The translations under genes were made by a program, and so were the position numbers. From Chamaelirium japonicum (taxonomy: Eukaryota; Streptophyta; Magnoliopsida; Liliales; Melanthiaceae), in contig OX393553.1 in NCBI GenBank assembly GCA_947650365.1, forward strand, positions 40,347,949 through 40,411,948: a DNA stretch of 64,000 nucleotides, read 5' to 3'. Positions 1 through 64,000 of the stretch are shown here, in pieces; position 1 is the stretch's first letter, and each line of letters begins with the position of its first letter. The notes beneath the pieces are model-generated. The model did no database searches and was not told the origin of the DNA. It saw only the letters and a program-made list of their open reading frames with translations.

Positions 1-2725
1 CATTCTAATTCATTCGTACGATCCATTCTAATTCATTCTAATTCGAATTAGAATGGATAGTATGAATGAATTAGAATGGATCGTGCTAATGAATTAGAAT
101 AGATCGTACGAAGGAATTAGAATGGATCGTTCGAAGGATTTAGAATGGATCGTACGAATGAATTAGAATGGATACATTCAATCGTGCGAATGAATTACAA
201 TGGATCGTACGAAGGAATTAGAATGGATCGTACGAAGGAATTAGAATTGATCGTACGAATGAATTAGAATGGATACATTCGTGAAAAAGAATTAGAATGG
301 TTTGTATGAATGAATTAGAATGGATCGTACAAATTAATTAGAATGGATCGTATGAATGAATTAGAATGGATTGTATGAATGAAGTAGATTGGATCGTACG
401 AATGTACTCATTCGTACGATCCATTCTAATTCATTCGCACGAATGTATCCTCATTCGTACGATCCATTCTAATTCATTTGCACGATCCATTCTAATTCAT
501 TCATACAATCCATTCTAATTCTTTTGCACGAATGTATCCATTCTAATTCTTTCGTACGATCCATTCTAATTCATTCGTACGATCCATTGTAATTCATTCA
601 TACGATCTATTCTAATTCATTCACACGAATGTATCCATTCTAATTCCTTCTTACGATACATTTTAATTCATTGCCAGTTGAATTCATTCTAATTCATTGA
701 TACGATCCATTCTAATTCATTCGTACAATCCATTCTAATTCATTTGCACGAATGCATCCATTCTAATTCATTCGTACGATCCATTCTAATTCATTCATAC
801 GATCCATTCTAATTCATACGGTTGATCGTACAAATCGATCATTCTAATTCATTCATACGATCCATTCTAATTCATTCGTACGATCTATTCTAATTCATTC
901 GCACGATCCATTCTAATTCATTCATACGATCCATTCTAATTCATTCATACAATCCATTCTAATTCTTTCGCATGAATGTATCCATTCTAATTCATTCGTA
1001 CGATCCACCCTAATTCCTTCGTATGATCCATTCTAATTAGAATGGATTAGAATGGATCGTACGTATGAAATAGAATGGATCGTACGATTGAATTAGAATG
1101 GATACATTCATGCGAATGAATTAGAATGGATCGTATGAATGAATTAGAATGGATCGTATTAATGAATTAGAATGGATCGTGCGCTCGATCCATCCTAATT
1201 CATTCATACGATCCATTATGTTTCATTTGCACGAATGTATCCATTCTAATTCATTCGTACGATCCATTCTAATTCATTCGCATGAATGTATCCATTCTAA
1301 TTCATTCGTACGATCCATTCCAATTCATTTGCACAATCTAATCTAATTCACTCGTACGATCCATTCTAATTCCTTCGTATGATCCATTGTAATTCATTCG
1401 CACGAATGTATCCATTCTAATTCATTCATACGATCCATTCGAATTCATTCATACGATCCATTCTATTTCATTCGTACGATCCATTCTAATTCATTCATAC
1501 GATCCATTCTTACTCATTCGTACGATCCATTCTAATTCATTCGCACGAATGTATCCATTCTAATTCATTCGTACGATCCATTCTAATTCATTTGTAAGAT
1601 CCATTCTAATTCATTCATACAATCCATTCTAATTCTTTTGAATGAATGTATCCATTCTAATTCATTCGTACGATCCATTCTAATTCATTCGTACGATCCA
1701 TTCTAATTCATTCGTACGATCCATTCTAATTCATTAGCACGATCCCATTCGTACGATCCACCCTAATTCCTTCGTATGATCCATTCTAATTCATTCGCAC
1801 GAATGTATCCATTCTAATTCATACGTACGATCCATTCTAATTCATTCGCACGATCCATTCTAATTCATTCGTACGATCCATTCTAATTCATTCATACGAT
1901 CCATTCTAATTCATTCGTACGATCCATTCGAATTCATTCATACGATCCATTTTAATTCATTCATACGATCCATTCGAATTCATTCATACAATCCATTCTA
2001 ATTCATTCGCACGAATGTATCCATTCTAATTCATTCGCACGATCCATTCTAATTCATTCACACAATCTATTCTAATCTATTCTAATTAGAATGGATCATA
2101 CGAAGGAATTAGGGTGGATCGTACGAATGAATTAGAATGGATACATTCGTGCGAAAGAATTAGAATGGATCTTATGAATGAATTAGAATGGATCGTATGA
2201 ATAAATTAGAATGGATCGTGCGAATGAATTAGAATGGATCGTACGAATGAATTAGAATAATCCATTCGTACGATCATTCATATGAATTAGAATGGATCGT
2301 AAGAATGAATTAGAATGGATCGTACGAATGAATTAGATTGGAGACATTCGTGCAAATGAATTAGAATTGATCGTACGATTCATTCTAATTCATCCGCACG
2401 AATGTATTCATTCGCGCAATCTATTCTAATTCATTTGTACGATCCATTCTAATTCATTAGCACGATCCATTCTAATTCATTCGTACGATCCCTTCTATTT
2501 TATTTGTACAATCCATTCTTACTCATTCGTACGATCCATTCTAATTCATTCGCACGAATGTATCCATTCTAATTCATTCGTATGATCCATTATAATTCAT
2601 TCGCACGATCCATTCTAATTCATTTGTACGATCCATTCTAATTCATACTCACAATCTATTCTAATTCATTCGTACGATCCATTCTAATTCATTAGCACGA
2701 TCCATTCTAATTCATTCGTACGATC
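1..2725. repeat. Satellite, mosaic strand, mostly reverse
   Basis: Reverse-strand units predominate. Forward-strand patches lie at about 45-400, 1030-1185 and 2085-2370. Two small interruptions do not fit the unit: TTGCCAGTTG at 671-680 and CATACGGTTGATC near 816. No gene is present. Confidence 0.85.
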
Positions 2726-5700
2726 GTGTGAATGAATTAGAATGGATCGTGTGAATGAATTAGAATGAATTAGAATGGATCATGTGGATATATTCGTGCG
2801 AAAGAATTAGAATGGATTGTACGAATGACTTAGAATGGATCGTATGAATGAATTAGAATGGATCGTATGAATGAATTTGAATTGATCATACGAATGAATT
2901 AGAATGGATAAAATGAATTAGATTGGATCGTACGAATGAATTAGAATTGATTGTACGTATGAATTAAAATGAATCGTATGAATGAATTAGAATGGATCGT
3001 GCGAATGAATTAGAATGGATCGTACGAATGAATTAGAATGGATACATTCGTGCGAATGAATTAGAATGGATCGTACAAATGAGTAAGAATGGATCGTACG
3101 AATGAAATAGAATGGATCGTACGAATGAATTAGAATGGATCGTACTAATGAATTAGAATGGATCCTATGAATGAATTAGAATGGATCGTATGAATGAATT
3201 CGAATGGATCGTATGAATAAATTAGAATGGATCTTGCTAATGAATTAGAATGGACCGTACGAATAAATTAGAATGGATCGTATGAATGAATTAGAATGGA
3301 TCATACGAATGAATTAGAATGGATCGTGCGAATGAATTAGAATGGATCATACGAAGGAATTAGGGTGGATCGTACGAATGAATTAAAATGGATACATTCG
3401 TGCGAAAGAATAAGAATGGATTGTATGAATGAATTAGAATGGATCGTATGAATGAATTAGAATGGATCATGTGAATGAATTAGAACGGATCGTACGAATG
3501 AATTAGAATAGATCGTACGTATGAATTAGAATGGATCGTACGAATTAATTATAATGGATAGTATGAATGAATTAGAATGGATAGTACGAATGAATTAGAA
3601 TGGATCGTACGAATGAATTAGATTGGATACATTCGTGCAAAAGAATTAGAATGGATTGTATGAATGAATTAGATTGGATCGTATGAATGAATTAGAATGG
3701 ATAGTACGTATGAATTAGAATGGATACATTCATGGGAATGAATTAGAATGGATCGTACGAATGAATTAGAATGGATCATACGAATGAAATAGAATGGATC
3801 ATACAAAGGAATTAGAATGGATCGTATGAAAGAATTAGAATGGATCGTACGAAGGAATTAGTATGGATACATTCGTGCGAATGAATTACAATGGATCGTA
3901 TGAATGAATTAGAATGGATCGTATGAATGAATTCATGCGAATGAATTAGAATGGATCGTAGGAATGAATTAGATTGGATCGTATGAATGAATTAGAATGG
4001 ATCGTACGTATGAATTAGAATGGATAGTATGAATGAATTAGAATGGATCGTGCAAATGAATTAGAATGGATCGTGCGAATGAATTAGAATGGATCGTACG
4101 AATGAATTAGAATAGATTGTGCGAATGAATTAGAATGGATCGTACGAATGAATTAGAATAGATACATTCGTGCGAATGAATTAGAATGGATAGTATGAAT
4201 GAATTAGAATGGATCGTATGAATGAATTCCAATGGATCGTACGAATGAATTCGAATGGATACATTCGTGCGAATGAATTAGAATGGATCATATGAAGGAA
4301 TTAGGGTGGATCGTACGAATGAATTAGAATGGATACATTCGTGCGAAAGAATTAAAATGGATTGTATGAATGAATTCGAATGGATCGTACGAATGAATAA
4401 GAATGGATACATTCGTGCGAATGAATTAGAATGGGTCATACGAATGAATTAGAATGGATCGTACGAATGAATTAGAATGGGTCATACGAATGAATTAGAA
4501 TGGATCGTACGAATGAATTTTGAATGGATCGTACGAATGAATTAGAATGGATACATTCATGCGAATGAATTAGAATGGATCATATGAATGAATTAAAATG
4601 GATCCTATGAATGAGTTCGAATGGATCGTACGTATGAATTAGAATGGATCGTACGAATGAATTAGAATGGATCATATGAATGAATTAGAATGGATCGTAT
4701 GAAGGAATTATAATGGATCGTACGAAGGAATTAAAATGGATCGTACGAAAGAATTAGAATGGATCGTACGAATGAATTAGAATGGATACATTCGTGCAAA
4801 AGAATTAGAATGGATTGTATGAATGAATTAGAATGGATCGTACAAATGAATTAGAATAGATCATGCGAATGAATTAGAATGGATCATACGAAGGAATTAG
4901 GGTGGATCGTCGAATGAATTAGAATGGATACATTCGTGCGAAAGAATTAGAATGGATTGTATGAATGAATTTGAATGGATCGTACGAATGAATTAGAATG
5001 GATCGTACGAATGAATTAGAATAGCTCGTACGAATGAATTAGAATAGATCATGCGAATGAATTAGAGTGGATCTTACGAATGAATAAGAATAGATCGTGC
5101 GAATGAATAAGAATGGATCGTACGAATGAATTAGAATGGATCGTACGAATGAATTAGAATAGATCGTACGAAAGAAATAGAATGGATCCTACGAATGAAT
5201 TAGAATGGATCCATTCGTGCGAATGAATTAGAATGGATCGTATGAATGAATTAGAATGGATCGTGCGAATGAATTAGAATGGATCGTACGAATGAAATAG
5301 AATGGATCGTACGAATGAATTAGAATGGATCCATTCATGCAAAAGAATTAGAATAGATTGTATGAATGAATTAGAATGGATCGTATGAATGAATTAAATA
5401 GGATCGTGCTAATGAATTAGAATGGATCGTACGAATAAATTAGAATAGATTGTGCGAATGAATTACAATGGATCGTACGAATGAATTAGAATGATTCGTA
5501 TGAATGAATTAGAATGGATCATGCGAATGAATTAGAATGGATCGTACGAATGAATTAGAATGGATACATTCGTGCGAATGAATTAGAATGGATCGTACGA
5601 ATGAGTAAGAATGGAACGTACGGATGAAATAAAATGGATCGTACTAATAAATTAGAATGGATCATGCTAATGAATTAGAATGGATCGTATGAATGAATTA

Positions 5701-7015
5701 GAATAGATTGTGCGAATGAATACATTCGTCCGAATGAATTAGAATGGATCGTATGAATGAATTAGAATGGATTGTGCGAATTAATACATTCGTGCGATTG
5801 AATTAGAATGGATCGTATGAATGAATTAAAATGGATCGCATGAATGAATTAGAATGGATCGTATGAATGAATTCGAATGGATCTTACGAATGAATTAGAA
5901 TGGATACATTCGTGCGAATGAATTAGAATGGATCATACGAAGGAATTAGGGTGGATCGTACGAATGAATTAGAATGGATACATTCATGCGAAAGAATTAG
6001 AATGGATTGTATGAATGAATTAGAATGAATCTTATGAATGAATTATAATGAATCGTACGAATGAACTAGAATGGGTCGTACGAATGAATTAGAATGGATC
6101 GTATGAATGAATTAGAATGGATCATGCGAATGAATTAGAATGGACCGTACAAATGAATTAGAATATAATAGATACATTCGTGCGAATGAATTAGAATGGA
6201 TCGTACGAATGAGTAAGAATGGATCGTACGAATGAAATAGAATGGATCGTACGAATGAATTAGAATTGATCGTGCTAATGAATTAGAATGGATCGTACGA
6301 ATGAATTAGAAAAGATTGTACGTATGAATTAGAATGGATCATACGAATGAATTAGAATAGATACATTCGTGCGAATGAATTAGAATGGATGAGAATGGAT
6401 CGTGCGAAAGAATTAGAATGGATCGTATGAATGAATTAGAATAGATCGTACAAATGAATTAGAATGGATCGTGTGAATGAATTAGAATGGATCGTACGAA
6501 TGAATTAGAATGGATCGTACGAATGAATTAGAATGGATCGTGCGAATGAATTAGATTGGGTCGTGCGAATGAATTAGAATGGATAGTATGAATGAATTAG
6601 AATGGATCGTATGAATGAATTCAAATTGATCGTACGAATGAATTAGAATGGATACATTCGTGCGAAAGAATGAGAATGGATTGTATGAATGAATTAGAAT
6701 GGATCATATGAATGAATTAGAATAGATCGTGCGAATGAATTAGAATGGATCGTACGAATGAATTAGAATGGATCGTATGAATAAATTAGAATGGATCGTG
6801 CGAATGAATTAGAATGGATCGTACGAATGAATTAGAATGGATCGTATGAATGAATTCGAATGGTTCGTACAAATGAATTAGAATGGATACATTCGTGCGA
6901 ATGAATTAGAATGGATCGTACGAATGAGTAAGAATGGATCGTGCAAATGAATTAGAATGGATCGCATGAATGAATTAGAATGGATCGTATGAATGAATTA
7001 GAATGGATCGTATGA
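2726..7015 (+). repeat. Longest uniform forward satellite block (left)
   Basis: About 4.3 kb of forward-orientation units without a clear strand switch, starting at the junction CGTACGATCGTGTGAATG and ending at CGTATGATACGATCC. The 28-bp variant recurs throughout. GGAATTAGGGTGG variants (for example near 3355, 4295, 4895 and 5945) appear just before GTACGAATGAATTAGAATGG plus a 28-bp unit. This marks a local higher-order pattern different from the 189/120 pattern. Confidence 0.85.
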
Positions 7016-7461
7016 TACGATCCATTCAATTTCATTCGTACGATCTATTCTTACTCATTCGTACGTTCCATTCTAATTCATTCGCACGAATGTATCCATT
7101 CTAATTCATTCGTACGATCCATTCTAATTCATTCGCACGATCTATTCTAATTCATTTGTACGATCCATTCTAATTCATTCGCACGATCCATTCTAATTCA
7201 TCCGATCCAATCTAATTCATTGATACGATCCATTCTAATTCAGTCGTACGATCCATTCTTACTCATTCGTACGATCCATTCTAATTCATTCGCATGAATG
7301 TATCCATTCTAATTCATTCATACAATCCATTCTAATTCATTCGCACGATCCATTCTAATTCATTCGCACGATCCATTCTAATTCCTTCGTACGATCCATT
7401 CTATTTCATTCGTATCATCCATTCCAATTCCTTCGTACGATCCATTCTAATTCATTCGTAT
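7016..7461 (-). repeat. Reverse satellite block
   Basis: Short reverse-orientation block between two long forward blocks. It includes the complements of the GAGTAAG and GAAATAG variant units (CTTACTC, CTATTTC). Confidence 0.8.
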
Positions 7462-8931
7462 GAAAGAATTAGAATAGATTGTTTGAATGAATTAAAATGG
7501 ATCGTATGAATGAAATAGAATGGATCTGCGAATGAATTAGAATGGATCGTACGAATGAATTAGAATGGATCGTATGAATGAATTAGAATGGATCGTGCGA
7601 ATGAATTAGAATGGATCGTACGAATGAATTAGAATGGATACATTCGTGCGAATGAATTAGAATGGATCGTACGAATAAGTAAGAATGGATCGTACGAATG
7701 AATTAGAATGGATCGTATGAATTAGAATGGATCTTATGAATGAATTAGAATGGATCGTATGAATGAATTAGATTGGATCGTACGAATGAATTAGAATGGA
7801 TACATTCGTACGAATGAATAAGAATGGCTCGTATGAATGAATTAGAATGGATACATTCGTACGAATGAATTAAAATGGATCATATGAATGAATTAGAATG
7901 GATCGTACGAATGAATTAGAAAGGATCATATGAATGAATTAGAATGGATCGTGCGAATAAATTAGAGTTAATCGTATGAATGAAATAGAATGGATCGTAC
8001 GAATGAATTAGAATGGATCGTGCTAATGAATTAGAATGGATCATACGAATGAATGAGAATTAGAATGGATCGTATGAATGAGTAAGAATGGATCGTACGA
8101 ATGAAATAGAATGGGTCGTACGAATGAGTTAGAATGGATCGTGCTAATGAATTAGAATGGATCGTACGAATGAATTAGAATAGATGGTGCGAATGAATTA
8201 GAATGGATCGTACGAATGAATTAGAATGGATCGTATGAATGAATTAGAATGGATTGTGCGAATGAATTAGAATGGGTCGTACGATTAAATTAGAATGGAT
8301 CATACGAAGGTATTAGGGTGGATCGTATGAATGAATTAGAATGGATACATTCGTGCGAATAAATTAGAATGGATCGTACGAATGAGTAAGAATGGATCGT
8401 ACGAATGAAATAGAATGGATCGTACGAATGAATTAGAATGGATCGTGCTAATGAATTAGAATGGATCGTTCGAATGAATTAGAATAGATTGTGCGAATGA
8501 TTTAGAATGGATCGTACGAATGAATTAGAATGGATACATTTGTGCGAATGAATTAGAATGGATCGTATGAATGAATTAGATTGGATCGTATGAATGAATT
8601 AGAATGGATCGTGCGAATGAATTAGAATGGATCGTACGAATGAATTAGAATGGATACATTCGTGTGAATGAATTAGAATGTATCGTACGAATGAGTAAGA
8701 ATGGATCGTATGAACGAAATAGAATGGATCGTACGAATGAATTAGAATGGATCGTGCTAATGAATTAGAATGGATCGTACGAATGAATTAGAATAGATTG
8801 TGCGAATGAATTAGAATGGATCGTACGAATGAATTAGAATGGATATATTCGTGAGAAAGAATAAGAATGGATCGTATGAATGAATTAGAATGGATCGTAC
8901 GAATGAATTAGAATGGATCGTGCGAATGAAT
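7462..8931 (+). repeat. Forward satellite block containing a 189/120 higher-order repeat
   Basis: Forward orientation ending at GAATGAATTTCATTCGTACG. The last 600 bp show ordered higher-order repetition, listed separately at 8346-8843. Confidence 0.85.
8346..8843 (+). repeat. 189 + 120 + 189 bp higher-order repeat
   Basis: The 28-bp marker unit (TACATTCGTGCG or close) starts at 8346, 8535, 8655 and 8844, giving spacings of 189, 120 and 189 bp. These equal 28+7x23, 28+4x23 and 28+7x23. In each 189-bp block the order of variant units is the same: 28-bp marker, GAGTAAG unit, GAAATAG unit, standard unit, CGTGCTAATG unit, AGAATAGATT unit, then standard units. The same spacing and variant order recur at 14631-14940 and 18747-19245. 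Confidence 0.9.
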
Positions 8932-10493
8932 TTCATTCGTACGATCCATTCTTACTCATTTGTACGATCCTTTCTAATACATTCGCACGAATGTATCCAT
9001 TCTAATTCATTCGGACGATCCATTCTCATTCATTCGCACGATCCATTCTAATTCAATCATACAATCCATTCTAATTCTTTTGAATGAATGTACCCATTCT
9101 AATTCATTCGTACGATCTATTCTAATTCATTCGTACGATCCATTCTAATTCATTCGCACGATCCATTCTATTTCATTTGCACAATCCATTATAATTCATT
9201 CGTACAATCCATTCTAATTCATTAGCACGATCCATTCTAATTCTTTCGTATGATCCATTCTATCTAATTCTTTTGCACAAATGTATCCATTCTAATTCAT
9301 TCGTACGATCCATTCTAATTCCTCCGTACGATCCATTCTAATTCCTTCGTACGATCCATTCTATTTCATTCGTATGATCCATTCTAATTCCTTCGTACGA
9401 TCCATTCTAATTCATTCCCATGAATATATCCATTCTAATTCCTTCGTACGATTCGTTCTAATTCATTCATACGATCCATTCTTTCGTATGTATCCATTCT
9501 AATTCATTCGTACGATCCATTCTAATTCATTCACACGATCCATTCTAATTCATTCATATGATCCATTCTGATTCACGTACGATCCATTCCAACTCATTCG
9601 CACGATCCATTCTAATTCATTCGTACGATCCATTCTAATTCATTTGCACAATCCATTCTAATTCATTCGTACGATCCATTCTAATTCATTCGTACGATCC
9701 ATTCTAATTCATTCGTACGATCCATTCTAATTCATTCGTATGATCCATTCTAATTCATTAGCACGATCCATTCTAATTCATTCATACGATCCAGTCTATT
9801 TCATTCGTACGATCTATTCTTACTCATTCGTTCGATCCATTCTAATTCATTCGCACGATCCATTCTAATTCATTTATACGATCCTTTCTATTTCATTCGT
9901 ACGATCCATTCTTACTCATTCGTACGATCCATTCTAATTTATTCGCACGAATGTATCCATTCTAATTCATTCGTACGATCCATTCTAATTCATTCGCACG
10001 ATCCATTCTAATTCTTTCGTACGATCCATTCTAATTCATTCTTACGATCCATTCTAATTCATTCATACGATCCATTCTAATTCATTCATACAATCCATTC
10101 TAATTCTTTCCCACGAATTTATCCATTCTAATTCATTCGTACGATCCATTCTAATCCATTCGCACAATCTATTCTAATTCATTCGTACGATCCATTCTAA
10201 TTCATTCGTACGATCCATTCTAATTCGTTCGTACGATCAATTCTAATTCATTCGTACGATCCATTCAAATTCATTCATAGAATCCATTCTAATTCTTTTG
10301 CACGAAAGTATCCATTCTAATTCATTCGTACGATCCACCCTAATTCCTTCGTATGATCCATTCTAATTCATTCGCACAAATATATCCATTCCAATTCATT
10401 CGTACGATCCATTCTAATTCATTCGCACAATCTATTCTAATTCCTTCATACGATCCATTCTAATTCATTCGTACGTTCCATTCTAATTCCTTC
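8932..10493 (-). repeat. Reverse satellite block
   Basis: About 1.56 kb of reverse-orientation units. CTTACTC and CTATTTC variant units are scattered through it, which are the complements of the higher-order repeat markers. It ends at CCTTCATCGTACGAATG. Confidence 0.8.
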
Positions 10494-12937
10494 ATCGTAC
10501 GAATGAATTAGAATGGATACATTCGTGCGAATGAATTAGAATGGATCGTACGAATGAGTAAGAATGGATCGTACGAATTAAATAGAATGGATCGTACGAA
10601 TGAATTAGAATGGATCGTGCGAATGAATTAGATTGGATCGTACGAATGAATTAGAATGGATCGTACAAATGAATTAATTCATACGATCTATTCTAATTCA
10701 TTCTAATTCTTTCGCATGAATGTATCCATTCTAATTCATTCGTACGATCCATTCTAATTCATTCGCACGATCCATTCTAATTCATTCATACGATCCAATC
10801 TAATTCATTCATACGATCCATTTAATTCATTCGCACGAATGTATCCATTCTAATTCATTCGTATGATCCATTCTAATTCATTCGCACAATATATTCTTAC
10901 TCATTCATACGATCCATTAGAATGGATTCGTATGAATGAGTAGGAATAGATTGTGCGAATGAATTAGAATGGATCGTACGAATGAATTAGAATGGATCGT
11001 ATGAATGAATTAGAATGGATCGTGCGAATAATTAGAATGGATCATACGAATGAATTATAATGAATACATTCGTGCGAATGAATTAGAATGGATCGTACGA
11101 ATGAGTATGAATGGATCGTACGAATGAAATAGAATGGATCGTACGAATGAATTAGAATGGATCGTGCTAATGAATTAGAATCGATCGTACGAATGAATTA
11201 GAATAGATTGTGCGAATGAATACATTCGTGCGAATGAATTAGAATGGATCGTACGTATGAAATAGAATGGATCATACGAATGAATGAATTAGAATGGATC
11301 GTACGAATGAATTAGAATAGATTGTGCCCAGGAATGAATTAGAATGGATACATTCGTACAATCCATTCTAATTCATTCGTACGATCCATTCTAATTCATT
11401 CGCATGATCCATTCTAATTAATTCGTACGATCCATTCTAATTCCTTCGTACGATCCATTCTAATTCCTTCGTACGATCCATTCTAATTCTTTCGTACGAT
11501 CCATTCTAATTCATTTGCACGATCCATTCTAATTCATTCATACAATCCATTCTAATTCTTTTGCACGAATGTATCCATTCTAATTCATTCATACGATCCA
11601 TTCTAATTCATTCGCATGATCCATTCTAATTCATTCGTACGATCCATTTTAATTCATTCGTACGATCCACCCTAATTCCTTCGTATGATCCATTCTAATT
11701 CATTCACACGAATGTATCCATTCTAATTCATTCGTACGTACCTTACGAATTCATTCATATGATCCATTCTAATTCATTCGTACGATCCATTTTAATTCAT
11801 TCGCACGATCTATTCTAATTCATTCATATGATCCATTATAATTCATTCGTACGATCCATTCTAATTCATTCGCACGATCCATTCTAATTCATTCATACGA
11901 TCCATTCTAATCCATTCATACAATCCATTCTAATTCTTTCGCACGAATGCATCCATTCTAATTCATTCGTACGATCCATTCGAATTCATTCGTACGATCA
12001 ATTCTAATTCATTCATACGATCCATTCTAATTCATTCGCACGAATGCATCCATTCTAATTCATTCGTACGATCCATTCTAATTCGTTCCTACGATCCATT
12101 CTATTTCATTCGTACGATCCATTCTTACTCATTCGTACGATTTATTCTAATTCATTCGCACGAATGTATCCATTCTAAATCATTCGTATGATCCATTGTA
12201 ATTCATTCGCACGATCCATTCTAATTCAATGAGTAAGAATGGATCATATGAATGAAATAGAATGGATCATACGAATGAATTAGAATGAATCGTGCTAATG
12301 AATTAGAATGGATTATACGAATGAATTAGAATGGATCGTATGAATGAATTAGAATGGATCGTGGGAATGAATTAGAATGTATCCATTCTAATTCATTCAT
12401 ACGATCCATTCTAATTCATTCGCATAATCTATTCTAATTCATTCGTACGATCCATTTTAATTCATTCGCACGATCCATTCTAATTCATTTGTATGATCCA
12501 ATCTAATTCATTCGCACGAATTAGAATGGATCGTACGAATGAAATAGAATGGATCGCACTAATGAATTAGAATGGATCGTGCGAATGAATTACATTGGAT
12601 CGTGCGAATGAATTAGAATGGATCGTACGAATGAATTAGAATGGATACATTCGTGCGAATGAATTAGAATGGATCATACGAATGAATTAGAATGGATCGT
12701 ATGAATGAATTAGAATGGATCGTGCGAATGAAATCGAATGGATCGTACGAATGAATTAGAATGGATACATTCGTGCGAATGAATTAGAATGGATCATATG
12801 AATGAATTAGAATGGATCGTATGAATGAATTAGAATGGATACTTTCGTACAAATGAATTAGAATGGATTGTCTGAATGAATTAGAATGGATCGTATGAAT
12901 GAATTAGAATGGAGCGTGCGAATGAATTAGAATCGAT
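10494..12937. repeat. Satellite, fine strand mosaic
   Basis: Forward patches at about 10494-10676, 10920-11342, 12230-12376 and 12515-12937 alternate with reverse patches. From about 10921 onward this is the first copy of a 4.13-kb tandem duplication. The block ends just before CCAACTAGTC (12938), a short stretch that does not belong to the satellite unit and marks the duplication. Confidence 0.85.
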
Positions 12938-15053
12938 CCAACTAGTCTATTTCATTCGTACGATCTATCCTACGATTCATTCTAATTCATTCGTACGATC
13001 CATTCTAATTCATTCATACGATCCATTCTAATTCATTCGTACGAATGTATCCATTCTAATTTATTCGTTCGATCCATTCTAATTCATTCGCATGATCCAT
13101 TCTAATTCATTCGTACTATCCATTCTAATTCATTCGTACGATCCACCCTAATTCCTTCTGATGATCCATTCAAATTCATTCGCACGAATGTATCCATTCT
13201 AATTCATTCGTACGATCCATTCAAATTCATTCATACGATCCATTCTAATTCATTTGTACGATCCATTCTAATTCATTCGCACGATCCATTCTAATTCATT
13301 CATATGATCCATTCTAATTCATTCGTACGATTTATTCTAGTTCATTTGTACGATCCATTCTAATTCATTCATACGATCCATTCTAATTCATTTATACAAT
13401 CCATTATAATTCTCTCGCACGAATGAATCCATTCTAATTCATTCGTATGATCCATTCGAATTCATTCATATGATCCATTCTAATTCATTCATACGATCCA
13501 TTCTAATTCATTCGCATGAATGTATCCATTCTAATTCATTCGTACGATCCATTCTAATTTATTCGCACGATCCAATCTAATTCATTCGCACGATCCATTC
13601 TAATTCATTCGTACGATCCATTCTATTTCATTCGTACGATCCATTCTTACTCATTCGTACGATCCATTCTAATTCATTTGCACGAACGTATCCATTCTAA
13701 TTCATTCGTACGATCCATTCTAATTCATTCGCACGATCCATTCTAATTCATTCATACGATCCATTCTAATTCATTCGTACGATCCATTCTAATTCATTTG
13801 CATGATCCATTCTAATTAATTCATACGATCCATTCTAATTCATTCGTACGATCCATTCTAATTCATTCGCATGATCCATTCTAATTCATTCATACGATCC
13901 AATCTAATTCATTCATACAATCTATTCTAATTCATTAGCACGAATGTATCCATTCTAATTCATTCGTACGATCCATTCTAATTCATTCGCACAATCCATT
14001 CTAATTCATTCGTACGATCCATTCGAATTCATTCATACGATCCATTCTAAATCATTAATATGATCCATTCTAATTCATTCATACGATCCATTCTAATTCA
14101 TTCGTACGATCCATTCTAATTAATTCGCACGATCCATTCTAATTCATTCGCACGATCCATTCTAATTCATTCATACGATCCATTCAAATTCATTCATACA
14201 ATCCATTCTAACTCTTTCGCAGGAATGGATTGAATGAATGAAATAGAATGGATCGTATGAATGAATTAGAATGGATCGTGCGAATGAATTAGAATGGATC
14301 GTACGAATGAAGTAGAATGGATACATTCATGCGAAAGAATTAGAATGGATTGTGCGAATGAATTAGAATGGATCGTACGAATGAATTAGAAAGGATACAT
14401 TCGTGCGAATGAATTAGAATGGATCGTATGAATGAATTAGATGGGATCGTAAGAATGAATTGGAATGGATCGTGCGAATGAATTATAATGGATCGTACGA
14501 ATGAATTAGAATGGATCGTATGAATGAATTAGAATGGATCGTGTGAATGAATTAGAATGGATCGTACGAATGAATTAGAATGGATCGTGCGAATGAATTA
14601 GAATGGATCGTACGAATGAATTAGAATGGATACATTCGTGCGAATGAATTAGAATGGATCGTACGAATGAGTCAGAATGGATCGTACGAATGAAATAGAA
14701 TGGATCGTACGAATGAATTAGAATGGATCGTGCTAACGAATTAGAATGGATCGTTCGAATGAGTTAGAATAGATTGTGCGAATGAATTAGAATGGATCGT
14801 ACGAATGAATTAGAATGGATACATTCGTGAGAATGAATTAGAATGGATCGTATGAATGAATTAGATTGGATCGTATGAATGAATTAGAATGGATCGTGCG
14901 AATGAATTAGAATGGATCGTACGAATGAATTAGAATGGATACATTCGTGCGAATGAATTAGAATGTATCGTACGAATGAGTAAGAATGGATCGTACGAAT
15001 GAAATAGAATGGATCGTACGAATGAATTAGAATGGATCATGCTAATGAATTAG
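10921..15053. repeat. 4.13-kb segmental duplication, copy 1
   Basis: Non-satellite marker strings recur exactly 4,133 bp downstream: ATTGTG followed by C/A-rich AAGG or CAGG (11321 vs 15454), GTGGGAATGA (12361 vs 16494) and CCAACTAGTC (12938 vs 17071). Further right, ACTCTTTCGC (14211 vs 18304) is offset by 4,093 and the 28-bp markers (14631 vs 18747) by 4,116. A few unit-sized indels have therefore accumulated. All strand switches inside are conserved between copies. Confidence 0.88.
12938..14222 (-). repeat. Reverse satellite block
   Basis: Starts at CCAACTAGTC and continues in reverse orientation until GCAGGAATGGATTGAATG at about 14222. It includes the reverse-strand version of the higher-order repeat near 13500-13700, where CTATTTC and CTTACTC units precede a GAACGTATCC marker. 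Confidence 0.82.
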
Positions 15054-15487
15054 AATCGATCGTATGAATCAATTAGAATAGATTGTGCGAATGAATTAGA
15101 ATGGATCGTACGAATGAATTAGAATGGATCCTATGAATGAATTAGAATAGATCATGCGAATGAATTAGAATGGATCATACGAATGAATTAGAATGAATAC
15201 ATTTGTGCGAATGAATTAGAATGGATCATACGAATTAGTAAGAATGGATCGTTCGAATGAAATAGAATGGATCGTACGAATGAATTAGAATGGATCATGC
15301 TAATGAATTAGAATCGATCGTACGAATGAATTAGAATAGATTGTGCGAATGAATACATTCGTGCGAATGAATTAGAATGGATCGTACGTATGAAATAGAA
15401 TGGATCATACGAATGAATGAATTAGAATGGATCGTACGAATGAATTAGAATAGATTGTGACAAGGAATGAATTAGAATGGATACATT
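14223..15487 (+). repeat. Forward satellite block with 189/120 higher-order repeat
   Basis: The 28-bp markers start at 14631, 14820 and 14940 (spacings 189 and 120), with GAGTCAG/GAGTAAG and GAAATAG variants in fixed order. The block ends where ATACATTCATACAATCC turns to reverse orientation. Confidence 0.86.
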
Positions 15488-17068
15488 CATACAATCCATT
15501 CTAATTCATTCGTACGATCCATTCTAATTCATTCGCATGATCCATTCTAATTCATTCGTACGATCCATTCTAATTCCTTCGTACGATCCATTCTAATTCT
15601 TTCGTACGATCCATTCTAATTCATTTGCATGATCCATTCTAATTCATTCGTACAATCCATTCTAATTCTTTTGCACGAATGTATCCATTCGAATTCATTC
15701 ATACGATCCATTCTAATTCATTCGCACGATCCATTCTAATTCATTCGCACGATCCATTCTAATTCATTCGTACGATCCATTTTAATTCATTCGTACGATC
15801 CACCCTAATTTCTTCGTATGATCCATTCTAATTCATTCACACGAATATATCCATTCTAATTCATTCGTACGAACCATTCGAATTCATTCATACGATCCAT
15901 TCTAATTCATTCGTACGATCCATTCTAATACATTCGCACGATCCTTTCTAATTCATTCCTATGATCCATTCTAATTCATTCGTACGATCCATTCTAATTC
16001 ATTCGCACGATCCATTCTAATTCATTCATACGATCCATTCCAATTCATTCATACAATCCATTCAAATTCTTTCGCACGAATGCATCCAATCTAATTCATT
16101 CATACGATCCATTCTAATTCATTCATATGATCCATTCTAATTCATACATACGATCCATTCTAATTCATTCGCACGAATGTATCCATTCTAATTCATTCGT
16201 ACGATCCATTCTAATTCGTTCCTACGATCCATTTTATTTTATTCGTACGATCCATTATTACTCATTCGTACGATCTATTCTAATTAATTCGAACGAATAT
16301 ATCCATTCTAATTCATTCGTACGATCCATTCTAATTCATTCGCACGATCCATTCTAATTCATTGAGTAAGAATGGATCGTACGAATGAAATAGAATGGAT
16401 CATACGAATGAATTAGAATGGATCGTGCTAATGAATTAGAATGGATCGTACGAATGAATTAGAATGGATCGTATGAATGAATTAGAATGGATCGTGGGAA
16501 TGAATTAGAATGTATCCATTCTAATTCATTCGTACGATCCATTCTAATTCATTCGTACAATCTATTATAATTCATTCGTACGATCCATTCTAATTCATTT
16601 CCACAATCCATTCTAATTCATTTGTATGATCCAATCTAATTCATTCGCACGAATTATAATGGATCGTACGAATAAAATACAATGGATCGTACGAATGAAT
16701 TAGAATGGATCGTGCGAATGAATTAGATTGGATCGTGCGAATGAATTAGAATGGATCGTACGAATGAATTAGAATGGATACATTCGTGCAAATGAATTAG
16801 ACTGGATCGTATGAATGAATTAGACTGGATCGTATGAATGAGTTAGAATGGATCGTGCGAATGAAATCGAATGGATCGTACGAATGAATTAGAATGGATA
16901 CATTCGTGCGAATGAATTAGAATGGATCGTATGAATGAATTAGAATGGATCGTATGAATGTATTAGAATGGATACATTCGTACGAATGAATTAGAATGGA
17001 TCGTATGAATGAATTAGAATGGATCGTATGAATGAATTAGAATGGATCGTGCGAATGAATTAGAATCG
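15488..17068. repeat. Satellite mosaic, copy 2 of the 10.9-12.9 kb pattern
   Basis: Reverse 15488-16364, forward 16365-16510, reverse 16511-16647 and forward 16648-17068. This reproduces the order of strand blocks seen 4.13 kb upstream. Confidence 0.82.
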
Positions 17069-18312
17069 ATCCAACTAGTCGATTTCATTCGTACGATCCA
17101 TTCCTACGATTCATTCTAATTCATTCGTACGATCCTTTCTAATTCATTCATACGATCCATTCTAATTCATTCGTACGAATGTATCCATTCTAATTCATTC
17201 ATACGATCCATTCTAATTCATTCGCATTATCCATTCTAATTCATTCGTACGATCCATTCTAATTCATTCGTACGATCCACCCTAATTCCTTCTTATGATC
17301 CATTCTAATTCATTCGCACGAATGTATCCATTCTAATTCATTTGTACGATCCATTCGAATTCATTCATACGATCCATTCTAATTCATTCGTACGATCCAT
17401 TCTAATTTATTCGCACAATCCATTCTAATTCATTCATATGATCCATTCTAATTCATTCGTATGATCTATTCTAGTTCATTTCCACGATCCATTCTAATTC
17501 ATTCATACGATCCATTTTAATTCATTCATACAATCCATTCTAATTCTCTCGCACAAATGTATCCATTCTAATTCATTCGTACGATCCATTCGAATTCATT
17601 CATACGATCAATTCTAATTCATTCATACGATCCATTCTAATTCATTCGCACGAATGTATCCATTCTAATTCATTCGTAAGATCCATTCTAATTCATTCGC
17701 ACGATCCAATCAAATTCATTCGCATGATCCATTCTAATTCATTCGTACGATCCATACTATTTCATTCGTACGATCCATTCTTACTCATTCGTACGATCTA
17801 TTCTCATTCATTCGCACGAATGTATCCATTCTAATTCATTCGTACGATCCATTCTAATTCATTCGCACGATCCATTCTAATTCATTCATACGATCCATTC
17901 TAATTCATTCGTACGATCCATTCTAATTCATTTGCATGATCCATTCTAATTAATTCATACGATCCATTCTAATTCATTCGTACGATCCATTCTAATTCAT
18001 TCGCACGATCCATTCTAATTCATTCATACGATCCAATCTATTTCATTCATACGATCCATTCTAATTCATTCTCACGAATGTATCCATTCTAATTCATTCA
18101 TACGATCCATTCTAATTCATTCGCACAATCCATTCGAATTCTTTCGCACGAATGTATCCATTCTAATTCATTCGTACGATCCATTCGAATTCATTGATAT
18201 GATCCATTCTAATTCATTCATACGATCCATTCTAATTCATTCACACGATCTGTTCTAATTCATTCATACAATCCATTCTAATTCATTCATACAATCCATT
18301 CTAACTCTTTCG
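17069..18312 (-). repeat. Reverse satellite block
   Basis: Begins at CCAACTAGTC (17071) and ends at CGCATGAATAGATCGAATG. It is the partner of the block at 12938-14222. Confidence 0.82.
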
Positions 18313-19855
18313 CATGAATAGATCGAATGAATGAAATAGAATGGATCGTATGAATGAATTAGAATGGATCGTGCGAATGAATTAGAATGGATCATACAAA
18401 TGAATTAGAATGGATACATTCATGCGAAAGAATTAGAATGGATTGTGCGAATGAATTAGAATGGATCGTACAAATGAATTAGAATGGATACATTTGTGCG
18501 ACTAAATTAGAATGGGTCGTGTGAATGAATTAGATGGAATCGTATGAATGAATTAGAATGGATCGTGCGAATGAATTAGAATGGATCGTACGAATAAATT
18601 AGAATGGATCGTATGAATGAATTAGAATGGATCGTGCGAATGAATTAGAATGGATCGTACGAATGAATTAGAATGGATCGTACGAATGAATTAGAATGGA
18701 TCGTGCAAATGAATTAGAATGGATCATACGAATGAATTAGAATGGATACATTCGTGCGAATGAATTAGAATGGATCGTACGAATGAGTAAGAATGGATCG
18801 TACGAATGAAATAGAAAGGATTGTATGAATGAATTAGAATGAATCGTGCTAATGAATTAGAATGGATCGTACGAATGAATTAGAATAGATTGTGCGAATG
18901 AATTAGAATGGATCGTACGAATGAATTAGAATGGATACATTCGTGCGAATGAATTAGAATGGATCGTATAAATGATATAGATTGGATCGTATGAATGAAT
19001 TAGAATGGATCGTGCGAATGAATTAGAATGGATTGTACGAGTGAAGTAGAATGGATACATTCGTGCGAATGAATTCGAATGGATCGTACGAATGAGTAAG
19101 AATGGATCGTACGAATGAAATAGAATGGATCGTACGAATGAATTAGAATGGATCGTGCTAATGAATTAGATTGGATCGTACGAATGAATTAGAATAGATT
19201 GTGCGAATGAATTAGAATAGATCGTACGAATGAATTAGAATGGATACATTCGTGAGAAAGAATAAGAATGGATCGTATGAATGAATTAGAATGGATTGTG
19301 CGAATGAATTAGAATGGATCGTACGAATGAATTAGAATAGATCATATGAATGAATTAGAATGGATCGTGCGAATGAATTAGAATGGATCATTTGAATGAA
19401 TTCGAATTAGAATTAATTAGAATGGAACGTACGAATGAATTAGAATGGATCGTGCTAATGAATTAGAATGGATCGTACGAATGAATTAGAATAGATTGTG
19501 CGAATGAATTAGAATGGATCGTACGACTGAATTAGAATGGATACATTCGTGCAAATGAATTAGAATGGATCGTATGAATGAATTAGAATGGATCGTATGA
19601 ATGTATTAGAATGGATCGTGCTAATGAATTATAATGGATTGTACGAATGAATTTGAATGGATCATACGAATGAATTAGAATGGATACATTCGTGCGAATG
19701 AATTAGAATGGATCGTACGAATGAGTAAGAATGGATCGTACGAATGAAATAGAATGGATTGTATGAATGAATTAGTATGGATCGTGCGAATGAATTAGAA
19801 TGGATCGTACGAATGAGTAAAATGGAACGTACGAATGAAATAGAATGGATCGTAC
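18313..19855 (+). repeat. Forward satellite block with 189/120/189 higher-order repeat
   Basis: The 28-bp markers start at 18747, 18936, 19056 and 19245, with spacings of 189, 120 and 189 bp. This copy is collinear with 8346-8844 at a constant 10,401-bp offset. The two share the downstream oddity GTGAGAAAGAATAAG. Confidence 0.87.
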
Positions 19856-21801
19856 GTACGATCCATTCTAATTCATTCATACGATCCATTCTAATTTATT
19901 TGCACGAATTTATCCATTCTAATTCATTCGTACGATCCATTCTAATTCATTCTTTCGTATGTATCCATTCTAATTCATTCGTACGATCCACTCTAATTCA
20001 TTCACACGATCTATTCTAATTTATTCATACGAACCATTCTAATTCATTCGTACGATCCATTCTAATTCATTCGCATGATCCATTCTAATTCATTCATACG
20101 ATCCATTCTAATTCATTCGTACGACCTATTCTAATTCATTCGCACAATCTATTCTAATTCATTCGTACGATCCATTCTAATTCATTAGCACGATCCATTC
20201 TAATTCATTCGTACGATCCATTCTATTTCATTCGTACGATCCATTCTTATTCATTTGTACGATCGAATGCATGAATTAGAATAAATTAGAATGAATTAGA
20301 ATGGATCGTATGAATTAGAATGAATTCATTCGTACGATCCATTCTAATTCATTAGCATGATCCATTCTAATTCATTCGTACGATCCATTCTATTTCATTC
20401 GTACGATCCATTCTTACTCATTCGTACGATCCATTCTAATTCATTCGCACGAATGTATCCATTCTAATTCATGCAAATGAATTAGAATGGATCGTACGAA
20501 TGAATTAGAATGGATCGTATGAATTAGTACGAATGAAGTAGAATGGATCGTACGAATGAATTAGAATGGATCGTGCGAATGAATTAGAATGATCGTACGA
20601 ATGAATTAGAATAGATTGTGCGAATGAATTAGAATGGATTGTACAAATGAATTAGAATGGATTGTATGAATGAATTAGCACGATCCATTCCAATTCATTC
20701 GGACTATCCTTTCTAATTCATTCATATGATCCATTCTAATTCATTCATACGATCCATTCTAATTCATTCATACAATTTATTCTAATTCTTTCGCACAAAT
20801 GTATCCATTCTAGTTCATTCGCAAAATCTATTCTAATTCATTTGTACGATCCATTCTTACTCATTCGTACGATCCATTCTAATTCATTTACACGAATGTA
20901 TCCATTCTAATTCATTCGTACGATCCATTCTAATTCATTCGCACGATCCATTCTAATTCATTAATACGATCCATTCTAATTCATTCGCACGATCCATTCT
21001 AATTCACTCATACAATCCATTCTAATTCTTTCGCACGAATGTATCCATTCTAATTCATTCGTACGATCCACCCTAATTCCTTCGTATACGAATGAATTAG
21101 AATAGATTGTGCGACATTCATACGATCCATTCTATTTCATTCGCACGAATGTATCCATTCTAATTCATTCGTGCGATCCATTCTAATTCATTCTAATCAA
21201 TTCTAATTCATTCGTACGATCCATTCTAATTTCATACGTACCATCCATTCTAATTCATTCATAGGATCCATTCTAATTCATTCGCACGAATGTATCCATT
21301 CTAATTCATTCGTACGATCCATTCTAATTCATTCGCACGAATGTATCAATTCTAATTCATTCTAATTCCTTCGTATGGTCCATTCGTACGATCCATTCTA
21401 ATTCCTTCGTACGAAAATTTCCATTATAATTCATTCGTACAATCCATTCTAATACATTCTAATTCATTCGTACGATCCATTCGAATTCATTCATACGATC
21501 CATTGTGCGATCCATTCTAATTCATTCATAAGATCATTCATATGATCTATTCTAATTCATTAGTACGATCCATTCTAATTCATTCGCATGATCCATTCTA
21601 ATTCATTCATACGATCCATTCTTACTCATTCGTACGATCCATTCTAATTCATTCGCACGAATGTATTTATTCTAATTCATTCGTATGATCCATTCTAATT
21701 CATTCGCACAATCTATTCTAATTTATTCGTACGATCCATTCTAATTCATTCGAAAGATCCATTCTAATTCATTTGTATGATCCATTCTAATCCATTCTAA
21801 T
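19856..21801. repeat. Satellite mosaic, mostly reverse, irregular units
   Basis: Reverse-dominated with forward islands near 20262-20325, 20473-20680 and 21085-21110. Several units are truncated or fused (AATAAATTAGAATGAATTAG near 20280, CATTGTGCGATCC near 21502). Parts match segments right of the transposon: 20630-20870 resembles 45455-45690, and 21480-21560 resembles 42780-42860. Confidence 0.8.
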
Positions 21802-24043
21802 TTGAATGGATCGTATGAATGAATTAGAATGGATCGTGCGAATGAATTAGAATGGACCGTACGAATGAATTAGAATGGATACATTCGTGCGAATGAATTA
21901 GAATGGGTCGTATGAATGAATTAGAATGGATCGTATGAATGAATTCGAATGGATCGTACGTTCGAATTAGAATGGATCGTACGAATGAATTAGAATGGAT
22001 CGTATGAATGAATTAGAATGGATCGTGCGAATGAATGACAATTGGATCGTACGAATGAATTAGAATGGATCGTATGAATGGATCGTACGAATGAATTAGA
22101 ATTGATTGATACATTCGTGCAAAAGAATTAGAATAGATTGTATGAATGAATTAGAATGGATCGTACAAATGAATTAGAATGGATCATGCGAATGAATTAG
22201 AATGGATCGTATGAATGAAATAGAATAGATTGTGCGAATGAATTAGAATGGATCATACGAATGAATTAGAGTGAATACATTCGTGCGAAAGAATTAGAAT
22301 GGATTGTATGAATGAATTAGAATGGATCGTATGACATATGAATGAATTAGAATGGATCGTACGAATGAATTAGAATGGATCGTACGAAGGAATTAGAATG
22401 GATACATTCGTGCGAAAGATTTAGAATGGATTGTATGAATGAATTAGAATGGATCATATGAATGAATTAGAATGGATCATGCGAATGAATTAGAATGGAT
22501 CGTACGTATGAATTAGAATGGATCGTGCGAAAATGGATCGTACGAATAAATTAGAATGGATCGTATGAATGAATTAGAATGGATCGTACGAATGAATTAG
22601 AATGGATTGTATAAATGAATTAGAATGAATTAGAATGGATCGTACGAATGAGTAAGAATGGATCGTATGAATGAATTAGAATAGATTGTGCGAATGAGTT
22701 TGAATGGATCGTACGAATGAATTAGAATGGATACATTCGTGCGAAGGAATTAAAATGGATCGTATGAAGGAATTAGAATGAATTAGAATGGATACATTCG
22801 TGCGAATGAATTAGAATGGGTCGTATGAATGAATTAGATTGGATCGTATGAATGAATTAGAATGGATCGTATGTATGAATTAAAATGGATACATTCATGG
22901 GAATGAATTAGAATGGATCGTACGAAGGAATTAGAATAGATCATACGAAGGAATTAGAATGGATCGAACGAAGGGATCGTACGTATGAATTGGAATGGAT
23001 ACATTCATGGTAATGAATTAGAAGGGATCATACGAAGGAATTAGAATGGATCATACGAATGAATTAGAATGGATCGTACGAATGAATTAGAATGGATCGT
23101 ATGAATGAATTAGACTGGATCGTACGAATGAATTAGAATGGATCGTATGAATGATCGTATGAATGAATTAGAATTGATCGCACAATGGATCGTATGAATG
23201 AATTCGAATGGATCGTACGAATGAATTAGAATGAATTAGAATGGATCGTACGAATGAATTAGAATGGATATTTTCGTGTAAAGGAATTAGAATGGATCGT
23301 ACAAATGGATCGTACGAAGGAATTAGAATGAATTAGAATGGATACATTCGTGCGAATGAATTAGAATGGATCGTACAAATGAATTAGAATCGATACATTC
23401 GTACGAATGAAGTAGAATGGATCGTATGAATGAATTAGAATGAATTAGAATGGATCATACGTATGAAATTAGAATGGATCGTACGAATAAATTAGAATGG
23501 ATTAGAATGAATTAGAATGGATCGCACGAATGAATTAGAATGGATACATTCGTGCGAATGAAATAGAATGGATCGTACGAATGTCGAACAATCTATCCTA
23601 ATTCATTCGTACATGAAGGAATTAGGGTGGATCGTACGAATGAATTAGAATGGATACATTCGTGCGAAAGAATTAGAATGGATTGTATGAATGAATTAGA
23701 ATGGATCGTATGAATGAATTAGAATGGATCGTGCGAATGAATTAGAATGGATCGTACGAATGAATTAGAATGGATCGTACGAATGAATTAGAATGGATCG
23801 TGCAAATGAATTAGAATGGATCATACGAATGAATTAGAATGGATACATTCGTGCAAATGAATTAGAATGGATCGTACGAATGAGTAAGAATGGATCGTAC
23901 GAATGAATTAGAATAGATTGTGCGAATGAATTAGAATGGATACATTTGTGCGAAAGAATTAGAATGGATTGTATGAATGAATTAGAATGGATCGTTTGAA
24001 TGAATTAGAATGGATCGTCCGAATGAATTAGAATGGATCGTGC
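21802..24043 (+). repeat. Forward satellite block, irregular unit lengths
   Basis: About 2.2 kb, almost all forward, but with many truncated units (doubled AATTAGAATGAATTAGAATGG, GAATGGATCGTACGAAGG fusions). A small reverse insert lies at about 23585-23612. The irregular lengths contrast with the even 23-bp spacing at 2726-7015. Confidence 0.8.
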
Positions 24044-24660
24044 TAATTCATTCATACAATCCATTCTAATTCATTTGTATAATCCATTCTAATTCATTCG
24101 CACAATCTATTAGAATGAATTAGAATGGATATATTCGTGCGAATGAATTAGAATGGATCGTATGAATGAATTAGAATGGATCATACGAATGAATTAGAAT
24201 GGATCGTGCGAATGAATTAGATTGGATCGTGCGAATGAATTAGAATGGATCGTATGAATGAATTAGAATGATCCACCCTAATTCCTTAGTATGATTCATT
24301 CTAATTCATTCGCACGAATGTATCCATTCTAATTCATTCGTACGATCCATTCGAATTCATTCATACGATCCATTCTAATTCATTCATACGATCCATTCTA
24401 ATTCATTCGCACGAATGTATCCATTCTAATTCATTCTTACGATCCATTCTAATTCATTCGCACAATCTATTCTAATTCATTCGTACGATCCATTCAAATT
24501 CATTCGCACGATCCATTCTAATTGCATGATCGATTCTAATTCATTCGTACGATCCATTCTAATTCATTCGTACGATCCACCCTAATTTCTTCATATGATC
24601 CATTTTAATTCATTTGTACGATCCATTCTAATTCATTCGCATGATCCATTCTAATTTATT
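24044..24660. repeat. Satellite, alternating short strand blocks
   Basis: Reverse 24044-24108, forward 24110-24270, then reverse to 24660. No gene is present. Confidence 0.75.
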
Positions 24661-26155
24661 ATATGAATGAATTAGAATGGATCGTATAAATGAATTAGAA
24701 TGGATCGTGCGAAAGAATTAGATTGGATTGTATGAATGAATTAGAATGGATCGTGCGAATGAATTAGAATGGATCGTACGAATGATTTAGAATGGATCGT
24801 ATGAATGAATTAGAATGGATCGTGCGAATGAATTAGAATGGATCGTACGAATGAATTAGAATGGATCGTACGAAGGAATTAGAATGGATACATTCGTGGG
24901 AATGAATTAGAATGGATCGTACGAAGGAATTAGAATGGATCATACGAATAAATTAGAATGGATCGTATGAATGAATTCGAATGGATCGTACGAATAAATT
25001 AGAATAGATTGTGCGAATGAATTAGAATGGATCGTACGAATGAATTAGAATGGATATATTCGTGCGAAAGAATTAGAATGGATTGTATGAATGAATTAGA
25101 ATGGATCATGCAAATGAATTAGAATAGATCGTGCAAATGAATTAGAATGAATCGTATGAATGAATTAGAATAGATTGTGCGAATGAATTAGAATGGATCG
25201 TACGAATGAATTAGAATGGATACATTCATGCGAATGAATTAGAATGGATCGTATGAATGAATTCGAATGGATCGTACGAATGAATTAGAATGGATACATT
25301 CGTGCGAATGAATTAGAATGGAGCATACGAAGGAATTAGGGTGGATCGTATGAATGAATTAGAATGAATATATTCGTGCGAAAGAATTAGAATGGATTGT
25401 ACGAATGAATTAGAATGGAGCGTTCGAATCAATTAGAATGGATCTTACGAATGAGTAAGAATGGATCGTACGAATGAAATAGAATGGATCGTACAAATGA
25501 ATTAGAAAATATCGTGCTAATGAATTAGAATGGATCGTATGAATGAATTAGAATGGATTGTGCGAATAAATTAGAATGGATTATACGAATGAATTAGGAT
25601 AGATCGTATGAATGAATTAGAAAGGATCGTGCGAATGAATTAGAATGGATCGTACGAATGAATTAGAATGGATACATTCGTGCGAATAAATTAGAATGGA
25701 TCGTACGAATGACTAAGAATGGATCGTACGAATGAAATAGAATGGATCGTACGAATGAATTCGAATGGATCGTGCTAATGAATTAGAATGGATCGTACGA
25801 ATGAATTAGAATAGATTGTGCGAATGATGAATTAGAATGGATCGTGCGAATGAATTAGATTGGATCGTGCGAATGAATTAGAATGGATCGTACGGATGAA
25901 TTAGAATGGATTGTATGAATGAATTAGAATAGATCGTACAAATGAATTAGAATGGATCGTGCGAATGAATTAGAATGGATCTTACGAATGAATTAGAATG
26001 GATACATTCGTGCGAATGAATTAGAATGGATCGTACGAATGAGTAAGAATGGATCGTACGAATGAGTAAGAATGGATCGTACGAATGAAATAGACTGGAT
26101 CGTATGAATTAATTAGAATGGATCGTACAAATGAATTAGAATGAATTAGAATGGA
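24661..26155 (+). repeat. Forward satellite block
   Basis: Ends at a perfect palindromic junction (26143-26168) centred on GGATCC, where forward units meet their mirror image. Confidence 0.82.
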
Positions 26156-28042
26156 TCCATTCTAATTCCTTCGTACGATTCATTCTAATTCATTCCCATG
26201 AATGTATCCATTCTAATTCATACGTACGATCCATTCTAATTCATTCATAACGTACGATCCATTCTAATTCCTTCGTACGATCCATTCAATTTCATTCGTA
26301 TGATCCATTCTAATTCCTTCGTACGATCCATTCTAATTCATTCCCATGAATGTATCCATTCTAATTCATACGTACGATCCATTCTAATTCATTCATATGA
26401 TCCCATCTAATTCATTGATACGATCCATTCTAATTCATTCGCATGAATGTATCCATTGTAATTCATTCGTACGATCCATTCTAATTCATTTGCACAATCT
26501 ATTCTAATTCATTCGTACGATCCAATCAAATTCATTAGCATGATCCATTCTAATTCATTCGTACGATCCATTCTATTTCATTCGTACGATCCATTCTTAC
26601 TCATTCGTACGATCCATTCTAATTCATTCGCACGATCCATTCTAATTCATTCATACGATCCATTCTAATTCATTAGCACGATCCATTCTAATTCATTCGT
26701 ACGATCCATTCTATTTCATTTGTACGATCCATTCTTACTCATTCGTACGATTCATTCTAATTCATTTGCACGAATGTATCGATTCTAATTCATTCGTACG
26801 ATCCATTCTAATTCATTCGCACGATCCATTCTAATTCATTCATACGATCCATTCTAATTCATTCATACTCATTCGTGCGAATGAATTAGAATGGATTGTA
26901 TGAATGAATTAGAATGGATCGTATGAATGAATTAGAATAGATCGTGCGAATGAATTAGAATGGATCGTACGAATTAATTTGAATGGATCGTATGAATGAA
27001 TTAGAATGGATCGTGCGAATGAATTAGAATGGATCGTACGAATGAATTAGAATGGATACATTCGTGCGAATGAATTAGAATGGATGGTACGAATGAGTAA
27101 GAACGGATCGTACGAATGATATAGAATGGATCGTACGAATGAGTTAGAATGGATCGTGCTAATGAACTAGAATGGATCGTACGAATGAACTAGAATGGAT
27201 CGTACGAATGAATTAGAATGGATCATACGAAGGAATTAGGGTGGAACGTACGAATGAATTAGAATGGATACATTCGTGCGAAAGAATTAGAATGGATTGT
27301 ATGAATGAATTTGAATGGATCGTGCAAATGAATTAGAATGGATCGTGCGAATGAATTAGAATGGATCATACGAATGAATTAGAATAGATTGTGCGAATGA
27401 ATTAGAATGGATCGTATGAATAAATTAGAATGGATCGTACGAATGAATTAGAATGGATCGCATAAATGAATTAGAATGGATCGCGCGAATGAATTAGAAT
27501 GGATCGTACGAATGAATTAGAATGGATACATTCGTGGGAATGAATTAGAATGGATCGTACGAATAAGTAAGAATGGATCGTACGAATGAAATAGAATAGA
27601 TCGTATGAATGAATTAGAATGGATCGTGCAAATGAATTCGATTGTATCGTGCGAATGAATTAGAATGGATCGTACGAATGAATTAGAATGGATACATTCA
27701 TGCGAATAAATTAGAATGCATACATTCGTGCGAATGAATTAGAATGGATCGTGCAAATGAATTAGAATGGATCGTACGAATAAATTAGAATGGATCGTAT
27801 GAATGAATTAGAATGGATCGTACGAATAAATTAGAATGGATACATTCGTGCGAAAGAATTTAGAATGGATCGTACGAAGAAATTAGAATGAATTAGATTG
27901 AATACATTCGGGCGAATGAATTAGAATGGATTGTGCGAATGAATTAGAATGGATTATGCTAATGAATTAGAATGGATCGTATGAATTAATTAGAATGGAT
28001 CGTATGAATGAATTAGAATGGATCGTACGAATGAATAAGAAT
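26143..28042. repeat. 1.9-kb segmental duplication, copy 1
   Basis: Starts at the palindromic junction 26143-26168 and runs through a reverse block (to about 26868) and a forward block. Marker strings recur at exactly +1,900 bp: TCATTCATAACGTACGATCC (26241 vs 28141) and the odd fusion CTCATTCGTGCGAATG (26869 vs 28769). Later markers are at +1,877 (CATACGAAGGAATTAGG, 27224 vs 29101), consistent with loss of one 23-bp unit. Confidence 0.88.
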
Positions 28043-29700
28043 GAATTAGAATGGATCCATTCTAATTCCTTCGTACGATCCATTCTAATTCATTCCCATG
28101 AATGTATCCATTCTAATTAATACATACAATCCATTCTAATTCATTCATAACGTACGATCCATTCTAATTCCTTCGTACGATCCATTCTATTTCATTCGTA
28201 TGATCCATTCAAATTCCTTCGTACGATCCATTCTAATTCATTCCCATGAATGTATCCATTTTAATTCATACGTACGATCCATTCTAATGAATTCATACGA
28301 TCCAATCTAATTCATTCATACGATCCATTCTAATTCATTCGCACGAATGTATCCATTCTAATTCATTCGTACGACCCATTCTAATTCATTCGCACAATCT
28401 ATTCTAATTCATTCGTACGATCCATTCTAATTCATTAGCACGATCCATTCTAATTCAATCGTACGATCCATTCTATTTCATTCGTACGATCCATTCTTAC
28501 TCATTCGTACGATCCATTCTAATTCATTCGCACGATCCATTCTAATTCATTCATACGATCCATTCTCATTCATTAGCACGATCCATTCTAATTCATTCGT
28601 ACGATCCATTCTATTTCATTCATACGATCCATTCTTACTCATTCGTACGATCCATTCTAATTCATTTGCACGAATGTATCCATTCTAATTCATTCGCACG
28701 ATCCATTCTAAGTCATTCGCACGATCCATTCTAATTCATTCATACGATCCCTTCTAATTCATTCAAACTCATTCGTGCGAATGAATTAGAATGGATTGTA
28801 TGAATGAATTAAAATGGATCGTATGAATGAATTAGAATGGACCGTGCGAATGAATTAGAATGGATCATATGAATTAATTAGAATGGATCGTATGAATGAA
28901 TTAGAATGGATCGTGCGAATGAATTGGAATGGATCGTACGAATGAATTAGAATGGATACATTTGTGCGAATGAATTAGAATAGATCGTACGAATGAGTAA
29001 GAATGGATCGTACGAATGAAATAGAATGGATCGTACGAATGAATTATAATGGATCGTGCTAACGAATTAGAATGGATCGTACGAATGAATTAGAATGGAT
29101 CATACGAAGGAATTAGGGCGGATCGTTCGAATGAATTAGAATGAATATATTCGTGCGAAAGAATTAGAATGGATTGTATGAATGAATTAGAATGGATCGT
29201 GCAAATGAATTAGAATCGATCGTGCGAATGAATTAGAATGGATCGTACGAATGAATTAGAATAGATTGTGCGAATGAAATAGAATGGATCGTATGAATGA
29301 ATTAGAATGGATCGTATGAATGAATTAGAATGGATCGCATGAATGAATTAGAATGGATCGTGCGAATGAATTAGAACGGATTGTACGAATGAATTAGAAT
29401 GGATACATTCGTGCGAATGAATTAGAATGGATCGTACGAATGAGTAAGAATGGATCATACGAATAAAATAGAATGGATCGTACGAATAAATTAGAATGGA
29501 TCGTGCGAATGAATTAGATTGGATCGTGCGAATGAATTAGAATGGATCGTACGAATGAATTAGAATGGATACATTCGTGCGAATGAATTAGAATGGATCA
29601 AGCAAATGAATTAGAATGGATCGTACGAATGAATTAGAATGGATCGTATGAATGAATTAGAATGGATCGTACGAATGAATTAGAATGGATCCATTCTAAT
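28043..29700. repeat. 1.9-kb segmental duplication, copy 2
   Basis: Direct tandem partner of 26143-28042, beginning at the same palindromic junction (28043-28068). It has single-base differences from copy 1 throughout. It ends near the palindrome at 29673-29706, about 200 bp before the transposon insertion. Confidence 0.86.
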
Positions 29701-29899
29701 TCATTCATACGATCTATTCTAATTCATTCGCACGAATGTATCCATTCTAATTCATTCGTACGGTCCATACTAATTTATTCGCACAATCTATTCTAATTCA
29801 TTCGTACGATACATTCTAATTCATTCATACGATCCATTCTAATTCATTCGCATGATCCATTCTAATTCATTCATACGATCCATTCTTATTCATTCATAC

Positions 29900-29902
29900 A
29901 AT
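29900..29902. other. Target-site duplication, left copy (AAT)
   Basis: AAT directly before CACTA. The 3-bp length is standard for CACTA elements. The partner is AAT at 42274-42276. Confidence 0.75.
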
Positions 29903-29914
29903 CACTACAAGAAA
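29903..29914 (+). repeat. 5' terminal inverted repeat of CACTA element
   Basis: CACTACAAGAAA. It matches the complement of 42259-42270 except for one G/A difference at position 9. Confidence 0.95.
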
Positions 29915-29923
29915 GAGGGTCTT

Positions 29924-30684
29924 TACCGACGGACATTATTATCACCGTCGGTAATAATACACTTTTTACCGACGGTGACTATAATATTCGTCGGTATTAT
30001 AACTTCAATTTTTTAAATTTTTTTTGCACATTTATTACCGACGGTCAAATATTATTCGTCGGTAAAAGTATTTATCCCGACAGTACATATATGTACCGTC
30101 GGTAAAATACTTTATACCGACGGCTACATAAAGTCCGTCGGTACAATGTCACGACGAAACTCAGGATAAAATCCAAGCCTCTGGAAAAAAATGGAACCCT
30201 GAGTTTCGTCGGCGGTTTTTACCGACGGAGGTTATATGTCCGTCGGTATAAATAATTATACCGACGAAAATTATATGGCCGTCGGTACGATACCGACGGT
30301 AAAAAATGTCCGTCGGGAAAATTGTCCCGACGAAACTCAGGGTAAAAACCGAGCCTCTGGAAAAAATGGAACCCTGAGTTTCGTCGGCGGTTTTTACCGA
30401 CGGACGTTATATATCCGTCGGTATAAATAATTATACCGACGGACATTATATGACCGTCGGTACCATACCGACGGTAATAAAATTTCCGTCGGGAAAATTG
30501 TCCCGACGAAACTCAGGGTAAAAACCGAGCCTCTGGAAAAAATGGAACCCTGAGTTTCGTCGTATAGGTTTACCGACGGATATGATGTTTTCGTCGGTAT
30601 AACGATTATTTGTACCGACGGTTATTATGTGTCCGTCGGTATAAATATTATTTATACCGACGGACTTAAACGTTCCGTCGGTAA
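29924..30684. promoter_or_regulatory. 5' subterminal repeat array
   Basis: Roughly twenty copies of ACCGACGG and its complement CCGTCGGT, often paired head-to-head as TTACCGACGG...CCGTCGGTAA hairpins with AT-rich spacers. In En/Spm-type elements such arrays are the sites bound by the element's DNA-binding accessory protein, and they also lie next to the promoter. The CpG-rich motif makes the array a likely methylation target. Short open frames on both strands here are by-products of the palindromic repeats. Confidence 0.85.
30152..30562. repeat. Three 176-bp subterminal repeats, each with a 16-bp-arm hairpin
   Basis: The motif CGACGAAACTCAGG starts at 30152, 30328 and 30504, spaced 176 bp. 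Each is followed by its complement ACCCTGAGTTTCGTCG at 30196, 30371 and 30547. The two later copies form perfect 16-bp arms with a loop of about 27 bases. The first copy has one arm mismatch. Between hairpins lie the usual ACCGACGG motifs. Confidence 0.85.
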
Positions 30685-30696
30685 AAACCCTAACCT

Positions 30697-30704
30697 ATTT
30701 AAAC
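30697..30704 (+). promoter_or_regulatory. Possible TATA box of the transposon gene
   Basis: TATTTAAA just inside the subterminal array and about 30 bp before a CT-rich leader, which suits transcription start near 30730. This is positional inference only. Confidence 0.4.
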
Positions 30705-30729
30705 TCCGCGCGATCCCCTTCTCTGTTCG

Positions 30730-30965
30730 ATCTGTTTCGATCTTTCCTGCGCGCCCCGCCCCTCTCTCTCGCTCTCTCTAAATCCGTCCCCCACCCCGGT
30801 ATTACTCGATCCTGCCCCGCCCCTCTCTCTCGCTCTCTCTCTAATTCCGTCCCCCACCCCGGTATTACTCGAATCGAGGGAAAGAGGAGGGGGTCCTGCT
30901 GGGTCGAGGGAGAAATCGAAAAGCTTCTGGGTGCCTCTTCCTTTCTGGTCTTGGCCGCTGACGAG
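30730..30965 (+). other. Putative 5' noncoding exon of the transposon gene
   Basis: CT-rich, GC-rich leader containing a roughly 61-bp tandem duplication (units from 30753 and 30814) with CTCTCTCTCGCTCTCTC tracts. It ends at a good splice-donor candidate, GACGAG|GTATGG (30965/30966). Maize En/Spm has this layout: a noncoding first exon whose long first intron covers the transposase frames. No convincing start codon with a continuing reading frame is present. The start coordinate is inferred from the TATA-like site. Confidence 0.4.
30753..30873. repeat. 61-bp tandem duplication in leader
   Basis: GCCCCGCCCCTCTCTCTC starts at 30753 and again at 30814. The second unit has two extra bases in its CT tract. 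Both copies end CCCCGGTATTACTCGA. Confidence 0.85.
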
Positions 30966-31004
30966 GTATGGGAGACGACCCATTTCTCTCTCTCTCGCTC
31001 TCTC

Positions 31005-31253
31005 TCTCTCTATAATGGTTGGTAATGGGATATGCAGTGCTTGCTTAGATGATGATCAGACATATAATGTAGGGTTTGCTACTTTGCATATGTGGATGGA
31101 TTTTCTTTTCACCCGATCGATATTTATTGGTAAATGCTCTCTTAAAATGTATTGTAGGGTTTGCTTGTTTGACAATGGTTTTTGCCCTTTAGGGTTTTCT
31201 ATAATTTTTTTTTTATTTTAATGTTGGTGAGCCGGATTCTATTGGGGTCGTTG
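31005..31253. other. Transposon interior without recognised gene
   Basis: Starts at the end of a second CT microsatellite (about 30983-31011), followed by AT-rich sequence. An open frame at 31012-31221 has no recognisable domain, and its hydrophobic end comes from T-rich DNA. I do not call it a gene. Confidence 0.6.
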
Positions 31254-31793
31254 CAGTTTGTATAATTATGTTATTGCTACCATGAATAGATTATGTTTGG
31301 AGTTGAATTTAATGTATTGGGTGATGGTATGTTCTTCGAATGTGATATTCGGTGTTCTTCGTTCGCTGATCCACCCTCCGAGTCCACTCGAAACTCGGCC
31401 GAGTCGACTCGACTCGGCTGAGTTTCGATTCGACTCGGTCCAAAACTCGAGTTTCGATCCGACTCGGCTGATTGAGTTTCGATTCGACTCGAGTTTTGTT
31501 GGGTTTTAGACGAGTTGTTGTGTCAGTTTGTATAATTATGTTATTGCTACCATGAATAGAATATGTTTGGAGTTGAATTTAATGTATTGGGTGATGGTAT
31601 GTTTTTCGAATGTGATATTCGGTGTTCTTCGTTCGCTGATCCACCCTCCGAGTCCACTCGAAACTCGGCCGAGTCGACTCGACTCGGCTGAGTTTCGATT
31701 CGACTCGGTCCAAAACTCGAGTTTCGATCCGACTCGGCTGAGTTTCGATTCGACTCGAGTTTTGTCGGGTTTTAGCCGAGTTGTCGTGTCTAC
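31254..31793. repeat. 270-bp tandem duplication with GACTCGA-rich minisatellite
   Basis: Two near-identical units start at 31254 and 31524, both with CAGTTTGTATAATTATG. The second lacks 4 bp (GATTGAG vs GAG), so later bases are offset by 266. The right half of each unit is built from short GACTCGGCTGAGTTTCGATTC-like repeats, with a further CGAGTCGAGTCGAG tail to about 31825. Open frames on both strands are artefacts of the duplication. Confidence 0.88.
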
Positions 31794-31853
31794 TCGACTC
31801 ATTAAGGTTTCGAGTCGAGTCGAGTTTTCGTGTTTTAATTAAAACATTGATTT

Positions 31854-31911
31854 TTTATATCCTATCAAAACTGAATTGAATGGGGGAATAGGGGGCAAAA
31901 TGTAGTTTTTA
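31854..31911. other. Unassigned transposon interior
   Basis: AT-rich with a GGGGGAATAGGGGG tract. No gene or repeat was recognised. Confidence 0.5.
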
Positions 31912-32042
31912 GACTAGGGTGAGCGTCGGTTTTGTCGGTCGATTTCGGTGTCGGTTTTGTCGGTTATATTTTTTTCGGTTTACGAAAAATCAAAACCGAA
32001 ACCGAAACCGAAATGGTCGGTTTTTGTCGGTTCGGTGTGATA
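31912..32042. repeat. GTCGGTTTT/AAAACCGA low-complexity segment, possible nested MITE remnant
   Basis: Starts CTAGGGTGAGCGTCGG, then runs of TCGGTTTTGTCGG, then the complement-like AAAACCGAAACCGAAACCG, then TCGGTTTTTGTCGG again. The internal inverted symmetry resembles the ends of small plant hAT-type elements. No clear terminal repeats or target duplication are visible, so the assignment is tentative. Confidence 0.3.
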
Positions 32043-32063
32043 TGAGGTATGCTAAAGCCATAA

Positions 32064-32282
32064 ATCTACTCGAGTGACAGAGATTTTTACGACATGGGAG
32101 ACAAGGATGCGGGGGTCGTCGATGATGATTTGGATGCATACCAGAATGATGAGATAATCATTGTCGACGCAGTGCACGACGAAAATGAAGATGTCGACAA
32201 TATAAACTGGACAGCGAATGCAGATCAAATAATAGAAGAGGGAAGCGATGAGAGTGACAGAGATGAGACAGAAAATGACTAG
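32064..32282 (+). pseudogene. Possible C-terminal remnant of CACTA transposase (TNPD/TNP2 tail)
   Basis: An open frame ends at TAG 32280-32282. From ATG 32094 it gives 62 residues rich in D and E, with no basic or catalytic region. Reading in from 32064, the frame begins IYSSDRDFYDMGDKDAG. From memory of the family, TNP2-type proteins end in a DUF4216 region followed by an R-D-x-Y/F-D-M turn and an acidic tail, which this resembles. No catalytic transposase domain is present upstream, where 31.9-32.04 kb is low-complexity. If correct, the transposase gene has been almost wholly deleted. It could instead be a chance acidic frame. Confidence 0.4.
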
Positions 32283-32389
32283 ACCGTATGTAAATCAAAT
32301 TGTTTCATATTTAAATCATACTGTTTCACCAATTCATATGTAAATCATACCGTTTCATATGTAAATCATACCGTTTCACCGATTTACGA
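32283..32389. repeat. GTTTCATATGTAAATCATA minisatellite, left of reverse array
   Basis: Three to four imperfect copies of a roughly 21-bp unit (GTTTCATATGTAAATCATA plus CT/CC). The same unit recurs at 33505-33670 on the other side of the 181-bp array. Confidence 0.75.
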
Positions 32390-33500
32390 TCCGACCGATT
32401 CACCGATTTAGAGTCTAAGAGTTGGAAAATCATAAGTTAGCGTGTTTCGGATATGAAATAGGTTTCGATTCGATCGGATCGTCATCGGATCGGCATCCGA
32501 TAATTCGAACTTGGAATTATTCCGTATTTCGGACTTGCGAGCGGGTTCTAATTGGATATTTGACCAAGTTACGCTCCGATTCACCGATTTAGAGTCTAAG
32601 TGTTGGAAAATCATAAGTTAGCGTGTTTCGGATATAAAATAGGTTTGGATTCGATCGGATCGTCATTGGCTCGGTATCCGATAATTCGAACTTAGAATTA
32701 TTCCGTATTTCGGACTTGCGAGCGGGTTCTAATTGGATATTTGACCAATTTACGCTCCGATTCACCGATTTAGAGTCTAAGTGTTGGAAAATCATAAGTT
32801 AGCGTGTTTCGGATGTGAAATAGGTTTGGATTCGATCCGATCGTCATCGGATCGGCATCCGGTAATTCGAAGTTGGATTTATTCCGTATTTCGGACTTGC
32901 GAGCGGGTTCTAATTGGATATTTGACCAATTTACGCTCCGATTCACCGGTTTAGAGTCTAAGTGTTGGAAAATCATAAGTTAGCGTGTTTCGGATATGAA
33001 ATAGGTTTGGATTCGATCCGATCATCATCGGATCGGCATCCGGTAATTCGAAGTTGGAATTATTCCGTATTTCGGACTTGCGAGCGGGTTCTAATTGGAT
33101 ATTTGACCAATTTACGCTCCGATTCACCGGTTTAGAGTCTAAGTGTTGGAAAATCATAAGTTAGCGTGTTTCGGATATGAAATAGGTTTGGATTCGATCC
33201 GATCGTCATCGGATCGGCATCCGGTAATTCGATGTTGGAATTATTCCGTATTTCGGACTTGCGAGCGGGTTCTAATTGGATATTTGACCAATTTACGCTC
33301 CGATTCACCGATTTAGAGTCTAAGTGTTGGAAAATCATAAGTTAGCGTGTTTCGGATATAAAATAGGTTTGGATTCGATCCGATCGTCATCGGATCGGCA
33401 TCCGATAATTCGAACTTGGAATTATATTCCGTATTTCGGACTTCTGAGCGGGTTCTAATTGGGTATTTGACCACTTTACGATCCGATTAACCGATTTAGA
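32390..33500 (-). repeat. 181-bp satellite, reverse array (about 6 units)
   Basis: Tandem units of 181 bp whose standard reading is on the - strand. ATGATTTTCCAACACTTAG complements end at 32614, 32795, 32976, 33157 and 33338, with a degenerate sixth unit to about 33500. The same satellite forms the long + strand array at 35454-41275, so the two arrays are inverted around the gene. Each unit contains a 68-codon frame that overlaps the next unit by 26 bp. This comes from unit uniformity and is not treated as coding. Confidence 0.93.
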
Positions 33501-33504
33501 GTCT

Positions 33505-33670
33505 AACTGTTTCATATTGTTTCATATTGTTTCATATTGCGAGCGGGTTCATATTGTTTTATATTGTTTCATATGTAAATCATACTGTTTCATATATAAA
33601 TCAAACTGTTTCATATTGTTTCATATGTAAATCTTAAATCTTACTGTTTCATATGTAAATTAAATTGTTT
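33505..33670. repeat. GTTTCATATGTAAATCATA minisatellite, right of reverse array
   Basis: Repeated GTTTCATATT and GTTTCATATGTAAATC units. A fragment of the 181-bp unit (GCGAGCGGGTTC, about 33539-33550) is embedded among them, so the two repeat types are intermixed. The last GTTTCAG forms the probable splice acceptor before the start codon at 33674. Confidence 0.75.
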
Positions 33671-33673
33671 CAG

Positions 33674-35374
33674 ATGGCATCACGGTCATATGTTCGTAGA
33701 GGCAGAGGCAGAGGCAGGGGTGGGGTAGCTCAGAGCGCTCCGGCTGCCACCCCAGGGTCCGAGGCTGAGCCGTCCGGATCTGGTAGTGCTGTTCCTCTCT
33801 CCACACCAGCTCCTGCTGTGGTCACAGCCTCCGGAGCTTCGAGCAGTGCTCAGCACTCGGCTGCAGCGTCTACGCCCACAGGTAATGTTTAGATCTAAAG
33901 TTTTATACATGTTGTAAATACTTCTTCAGTACTGATGTATATTTTATTTGCAGGGTCGACCAGGTACGTAGGCGACCGGGGCGTGACGACGGCCCGGCGC
34001 TTGTCGGCCTTACGCGAGCCGCTGTCCCTACAGTGGAGCGGCCATACCTTTGTGGGCGAGCATGCTTCTGACGCCGCCACGTGGGTCGGCATGATAGTAC
34101 GGGAGGAGAGGAATGCCCCGATTGTGGGGTTAAGGGGGTGGAAGAACATTGATGCATCCTATAAGGAGAGGATGTATCAGCAGTTTTTGGTACGTTAGTT
34201 TCATTAAAGCATTTTAGAATAATATCGTACTTCTTTATAATTTGATTTGATAAAATGACTTGTTTCTAAATTGATTTTACAGGAGAAATTTAAATGGGAG
34301 AACATGGAAACCGACACCCATCGGGAGGACTTGTGGAAGACGATGGGTGAGCGGTACAGGGATTACCGTCACGAGCTCTACAAGCTCTACGGTTACTTGG
34401 TCGGCCAGCCGGCTGAGGAGGTACAGGCTGCGGCCGGGACGAGAGACGCGCCACCGCTACACATTCTACAGTTTTTGGTCGCTCACTGGGCCACCCCTAG
34501 CTTTCAGGTATAATTTTAATTTTGTTGATTCGTACTTGTTTTAATGTTATACTAAAAATTTGTATTGATGTTTCAAAATTTAATCGATTGACACAGGTGA
34601 AATCTGCTGTAGGCAAGCAGAATAGAAGTGCCTCGACGACACCTGCTCCAGTGAAGGGGAGGACCTCCATGCCCCAGCTTGCCCAGCAGCTGGTAAATGA
34701 TACAAACATTGTTATTATTTAAAGCTCTATACATGTTATATTAACTCGTCTATTTATTTTATATGTCCAACAGACACAGTCCTTGGGCCACGAGCCTAAT
34801 AGGATTGACCTTTTTGAGGCCTCTAGGAGGCGGCGTATCGATGGGGCATTTCTGGACGACAGGGTTGCCTCGCAAGTGGTAAGTAATTAAATTACTGTTA
34901 ATATATTCTTATACATATGCCATAAAATATCATTGAATATCATTGGTTGTTTTTATATAGGAGAGGATGCGACTTATGGTGACCCCGTCGGGCGAGGCCG
35001 GCTCCTCCTCCAGCTCAGTATCTGTCGACTCAGCGATGGATACTGTGCTGAGACCTGCCACGCACGGCCGTGTCCTCTGTACGGGCCTTGGAGTCACGCC
35101 CTCCTCCTACTTTGGACGAGAGGGTATGCGCTCGAGGGCACGGGACACCCAGACCGGTGCTATCACTCAGCTGCAGTCTGCGCTAGACGCGGAGCGAGAG
35201 CAGAGGCAGGCCCTCGAGCAGAGGATGGAGGCGGAGCGAGAGCAGAGGCAGGCCCTCGAGCAGAGGGTTGAGGCGGAGAAGAAGGCCCTCGATGAGGAAA
35301 GAGAAGCTCGCAGGGAACTGGAGCGTAAATTTAATGAATTCATAAGCCGGTCTAGCGGTGGCTCATCCTCATGA
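33674..35374 (+). CDS. CACTA accessory DNA-binding protein, Transposase_24 (TNPA/TNP1-type), six exons
   Basis: Predicted exons: 33674-33881, 33954-34189, 34283-34507, 34597-34692, 34774-34878 and 34961-35374. All introns are GT-AG, 72-93 bp and AT-rich. Exons join in frame to 427 codons ending TGA. The N-terminus is RG-rich (residues 8-17) and then Ala/Ser/Pro-rich. Residues 70-290 match my knowledge of the plant En/Spm Transposase_24 family (PF03004): WSGHTF, GWKNIDASYKERM, KFKWEN, then NRS, then GHEPNRIDLFEASRRRR. Residues 360-420 form a coiled coil with two identical-phase 14-residue repeats (EREQRQALEQR). The family binds subterminal motifs and assists excision in En/Spm. No premature stop or frameshift is seen, so the gene may be functional. 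The ATG follows a TTTCAG acceptor, so coding begins at the exon start. Confidence 0.85.
35189..35272 (+). repeat. 42-bp in-frame tandem duplication in coiled coil
   Basis: GCGGAGCGAGAGCAGAGGCA starts at 35189 and again at 35231. The two 42-bp units encode 14 residues each (about two heptads), so the duplication lengthens the coiled coil while keeping heptad phase. Confidence 0.9.
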
Positions 35375-35453
35375 TCAGGTACTTACTAATCTTTATAATA
35401 TTAGCAAAAAATATGAATCTTACTAATTTGAGTTTTGATCATATTATCACACT

Positions 35454-35660
35454 TATGATTTTCCAACACTTAGACTATAAATCGGTAAATCGAATCGTAA
35501 ATGGTCACTCTCTCTCTCATGGTAATGATGTAGCCGGTAATGATGTAGCCTCTGTTTTTCTTTTAAATACGGAATAATTCCAAGTTCGAATTACCGGATG
35601 CCGATCCGATGACGATCGGATCGAATCCAAACCTATTTCATATCCGAAACACGCTAACTT
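35454..35660 (+). repeat. Interrupted first 181-bp unit with GGTAATGATGTAGCC doublet
   Basis: The unit starts normally (ATGATTTTCCAACACTTAG) with extra mutations. Bases from about 35504 to 35564, where CAAATATCCAATTAGAACCC is expected, are replaced by unrelated sequence with CTCTCTCTC and two copies of GGTAATGATGTAGCC (35521-35550). The unit then resumes at AATACGGAATAATTCC. Confidence 0.85.
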
Positions 35661-35841
35661 ATGATTTTCCAACACTTAGACTCTAAACCGGTGAATCGGA
35701 GCGTAAATTGGTCAAATATCCAATTAGAACCCGCTCGCAAGTCCGAAATACGGAATAAATCCAACTTCGAATTATCGGATGCCGATCCGATGACGATCGG
35801 ATCGAATCCAAACCTATTTCATATCCGAAACACGCTAACTT

Positions 35842-36738
35842 ATGATTTTCCAACACTTAGACTCTAAATCGGTGAATCGGAGCGTAAATTGGTCAAATAT
35901 CCAATTAGAACCCGCTCGCAAGTCCGAAATACGGAATAATTCCAACTTCGAATTATCGGATGCCGAGCCGAAGACGATCGGATCGAATCCAAACCTATTT
36001 TATATCCGAAACACGTTAACTTATGATTTTCCAACACTTAGACTCTAAATCGGTGAATCGGAGCGTAAATTGGTCAAATATCCAATTAGAACCCGCTCGC
36101 AAGTCCGAAATACGGAATAATTCCAACTTCGAATTACCGGATGCCGATCCGATGACGATCGGATCGAATCCAAACCTATTTCATATCCGAAAGACGCTAA
36201 CTTATGATTTTCCAACACTTAGACTCTAAATCGGTGAATCGAAGCGTAAATTGGTCAAATATCCAATTAGAACCCGCTCGCAAGTCCGAAATACGGAATA
36301 ATTCCAAGTTCGAATTATCGGATGCCGAGCCGATGACGATCCGATCGAATCCAAACCTATTTTATATCCGAAAACTTATGATTTTCCAACACTTAGACTC
36401 TAAATCGGTGAATCGGAGCGTAAATTGGTCAAATATCCAATTAGAACCCGCTCGCAAGTCCGAAATACGGAATAAATCCAACTTCGAATTATCGGATGCC
36501 GATCCGATGACGATCGGATCGAATCCAAACCTATTTCATATCCGAAACACGCTAACTTATGATTTTCCAACACTTAGACTCTAAACCGGTGAATCGGAGC
36601 GTAAATTGGTCAAATATCCAATTAGAACCCGCTCGCAAGTCCGAAATACGGAATAATTCCAGTTCGAATTACCGGATGCCGAGCCGATGACGATCGGATC
36701 GAATCCAAACCTATTTCATATCCGAAACACGCTAACTT
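35842..36738 (+). repeat. Five-unit block of 181-bp array, copy A
   Basis: The order of unit variants (ACACGTTAAC end; GATGCCGATCC unit; GAATCGAAGCG plus 7-bp deletion; AATAAATCC unit; AAACCGGTG unit) recurs at 37456-38353, about 1.61 kb downstream. This indicates a block duplication inside the array. Confidence 0.8.
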
Positions 36739-37455
36739 ATGATTTTCCAACACTTAGACTCTAAATCGGTGAATCGGAGCGTAAATTGGTCAAATATCCA
36801 ATTAGAACCCGCTCGCAAGTCCGAAATACGGAATAATTCCAAGTTCGAATTACCGGATGCCGAGCCGATGACGATCGGATCGAATCCAAACCTATTTCAT
36901 ATCCGAAACACGCTAACTTATGATTTTCCAACACTTAGACTCTAAATCGGTGAATCGGAGCGTAAATTGGTCAAATATCCAATTAGAACCCGCTCGCAAG
37001 TCCGAAATACGGAATAATTCCAACTTCGAATTACCGGATGCCGATCCGATGACGATCGGATCGAATCCAAACCTATTTCATATCCGAAACACGCTAACTT
37101 ATGATTTTCCAACACTTAGACTCTAAATCGGTGAATCGGAGCGTAAATTGGTCAAATATCCAATTAGAACCCGCTCGCAAGTCCGAAATACGGAATAATT
37201 CCAAGTTCGAATTACCGGATGCCGAGCCGATGACGATCCGATCGAATCCAAACCTATTTTATATCCGAAACACGCTAACTTATGATTTTCCAACACTTAG
37301 ACTCTAAATCGGTGAATCGGAGCGTAAATTGGTCAAATATCCAATTAGAACCCGCTCGCAAGTCCGAAATACGGAATAATTCCAAGTTCGAATTATCGGA
37401 TGCCGAGCCGATGACGATCCGATCGAATCCAAACCTATTTTATATCCGAAAACTT

Positions 37456-38353
37456 ATGATTTTCCAACACTTAGACTCTAAATCGGTGAATCGGAGCGTA
37501 AATTGGTCAAATATCCAATTAGAACCCGCTCGCAAGTCCGAAATACGGAATAATTCCAACTTCGAATTATCGGATGCCGAGCCGATGACGATCGGATCGA
37601 ATCCAAACCTATTTTATATCCGAAACACGTTAACTTATGATTTTCCAACACTTAGACTCTAAATCGGTGAATCGGAGCGTAAATTGGTCAAATATCCAAT
37701 TAGAACCCGCTCGCAAGTCCGAAATACGGAATAATTCCAACTTCGAATTACCGGATGCCGATCCGATGACGATCGGATCGAATCCAAACCTATTTCATAT
37801 CCGAAACACGCTAACTTATGATTTTCCAACACTTAGACTCTAAATCGGTGAATCGAAGCGTAAATTGGTCAAATATCCAATTAGAACCCGCTCGCAAGTC
37901 CGAAATACGGAATAATTCCAAGTTCGAATTATCGGATGCCGAGCCGATGACGATCCGATCGAATCCAAACCTATTTTATATCCGAAAACTTATGATTTTC
38001 CAACACTTAGACTCGAAATCGGTGAATCGGAGCTTAAATTGGTCAAATATCCAATTAGAACCCGCTCGCAAGTCCGAAATACGGAATAAATCCAACTTCG
38101 AATTATCCGATGCCGATCCGATGACGATCGGATCGAATCCAAACCTATTTCATATCCGAAACACGCTAACTTATGATTTTCCAACACTTAGACTCTAAAC
38201 CGGTGAATCGGAGCGTAAATTGGTCAAATATCCAATTAGAACCCGCTCGCAAGTCCGAAATACGGAATAATTCCAAGTTCGAATTACCGGATGCCGAGCC
38301 GATGACGATCGGATCGAATCCAAACCTATTTCATATCCGAAACACGCTAACTT
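37456..38353 (+). repeat. Five-unit block of 181-bp array, copy B
   Basis: Partner of 35842-36738, with the same order of diagnostic variants including the 7-bp deletion at the end of the third unit (near 37985). Private changes such as CTCGAAATC and GAGCTTAAATT in the unit at 37992 show later divergence. Confidence 0.8.
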
Positions 38354-38896
38354 ATGATTTTCCAACACTTAGACTCTAAATCGGTGAATCGGAGCGTAAA
38401 TTGGTCAAATATCCAATTAGAACCCGCTCGCAAGTCCGAAATACGGAATAATTCCAAGTTCGAATTACCGGATGCCGAGCCGATGACGATCGGATCGAAT
38501 CCAAACCTATTTCATATCCGAAACACGCTAACTTATGATTTTCCAACACTTAGACTCTAAATCGGTGAATCGGAGCGTAAATTGGTCAAATATCCAATTA
38601 GAACCCGCTCGCAAGTCCGAAATACGGAATAATTCCAAGTTCGAATTACCGGATGCCGAGCCGATGACGATCCGATCGAATCCAAACCTATTTTATATCC
38701 GAAACACGCTAACTTATGATTTTCCAACACTTAGACTCTAAATCGGTGAATCGGAGCGTAAATTGGTCAAATATCCAATTAGAACCCGCTCGCAAGTCCG
38801 AAATACGGAATAATTCCAAGTTCGAATTACCGGATGCCGAGCCGATGACGATCCGATCGAATCCAAACCTATTTTATATCCGAAACACGCTAACTT

Positions 38897-40706
38897 ATGA
38901 TTTTCCAACACTTAGACTCTAAATCGGTGAATCGGAGCGTAAATTGGTCAAATATCCAATTAGAACCCGCTCGCAAGTCCGAAATACGGAATAATTCCAA
39001 GTTCGAATTACCGGATGCCGAGCCGATGACGATCGGATCGAATCCAAACCTATTTCATATCCGAAACACGCTAACTTATGATTTTCCAACACTTAGACTC
39101 TAAATCGGTGAATCGGAGCGTAAATTGGTCAAATATCCAATTAGAACCCGCTCGCAAGTCCGAAATACGGAATAATTCCAAGTTCGAATTACCGGATGCC
39201 GAGCCGATGACGATCGGATCGAATCCAAACCTATTTCATATCCGAAACACGCTAACTTATGATTTTCCAACACTTAGACTCTAAATCGGTGAATCGGAGC
39301 GTAAATTGGTCAAATATCCAATTAGAACCCGCTCGCAAGTCCGAAATACGGAATAATTCCAAGTTCGAATTACCGGATGCCGAGCCGATGACGATCGGAT
39401 CGAATCCAAACCTATTTCATATCCGAAACACGCTAACTTATGATTTTCCAACACTTAGACTCTAAATCGGTGAATCGGAGCATAAATTGGTCAAATATCC
39501 AATTAGAACCCGCTCGCAAGTCCGAAATACGGAATAATTCCAAGTTCGAATTACCGGATGCCGAGCCGATGACGATCGGATCGAATCCAAACCTATTTCA
39601 TATCCGAAACACGCTAACTTATGATTTTCCAACACTTAGACTCTAAATCGGTGAATCGGAGCGTAAATTGGTCAAATATCCAATTAGAACCCGCTCGCAA
39701 GTCCGAAATACGGAATAATTCCAAGTTCGAATTACCGGATGCCGAGCCGATGACGATCGGATCGAATCCAAACCTATTTCATATCCGAAACACGCTAACT
39801 TATGATTTTCCAACACTTAGACTCTAAATCGGTGAATCGGAGCGTAAATTGGTCAAATATCCAATTAGAACCCGCTCGCAAGTCCGAAATACGGAATAAT
39901 TCCAAGTTCGAATTACCGGATGCCGAGCCGATGACGATCGGATCGAATCCAAACCTATTTCATATCCGAAACACGCTAACTTATGATTTTCCAACACTTA
40001 GACTCTAAATCGGTGAATCGGAGCGTAAATTGGTCAAATATCCAATTAGAACCCGCTCGCAAGTCCGAAATACGGAATAATTCCAAGTTCGAATTACCGG
40101 ATGCCGAGCCGATGACGATCGGATCGAATCCAAACCTATTTCATATCCGAAACACGCTAACTTATGATTTTCCAACACTTAGACTCTAAATCGGTGAATC
40201 GGAGCGTAAATTGGTCAAATATCCAATTAGAACCCGCTCGCAAGTCCGAAATACGGAATAATTCCAAGTTCGAATTACCGGATGCCGAGCCGATGACGAT
40301 CGGATCGAATCCAAACCTATTTCATATCCGAAACACGCTAACTTATGATTTTCCAACACTTAGACTCTAAATCGGTGAATCGGAGCGTAAATTGGTCAAA
40401 TATCCAATTAGAACCCGCTCGCAAGTCCGAAATACGGAATAATTCCAAGTTCGAATTACCGGATGCCGAGCCGATGACGATCGGATCGAATCCAAACCTA
40501 TTTCATATCCGAAACACGCTAACTTATGATTTTCCAACACTTAGACTCTAAATCGGTGAATCGGAGCGTAAATTGGTCAAATATCCAATTAGAACCCGCT
40601 CGCAAGTCCGAAATACGGAATAATTCCAAGTTCGAATTACCGGATGCCGAGCCGATGACGATCGGATCGAATCCAAACCTATTTCATATCCGAAACACGC
40701 TAACTT
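38897..40706 (+). repeat. Homogenised ten-unit block of the 181-bp array
   Basis: Ten consecutive 181-bp units (starts 38897 to 40526) appear identical or nearly so. The only difference I noticed is CATAAATTGG at 39481. The preceding and following units are more variable, which suggests recent expansion of a single unit type. Confidence 0.85.
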
Positions 40707-41319
40707 ATGATTTTCCAACACTTAGACTCTAAATCGGTGAATCGGAGCGTAAATTGGTCAAATATCCAATTAGAACCCGCTCGCAAGTCCGAAATACGGA
40801 ATAATTCCAACTTCGAATTACCGGATGCCGATCCGATGACGATCGGATCGAATCCAAACCTATTTCATATCCGAAACACGCTAACTTATAATTTTCCAAC
40901 ACTTAGACTCTAAATCGGTGAATCGGAGCGTAAATTGGTCAAATATCCAATTAGAACCCGCTCGCAAGTCCGAAATACGGAATAATTCCAAGTTCGAATT
41001 ATCGAATGCCGAGCCGATGACGATCGGATCGAATCCAAACCTATTTCATATCCGAAACACGCTAACTTATGATTTTCCAACACTTAGACTCTAAATCGGT
41101 GAATCGGAGCGTAAATTGGTCAAATATCCAATTAGAACCCGCTCGCAAGTCCGAAATACGGAATAATTCCAAGTTCAAATTACCGGATGCCGAGCCGATG
41201 ACGATCGGATCGAATCCAAACCTATTTCAAAATCGAAACACGCTAACTTATCATTTTTTAACGCTTAGACTCAGTTATAGATATAAACCATTTTTTTAAC
41301 AAATACATGTTAATTGCAG

Positions 41320-41500
41320 GAGCAGGGCGGCGTCAGGGGATCGATGAGAGCACCAGCGTTGGTGGTGGGCGGGCGTGGTTGAGATAGGGCGGCGTCAGGG
41401 GATCGATGAGAGCACCGGCGTTGGTGGCGGGCGGGGGTGGTTGAGATAGGACATGTATCATCTCTCAATTCTGGATTGTGTAAATATTGTTTTGTAATAT
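41320..41500 (+). other. Putative terminal noncoding exon
   Basis: Follows the acceptor TTAATTGCAG. It is GC-rich at first and contains two 62-bp tandem units (41325-41386 and 41387-41448) that start GGGCGGCGTCAGGGG. It then becomes AT-rich (ACATGTATCATCTCTC, TTTTGTAATATATGG), as expected of a 3' end. The true polyadenylation site cannot be fixed, so the end given is arbitrary. Confidence 0.4.
41325..41448. repeat. 62-bp tandem duplication
   Basis: Two 62-bp units, each ending GGTTGAGATA, with a few substitutions (CACCAGCG vs CACCGGCG, GTGGTGGG vs GTGGCGGG). Confidence 0.9.
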
Positions 41501-41540
41501 ATGGTTATTTTTTCTTCTATCTATAATTGTCGGCCGGGAA

Positions 41541-41665
41541 CTGTGGTAATATTTGATAATTTGCTGTAATTTTTTATCAATTTAGGTAATATTTTATAAA
41601 TTGTGGTAATATTTGATAAATTGTGGTAATATTTGATAAATTGTGGTAATATATTGTGGTATTGA
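41541..41665. repeat. AT-rich ATTGTGGTAATATTTGATAA minisatellite
   Basis: About four to five imperfect copies of a roughly 20-bp unit between the putative terminal exon and the 3' subterminal array. No gene is present. An open frame beginning in this region (41643-41843) runs into the subterminal motifs and is not credible. Confidence 0.8.
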
Positions 41666-41723
41666 ATCACAGGAATTAAATAACATTATTTATGTAAATT
41701 TATTAAAAAAAAAAAGATACTTA

Positions 41724-42250
41724 TTACCGACGGAAATAAATTATTCCGTCGGTAATAATATTTTTATTTTTTTTAAATTATTAATGATTTGCCGACGGCA
41801 TATAATATCCGTCGGTAATATATATAGTATTACCGACGGGTAATATATATATCCGTCGGTAATATATATAGTATTACCGACGGTGATATTAATTTGGTCG
41901 GTAATATATATATTATTACCGACGGGTAATATATATATGTGTCGGTAATATATATAGTATTACCGACAGTATAAACTATACTCGTCGGTAAAATGTTTAT
42001 ATATTACCGACGGATTCTTATAGTTCGTCGGCAATACTATATTATATTAGTTTTAAATTGATTAAATATTACCGACGGCGTTCTAATTACCGTCGGTATT
42101 AATTATTAATACCGACGGTAATATTTGGTCCGTCGTATTGTTTTCCCCGACGCCTTTTTTCCCGACAGCCAGCGACGGAAATATCTTCCGTCGCTATATA
42201 ATATTACCGACGAAATTTTAATATTACCGACGGATATTGTCCGTCGGTAA
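41724..42250. promoter_or_regulatory. 3' subterminal repeat array
   Basis: Dense ACCGACGG/CCGTCGGT motifs arranged as TTACCGACGG...CCGTCGGTAA hairpins with AT spacers (for example 41724-41757 and 42221-42250). Many copies include the variant GTAATATATATAGTATTACCGACGG. These mirror the 5' array and are the presumed binding sites of the accessory protein. The 176-bp hairpin module of the 5' end is absent here. Confidence 0.87.
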
Positions 42251-42258
42251 TAACTGTT

Positions 42259-42270
42259 TTTTTTGTAGTG
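42259..42270 (-). repeat. 3' terminal inverted repeat of CACTA element
   Basis: Reads TTTTTTGTAGTG on the + strand, so the complement begins CACTACAAAAAA. It is followed by TTT and then the AAT target-site copy. Confidence 0.93.
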
Positions 42271-42273
42271 TTT

Positions 42274-42276
42274 AAT
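42274..42276. other. Target-site duplication, right copy (AAT)
   Basis: AAT resumes the satellite as AATCCATTC. It is separated from the GTAGTG terminus by three T bases (42271-42273) that belong to neither the terminus nor the satellite unit. These may be filler added at insertion or left by an earlier excision event. Confidence 0.7.
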
Positions 42277-44762
42277 CCATTCTAATTCATTCGCACGAAT
42301 GTATCCATTCTAATTCATTCGTACGATCCACCCTAATTCCTTCGTATGATCCATTCTAATTCATTCGTACGATACATTTTAATTCAATCGCACGATCCAT
42401 TCTAATTCATTCATACGATCCATTCTAATTCATTCGTACGATCCATTCTAATTCATTCGCACAATCTATTCTAATTTATTCGTACGATCCATTTTAATTC
42501 ATTAGCACGATCCATTCTAATTCAGTCGTACGATCCATTCTAATTCATTAGCATGATCCATTCTAATTCATTCATACGATCCATTCTAATTCATTCGCAC
42601 GAATGTATCCATTCTAATTCATTCGTACGATCCATTCTAATTCATTCGGACAATCTATTCTAATTCATTCGTACGATCCACCCTAATTCCTTCGTATGAT
42701 CCATTCTAATTCATTCGCACGAATGTATCCATTCTAATTCATTCGTATGATCCATTCTAATTCATTCATACGATCCATTCAAATTCATTCATACGATCCA
42801 TTGTGCAATCCATTCTAATTCATTCATAAGATCATTTATACGATCCATTCTAATTCATTCATAAGATCCATTCTAATTCATTCATACGATCCATTCTAAT
42901 TCATTCGCACGATCCATTATAATTCATTCATACGATCCATTCTTACTCATTCGTACGATCCATTCTAATTTATTCGCACAAATGTATCCATTCTAATTCA
43001 TTCGTACGATTCATTCTAATTCATTCGCACAATCTATTCTAATTCATTCGTACGATCTATTCTAATTCATTCGTACGATCAATTCTAATTCATTGGTACG
43101 ATCCATTCTAATTCATTCATACAATCCATTCTAATTCTTTTGTACGAATGTATCCATTCTAATTCATTCGTACGATCCATTCTATTTCATTCGCACGATC
43201 CATTCTAATTCATTCATACGATCCATTCTAATACATTCGTACGATCCATTCTAATTCATTCGTACGATCCATTCTAATTCCTTCGTACGATCCATCCTAA
43301 TTCCTTCGTATGATCCATTCTAATTCATTCGCACGAATGTATCCATTCTAATTCATTCGTAGGATCCATTCGAATTCATTCTATGATCCATTCTAATTCA
43401 TTCGTACGATCCATTCTAATTCATTCGCACGATCCATTCTAATTCATTCATACAATCCATTCTAATTCATTTGTACGATCCATTCTAATTCCTTCATACG
43501 ATCCATTCTAATTCATTCGTACGATCCATTCTAATTCATTCGTACGATCCATTCTAATTCATTCGCACGATTCATTCTAATTCATTCGTACGATCCATTC
43601 TAATTTATTCATACGATCCATTCTTACTCATTCGTACGATCCATTCTTACTCATTCGTAAGATCCATTCTAATTCATTCGCACGAATGTGTCCATTCTTA
43701 CTCATTCGTACAATCCATTCTAATTCATTCGCACGAATGTATCCATTCTAATTCATTCGTACGATCCATTCTAATTCATTCGCACGATCCATTCTAATTC
43801 ATTCATACGATCCATTCTAATTCTTTCATACGATCATTCTAATTCATTCGCACGATCCATTCTAATTCATTCATACGATCCATTCTAATTCATTCATACA
43901 ATCCATTCTGATTCTTTCACACGAATGTATCCATTCTAATTCATTCGTACGATCTACCCTAATTCCTTCGTATGATCCATTCTAATTCATTCGCACGAAT
44001 GTATCCATTCTAATTCATTCGTACGATCCATTCTAATTCATTCATACGATCCATTCTAATTCATTCGCACGAATGTATTCATTCACACAATCTATTCTAA
44101 TTCATTCGTATGATCCATTCTAATTCATTAGCACGATCCGTTCTAATTTATTCGTACGATCCATTCTATTTCATTCGTACGATCCATTCTTACTCATTCG
44201 TACGATCTATTCTAATTCATTCGCACGATCTATTCTAATTCATCCATACGATCCATTCTAATTCATTCGTACGATCCATTCCAATTCATTCGCACAATCT
44301 ATTCTAATTTATTCATACGATCCATTCTAATTCATTAGCACGATCCATTCTAATTCTTTCATACGATCCATTCTAATTCAATCATACGATCCATTCTAAT
44401 TCATTCATACGATCCATTCTAATTCATTCGCACGAATGTATCCATTCTAATTCCTTCGTATGATCCATTCTAATTCATTCGTACGATCCATTCTAATCCA
44501 TTCTAATTCATCATTCGCATAATCTATTCTAATTCGTTCATACGATCCTTTCTAATTCATTAGCACGATCCATTCTAATTCATTCGTACGATCCATTCTA
44601 TTTCATTCGTACGATCCATTCTTACTCATTCGTACGATCCATTCAAATTCATTCACACGAATGTATCCATTCTAATTCATTCATACGATCCATTCTAATT
44701 CATTCGTATGATCCACCCTAATCCTTCGTATGATCCATTCTAATTCATTCGCACGAATGTAT
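42274..44762 (-). repeat. Reverse satellite block
   Basis: About 2.5 kb of reverse-orientation units following the transposon, ending at GCACGAATGTATCGTATGAG. It includes CTTACTC and CTATTTC variants and the odd CATTGTGCAATCC string (about 42800) that also occurs at about 21502. Confidence 0.85.
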
Positions 44763-46107
44763 CGTATGAGAATTAGAATGGATCGTACGTATGAATTAGA
44801 ATGGATCGTACGAATGAGTAAGAATTGATCGTACGAATGAATTAGAATGGATCGCACAAAGGAATGAATTAGAATGGATACATTTGTACAATCCATTGTA
44901 ATTCATTCGTACGATCCATTCTAATTCATTCGCACGATCCATTCTAATTCTTTCGCACGAATGTATCCATTCTAATTCATTCGTACGATCCATTCTAATT
45001 CATTCCTACGATCCATTCTAATTCATTTGTACGATCCATTCAAATTCATTCGTATGATCCATTCTTATTGATCGTACGAATGAATTAGAATAGATTGTGC
45101 GAATGAATTAGAATGGATCGTAAGAATGAATTAGAATGGATACATTCGTGCGAATGAATTAGAATGGATCGTATGAATGAATTAGAATGGATCGTATGAA
45201 TGAATTCGAATGGATCGTACGAATGAATTAGAATGGATACATTCGTGCGAATGAATTAGAATGAATCATACTAAGGAATTAGGGTGGATCATTCTAATTC
45301 ATTCATACTATCCATTCTAATTCATTCGCACGATCCAATCTAATTCATTCGCACGATCCATTCTAATTCATTCGTATGATCCATTCTAATTCATTCATAC
45401 GATCCATTCTAATTCATTCGCACGAATATATCCATTCTAATTCATTCTAATAGATTGTGCGAATGAATTAGAATGGATTATACAAATGAATTAGAATGGA
45501 TTGTATCAATGAATTAGCACGATCCATTCTAGTTTATTCGGACGATCCATTCTAATTCATTCAAACGATCCATTCTAATTCATTCATACAATCCATTCTA
45601 ATTCTTTCGCACAAATGTATCCATTCTAATTCATTCGCACAATCTATTCTAATTCATTCGTACGATCCATTCTTACTCATTCGTACGATCCATTCTAATT
45701 CATTCGCACGAATGTATCCATTCTAATTCATTCGTATGATCCATTCTAATTCATTTGCACGATCCATTCTAATTCATTCGTACGATCCATTCTAATTCAT
45801 TCGTATGAGAATTAGAATGGATCGTACGTATGAATTAGAATGGATCGTACGAATGAGTAAGAATTGATCGTACGAATGAATTAGAATGGATCGCACAAAG
45901 GAATGAATTAGAATGGATACATTCGTACAATCCATTGTAATTCATTCGTACGATCCATTCTAATTCATTCGCACGATCCATTCTAATTCTTTCGCACGAA
46001 TGTATCCATTCTAATTCATTCGTACGATCCATTCAAATTCATTCCTACGATCCATTCTAATTCATTCGTACGATCCATTCAAATTCATTCGTACGATCCA
46101 TTCTTAT
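44763..46107. repeat. Satellite mosaic with a 1,039-bp-offset duplication
   Basis: CGTATGAGAATTAG at 44763 recurs at 45802, and about 340 bp (44763-45110 and 45802-46150) match closely, including GAGTAAGAATTGATCG and GCACAAAGGAATGAATTAG. Between them are short strand blocks with sequence resembling 20630-20870. No gene is present. Confidence 0.85.
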
Positions 46108-46872
46108 TGATCGTACGAATGAATTAGAATAGATTGTGCGAATGAATTAGAATGGATCGTAAGAATGAATTAGAATGGATACATTCGTGCGAATGAATTA
46201 GAATGGATGGTATGAATGAATTAGATTGGATCGTATGAATGAATTAGAATGGATCGTACGTATGAATTAGAATAGATACATTCATGGGAATGAATTAGAA
46301 TGGATCGTACAAAGGTATTAGAATGGATCATACGAATGAAATATAATGGGTCGTACAAAGGAATTAGAATGGATCGTACGAAGGAATTAGAATGGATCGT
46401 ACGAAGGAATAAGAATGGATCGTACGAATGAATAAGAATGGATACATTCGTGCAAAAGAATTAGAATGGATTGTATGAATGAATTAGAATGGATCGTGCA
46501 AATGAATTAGAATGGATCGTGCGAATGAATTAGAATAGATTGTACGAATGAATTACAATGGATACATTCGTGCGAATGAATTAGAATGGATCGTATGAAT
46601 GAATTAGAATGGATCGTAAGAAGGAATTAGAATGAATCGTACAAATGAATTAGATTAGATTGTGCGAATTAATTAGAATGGTTCGTATGAATGAATTAGA
46701 TTGGATCGTATGAATGAATTAGAATGGATCGTGCGAATGAACTAGAATGGATCGTACGAATGAATTAGAATGGATCGTATGAATGAATTAGAATGGATTG
46801 TGCGAATGAATTAGAATGGATCGTACGAATGAAGTAGAATGGATCGTATGAATGAATTAGAATGGATCGTGT
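46108..46872 (+). repeat. Forward satellite block
   Basis: Forward units between the junctions TCTTATTGATCG and GATCGTGTATCCC. It contains GAAGGAATTAG variant runs near 46330-46410. Confidence 0.8.
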
Positions 46873-48836
46873 ATCCCTTCTAATTCATTCGTACGATCCA
46901 TTCTATTTCATTCGCACGAATGTATCCATTCTAATTCATTCGTACGATCCATTCTAATTCATAAGTACGATCCATTCCATTCTAATTCATTCGCATCCAT
47001 TCTAATTCCTTTGTACAATCCATTCTAATTCATTCCCATTAATGTATCCATTCTAATTCACTCATACGATCCATTCTAATTCATTCGTATGATCGATTCT
47101 AATTCATTCGCACGATCCATTCTAATTCATTTGTACGATCCATTCTAATTCATTCGCACGAATGTATCCATTCTAATTCATTCGTACGATCCATTATAAT
47201 TCATTCGTACGATCCTAATTCATTCATACAATCCATTCTAATTCAATCACACGATCCATTCTAATTCATTCGTACGATCCATTCTAATTCATTCATACGA
47301 TCCATTCTAATTCATTCATACGATCTATTCTAATTTATTCATACGATCCATTCTAATTCATTCGCACAATCCATTCTAATTCATTCGCACGATCTATTCG
47401 AATTCACTCATACGATCTATTCTAATTCATTTATACGATCTATTCTAATTCATTCATACGATCTATTCTAATTCATTCATACAATCCATTCTAATTCATT
47501 CGCACGATCCATTCGAATTCACTAATACGATCCAATCTAATTCATTCATACGATCCATTCTAATTCATTCATACAATCCATTCTAATTCTTTCACACGAT
47601 CCATTCTAATTCATTCGTACGATCCATTCTAATTCATTCGCACGAATGTATCCAGATCCATTCTAATTCATTCGCACGATCCATTATAATTCATTCGCAC
47701 GATCCATTCTAATTCATTCGTACAATCCATTCTTACTCATTCGAACGATCCATTCTAATTCATTCATACAATCCATTCTAATTCTTTTGCACGAATGTAT
47801 CCATTCTAATTCATTCGTACGATCCATTCTAATTCCTTCGTACGATCCATTCTAATTCCTTCGTACGATCCATTCTAATTCATTCCCATGAATGTATCCA
47901 TTCTAATTGATACGTACGATCCATTCTATTTCATTCGTACGATCCATTCTTACTCATTCGTATGATCCATTCTAATTCATTCGCACGAATATATCCACTC
48001 TAATTCATTCGTACGATCCATTCTAATTCCTTCGTACGATCTATTCTAATTCGATCTATTTTAATTCATTCATACGTACAAATTCATACGTACGATCCAT
48101 TATTACGATTCATTCTAATTCATTCGTACGATCCATTCTAATTCATTAGCACGATCCATTCTAATTCATTAATACGATCCAATCTAATTCATTCGTACGA
48201 TCCATTCTAATTCATTCGTACGAATGTATCCATTCTAATTCATTCATACGATCCATTCTAATTCATTCGCACAATCTATTCTAATTCATTCGTACTCATA
48301 CGATCCATTCTATTTCATTCATACGATCCATTCTAATTCATTCGTACGATCCATTCTAATTCATTCGCACGGTCCATTCTAATTCATTCATACGATCCAA
48401 TCTAATTCATTCATACGATCCATTCTAATTCATTCGTATGATCCATTCTAATTCCTTCGTACGATCCATTCTAATTCATACGTACGATCCATTCTAATTC
48501 ATTCGTACGATCCATTCTAATTCATTCGCACGCATTCTAATTCATTCGTACGATCCATTCTATTTCATTCGCACGAATGTATCCATTGTAATTCATTCGT
48601 ACGATCCATTCTTATTCATTCCCATTAATGTATCCATTCTAATTCATACGTACGATCAATTCTAATTCATTTATATGATGCCAATCTAATTCATTCGCAC
48701 GAATGTATCCATTCTAATTTATTCGTACGATCTATTCTAATTCATTCGCACAATCGATTCTAATTCATTCGTACGATCCATTCTAATTCATTAATACGAT
48801 CCATTCTAATTCATTCGCAAAATCTATTCTAATTCA
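46873..48836 (-). repeat. Reverse satellite block, irregular
   Basis: Reverse orientation with many truncated and fused units (for example ATCCAGATCC at 47652 and CATACGTACAAATTCATACG near 48070). Confidence 0.8.
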
Positions 48837-50740
48837 TTGGATCGTACGAAGGAATTAGAATGGATCGTACGAATGAATTAGAATGGATAAATTCGTGCGA
48901 ATGAATTAGAATGGATCGTACGAATGAATTAGAATGGATCGCAATTAGAATGGATCGTACGTATGAATTAGAATGGATACATTCATGGGAATGAATAAGA
49001 ATGGATCGTACGAATGAATTAGAATGGATCGTACGAATGAATTAGAATGGATATATTCGTGCAAATGAATTAGAATGGATCGTATAAATGAATTAGAATG
49101 GATCGTACGAATGAATTAGAATGGATCGTACGAATGAATTAGAATGGATCATACGATCCATTCTAATTCATTCGCACAAATGTATCAATTCTAATTCATT
49201 CGTACGATCCATTCTAATTCATTTATACGATCCAATCTAATTCATTCATACAATCCATTCTAATTCATTCGCACGAATGTACGATCCATTCTTACTCATT
49301 CGTACGATCCATTCTAATTCATTCGCACGAATGTATCCATTCTAATTCATTCGTACGATCCATTCTAATTCATTCGCACAATCCATTCTAATTCATTCGT
49401 ACGATCCATTCTAATTCATTCGCACGAATGTATCCATTCTAATGCATTCGTACGATCCATTCTAATTCCTTCATACGATCTATTTTATTCATTCGTACGA
49501 TCCATTCTAATTCATTTGTACGATCCATTCTAATTCATTCGCATAATCTATTCTAATTCATTCGTACGATCCATTCTAATTCCTTCGTACGATCCAATCT
49601 AATTCCTTAGCACGATCCATGCTAATTCATTCGTACGATCCATTATATTTCATTCGTACGATCCATTATTACGATCCATTCTAATTCATTCGTAAGATCC
49701 ATTCTAATTCATTCGCACAATCTATTCTAATTCATTCGTACGATCCATTCGAATTCATTAGCACGATCCAATCTAATTCATTCGTACAATCTATTCTAAT
49801 TCATTCGTACGATCCATTCTAATTCATTCGTACGATCCATTCTAATTCATTCATACAATCCATTCTAATTCATTCGTACGATCCATTCTAATTAATTCGT
49901 ACGATCGTGCTAGTGAATTAGAATGGATACATTCGTACGATCCATTCTAATTCCTTCGTACGATCCATTCTAATTCCTTCGTACGATCCATTCTAATTCC
50001 ATTGTTCTATTTCATTCGTATGATCCATTCTAATTTATTCGTATGAATGAGTAAGAATGGATCGTACGAATGAATTAGAATGGATTAAATTAGAATGAAT
50101 CGTACGAATGAATTAGAATAGATCGTATGAATGAATTAGAACAAAGGAATTAAAATGGATCGTACGAAGATATCAGAATGGATCGTACGAAGGAATTAGA
50201 ATGGATCGTACGAATGTATCCATTCTAATTCACTAGCACGATCGTACGAATTAATTAGAATAGATCGTGCGAATGAATTAGAATGGATCGTACGAATGAA
50301 TTAGAATGGATCGTACGAATGAATTAGAATAGATTGTACGAATGAATTAGAATGGATCGTGTGAAAGAATTAGAATGGATTGTATGAATGAATTAGAATG
50401 GATCGTATGAATGAATTCGAATGGACCGTGCGAATGAATTAGAATGGATTGTACGAATGAATTTGAATGGATCGTATGAATGAATTAGAATGGATCGTGC
50501 GAATGAATTAGAATAGATCGTATGAATGAATTATAATAGATTATATGAATGAATTAGAATGGATCGTGTGCATTCGTACGTTCCATTCTAATTCATTCGC
50601 ACGAATGTATCCTTTCTAATTCAATCGTACGATCCATTCTAATTCATTCGCTGAATTAGAATGGATCGTACGAATGAATTAGAATGGATCGTACGAATGA
50701 ATTAAAATGGATCGTGCGGATGAATTCTAATTCATTCGTT
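48837..50740. repeat. Satellite, fine strand mosaic
   Basis: Forward patches at about 48837-49153, 50040-50218, 50240-50570 and 50650-50722 alternate with reverse patches. Unit truncations are common. No gene is present. Confidence 0.78.
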
Positions 50741-53577
50741 TGTGCGAATGAATTAGAATGGATCGTACGAATGAATTAGAGTGGATACATTCGTACGAAG
50801 GAGTAAGAATGGATCGTACGAATGAATTAGAATGGATCGTATGAATGAATTAGAATGGATCGTACGAATGAGTAAGAATGGATCGTACAAATGTATTCGT
50901 GCATGTGAAAGAATTAGAATAGATTGTATGAATGAATTAGAATGGATCGTATGAATGAATTAGAATGGATGAATGAATTAGAATGGATCGTACGAATGAA
51001 TTAGAATGGATCGTACGAATGAATTAGAATGGATACATTTGTGCGAAGGAATTAGAATAGATTGTGCGAATGAATTAGAATGGATCGTACGAATGAATTA
51101 GAATGGATTGTATGAATGAATTAGAATGGATCGTGCGAATGAATTAGAATGGATCGTACGAATGAATTAGAATGGATCGTACGAATGAATTAGAATGGAT
51201 ACATTCGTGCAAAAGAATTAGAATGGATTGTATGAATGAATTAGAATGGATCGTACGAATGAATTCGAATGGATACATTCGTGCGAATGAATTAGAATGG
51301 ATCGTGCGTATGAATTAGAATGGATCGTATGAATGAATTAGACTGGATCGTATGAATGAATTAGAATGGATCGTATGAATGAATTAGAATAGATCGTGCG
51401 AATGAATTAGAATGGATCGTACAAATGAATTAGAATGGATCGTACGAATGAATTAGAATAGATTGTACGAATGAATTAGAATGGATCGTGTGAAAGAATT
51501 AGAATGGATTGTATGAATGAATTAGAATGGATCTTATGAATGAATTAGAATGGATCGTGCGAATGAATTAGAATGGATTGTACGAATGAATTAGAATGGA
51601 TCGTGCTAATGAGTAAGAATGGATCAGACGAAGGAATTTGAATGGATCGTACGAATGAATTAGAATGGATACATTCGTGCGAATGAATTAGAATGGATCG
51701 TACGAAAGAATTAGAATGGATCGTACGAAGGAATTAGAATGGATCGTACGAATGAATTAGAATGGATACATTCGTGCGTGTGAAAGAATTAGAATGGATT
51801 GTGCGAATGAATTAGAATGGATACATTCGTGCGAATGAATTAGAATGGATCGTATGAATGAATTAGATTGGATCGTAATAATGGATCGTACGTATGAATT
51901 TGTACGTATGAATGAATTAGAATGGATCGTACGAATGAATTAGAATGGATCGTATGAATGAATTAGAATGGATCGTGCGAATGAATTAGAATGGATCGTA
52001 CGAATGAATTAGAATTGATCGTATGAATGAATTAGAATGGATCGTGCGAATGAATTACAATGGATCGTATGAATGAAATAGAATAGATCGTGCGAATGAA
52101 TTAGAATGGATCATACGAATGACTTAGAATGGATCGTGCGTCGTACGAATGAATTAGAATGGATCGTATTAATGAATTAGAATAGATCGTGCGAATGAAT
52201 TAGAATGGATCGTATGAATGAAATAGAATGGATCGTATGAATTAGAATGGATCGTACGAAGGAATTAGAATGGATCGTATGAATGAATTAGATTGGATCG
52301 TGGATACATTCGTGCGAATGAATTAGAATGGATCGTACGAATGAATTAGAATGGATCGTACGAATGAAATAGAATGGATTGTACGAATGAATTAGAATGG
52401 ATCATACGAATGAATTAGAATGGATCGTGTGAAAGAATTAGAATGGATTGTATGAATGAATTAGAATGGATCGTATGAATGAATTAGAATGGATAGATTC
52501 ATGCGAATGAATTAAACTGGATCGTATGAATGAAATAGAATGGATCGTATGAATTAGAATGTATCGTACGAAGGAATTAGAATGGATCGTATGAATGAAT
52601 TAGATTGGATCGTGGATACATTCGTGCGAATGAATTAGAATGGATCGTACGAATGAATTAGAATGGATCGTACGAATGAAATAGAATGGATTGTACAAAT
52701 GAGTTAGAATGGATCGTACAAATGAATTAGAATGGATCGTGTGAAAGAATTAGAATGGATTGTATGAATGAACTAGAATGGATCGTATGAATGAATTAGA
52801 ATGGATACATTCATGCTTATGAATTAGAATGGATCGTGCGAATGAAATAGAATGGATCGTACGAATGAATTAGAATGGATCATACGAATGAATTAGAATG
52901 GATCGTGGATACATTCGTGCGAATGAATTAGAATGGATCGTACGAATGAATTAGAATGGATCGTACAAATGAAATAGAATGGATTGTACGAATGAATTAG
53001 AATAGATCGTACGAATGAATTAGGATGGATCGTGTGAAAGAATTAGAATGGATTGTATGAATGAATTAGAATGGATCGTATGAATGAATTAGAATGGATA
53101 CATTCGTGCGAATGAATTACAATGGATCGTGCGAATGAAATAGAATAGATTGTGTGACGAATGTATCCATTCTAATTCATTCGTATGGATACATTCGTGC
53201 GAATGAATTAGAATGGATCGTATGAATGAATTAGAATAGATTGTGCGAATGAATTAGAATGGATGGTACGAATGAATTAGAATGGATATATTCGTGCGAA
53301 TGAATTAGAATGGATTGTACGAATGAATTAGAATGGATCGTACGAATGAATAAGAATGGATCGTACGAATGAAATAGAATGGATTGTACGAACGAATTAG
53401 AATGGATCGTACGAATGAATTAGAATGGATCGTGTGAAATAATTAGAATGGATTGTATGAATGAATTAGAATGGATCGTATGAATGAATTAGAATGGATA
53501 CATTCGTGCGAATGAATTAGAATGGATCGTACGAATGAATTAGAATGGATCATACGAATGAATTAGAATGGATCGCA
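50741..53577 (+). repeat. Long forward satellite block with ~0.3-kb repeat
   Basis: Forward units with one small reverse insert at about 53155-53185. The fusion GATCGTGGATACATTCG occurs near 52297, 52609 and 52902 (spacings about 312 and 293 bp), marking a local higher-order repeat. That repeat also contains GTGTGAAAGAATTAG and GAAATAGAATGGATTG units. Confidence 0.84.
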
Positions 53578-54765
53578 TTCTATTTCATTCGTACGATCCA
53601 TTCTTACTCATTCGTACGATCCATTCTGATTCATTCATATAATCCATTCTAATTCATTCGCACAATCTATTCTAATTCATTCGTACGATCCATTCTAATT
53701 CATTCACACGATCCATTCTAATTCATTCATACGATCCAATCTAATTCATTCATACGATCCATTCAAATTCATTCGCACGAATGTATCCATTCTAATTCAT
53801 TCATACAATCCATTCTAATTCATTCATACAATCTATTCTAATTCTTTCACACGATCCATTCTAATTAATTCGTACGATCCATTCTAATTCATTCGTACAA
53901 TCCATTCTTTTTCATTCGTACGATCCATTCTAATTCATTCGTACGATCCATTCTAATTCATTCACACGAATGTATCCATTCTAATTCATTTGTACGATCC
54001 ATCTAATTCATTCGCACAATCTATTCTAATTCATTCATACGATCCATTCTAATTCATTCGCACGAATGTATCCATACGAATGAATTAGAATGGATACATT
54101 CATGCGAATAAATTAGAATGGATCATACGAATGAGTAAGAATGGATCGTACGAATGAAATAGATTGGATCGTACGAATAAATTAGAATGGATCGTACGAA
54201 TGAATTAGAATAGATCGTATGAATGAATTGGAATGGATCGTACGAATGAATTAGAATAGATACATTCGTGCGAATGAATTAGAATGGATCATACGAATCA
54301 GTAAGAATGGATCGTATGAATGAAATAGAATGGATTGTACGAATGAATTAGAATGGATCGTACGAATGAATTAGAATGGATCGTGTGAAAGAATTAGAAT
54401 GGATTGTATGAATGAATTAGAATTGATTGTGCGAATGATTTAGAATGGATCGTGCGAATGAATTAGAATGGATCATATGAATGAAATAGAATGGATTGTA
54501 TGAATTAGAATGGATCGTACGAATGAAATAGAATAGATCGTACGAATGAATTAGAATAGATACATTCGTGCAAATGAATTAGAATGGATCGTACGAATGA
54601 ATTAGAATGGATCGTGCGAATGAATTAGAATAGATCATACGAATGAGTAAGAATGAATCGTACGAATGTATTCGTGCGTGTGAAAGAATTAGAATTGATT
54701 GTGCGAATGAATTAGAATGGATACATTCGTGCGAATGAATTAGAATGGATACATTCGTGCGTTCG
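53578..54765. repeat. Satellite: reverse then forward block
   Basis: Reverse 53578-54071, forward 54072-54765. The switch occurs in GAATGTATCCATACGAATG, a hybrid of reverse and forward linkers. Confidence 0.8.
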
Positions 54766-56567
54766 AATTCATTCATACGATCCATTCTAATTCATTCGCA
54801 CGAATGTATCCATTCTAATTCATTCGTACGATCCATTCTAATTCCTTCGTACAATCCATTCTAATTCGTACGAAGGAATTAGAATGGATCGTACGAAGGA
54901 ATTAGAATGTATGATCTATACTAATTCATTCGTACGATCCATTCTAATTCATTCGTATGATCCATTCTAATTCATTCGCACGAATGTATCCATTCTAATT
55001 CATTCGTACGATCCATTCTAATTCATTCGTACAATCCATTCTATTTCATTCGTACGATCCATTCTTACTCATTCATATGATCCAATCTAATTCATTTATA
55101 CGATCCATTCTTACTCATTCGCAATCCATTCTTACTCATTCGTATGATCCATTCTGATTAATTCGAACGATCCATTCTAATTCATTCGTACGATTCATTC
55201 GTATGATCCATTCTAACTCATTAGTACGAATGTATCCACTCTAATTCATTCACACGATCTATTATAATTCATTCGTACGATCCATTCTAATTCCTTCGTT
55301 CGACCCATTCTAATTCATTCATATGATCCATTCTAATTCATTCATACGATCCATTCTAATTCATTCGCACAATCCATTCTAATTCATTCACACGATCCAT
55401 TCTAATTCATTCATAGATTCATACATACGATCTATTCTAATTCTTTCGCATGAATGTATCTATTCTAATTCATTCGTACGAATGTATCCATTCCATTTCA
55501 TTCGTACGATCCATTCTAATTCCTTCGAACGATCCATTCTAATTCATTAGCACGATCCATTCTAATTCATTCGTACGATCCATTCTAATTCATTCGTACG
55601 ATCCATTCTAATTCATTCGCACGATCCATCTAATTGATTCGTACGATCCATTCTAATTCATTCGCACAATCTATTCTAATTCATTCATACGATCCATTCT
55701 AATTCATTCGCATGAATGTATCCATTCTAATTCATTCGTACGATCCATTCTAATTCCCTCGTACGAATGTATCCACCCTAATTCATTAGCACGATCCATT
55801 CTAATTCATTCATACGATCCAATCTAATTCATTCATACGATCCATTCTAATTCATTCGTACGATCCATTCTAATTCATTCGCACGAATGTATCCATCCTT
55901 TATACGTATGATCCATTCTAATTCCTTTGTACGATCCTTTTTAATTCATAAGTACGATCCATTCTAATTCATTCGTACGATCCATTCTAATTCATTCGCA
56001 CGAATGTATCCATTCTAATTCATTCATACGGTCCATTCTAATTCATTCGCACGATCCATTCTAATTCATTCGTACGATCCATTCTAATTCCTTCGTATGA
56101 TCCATTCTAATTCATTCGCACGATCCATTCTAATTCATTCGTACGATTCATTCTAATTCATTCGCACGAATGTATCCATTCTAATTCATTCGTACGATCC
56201 ATTCTAATTCCTTCGTACGATCCATTCTAATTGCTTCGTACGATCCATTCTATTTCATTCGTACGATCCATTCTAATTCATTCGCACAATCTATTCTAAT
56301 TCATTCGTATGATCCATTCTAATTCATTCGTACAATCCATTCTAATTCATTCGCACGAATGTATCCATTCTAATTCATTCGTACGATCTATTCTAATTCA
56401 TTCGCACGATCCATTCTAATTCATTCATACAATCAATTCTAATTCTTTTGCACGAATGTATCCATTCTAATTCATTCGTACGATCCATTCTAATTCCTTC
56501 GTACGATCCATTCTAATTCCTTCGTACGATCCATTCAAATTCCTTCGTACGATCCATTCTATTTCAT
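54766..56567 (-). repeat. Mostly reverse satellite block
   Basis: Reverse orientation apart from a short forward island at about 54867-54910. It includes irregular units (CATAGATTCATACATACG near 55421, CATCCTTTATACG near 55895). Confidence 0.8.
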
Positions 56568-58276
56568 TCGAATGAATTAGAATGGATCGTGCGAATGAAT
56601 TAGAATGGATCGTACAAATGAATTAGAATGGATCGTACGAAAGAATTAGAATGGATACATTCGTGCAAAAGAATTAGAATAGATTGTATGAATGAATTAG
56701 AATGGATCGTGCGAATAAATTAGAATGGATCGTACGAATGAATTAGAATGGATACATTCGTGCAAATGAATTAGAATGGATTGTACGAATGAATAAGAAT
56801 GGATCGTACGAATGAATTAGAATGGATCGTGTGAAAGAATTAGAATGGATTGTATGAATGATTTAGATTGGATCGTGCGAATGAATTAGAATGGATCATA
56901 CGAATGAATTAGAATGGATCGTATGAATGAATTGGAATGGATCGTGCAAATGAATTAGAATGGATCGTACGAATAAATTAGAGTGGATACATTCGTGCGA
57001 ATGAATTAGAATGGATCGTACGAATGAGTAAGAATGGATCGTACGAATGAAATAGAATGGATCGTACGTATCAATTAGAATGGATACATTCATGGGAATG
57101 AATTAGAATGGATCGTACGAAGGAATTAGAATGGATCGTACGAAGGAATTAGAATGGATCATACGATGGAATTAGAATGGATCGTACGAATGAATTAGAA
57201 TGGATACATTCGTGCAAAAGAATTAGAATGGATTGTATGAATGAATTAGAATGGATCGTGCTAATGAATTAGAATGGATCGTACGAATGAATTAGAATAG
57301 ATTGTGCGAATGAATTAGAATGGATCGTACGAATGAATTAGAATGGATCGTAATAATGGATCGTACAAATGAAATAGAATGGATCGTACGAATGAATTAG
57401 CATGGATCGTGCTAATGAATTAGAATGGAACGTACGAATGAATTAGAATAGATTGTGCGAATGAATTAGAATGGATCGTACGAATGAATTAGAATGGATC
57501 GTGCTAATGAATTAGAATGGATCGTACTTATGAATTAGAATGGATCGTACGTGCGAATGAATTAGAATGGATTATAGGAATGAAATAGAATGGATCATAC
57601 GAATGAAATAGAATGGATCGTACGAAGGAATTAGAATAGATCGTATGAATGAATTAGAGTGGATACATTCATGCGAATGAATTAGAATGGATCGTACGAA
57701 TGAATTAGAATGGAATGGATACATTCATGGGAAGGAATTAGAATGGATCGTACAAAGGAATTAGAATGGATCATTCGAATGAATTAGAATGGATCGTGCT
57801 AATGAATTAGAGTGGATACATTCGTGCGAATGAATTAGAATGGATCGTATGAATGAATTAGATTGGATCGTACGAATGAATTAGAATGGATACCTTTGTG
57901 CGTATGAATTAGAATGGATCGTGCGAATGAATTAGAATGGATCGAAATAGAATGGATACATTAGTTCGAATGAATTAGAATGGATCATACGATTGAGTAA
58001 GAATGGACATTACAAATGAAATAGATTGGATCGTATGAATGAAATAGAATGGATTGTACGAATGAATTAGAATGGATCGTACGAATGAATTAGAATGGAT
58101 CGTGTGAAAGAATTAGAATGGATCGTGCTAATTCATACGAATGAATTAGAATGGATCGTATGAGTGAATTCGAATGGATCGTGCGAATGAATTAGAATGG
58201 ATTGTACGAATGAATTAGAATGGATCATGCTAATGAGTAAGAATGGATCGTACGAATGAAATAGAATGGATTGTAC
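56568..58276 (+). repeat. Forward satellite block
   Basis: Forward units. The final 120 bp (about 58157-58275, starting CGTATGAGTGAATTCG) is repeated at about 60047-60165 with two or so differences, another dispersed duplication. Confidence 0.82.
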
Positions 58277-59704
58277 GTGATCCATTCAAATTCATTCGTA
58301 CGATCCATTCTAATTCATTCGCACGATCCATTCTAATTCATTCGCACCATTCTAATTCATTCGCACGATCCATTCTAATTCATTCGTACGATCCATTCTA
58401 ATTCATTCACACGATCCATTCTAATTCCTTCATACGAATGAGTAAGAATGGATCGTACGAATGAATTAGAATGGATTGTACGAATGAAATAGAATGGATC
58501 GTACGAAGGAATTAGAATGGATCATACGAATGAATTAAAATGGATCGTATGAATGAATTAGATTGGATCGTATGAATGAGTAAGAATGGATCGTACAAAT
58601 GAATTAGAATAGATCGTACGAAGGAATTAGAATGGATCGTACGAAGGAATTAGAATGGATCGTACGAAGGAATTAGAATGGATCGTACGAATGAATTAGA
58701 ATGGATATATTCGTGCAAATAAATTAGAATGGATCGTGCGACGTTCGATCCATTCTAATTCATTCCCATGAATGTTTCCATTGATCGTACGAATGAATTA
58801 GAAAGCATTCTAATTCATACATACGATCCATTCTAATTCATTCATACAATCCATTCTAATTCATTCTAATTTATTCGTAATTCGTACGATCCATTCTAAT
58901 TCATTAGCACGATCCAAATTCATTCATTCGTACGATCTATTCTATTTCATTCGTACGATTTATTCTTATCGCACGATCCATTCTAACTCATTCGCACGAT
59001 CCATTCTCCATTCTAATTCATTCGTACGATCTATTCTAATTCATTCGTACGATCCATTCTAATTCATTCGCACGAATGTATCCATTCAAATTCATTCGTA
59101 CGATCCATTCTAATTCATTCGTACGATCCATTCTAATTCATTCGTACGATCTATTTTAATTCATTCGCACAATCTATTCTAATTCATTCGTACGATCCAT
59201 TCTAATTCATTCGTACGATCCATTTTAATTCATTCTTACTCATTCGTATGATCCATTCTAATTCATTCGTATGATCCATTCTAATTCATTCGTACAATCC
59301 ATTCTAATTCATTCGTACGATCCATTCTAATTCAATCATACGATCCATTCTAATTCATTTGCACGAATATATCCATTCTAATTCATTCGTACGATCCCAT
59401 TCTATTTCATTCGCACGATCCATTCTAATTCATTCGCATGATCCATTCTAATTCATTCGCATGATCCATTCTAATTCATTCGCATGATCCATTCTAATTC
59501 ATTTGTATCCATTCTATTTCATTCGCACGATCCATTCGAATTCATTCGCACGATCCATTCTAATTCATTCATACGATCCATTCTAATTCATTCGCACGAA
59601 TGTATCCATTCTAATTCATTCGTACGATCCATTCTAATTCATTCACACAATCTATTCTAATTCATTCGTACGATCCATTCTAATTCATTCGCACGATCCA
59701 TTCT
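58277..59704. repeat. Satellite mosaic, mostly reverse
   Basis: Reverse 58277-58430, forward 58432-58740, then reverse with irregular short units to 59704. Confidence 0.78.
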
Positions 59705-61127
59705 ATTAGAATGGATCGTATGAGTACGAATAAATTAGAATAGATTGTGCGAATGAATTAGAATGAATTATATGAATGAACTAGAATGGATCGTGCGAAT
59801 GAATTAGAATGGATCGTACGAATGAATTAGAATGGATCGTACGAATGAATTAGAAAGGATCGTGCGAAAGAATTAGAATGGATTGTATGAATGAATTAGG
59901 ATCGTACGAATGAATTATAATGGATCGTACGAATGAATTAGAATGGATACATTCGTGCGAATGAATTAGAATGGATCGTACGAATGAATTAGAATGGATC
60001 GTGCGAATGAATTAGAATCGATCATACGAATGAATTAGAATGGATCGTATGAGTGAATTCGAATGGAGCGTGCGAATGAATTAGAATGGATTGTACGAAT
60101 GAATTAGAATGGATCGTGCTAATGAGTAAGAATGGATCGTACGAATGAAATAGAATGGATTGTACCATGCGTCGTACGAATGAATTAGAATGGATCGTAT
60201 TAATGAATTAGAATGGATCGTGCGAATGAATTAGAATGGATCGTACGAATGAATTAGAATGGATCGTATGAATGAATTAGAATGGATACATATGAATGAG
60301 TTAGAATAGATCGTATGAATGAATTATATTGGATCGTATGAATGAATTAGAATAGATACATACGAATGAATTAGAATGGATCGTATGAATGAATTAGATT
60401 GGATACATTCGTGCGAATGAATTAGAATGGATCGTGCGAATAAATTAGAATGGATCGTACGAATGAATTAGAATGCGTACGAATGAATTAGAATGGATCG
60501 TGCGAATGAATTAGAATGGATCGTACGTACAAAGGAATTAGAATGGATCGTACGAAGGAATTAGAATGGATCGTACGAAGGAATTAGAATGGATCGTACA
60601 AATTAATTAGAATGGATATATTCGTGCGAATGAATTAGAATGGATCGTACGAATGAGTAAGAATGGATCGTACGAATGAAATAGAATGGATCGTACGAAT
60701 GAATTAGAGTGGATACATTCGTACGAAGGAATTAGAATGGATCGTACCAATGAATTAGAATGGATACATTCGTGCGAATGAATTAGATTGGATCGTATGA
60801 ATGAATTTGAATGGATTGTGCAAATGAATTAGAATGGATCGTATGAATGAATTAGAGTGGATATATTCATACGAATGAATTAGATTGGATTGTATGAATG
60901 AATTAGATTGGATCGTATAAATGAATTAGAATGGATCGTGCAAATGAATTAGAATGGATCGTACGAAGGAATTAGAATGGATCGTACGAATGAATTAGAG
61001 ATGAACGTATGACGTGTGAAAGAATTAGAATGGATTGTATGAATGAATTAGAATCGTACGAATGAATTATAATGGATACATTCGTGCGAATGAATTAGAA
61101 TGGATCGTATGAATGAATTAGATTGGA
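59705..61127 (+). repeat. Forward satellite block
   Basis: Forward units from CTATTAGAATGG to GATTGGAAAGTATTC. It contains truncated units such as GAATGCGTACG (60473) and GAGATGAACGTATGACG (60996). Confidence 0.82.
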
Positions 61128-63607
61128 AAGTATTCTTACGATCCAATCTAATTCATTCATACGATCCATTCTAATTCATTCGTATTATCCATTCTAATTC
61201 CTTCGTACGATCCATTCTATTTCATTCGTACGATCCATTCTTACTCATTCGTATGATCCATTCTAATTCATTCGCATGAATGTATCCATTCTAATTTATT
61301 CGTACGAACCATTCTAATTCATTCGTACGATCCATTCTAATTCATTCGCACGAATGAAACAGAATGGATCGTACGTATCAATTAGAATGGATACATTAAT
61401 GGGAATGATTTAGAATGGATCGTACGAAGGAGTTAAAATGGATCGTACGAAGGAATTAGAATGGGTTGTACGAATGAATTAGAATGGATACATTCATGCA
61501 AAAGAATTAGAATGGATTGTATGAATGAATTAGAATGGATCGTACGAATGAGTAAGAATGGATTGTACGAATGAATTAGAATGGATCGTGCGAATGAATT
61601 AGAATGGATCGTGCGAATGAATTAGAATGGATCTAGATACATTCATGCGAATGAATTAGAATGGATCGTATGAATGAATTAGAATGGATCGTACGAATGA
61701 ATTAGAATGGATCGTGTGAAAGAATTAGAATGGATTGTATGAATGAATTAGAATGGATCGTATGATCCATTCTAATTCCTTCGTACGATCCATTCATATT
61801 CATTCCCATGAATGTATCCATTCTAATTCATACGTATGATCCATTCAAATTCATTTATACGATCCAATCTAATTCATTCATACAATCCATTCTAATTTAT
61901 TCGCACGAATTTATCCATTCTAATTCATTCGTACGATCCATTCTAATTCATTCGCACAATCTATTCTAATTTATTCGTACGTTCCATTCTAATTAATTAG
62001 CACGATCCACACTACTTCATTCGTACGATCCATTCTATTTCATTCGTTCGATCTATTATTACGATCCATTCTAATTCATTCATATGATCCATTCTAATTC
62101 ATTCACACAATCTATTCTAATTCATTCGTACGATCCATTCTAATTCATTAGCACGATCCATTCTAATTCATTCATACAATCCATTCTAATTCTTTTGCAC
62201 GAATGTTTCCATTCTAATTCATTCGTATGATCCATTCTAATTCATTCGCACGATCCATTCTAATTCATTCGCACGGTCCATTCTAATTCATTCATACGAT
62301 CCAATCTAATTCATTCATACAATCCATTCTAATTCATTCATACGATCTATTCTAATTCTTTTGCACGAATGTATCCATTCTAATTCATTCGTACGATCCA
62401 TTCTAATTCATTCGAACGATCCATTCTAATTCATTCATACAATCCATTCTAATTCATTCGTACGATCCATTCTCATTCATTCATACGATCTATTCTAATT
62501 CTTTCGCACGAATGTATCCATTCTAATTCATTCGTACGATCCATTCTAATTCATTCGCACTATCCATTCTAATTCATTCATACAATACCTTCTAATTCTT
62601 TTGCACGAATGTATCCATACTAATTCATTCGTACGATCCATTCTAATTCATTCATACGATCCATTCTTATTCATTCCCATGAATGTATCCATTCTAATTC
62701 ATAAGTACGATCCATTCTAATTCATTTATACGATCCAATCTAATTCATTCATACAATCCATTCTAATTCATTCATACGATCCATTCTAATTCATTCGTAC
62801 GATCCATTCTAATTCATTCGTACGATCCATTCTAATTCATTCGCACGATCCATTCTAATTCATTCATACGATCCATTCTAATTCATTCGTACGATCCACT
62901 CTAATTCATTCGCACGATCCATTCTAATTCATTCATACGATCCATTCTAATTCATTCATACAATCCATTCTAATTCTTTCACATGATCCATTCTAATTCA
63001 TTCGTACGATCCATTCTCATTCATTCGCACAATCCATTCTATTTCATTCATACGATCCATTCTATTTCATTCATACGATCCAATCTTACTCTACAATCTA
63101 TTCTTACTCAATCGTATGATCCATTCTAATTCTTTCGCACGAATGTATCCATTCTAATTCATTCGTACGATCCATTCTAATTCATTTGCACAACCCATTC
63201 TAATTCATTAATACGATCCATTCTAATTCCTTCGTACGATCCATTCTAATTCATTCGCACGAATGTATCCATTCTAATTCATTCATACGATCCAATCTAA
63301 TTCATTTGTACGATCCATTCTAATTCATTAATACGATCCAATCTAATTCATTCATACAATCCAATCTAATTCATTCGCACAATCCATTCTAATTCATTCA
63401 TACGATCCAATCTAATTCATTCATATGATCCATTCTAATTCATTCGCATGAATGTATCCATTCTAATTCATTCGTACGATCCATTATAATTCATTCATAC
63501 AATCCATTCTAATTTATTCGTACGATCCATTCTAATTCATTTGCATGATCCACTCTAATTCATTCATACGATCCAATCTAATTCATTCGTACGATCCATT
63601 CCTTCGT
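61128..63607. repeat. Satellite: reverse, short forward, long reverse
   Basis: Reverse 61128-61350, forward 61351-61766, reverse 61767-63607. The last part shows long even runs of standard units. Confidence 0.8.
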
Positions 63608-64000
63608 ACGACGAATGAATTAGAATGGATCGTACGAATGAATTAGAATGGATCGTGCGAATGAATTAGAATGGATCGTACGAATGAATTAGAGTGGATA
63701 TATTCGTACGAAGGAATTAGAATGGATCGTACGAATGAATTAGAATAGATACATTCGTGCGAATGAATTAGAATGGATCGTATGAATGAATTAGAATAGA
63801 TTGTGCAAATGAATTAGAATGGATCGTGCGAATGAATTAGAATGGATCATACGAATGAATTAGAATGGATACATTCGTGCGTTCTAATTCATTCATACGA
63901 TCCATTCTAATTCAATCGCACGAATGTATCCATTCTAATTCATTCATACGATCCATTCTAATTCCATCGTACGATCCATACTAATTCGTACGAAGGATTT
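63608..64000. repeat. Satellite at window edge
   Basis: Forward to about 63883, then reverse, then a few forward bases. The array continues past the window. Confidence 0.8.

Follow-up and report, generated by a model that had tools for sequence, protein, structure and literature searches.

A CACTA element of Chamaelirium japonicum carries a single 181-bp satellite in two arrays of opposite orientation, one on each side of its Transposase_24 gene, in a layout that is real and travels with the element. The copy analysed here lies in a 64,000-nucleotide stretch of DNA (the window) and, judged by its sequence, is a TNPD-deleted derivative of a CACTA (En/Spm-type) element. We consider it probable, at about two chances in three, that this copy descends by deletion from a young two-gene En/Spm-type CACTA family whose arrays are passenger DNA with little effect on mobility.

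Direct reading finds CACTACAAGAAAGAGGG at the start of the element and TTTTTTTTGTAGTG at its close, giving CACTA...TAGTG terminal inverted repeats, and TACCGACGG and CCGTCGGTA repeats lie in direct and inverted orientation at both ends, as is characteristic of CACTA elements (Table 1). The left subterminal region has a CpG observed/expected ratio of 2.24, and an AT-rich stretch of the right subterminal region holds ATTAAA/AATAAA motifs at 41675, 41702 and 41735. Alignment to the C7 copy reveals a TNPD deletion of about 3,704 bp (length from its coordinates), its junction marked by a 6-bp overlap; the C-terminus of the remaining TNPD tail is also present in L040. The TNPA-like gene is intact, and its product matches PF03004 over profile positions 6–137 of 138 (E = 3.2e-15; 56.9 bits against a cut-off of 28.7), bearing out the sequence-only reading, which had called it a Transposase_24-type CACTA gene.

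BLAST and TRF agree with that reading on one satellite facing opposite ways at the two sides of the gene, with 6 units on the minus strand and 31 on the plus. The two arrays stand about 1.9–2.1 kb apart, where roughly 2 kb had been proposed. TRF counts 6.2 copies on the left and 31.7 on the right, with matches of 95% and 97%, respectively, and BLAST adds a degenerate 57-bp edge of the right array at 35451–35507. Mean unit divergence is 1.7% inside the right array, 4.5% inside the left and 3.2% between the two, so low that the likeness of the arrays goes far beyond chance. Three right-array units measure 174 bp and recur inside repeated blocks of unit types. Splice motifs, by inspection, place both arrays outside coding exons, as had been proposed: the donor of the candidate 3′-UTR intron sits 4 nt past the TNPA-like stop codon, and the acceptor motif TTAATTGCAG/GAGCAG was found in all five other copies read there.

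Table 1 Features of the CACTA element in the window (a slash within a motif marks a splice junction)
Feature	Position	Strand	Basis
CACTA element, 12,368 bp	29903..42270	+	Terminal motifs read directly, alignment to C7 copy
Left subterminal region, numerous TACCGACGG and CCGTCGGTA repeats	29903..30690	+	Sequence, TRF
Candidate promoter (TATTTAAA at 30696) and putative noncoding first exon ending GAG/GTATGG	30696..30965	+	Motif inspection
3′ tail of TNPD coding region (...RDETEND stop)	32078..32282	+	Alignment to C7 copy
Left satellite array, 6 units of 181 bp (32374–33436) and 75-bp edge (to 33511)	32374..33511	-	BLAST of one 181-bp unit
TNPA-like (Transposase_24) gene, six exons, 427 aa	33674..35374	+	Canonical GT-AG introns, profile match
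TNPA-like gene exons	33674-33881, 33954-34189, 34283-34507, 34597-34692, 34774-34878, 34961-35374	+	
Candidate 3′-UTR intron (TCAG/GTACTT ... TTGCAG/GAGCAG) holding right array	35379..41319	+	Motif inspection
Right satellite array, 31 units (35565–41153) and 119-bp partial (to 41272)	35565..41272	+	BLAST of one unit, TRF
Right subterminal region, CCGTCGGTAATA repeats	41450..42270	+	TRF, sequence

A gene-only DNA query of the genome gave 1,747 first-look candidates, of which 40 were scored, all at 100% identity and on 15 contigs; 30 of these, the window copy included, were read 1.5 kb to either side. Picked by gene similarity (0–3 base differences from the window gene in 1.7 kb), the 30 are the youngest copies, and the layout is common to them by descent. 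The reading frame of the TNPA-like gene is open to the same stop in 29 and stops one codon early in the other, and internal splice sites are intact throughout (30/30). Recurrence of the layout in other copies had been set beforehand as a check, and the layout does recur: the right array is present in 30 of 30, and 24 of 30 retain one or more full inverted units on the left. The left array is complete in 20 copies (17 with six units, two with seven and one with at least seven, running off the stretch), truncated in four, reduced to the 75-bp edge in five and absent from one. The five edge-only copies form a single lineage (0–2 differences over 4,703 bp) with about 2.4 kb from left end to gene, too short for TNPD, and its recent amplification indicates that loss of the left array is no bar to spread. 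In the six copies counted, the right array holds 31, 23, 21, 17, 25 and 32 units of at least 170 bp; left units are position-stable. All five other copies whose two ends were read are flanked by perfect 3-bp target duplications (ACA and ATC in C7, TAT in C9, AGT in C1 and, from the lineage without the left array, GCG in C8), four of them holding both arrays.

All four longer copies contain a TNPD region, and in them the left array follows the TNPD stop and precedes the TNPA start. The idea of symmetrical intronic arrays around a lone gene needs correcting, since in these copies the left array separates two genes. In the C7 copy, TNPD matches Transposase_21 (7.9e-101), the tnp2-type transposase expected of CACTA elements, together with Transpos_assoc (4.9e-20), DUF4218 (1.3e-30) and DUF4216 (2.9e-23); most of this region is missing from the window copy. 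In its longer form the element runs, in the observed order of parts, from the left end through TNPD (Transpos_assoc, tnp2, DUF4218 and DUF4216), the minus-strand short array, the TNPA-like gene and the plus-strand long array to the 3′ end. A single promoter is presumed at the left end, and motifs suggest this promoter, the splicing pattern and the 3′ exon.

Unit variants were compared over units of 179–183 bp (110 left, 176 right), with partial, 174-bp and otherwise irregular units dropped. Thirteen of the 16 common variants are shared by the two arrays, which points to a common source of the arrays or to exchange between them and disfavours independent amplification of each from a single monomer. 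Of the three variants confined to one array, two represent a single 2-base insertion of the left array, scored as two variants, and the third is a right-array substitution; a fourth common variant has a single occurrence in the left array. At one site, interior units of both arrays carry G in 280 of 280 readable cases (6 of 286 were unreadable), and the edge fragments that cover it carry T in three of three. The left array aligns at 96.2–96.6% to many right-array registers, so a simple recent inverted copy of one right-array stretch was not borne out, and the about equal fit of these registers favours neither inverted insertion nor inversion as the course of events. The short inverted array was probably a multi-unit piece of the same array set in inverted orientation, has since been almost frozen in length, and may have kept its similarity through common descent or inter-array conversion, as the shared variants suggest; the long 3′ array probably changed length by unequal exchange. 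Both would be passenger DNA moved along by transposition. In the pre-mRNA the arrays could pair into a stem of about 1.1 kb that loops out the TNPA exons, and such pairing may at most give rise to small RNAs that target the arrays, in which case mobility would be little affected.

A stronger consequence of pairing is conceivable. A read-through or unspliced transcript might fold on the inverted arrays and be diced to siRNAs that direct methylation of the element, making it self-limiting, a reading we hold to be unlikely. In a computed duplex with 1,150 nt taken from the right array, left-array RNA scores −1971.5 kcal/mol, against −459.7 when it is paired with the same length of gene-region sequence, and plant hairpin transgenes are reported to carry methylation in the inverted repeat and the adjacent promoter (PMC9263138). 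C>T decay in the left array has hit 21/204 CG sites and 2/198 CHH sites, and CG decay is higher there than in the gene (6/188; Fisher p = 0.008). However, CHH decay, a weak readout, shows no measurable excess in the left array (2/198 against 4/482 in the gene; Fisher p = 1), and many near-identical copies imply that the family moved recently. The RNA role in silencing or sparing the element put forward in the sequence-only reading finds no support in this pattern of decay or in the recent multiplication of the lineage without the left array.

Alternatively, the paired arrays could act on splicing, looping out the TNPA exons so that skipping (with more TNPD mRNA) or back-splicing to circular RNA sets the TNPD:TNPA ratio; we judge this improbable. 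In En/Spm, TNPA and TNPD derive from one pre-mRNA, and here precisely the six TNPA exons lie between the arrays, their internal splice motifs preserved in every sampled copy. Reverse-complementary repeats are reported to help circular RNA formation (PMC8516420). Against such a device, the left array is partly or wholly lost in 10 of 30 copies, although the edge-only lineage is too short for TNPD and its loss therefore says little on copies making both proteins. Slightly less probable again is the reading that the arrays give an autonomous CACTA family an internal RNA switch, in which pre-mRNA pairing would loop out the TNPA exons, skipping or circularisation would balance the two transposase proteins, and the arrays would also serve as a sink drawing silencing RNAs away from the promoter. 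Misplacement or inversion of one array by the assembler has next to no likelihood: long tandem arrays are difficult to assemble, and the window copy sits inside a 23-bp satellite array between unlike 3-bp flanks (AAT and TTT) that form no target duplication, but these junctions are found again at many loci, spread over different contigs, and both-array copies with perfect duplications repeat the layout, so local rearrangement or misassembly, a fault the sequence-only reading had itself raised, was rejected.

A passenger role for the arrays can be set beside known systems. Maize En/Spm likewise has TNPD- and TNPA-type genes on one strand, CACTA ends and repetitive subterminal regions, and its short first exon and large first intron fit the motifs seen here. 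To our knowledge no satellite arrays surround maize tnpA; the second gene here, moreover, is placed by its Transposase_24 match and not by comparison with maize TNPA. Closer in array structure is the Jozin CACTA of quinoa (Chenopodium quinoa), which has tnp2 domains, subterminal repeats and, in a 16.5-kb copy, 32.5 tandem 171-bp monomers close to the 3′ end, a place and scale matching those of our right array (PMC8978399). A long 3′ array of monomers of about 170–180 bp, as in Jozin, is found in all six copies counted (17–32 units). The available Jozin text mentions one array, located near the 3′ end, and no second, inverted one (PMC8978399). Kinship of the 181-bp monomer to the quinoa monomer was rejected, as its score fell under the shuffle mean and was equalled or exceeded by 193 of 200 shuffles.

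Mutually inverted arrays are known from the Tetris foldback element of Drosophila virilis, where tandem repeats of about 220 bp (TIR-220) occupy both terminal inverted repeats and homogenisation is considered possible (PMC4079207). Unlike those of Tetris, the arrays described here are internal, unequal and flank one CACTA gene; foldback identity was rejected, since the window arrays lie about 2.5 kb (left) and 1 kb (right) from the element ends, which are short CACTA repeats. The Tpn1/TpnA1 elements of Ipomoea nil instead have subterminal repeats that differ between ends (122 bp and 104 bp), and the accessible sections report no single satellite inverted around TnpA (PMC5105172).

Within the genome, eight distant Transposase_24 loci (L001–L008) were kept of 28 matches and read for about 1.5 kb on each side; five of the eight give matches to the window protein with E < 0.001 (25.9–29.6% identity over 71–112 residues). 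TRF found no arrays like the 181-bp ones in the eight loci and flanks, and no inverted repeats of at least 40 bp occurred in the four that were searched for them. The only runs TRF listed were a 2.3-copy 23-bp run (L004) and a 2-copy 21-bp run (L005). In the portions available to us, the literature on CACTA elements and on transposons with satellite, tandem or inverted arrays held no inverted-array layout of this kind. On the sources available, a satellite array near a CACTA 3′ end is already known from Jozin, and the inverted second array is a new variation.

Work on hairpin transgenes would predict that a transcribed transposon with a long internal inverted repeat triggers its own silencing. 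Yet such a repeat is present in members of this family that have both transposase genes, and the family has multiplied very recently. Its sister lineage without the left array offers a natural comparison that may reveal whether an intronic inverted satellite raises or lowers the visibility of an element to silencing. The family also adds to the known cases in which CACTA elements carry satellite DNA.

The sequence-only reading had described one 181-bp satellite inverted around a Transposase_24-type gene. Six units on the − strand lie to the left of an intact gene and 31 on the + strand to its right, and that observation was therefore right. The gene and both arrays sit within a CACTA (En/Spm-type) element whose ends are CACTACAAGAAAGAGGG and TTTTTTTTGTAGTG and whose subterminal regions are both crowded with TACCGACGG/CCGTCGGTA repeats; beyond the two arrays, the 181-bp unit has no further match within the window element. 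The predicted TNPA-like protein matches Pfam Transposase_24 (PF03004; E = 3.2e-15). The 3-bp flanks differ (AAT, 29900–29902, versus TTT, 42271–42273), so that the window copy has no matching target duplication, unlike all five of the other copies that were read to both ends. CpG observed/expected ratios reach 2.05–2.82 in both arrays and both subterminal regions (29903–30690 and 41450–42270), compared with 0.86 in the gene. Each approximately 175-bp subterminal unit could fold into a small hairpin through its inverted repeat, AAACTCAGGGT ... ACCCTGAGTTT (AAACTCAGGAT in the first).

Features of the window element and its surroundings
Feature	Position	Strand	Description
CACTA transposon, 12,368 bp	29903–42270		Embedded in long 23-bp satellite
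Left array, six 181-bp units	32374–33511 (including edge)	−	Left of gene
TNPA-like gene, six exons	33674–35374		Canonical splice borders, open 427-codon frame
Right array, 31 units	35565–41272 (including last partial)	+	Right of gene
23-bp satellite (GAATGAATTAGAATGGATCGTAC)	1–29902; 42271–64000		Surrounds element; repeated strand switches on either side, with single-orientation runs between a few hundred bases and about 6 kb long
Subterminal unit, ~175 bp	30114–30562		Two to three copies
Direct duplication, 270 bp	31247–31790		95% matches, CCGAGTCGACTCGACTCGG motifs; within presumed first intron

We searched the 1.52-Gb genome, in which the window lies on contig C5, with the gene alone, excluding the satellite from the query. 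This returned 1,747 first-look candidates, of which 40 were scored, all at 100% identity and spread over 15 contigs; 30 of these, the window copy included, were sampled with 1.5-kb flanks. The layout recurs in other copies, as the sequence-only reading had proposed to check. A direct right array of six or more units within the visible 1.5 kb accompanies the gene in 30/30 copies, and a complete inverted left array in 20/30 (17 with six units, two with seven and one with at least seven). The remaining left arrays are truncated (four), reduced to a 75-bp edge (five) or absent (one). Sampled genes differ from the window gene at 0–3 of 1,703 bases; internal splice sites are intact in all 30, and 29 have an open frame reaching the same stop, the remaining copy ending a codon early. 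The layout thus belongs to a transposon family, not to the window copy alone. Because copies were ranked by gene similarity, those sampled are the youngest members, and their common layout is therefore a product of shared ancestry, not of independent maintenance. Another family member within the same 23-bp satellite (L036, C17:2060913 region) shows an extreme internal deletion, in which about 99 bp from the start of the element (94% similar) adjoin the sequence just before the gene.

Longer copies place the left array between two transposase genes. A 14,647-bp copy on C7, read to both ends and flanked on each side by the target duplication ACA, carries a TNPD (tnp2-type transposase) region with Transpos_assoc, Transposase_21 (7.9e-101), DUF4218 and DUF4216 matches across three open frames. 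The last of these (...RDETEND) stops just before the left array, so that this array separates the TNPD stop from the TNPA start. The TNPD region is also present, together with perfect target duplications, in three further copies (C7, ATC; C9, TAT; C1, AGT). The first TNPD frame is unbroken in three of the four TNPD-bearing copies, the exception being L034 on C1. For L019, the copy on C9, no single long open frame was found to represent the last TNPD frame, and the left end is a divergent form with just 78% similarity. By sequence comparison, the window copy is a TNPD-deleted derivative, because about 3,704 bp of the C7 element are missing: its first 2,181 bases match at 99.7% and the match resumes at the TNPD tail, the two matching parts overlapping by 6 bp where they join.

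In the six copies counted, the right array has one orientation throughout and comprises 31, 23, 21, 17, 25 and 32 units of at least 170 bp. Between copies, by contrast, left units stay in the same order and are largely unchanged in sequence. Thirteen of 16 common unit variants occur in both arrays, one of the 13 as a single occurrence on the left; a 2-base insertion (counted as two) is specific to the left and one substitution to the right. One site is G in 280/280 readable interior units of both arrays (286 in total) and T in all three degenerate edge fragments covering it. Given this common variant pool and invariant interior G, the two arrays either have a common source or have undergone sequence exchange. 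When a parent stretch of the left array was sought by alignment in the right array, none stood out.

Passages of the literature describe related designs. A quinoa CACTA element is reported to carry, near the 3′ end, 32.5 copies of a 171-bp monomer (PMC8978399), so the right array, likewise a 3′ tandem array, is of a known kind, although the two monomers, when compared, are dissimilar. The foldback element Tetris is described with tandem repeats in both terminal inverted repeats (PMC4079207), and Tpn1 elements of morning glory with different tandem repeats in their two subterminal regions (PMC5105172). In the literature searched on CACTA elements or transposons with satellite, tandem or inverted arrays, we did not find described a second, inverted, internal array between two transposase genes.

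Motif readings suggest how the arrays might be transcribed. A candidate single left promoter (TATTTAAA at 30696), with a first exon to 30965 spliced to 33674, would place the left array within the first TNPA intron; on the other side, a candidate donor (35379, four bases beyond the stop) and a candidate acceptor (41319) would enclose the right array in a 3′ intron. In a transcript spanning both arrays, very strong pairing between them would be possible (computed −1971.5 kcal/mol versus −459.7 for a control segment). C>T changes were analysed in 17 copies with a six-unit left array. The array changed at 21/204 CG, 2/72 CHG and 2/198 CHH sites, and the gene at 6/188, 2/195 and 4/482, respectively. 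Array CG sites are changed more often than array CHH sites (Fisher p = 4e-5) and than CG sites of the gene (Fisher p = 0.008), a spectrum consistent with ordinary CG methylation. CHH changes do not differ between array and gene (Fisher p = 1). There is thus no measurable sign of CHH methylation, which hairpin siRNAs would be expected to direct, in what is a weak test: the gene was similarity-selected and unit exchange may contribute changes.

The five copies with only the 75-bp edge form one lineage that lost the left array, differing mutually at 0–2 of 4,703 bases. In the member read to both ends, which has the target duplication GCG, only about 2.4 kb lie left of the gene. This recently amplified lineage (L016, L017, L020, L029, L030; L039) carries, in place of TNPD and the left array, a stretch that is unmatched in the window element and may be captured host sequence; its left end is only ~70–75% similar. 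The proposed RNA-silencing role of the arrays gained no support, as there is no measurable CHH excess in the left array and the lineage spread anyway; evidence that array pairing matters is thin. Since the copies of this lineage are near-identical, and the one read to both ends has a target duplication, the inverted arm is unnecessary for spread, at least where other copies can supply proteins.
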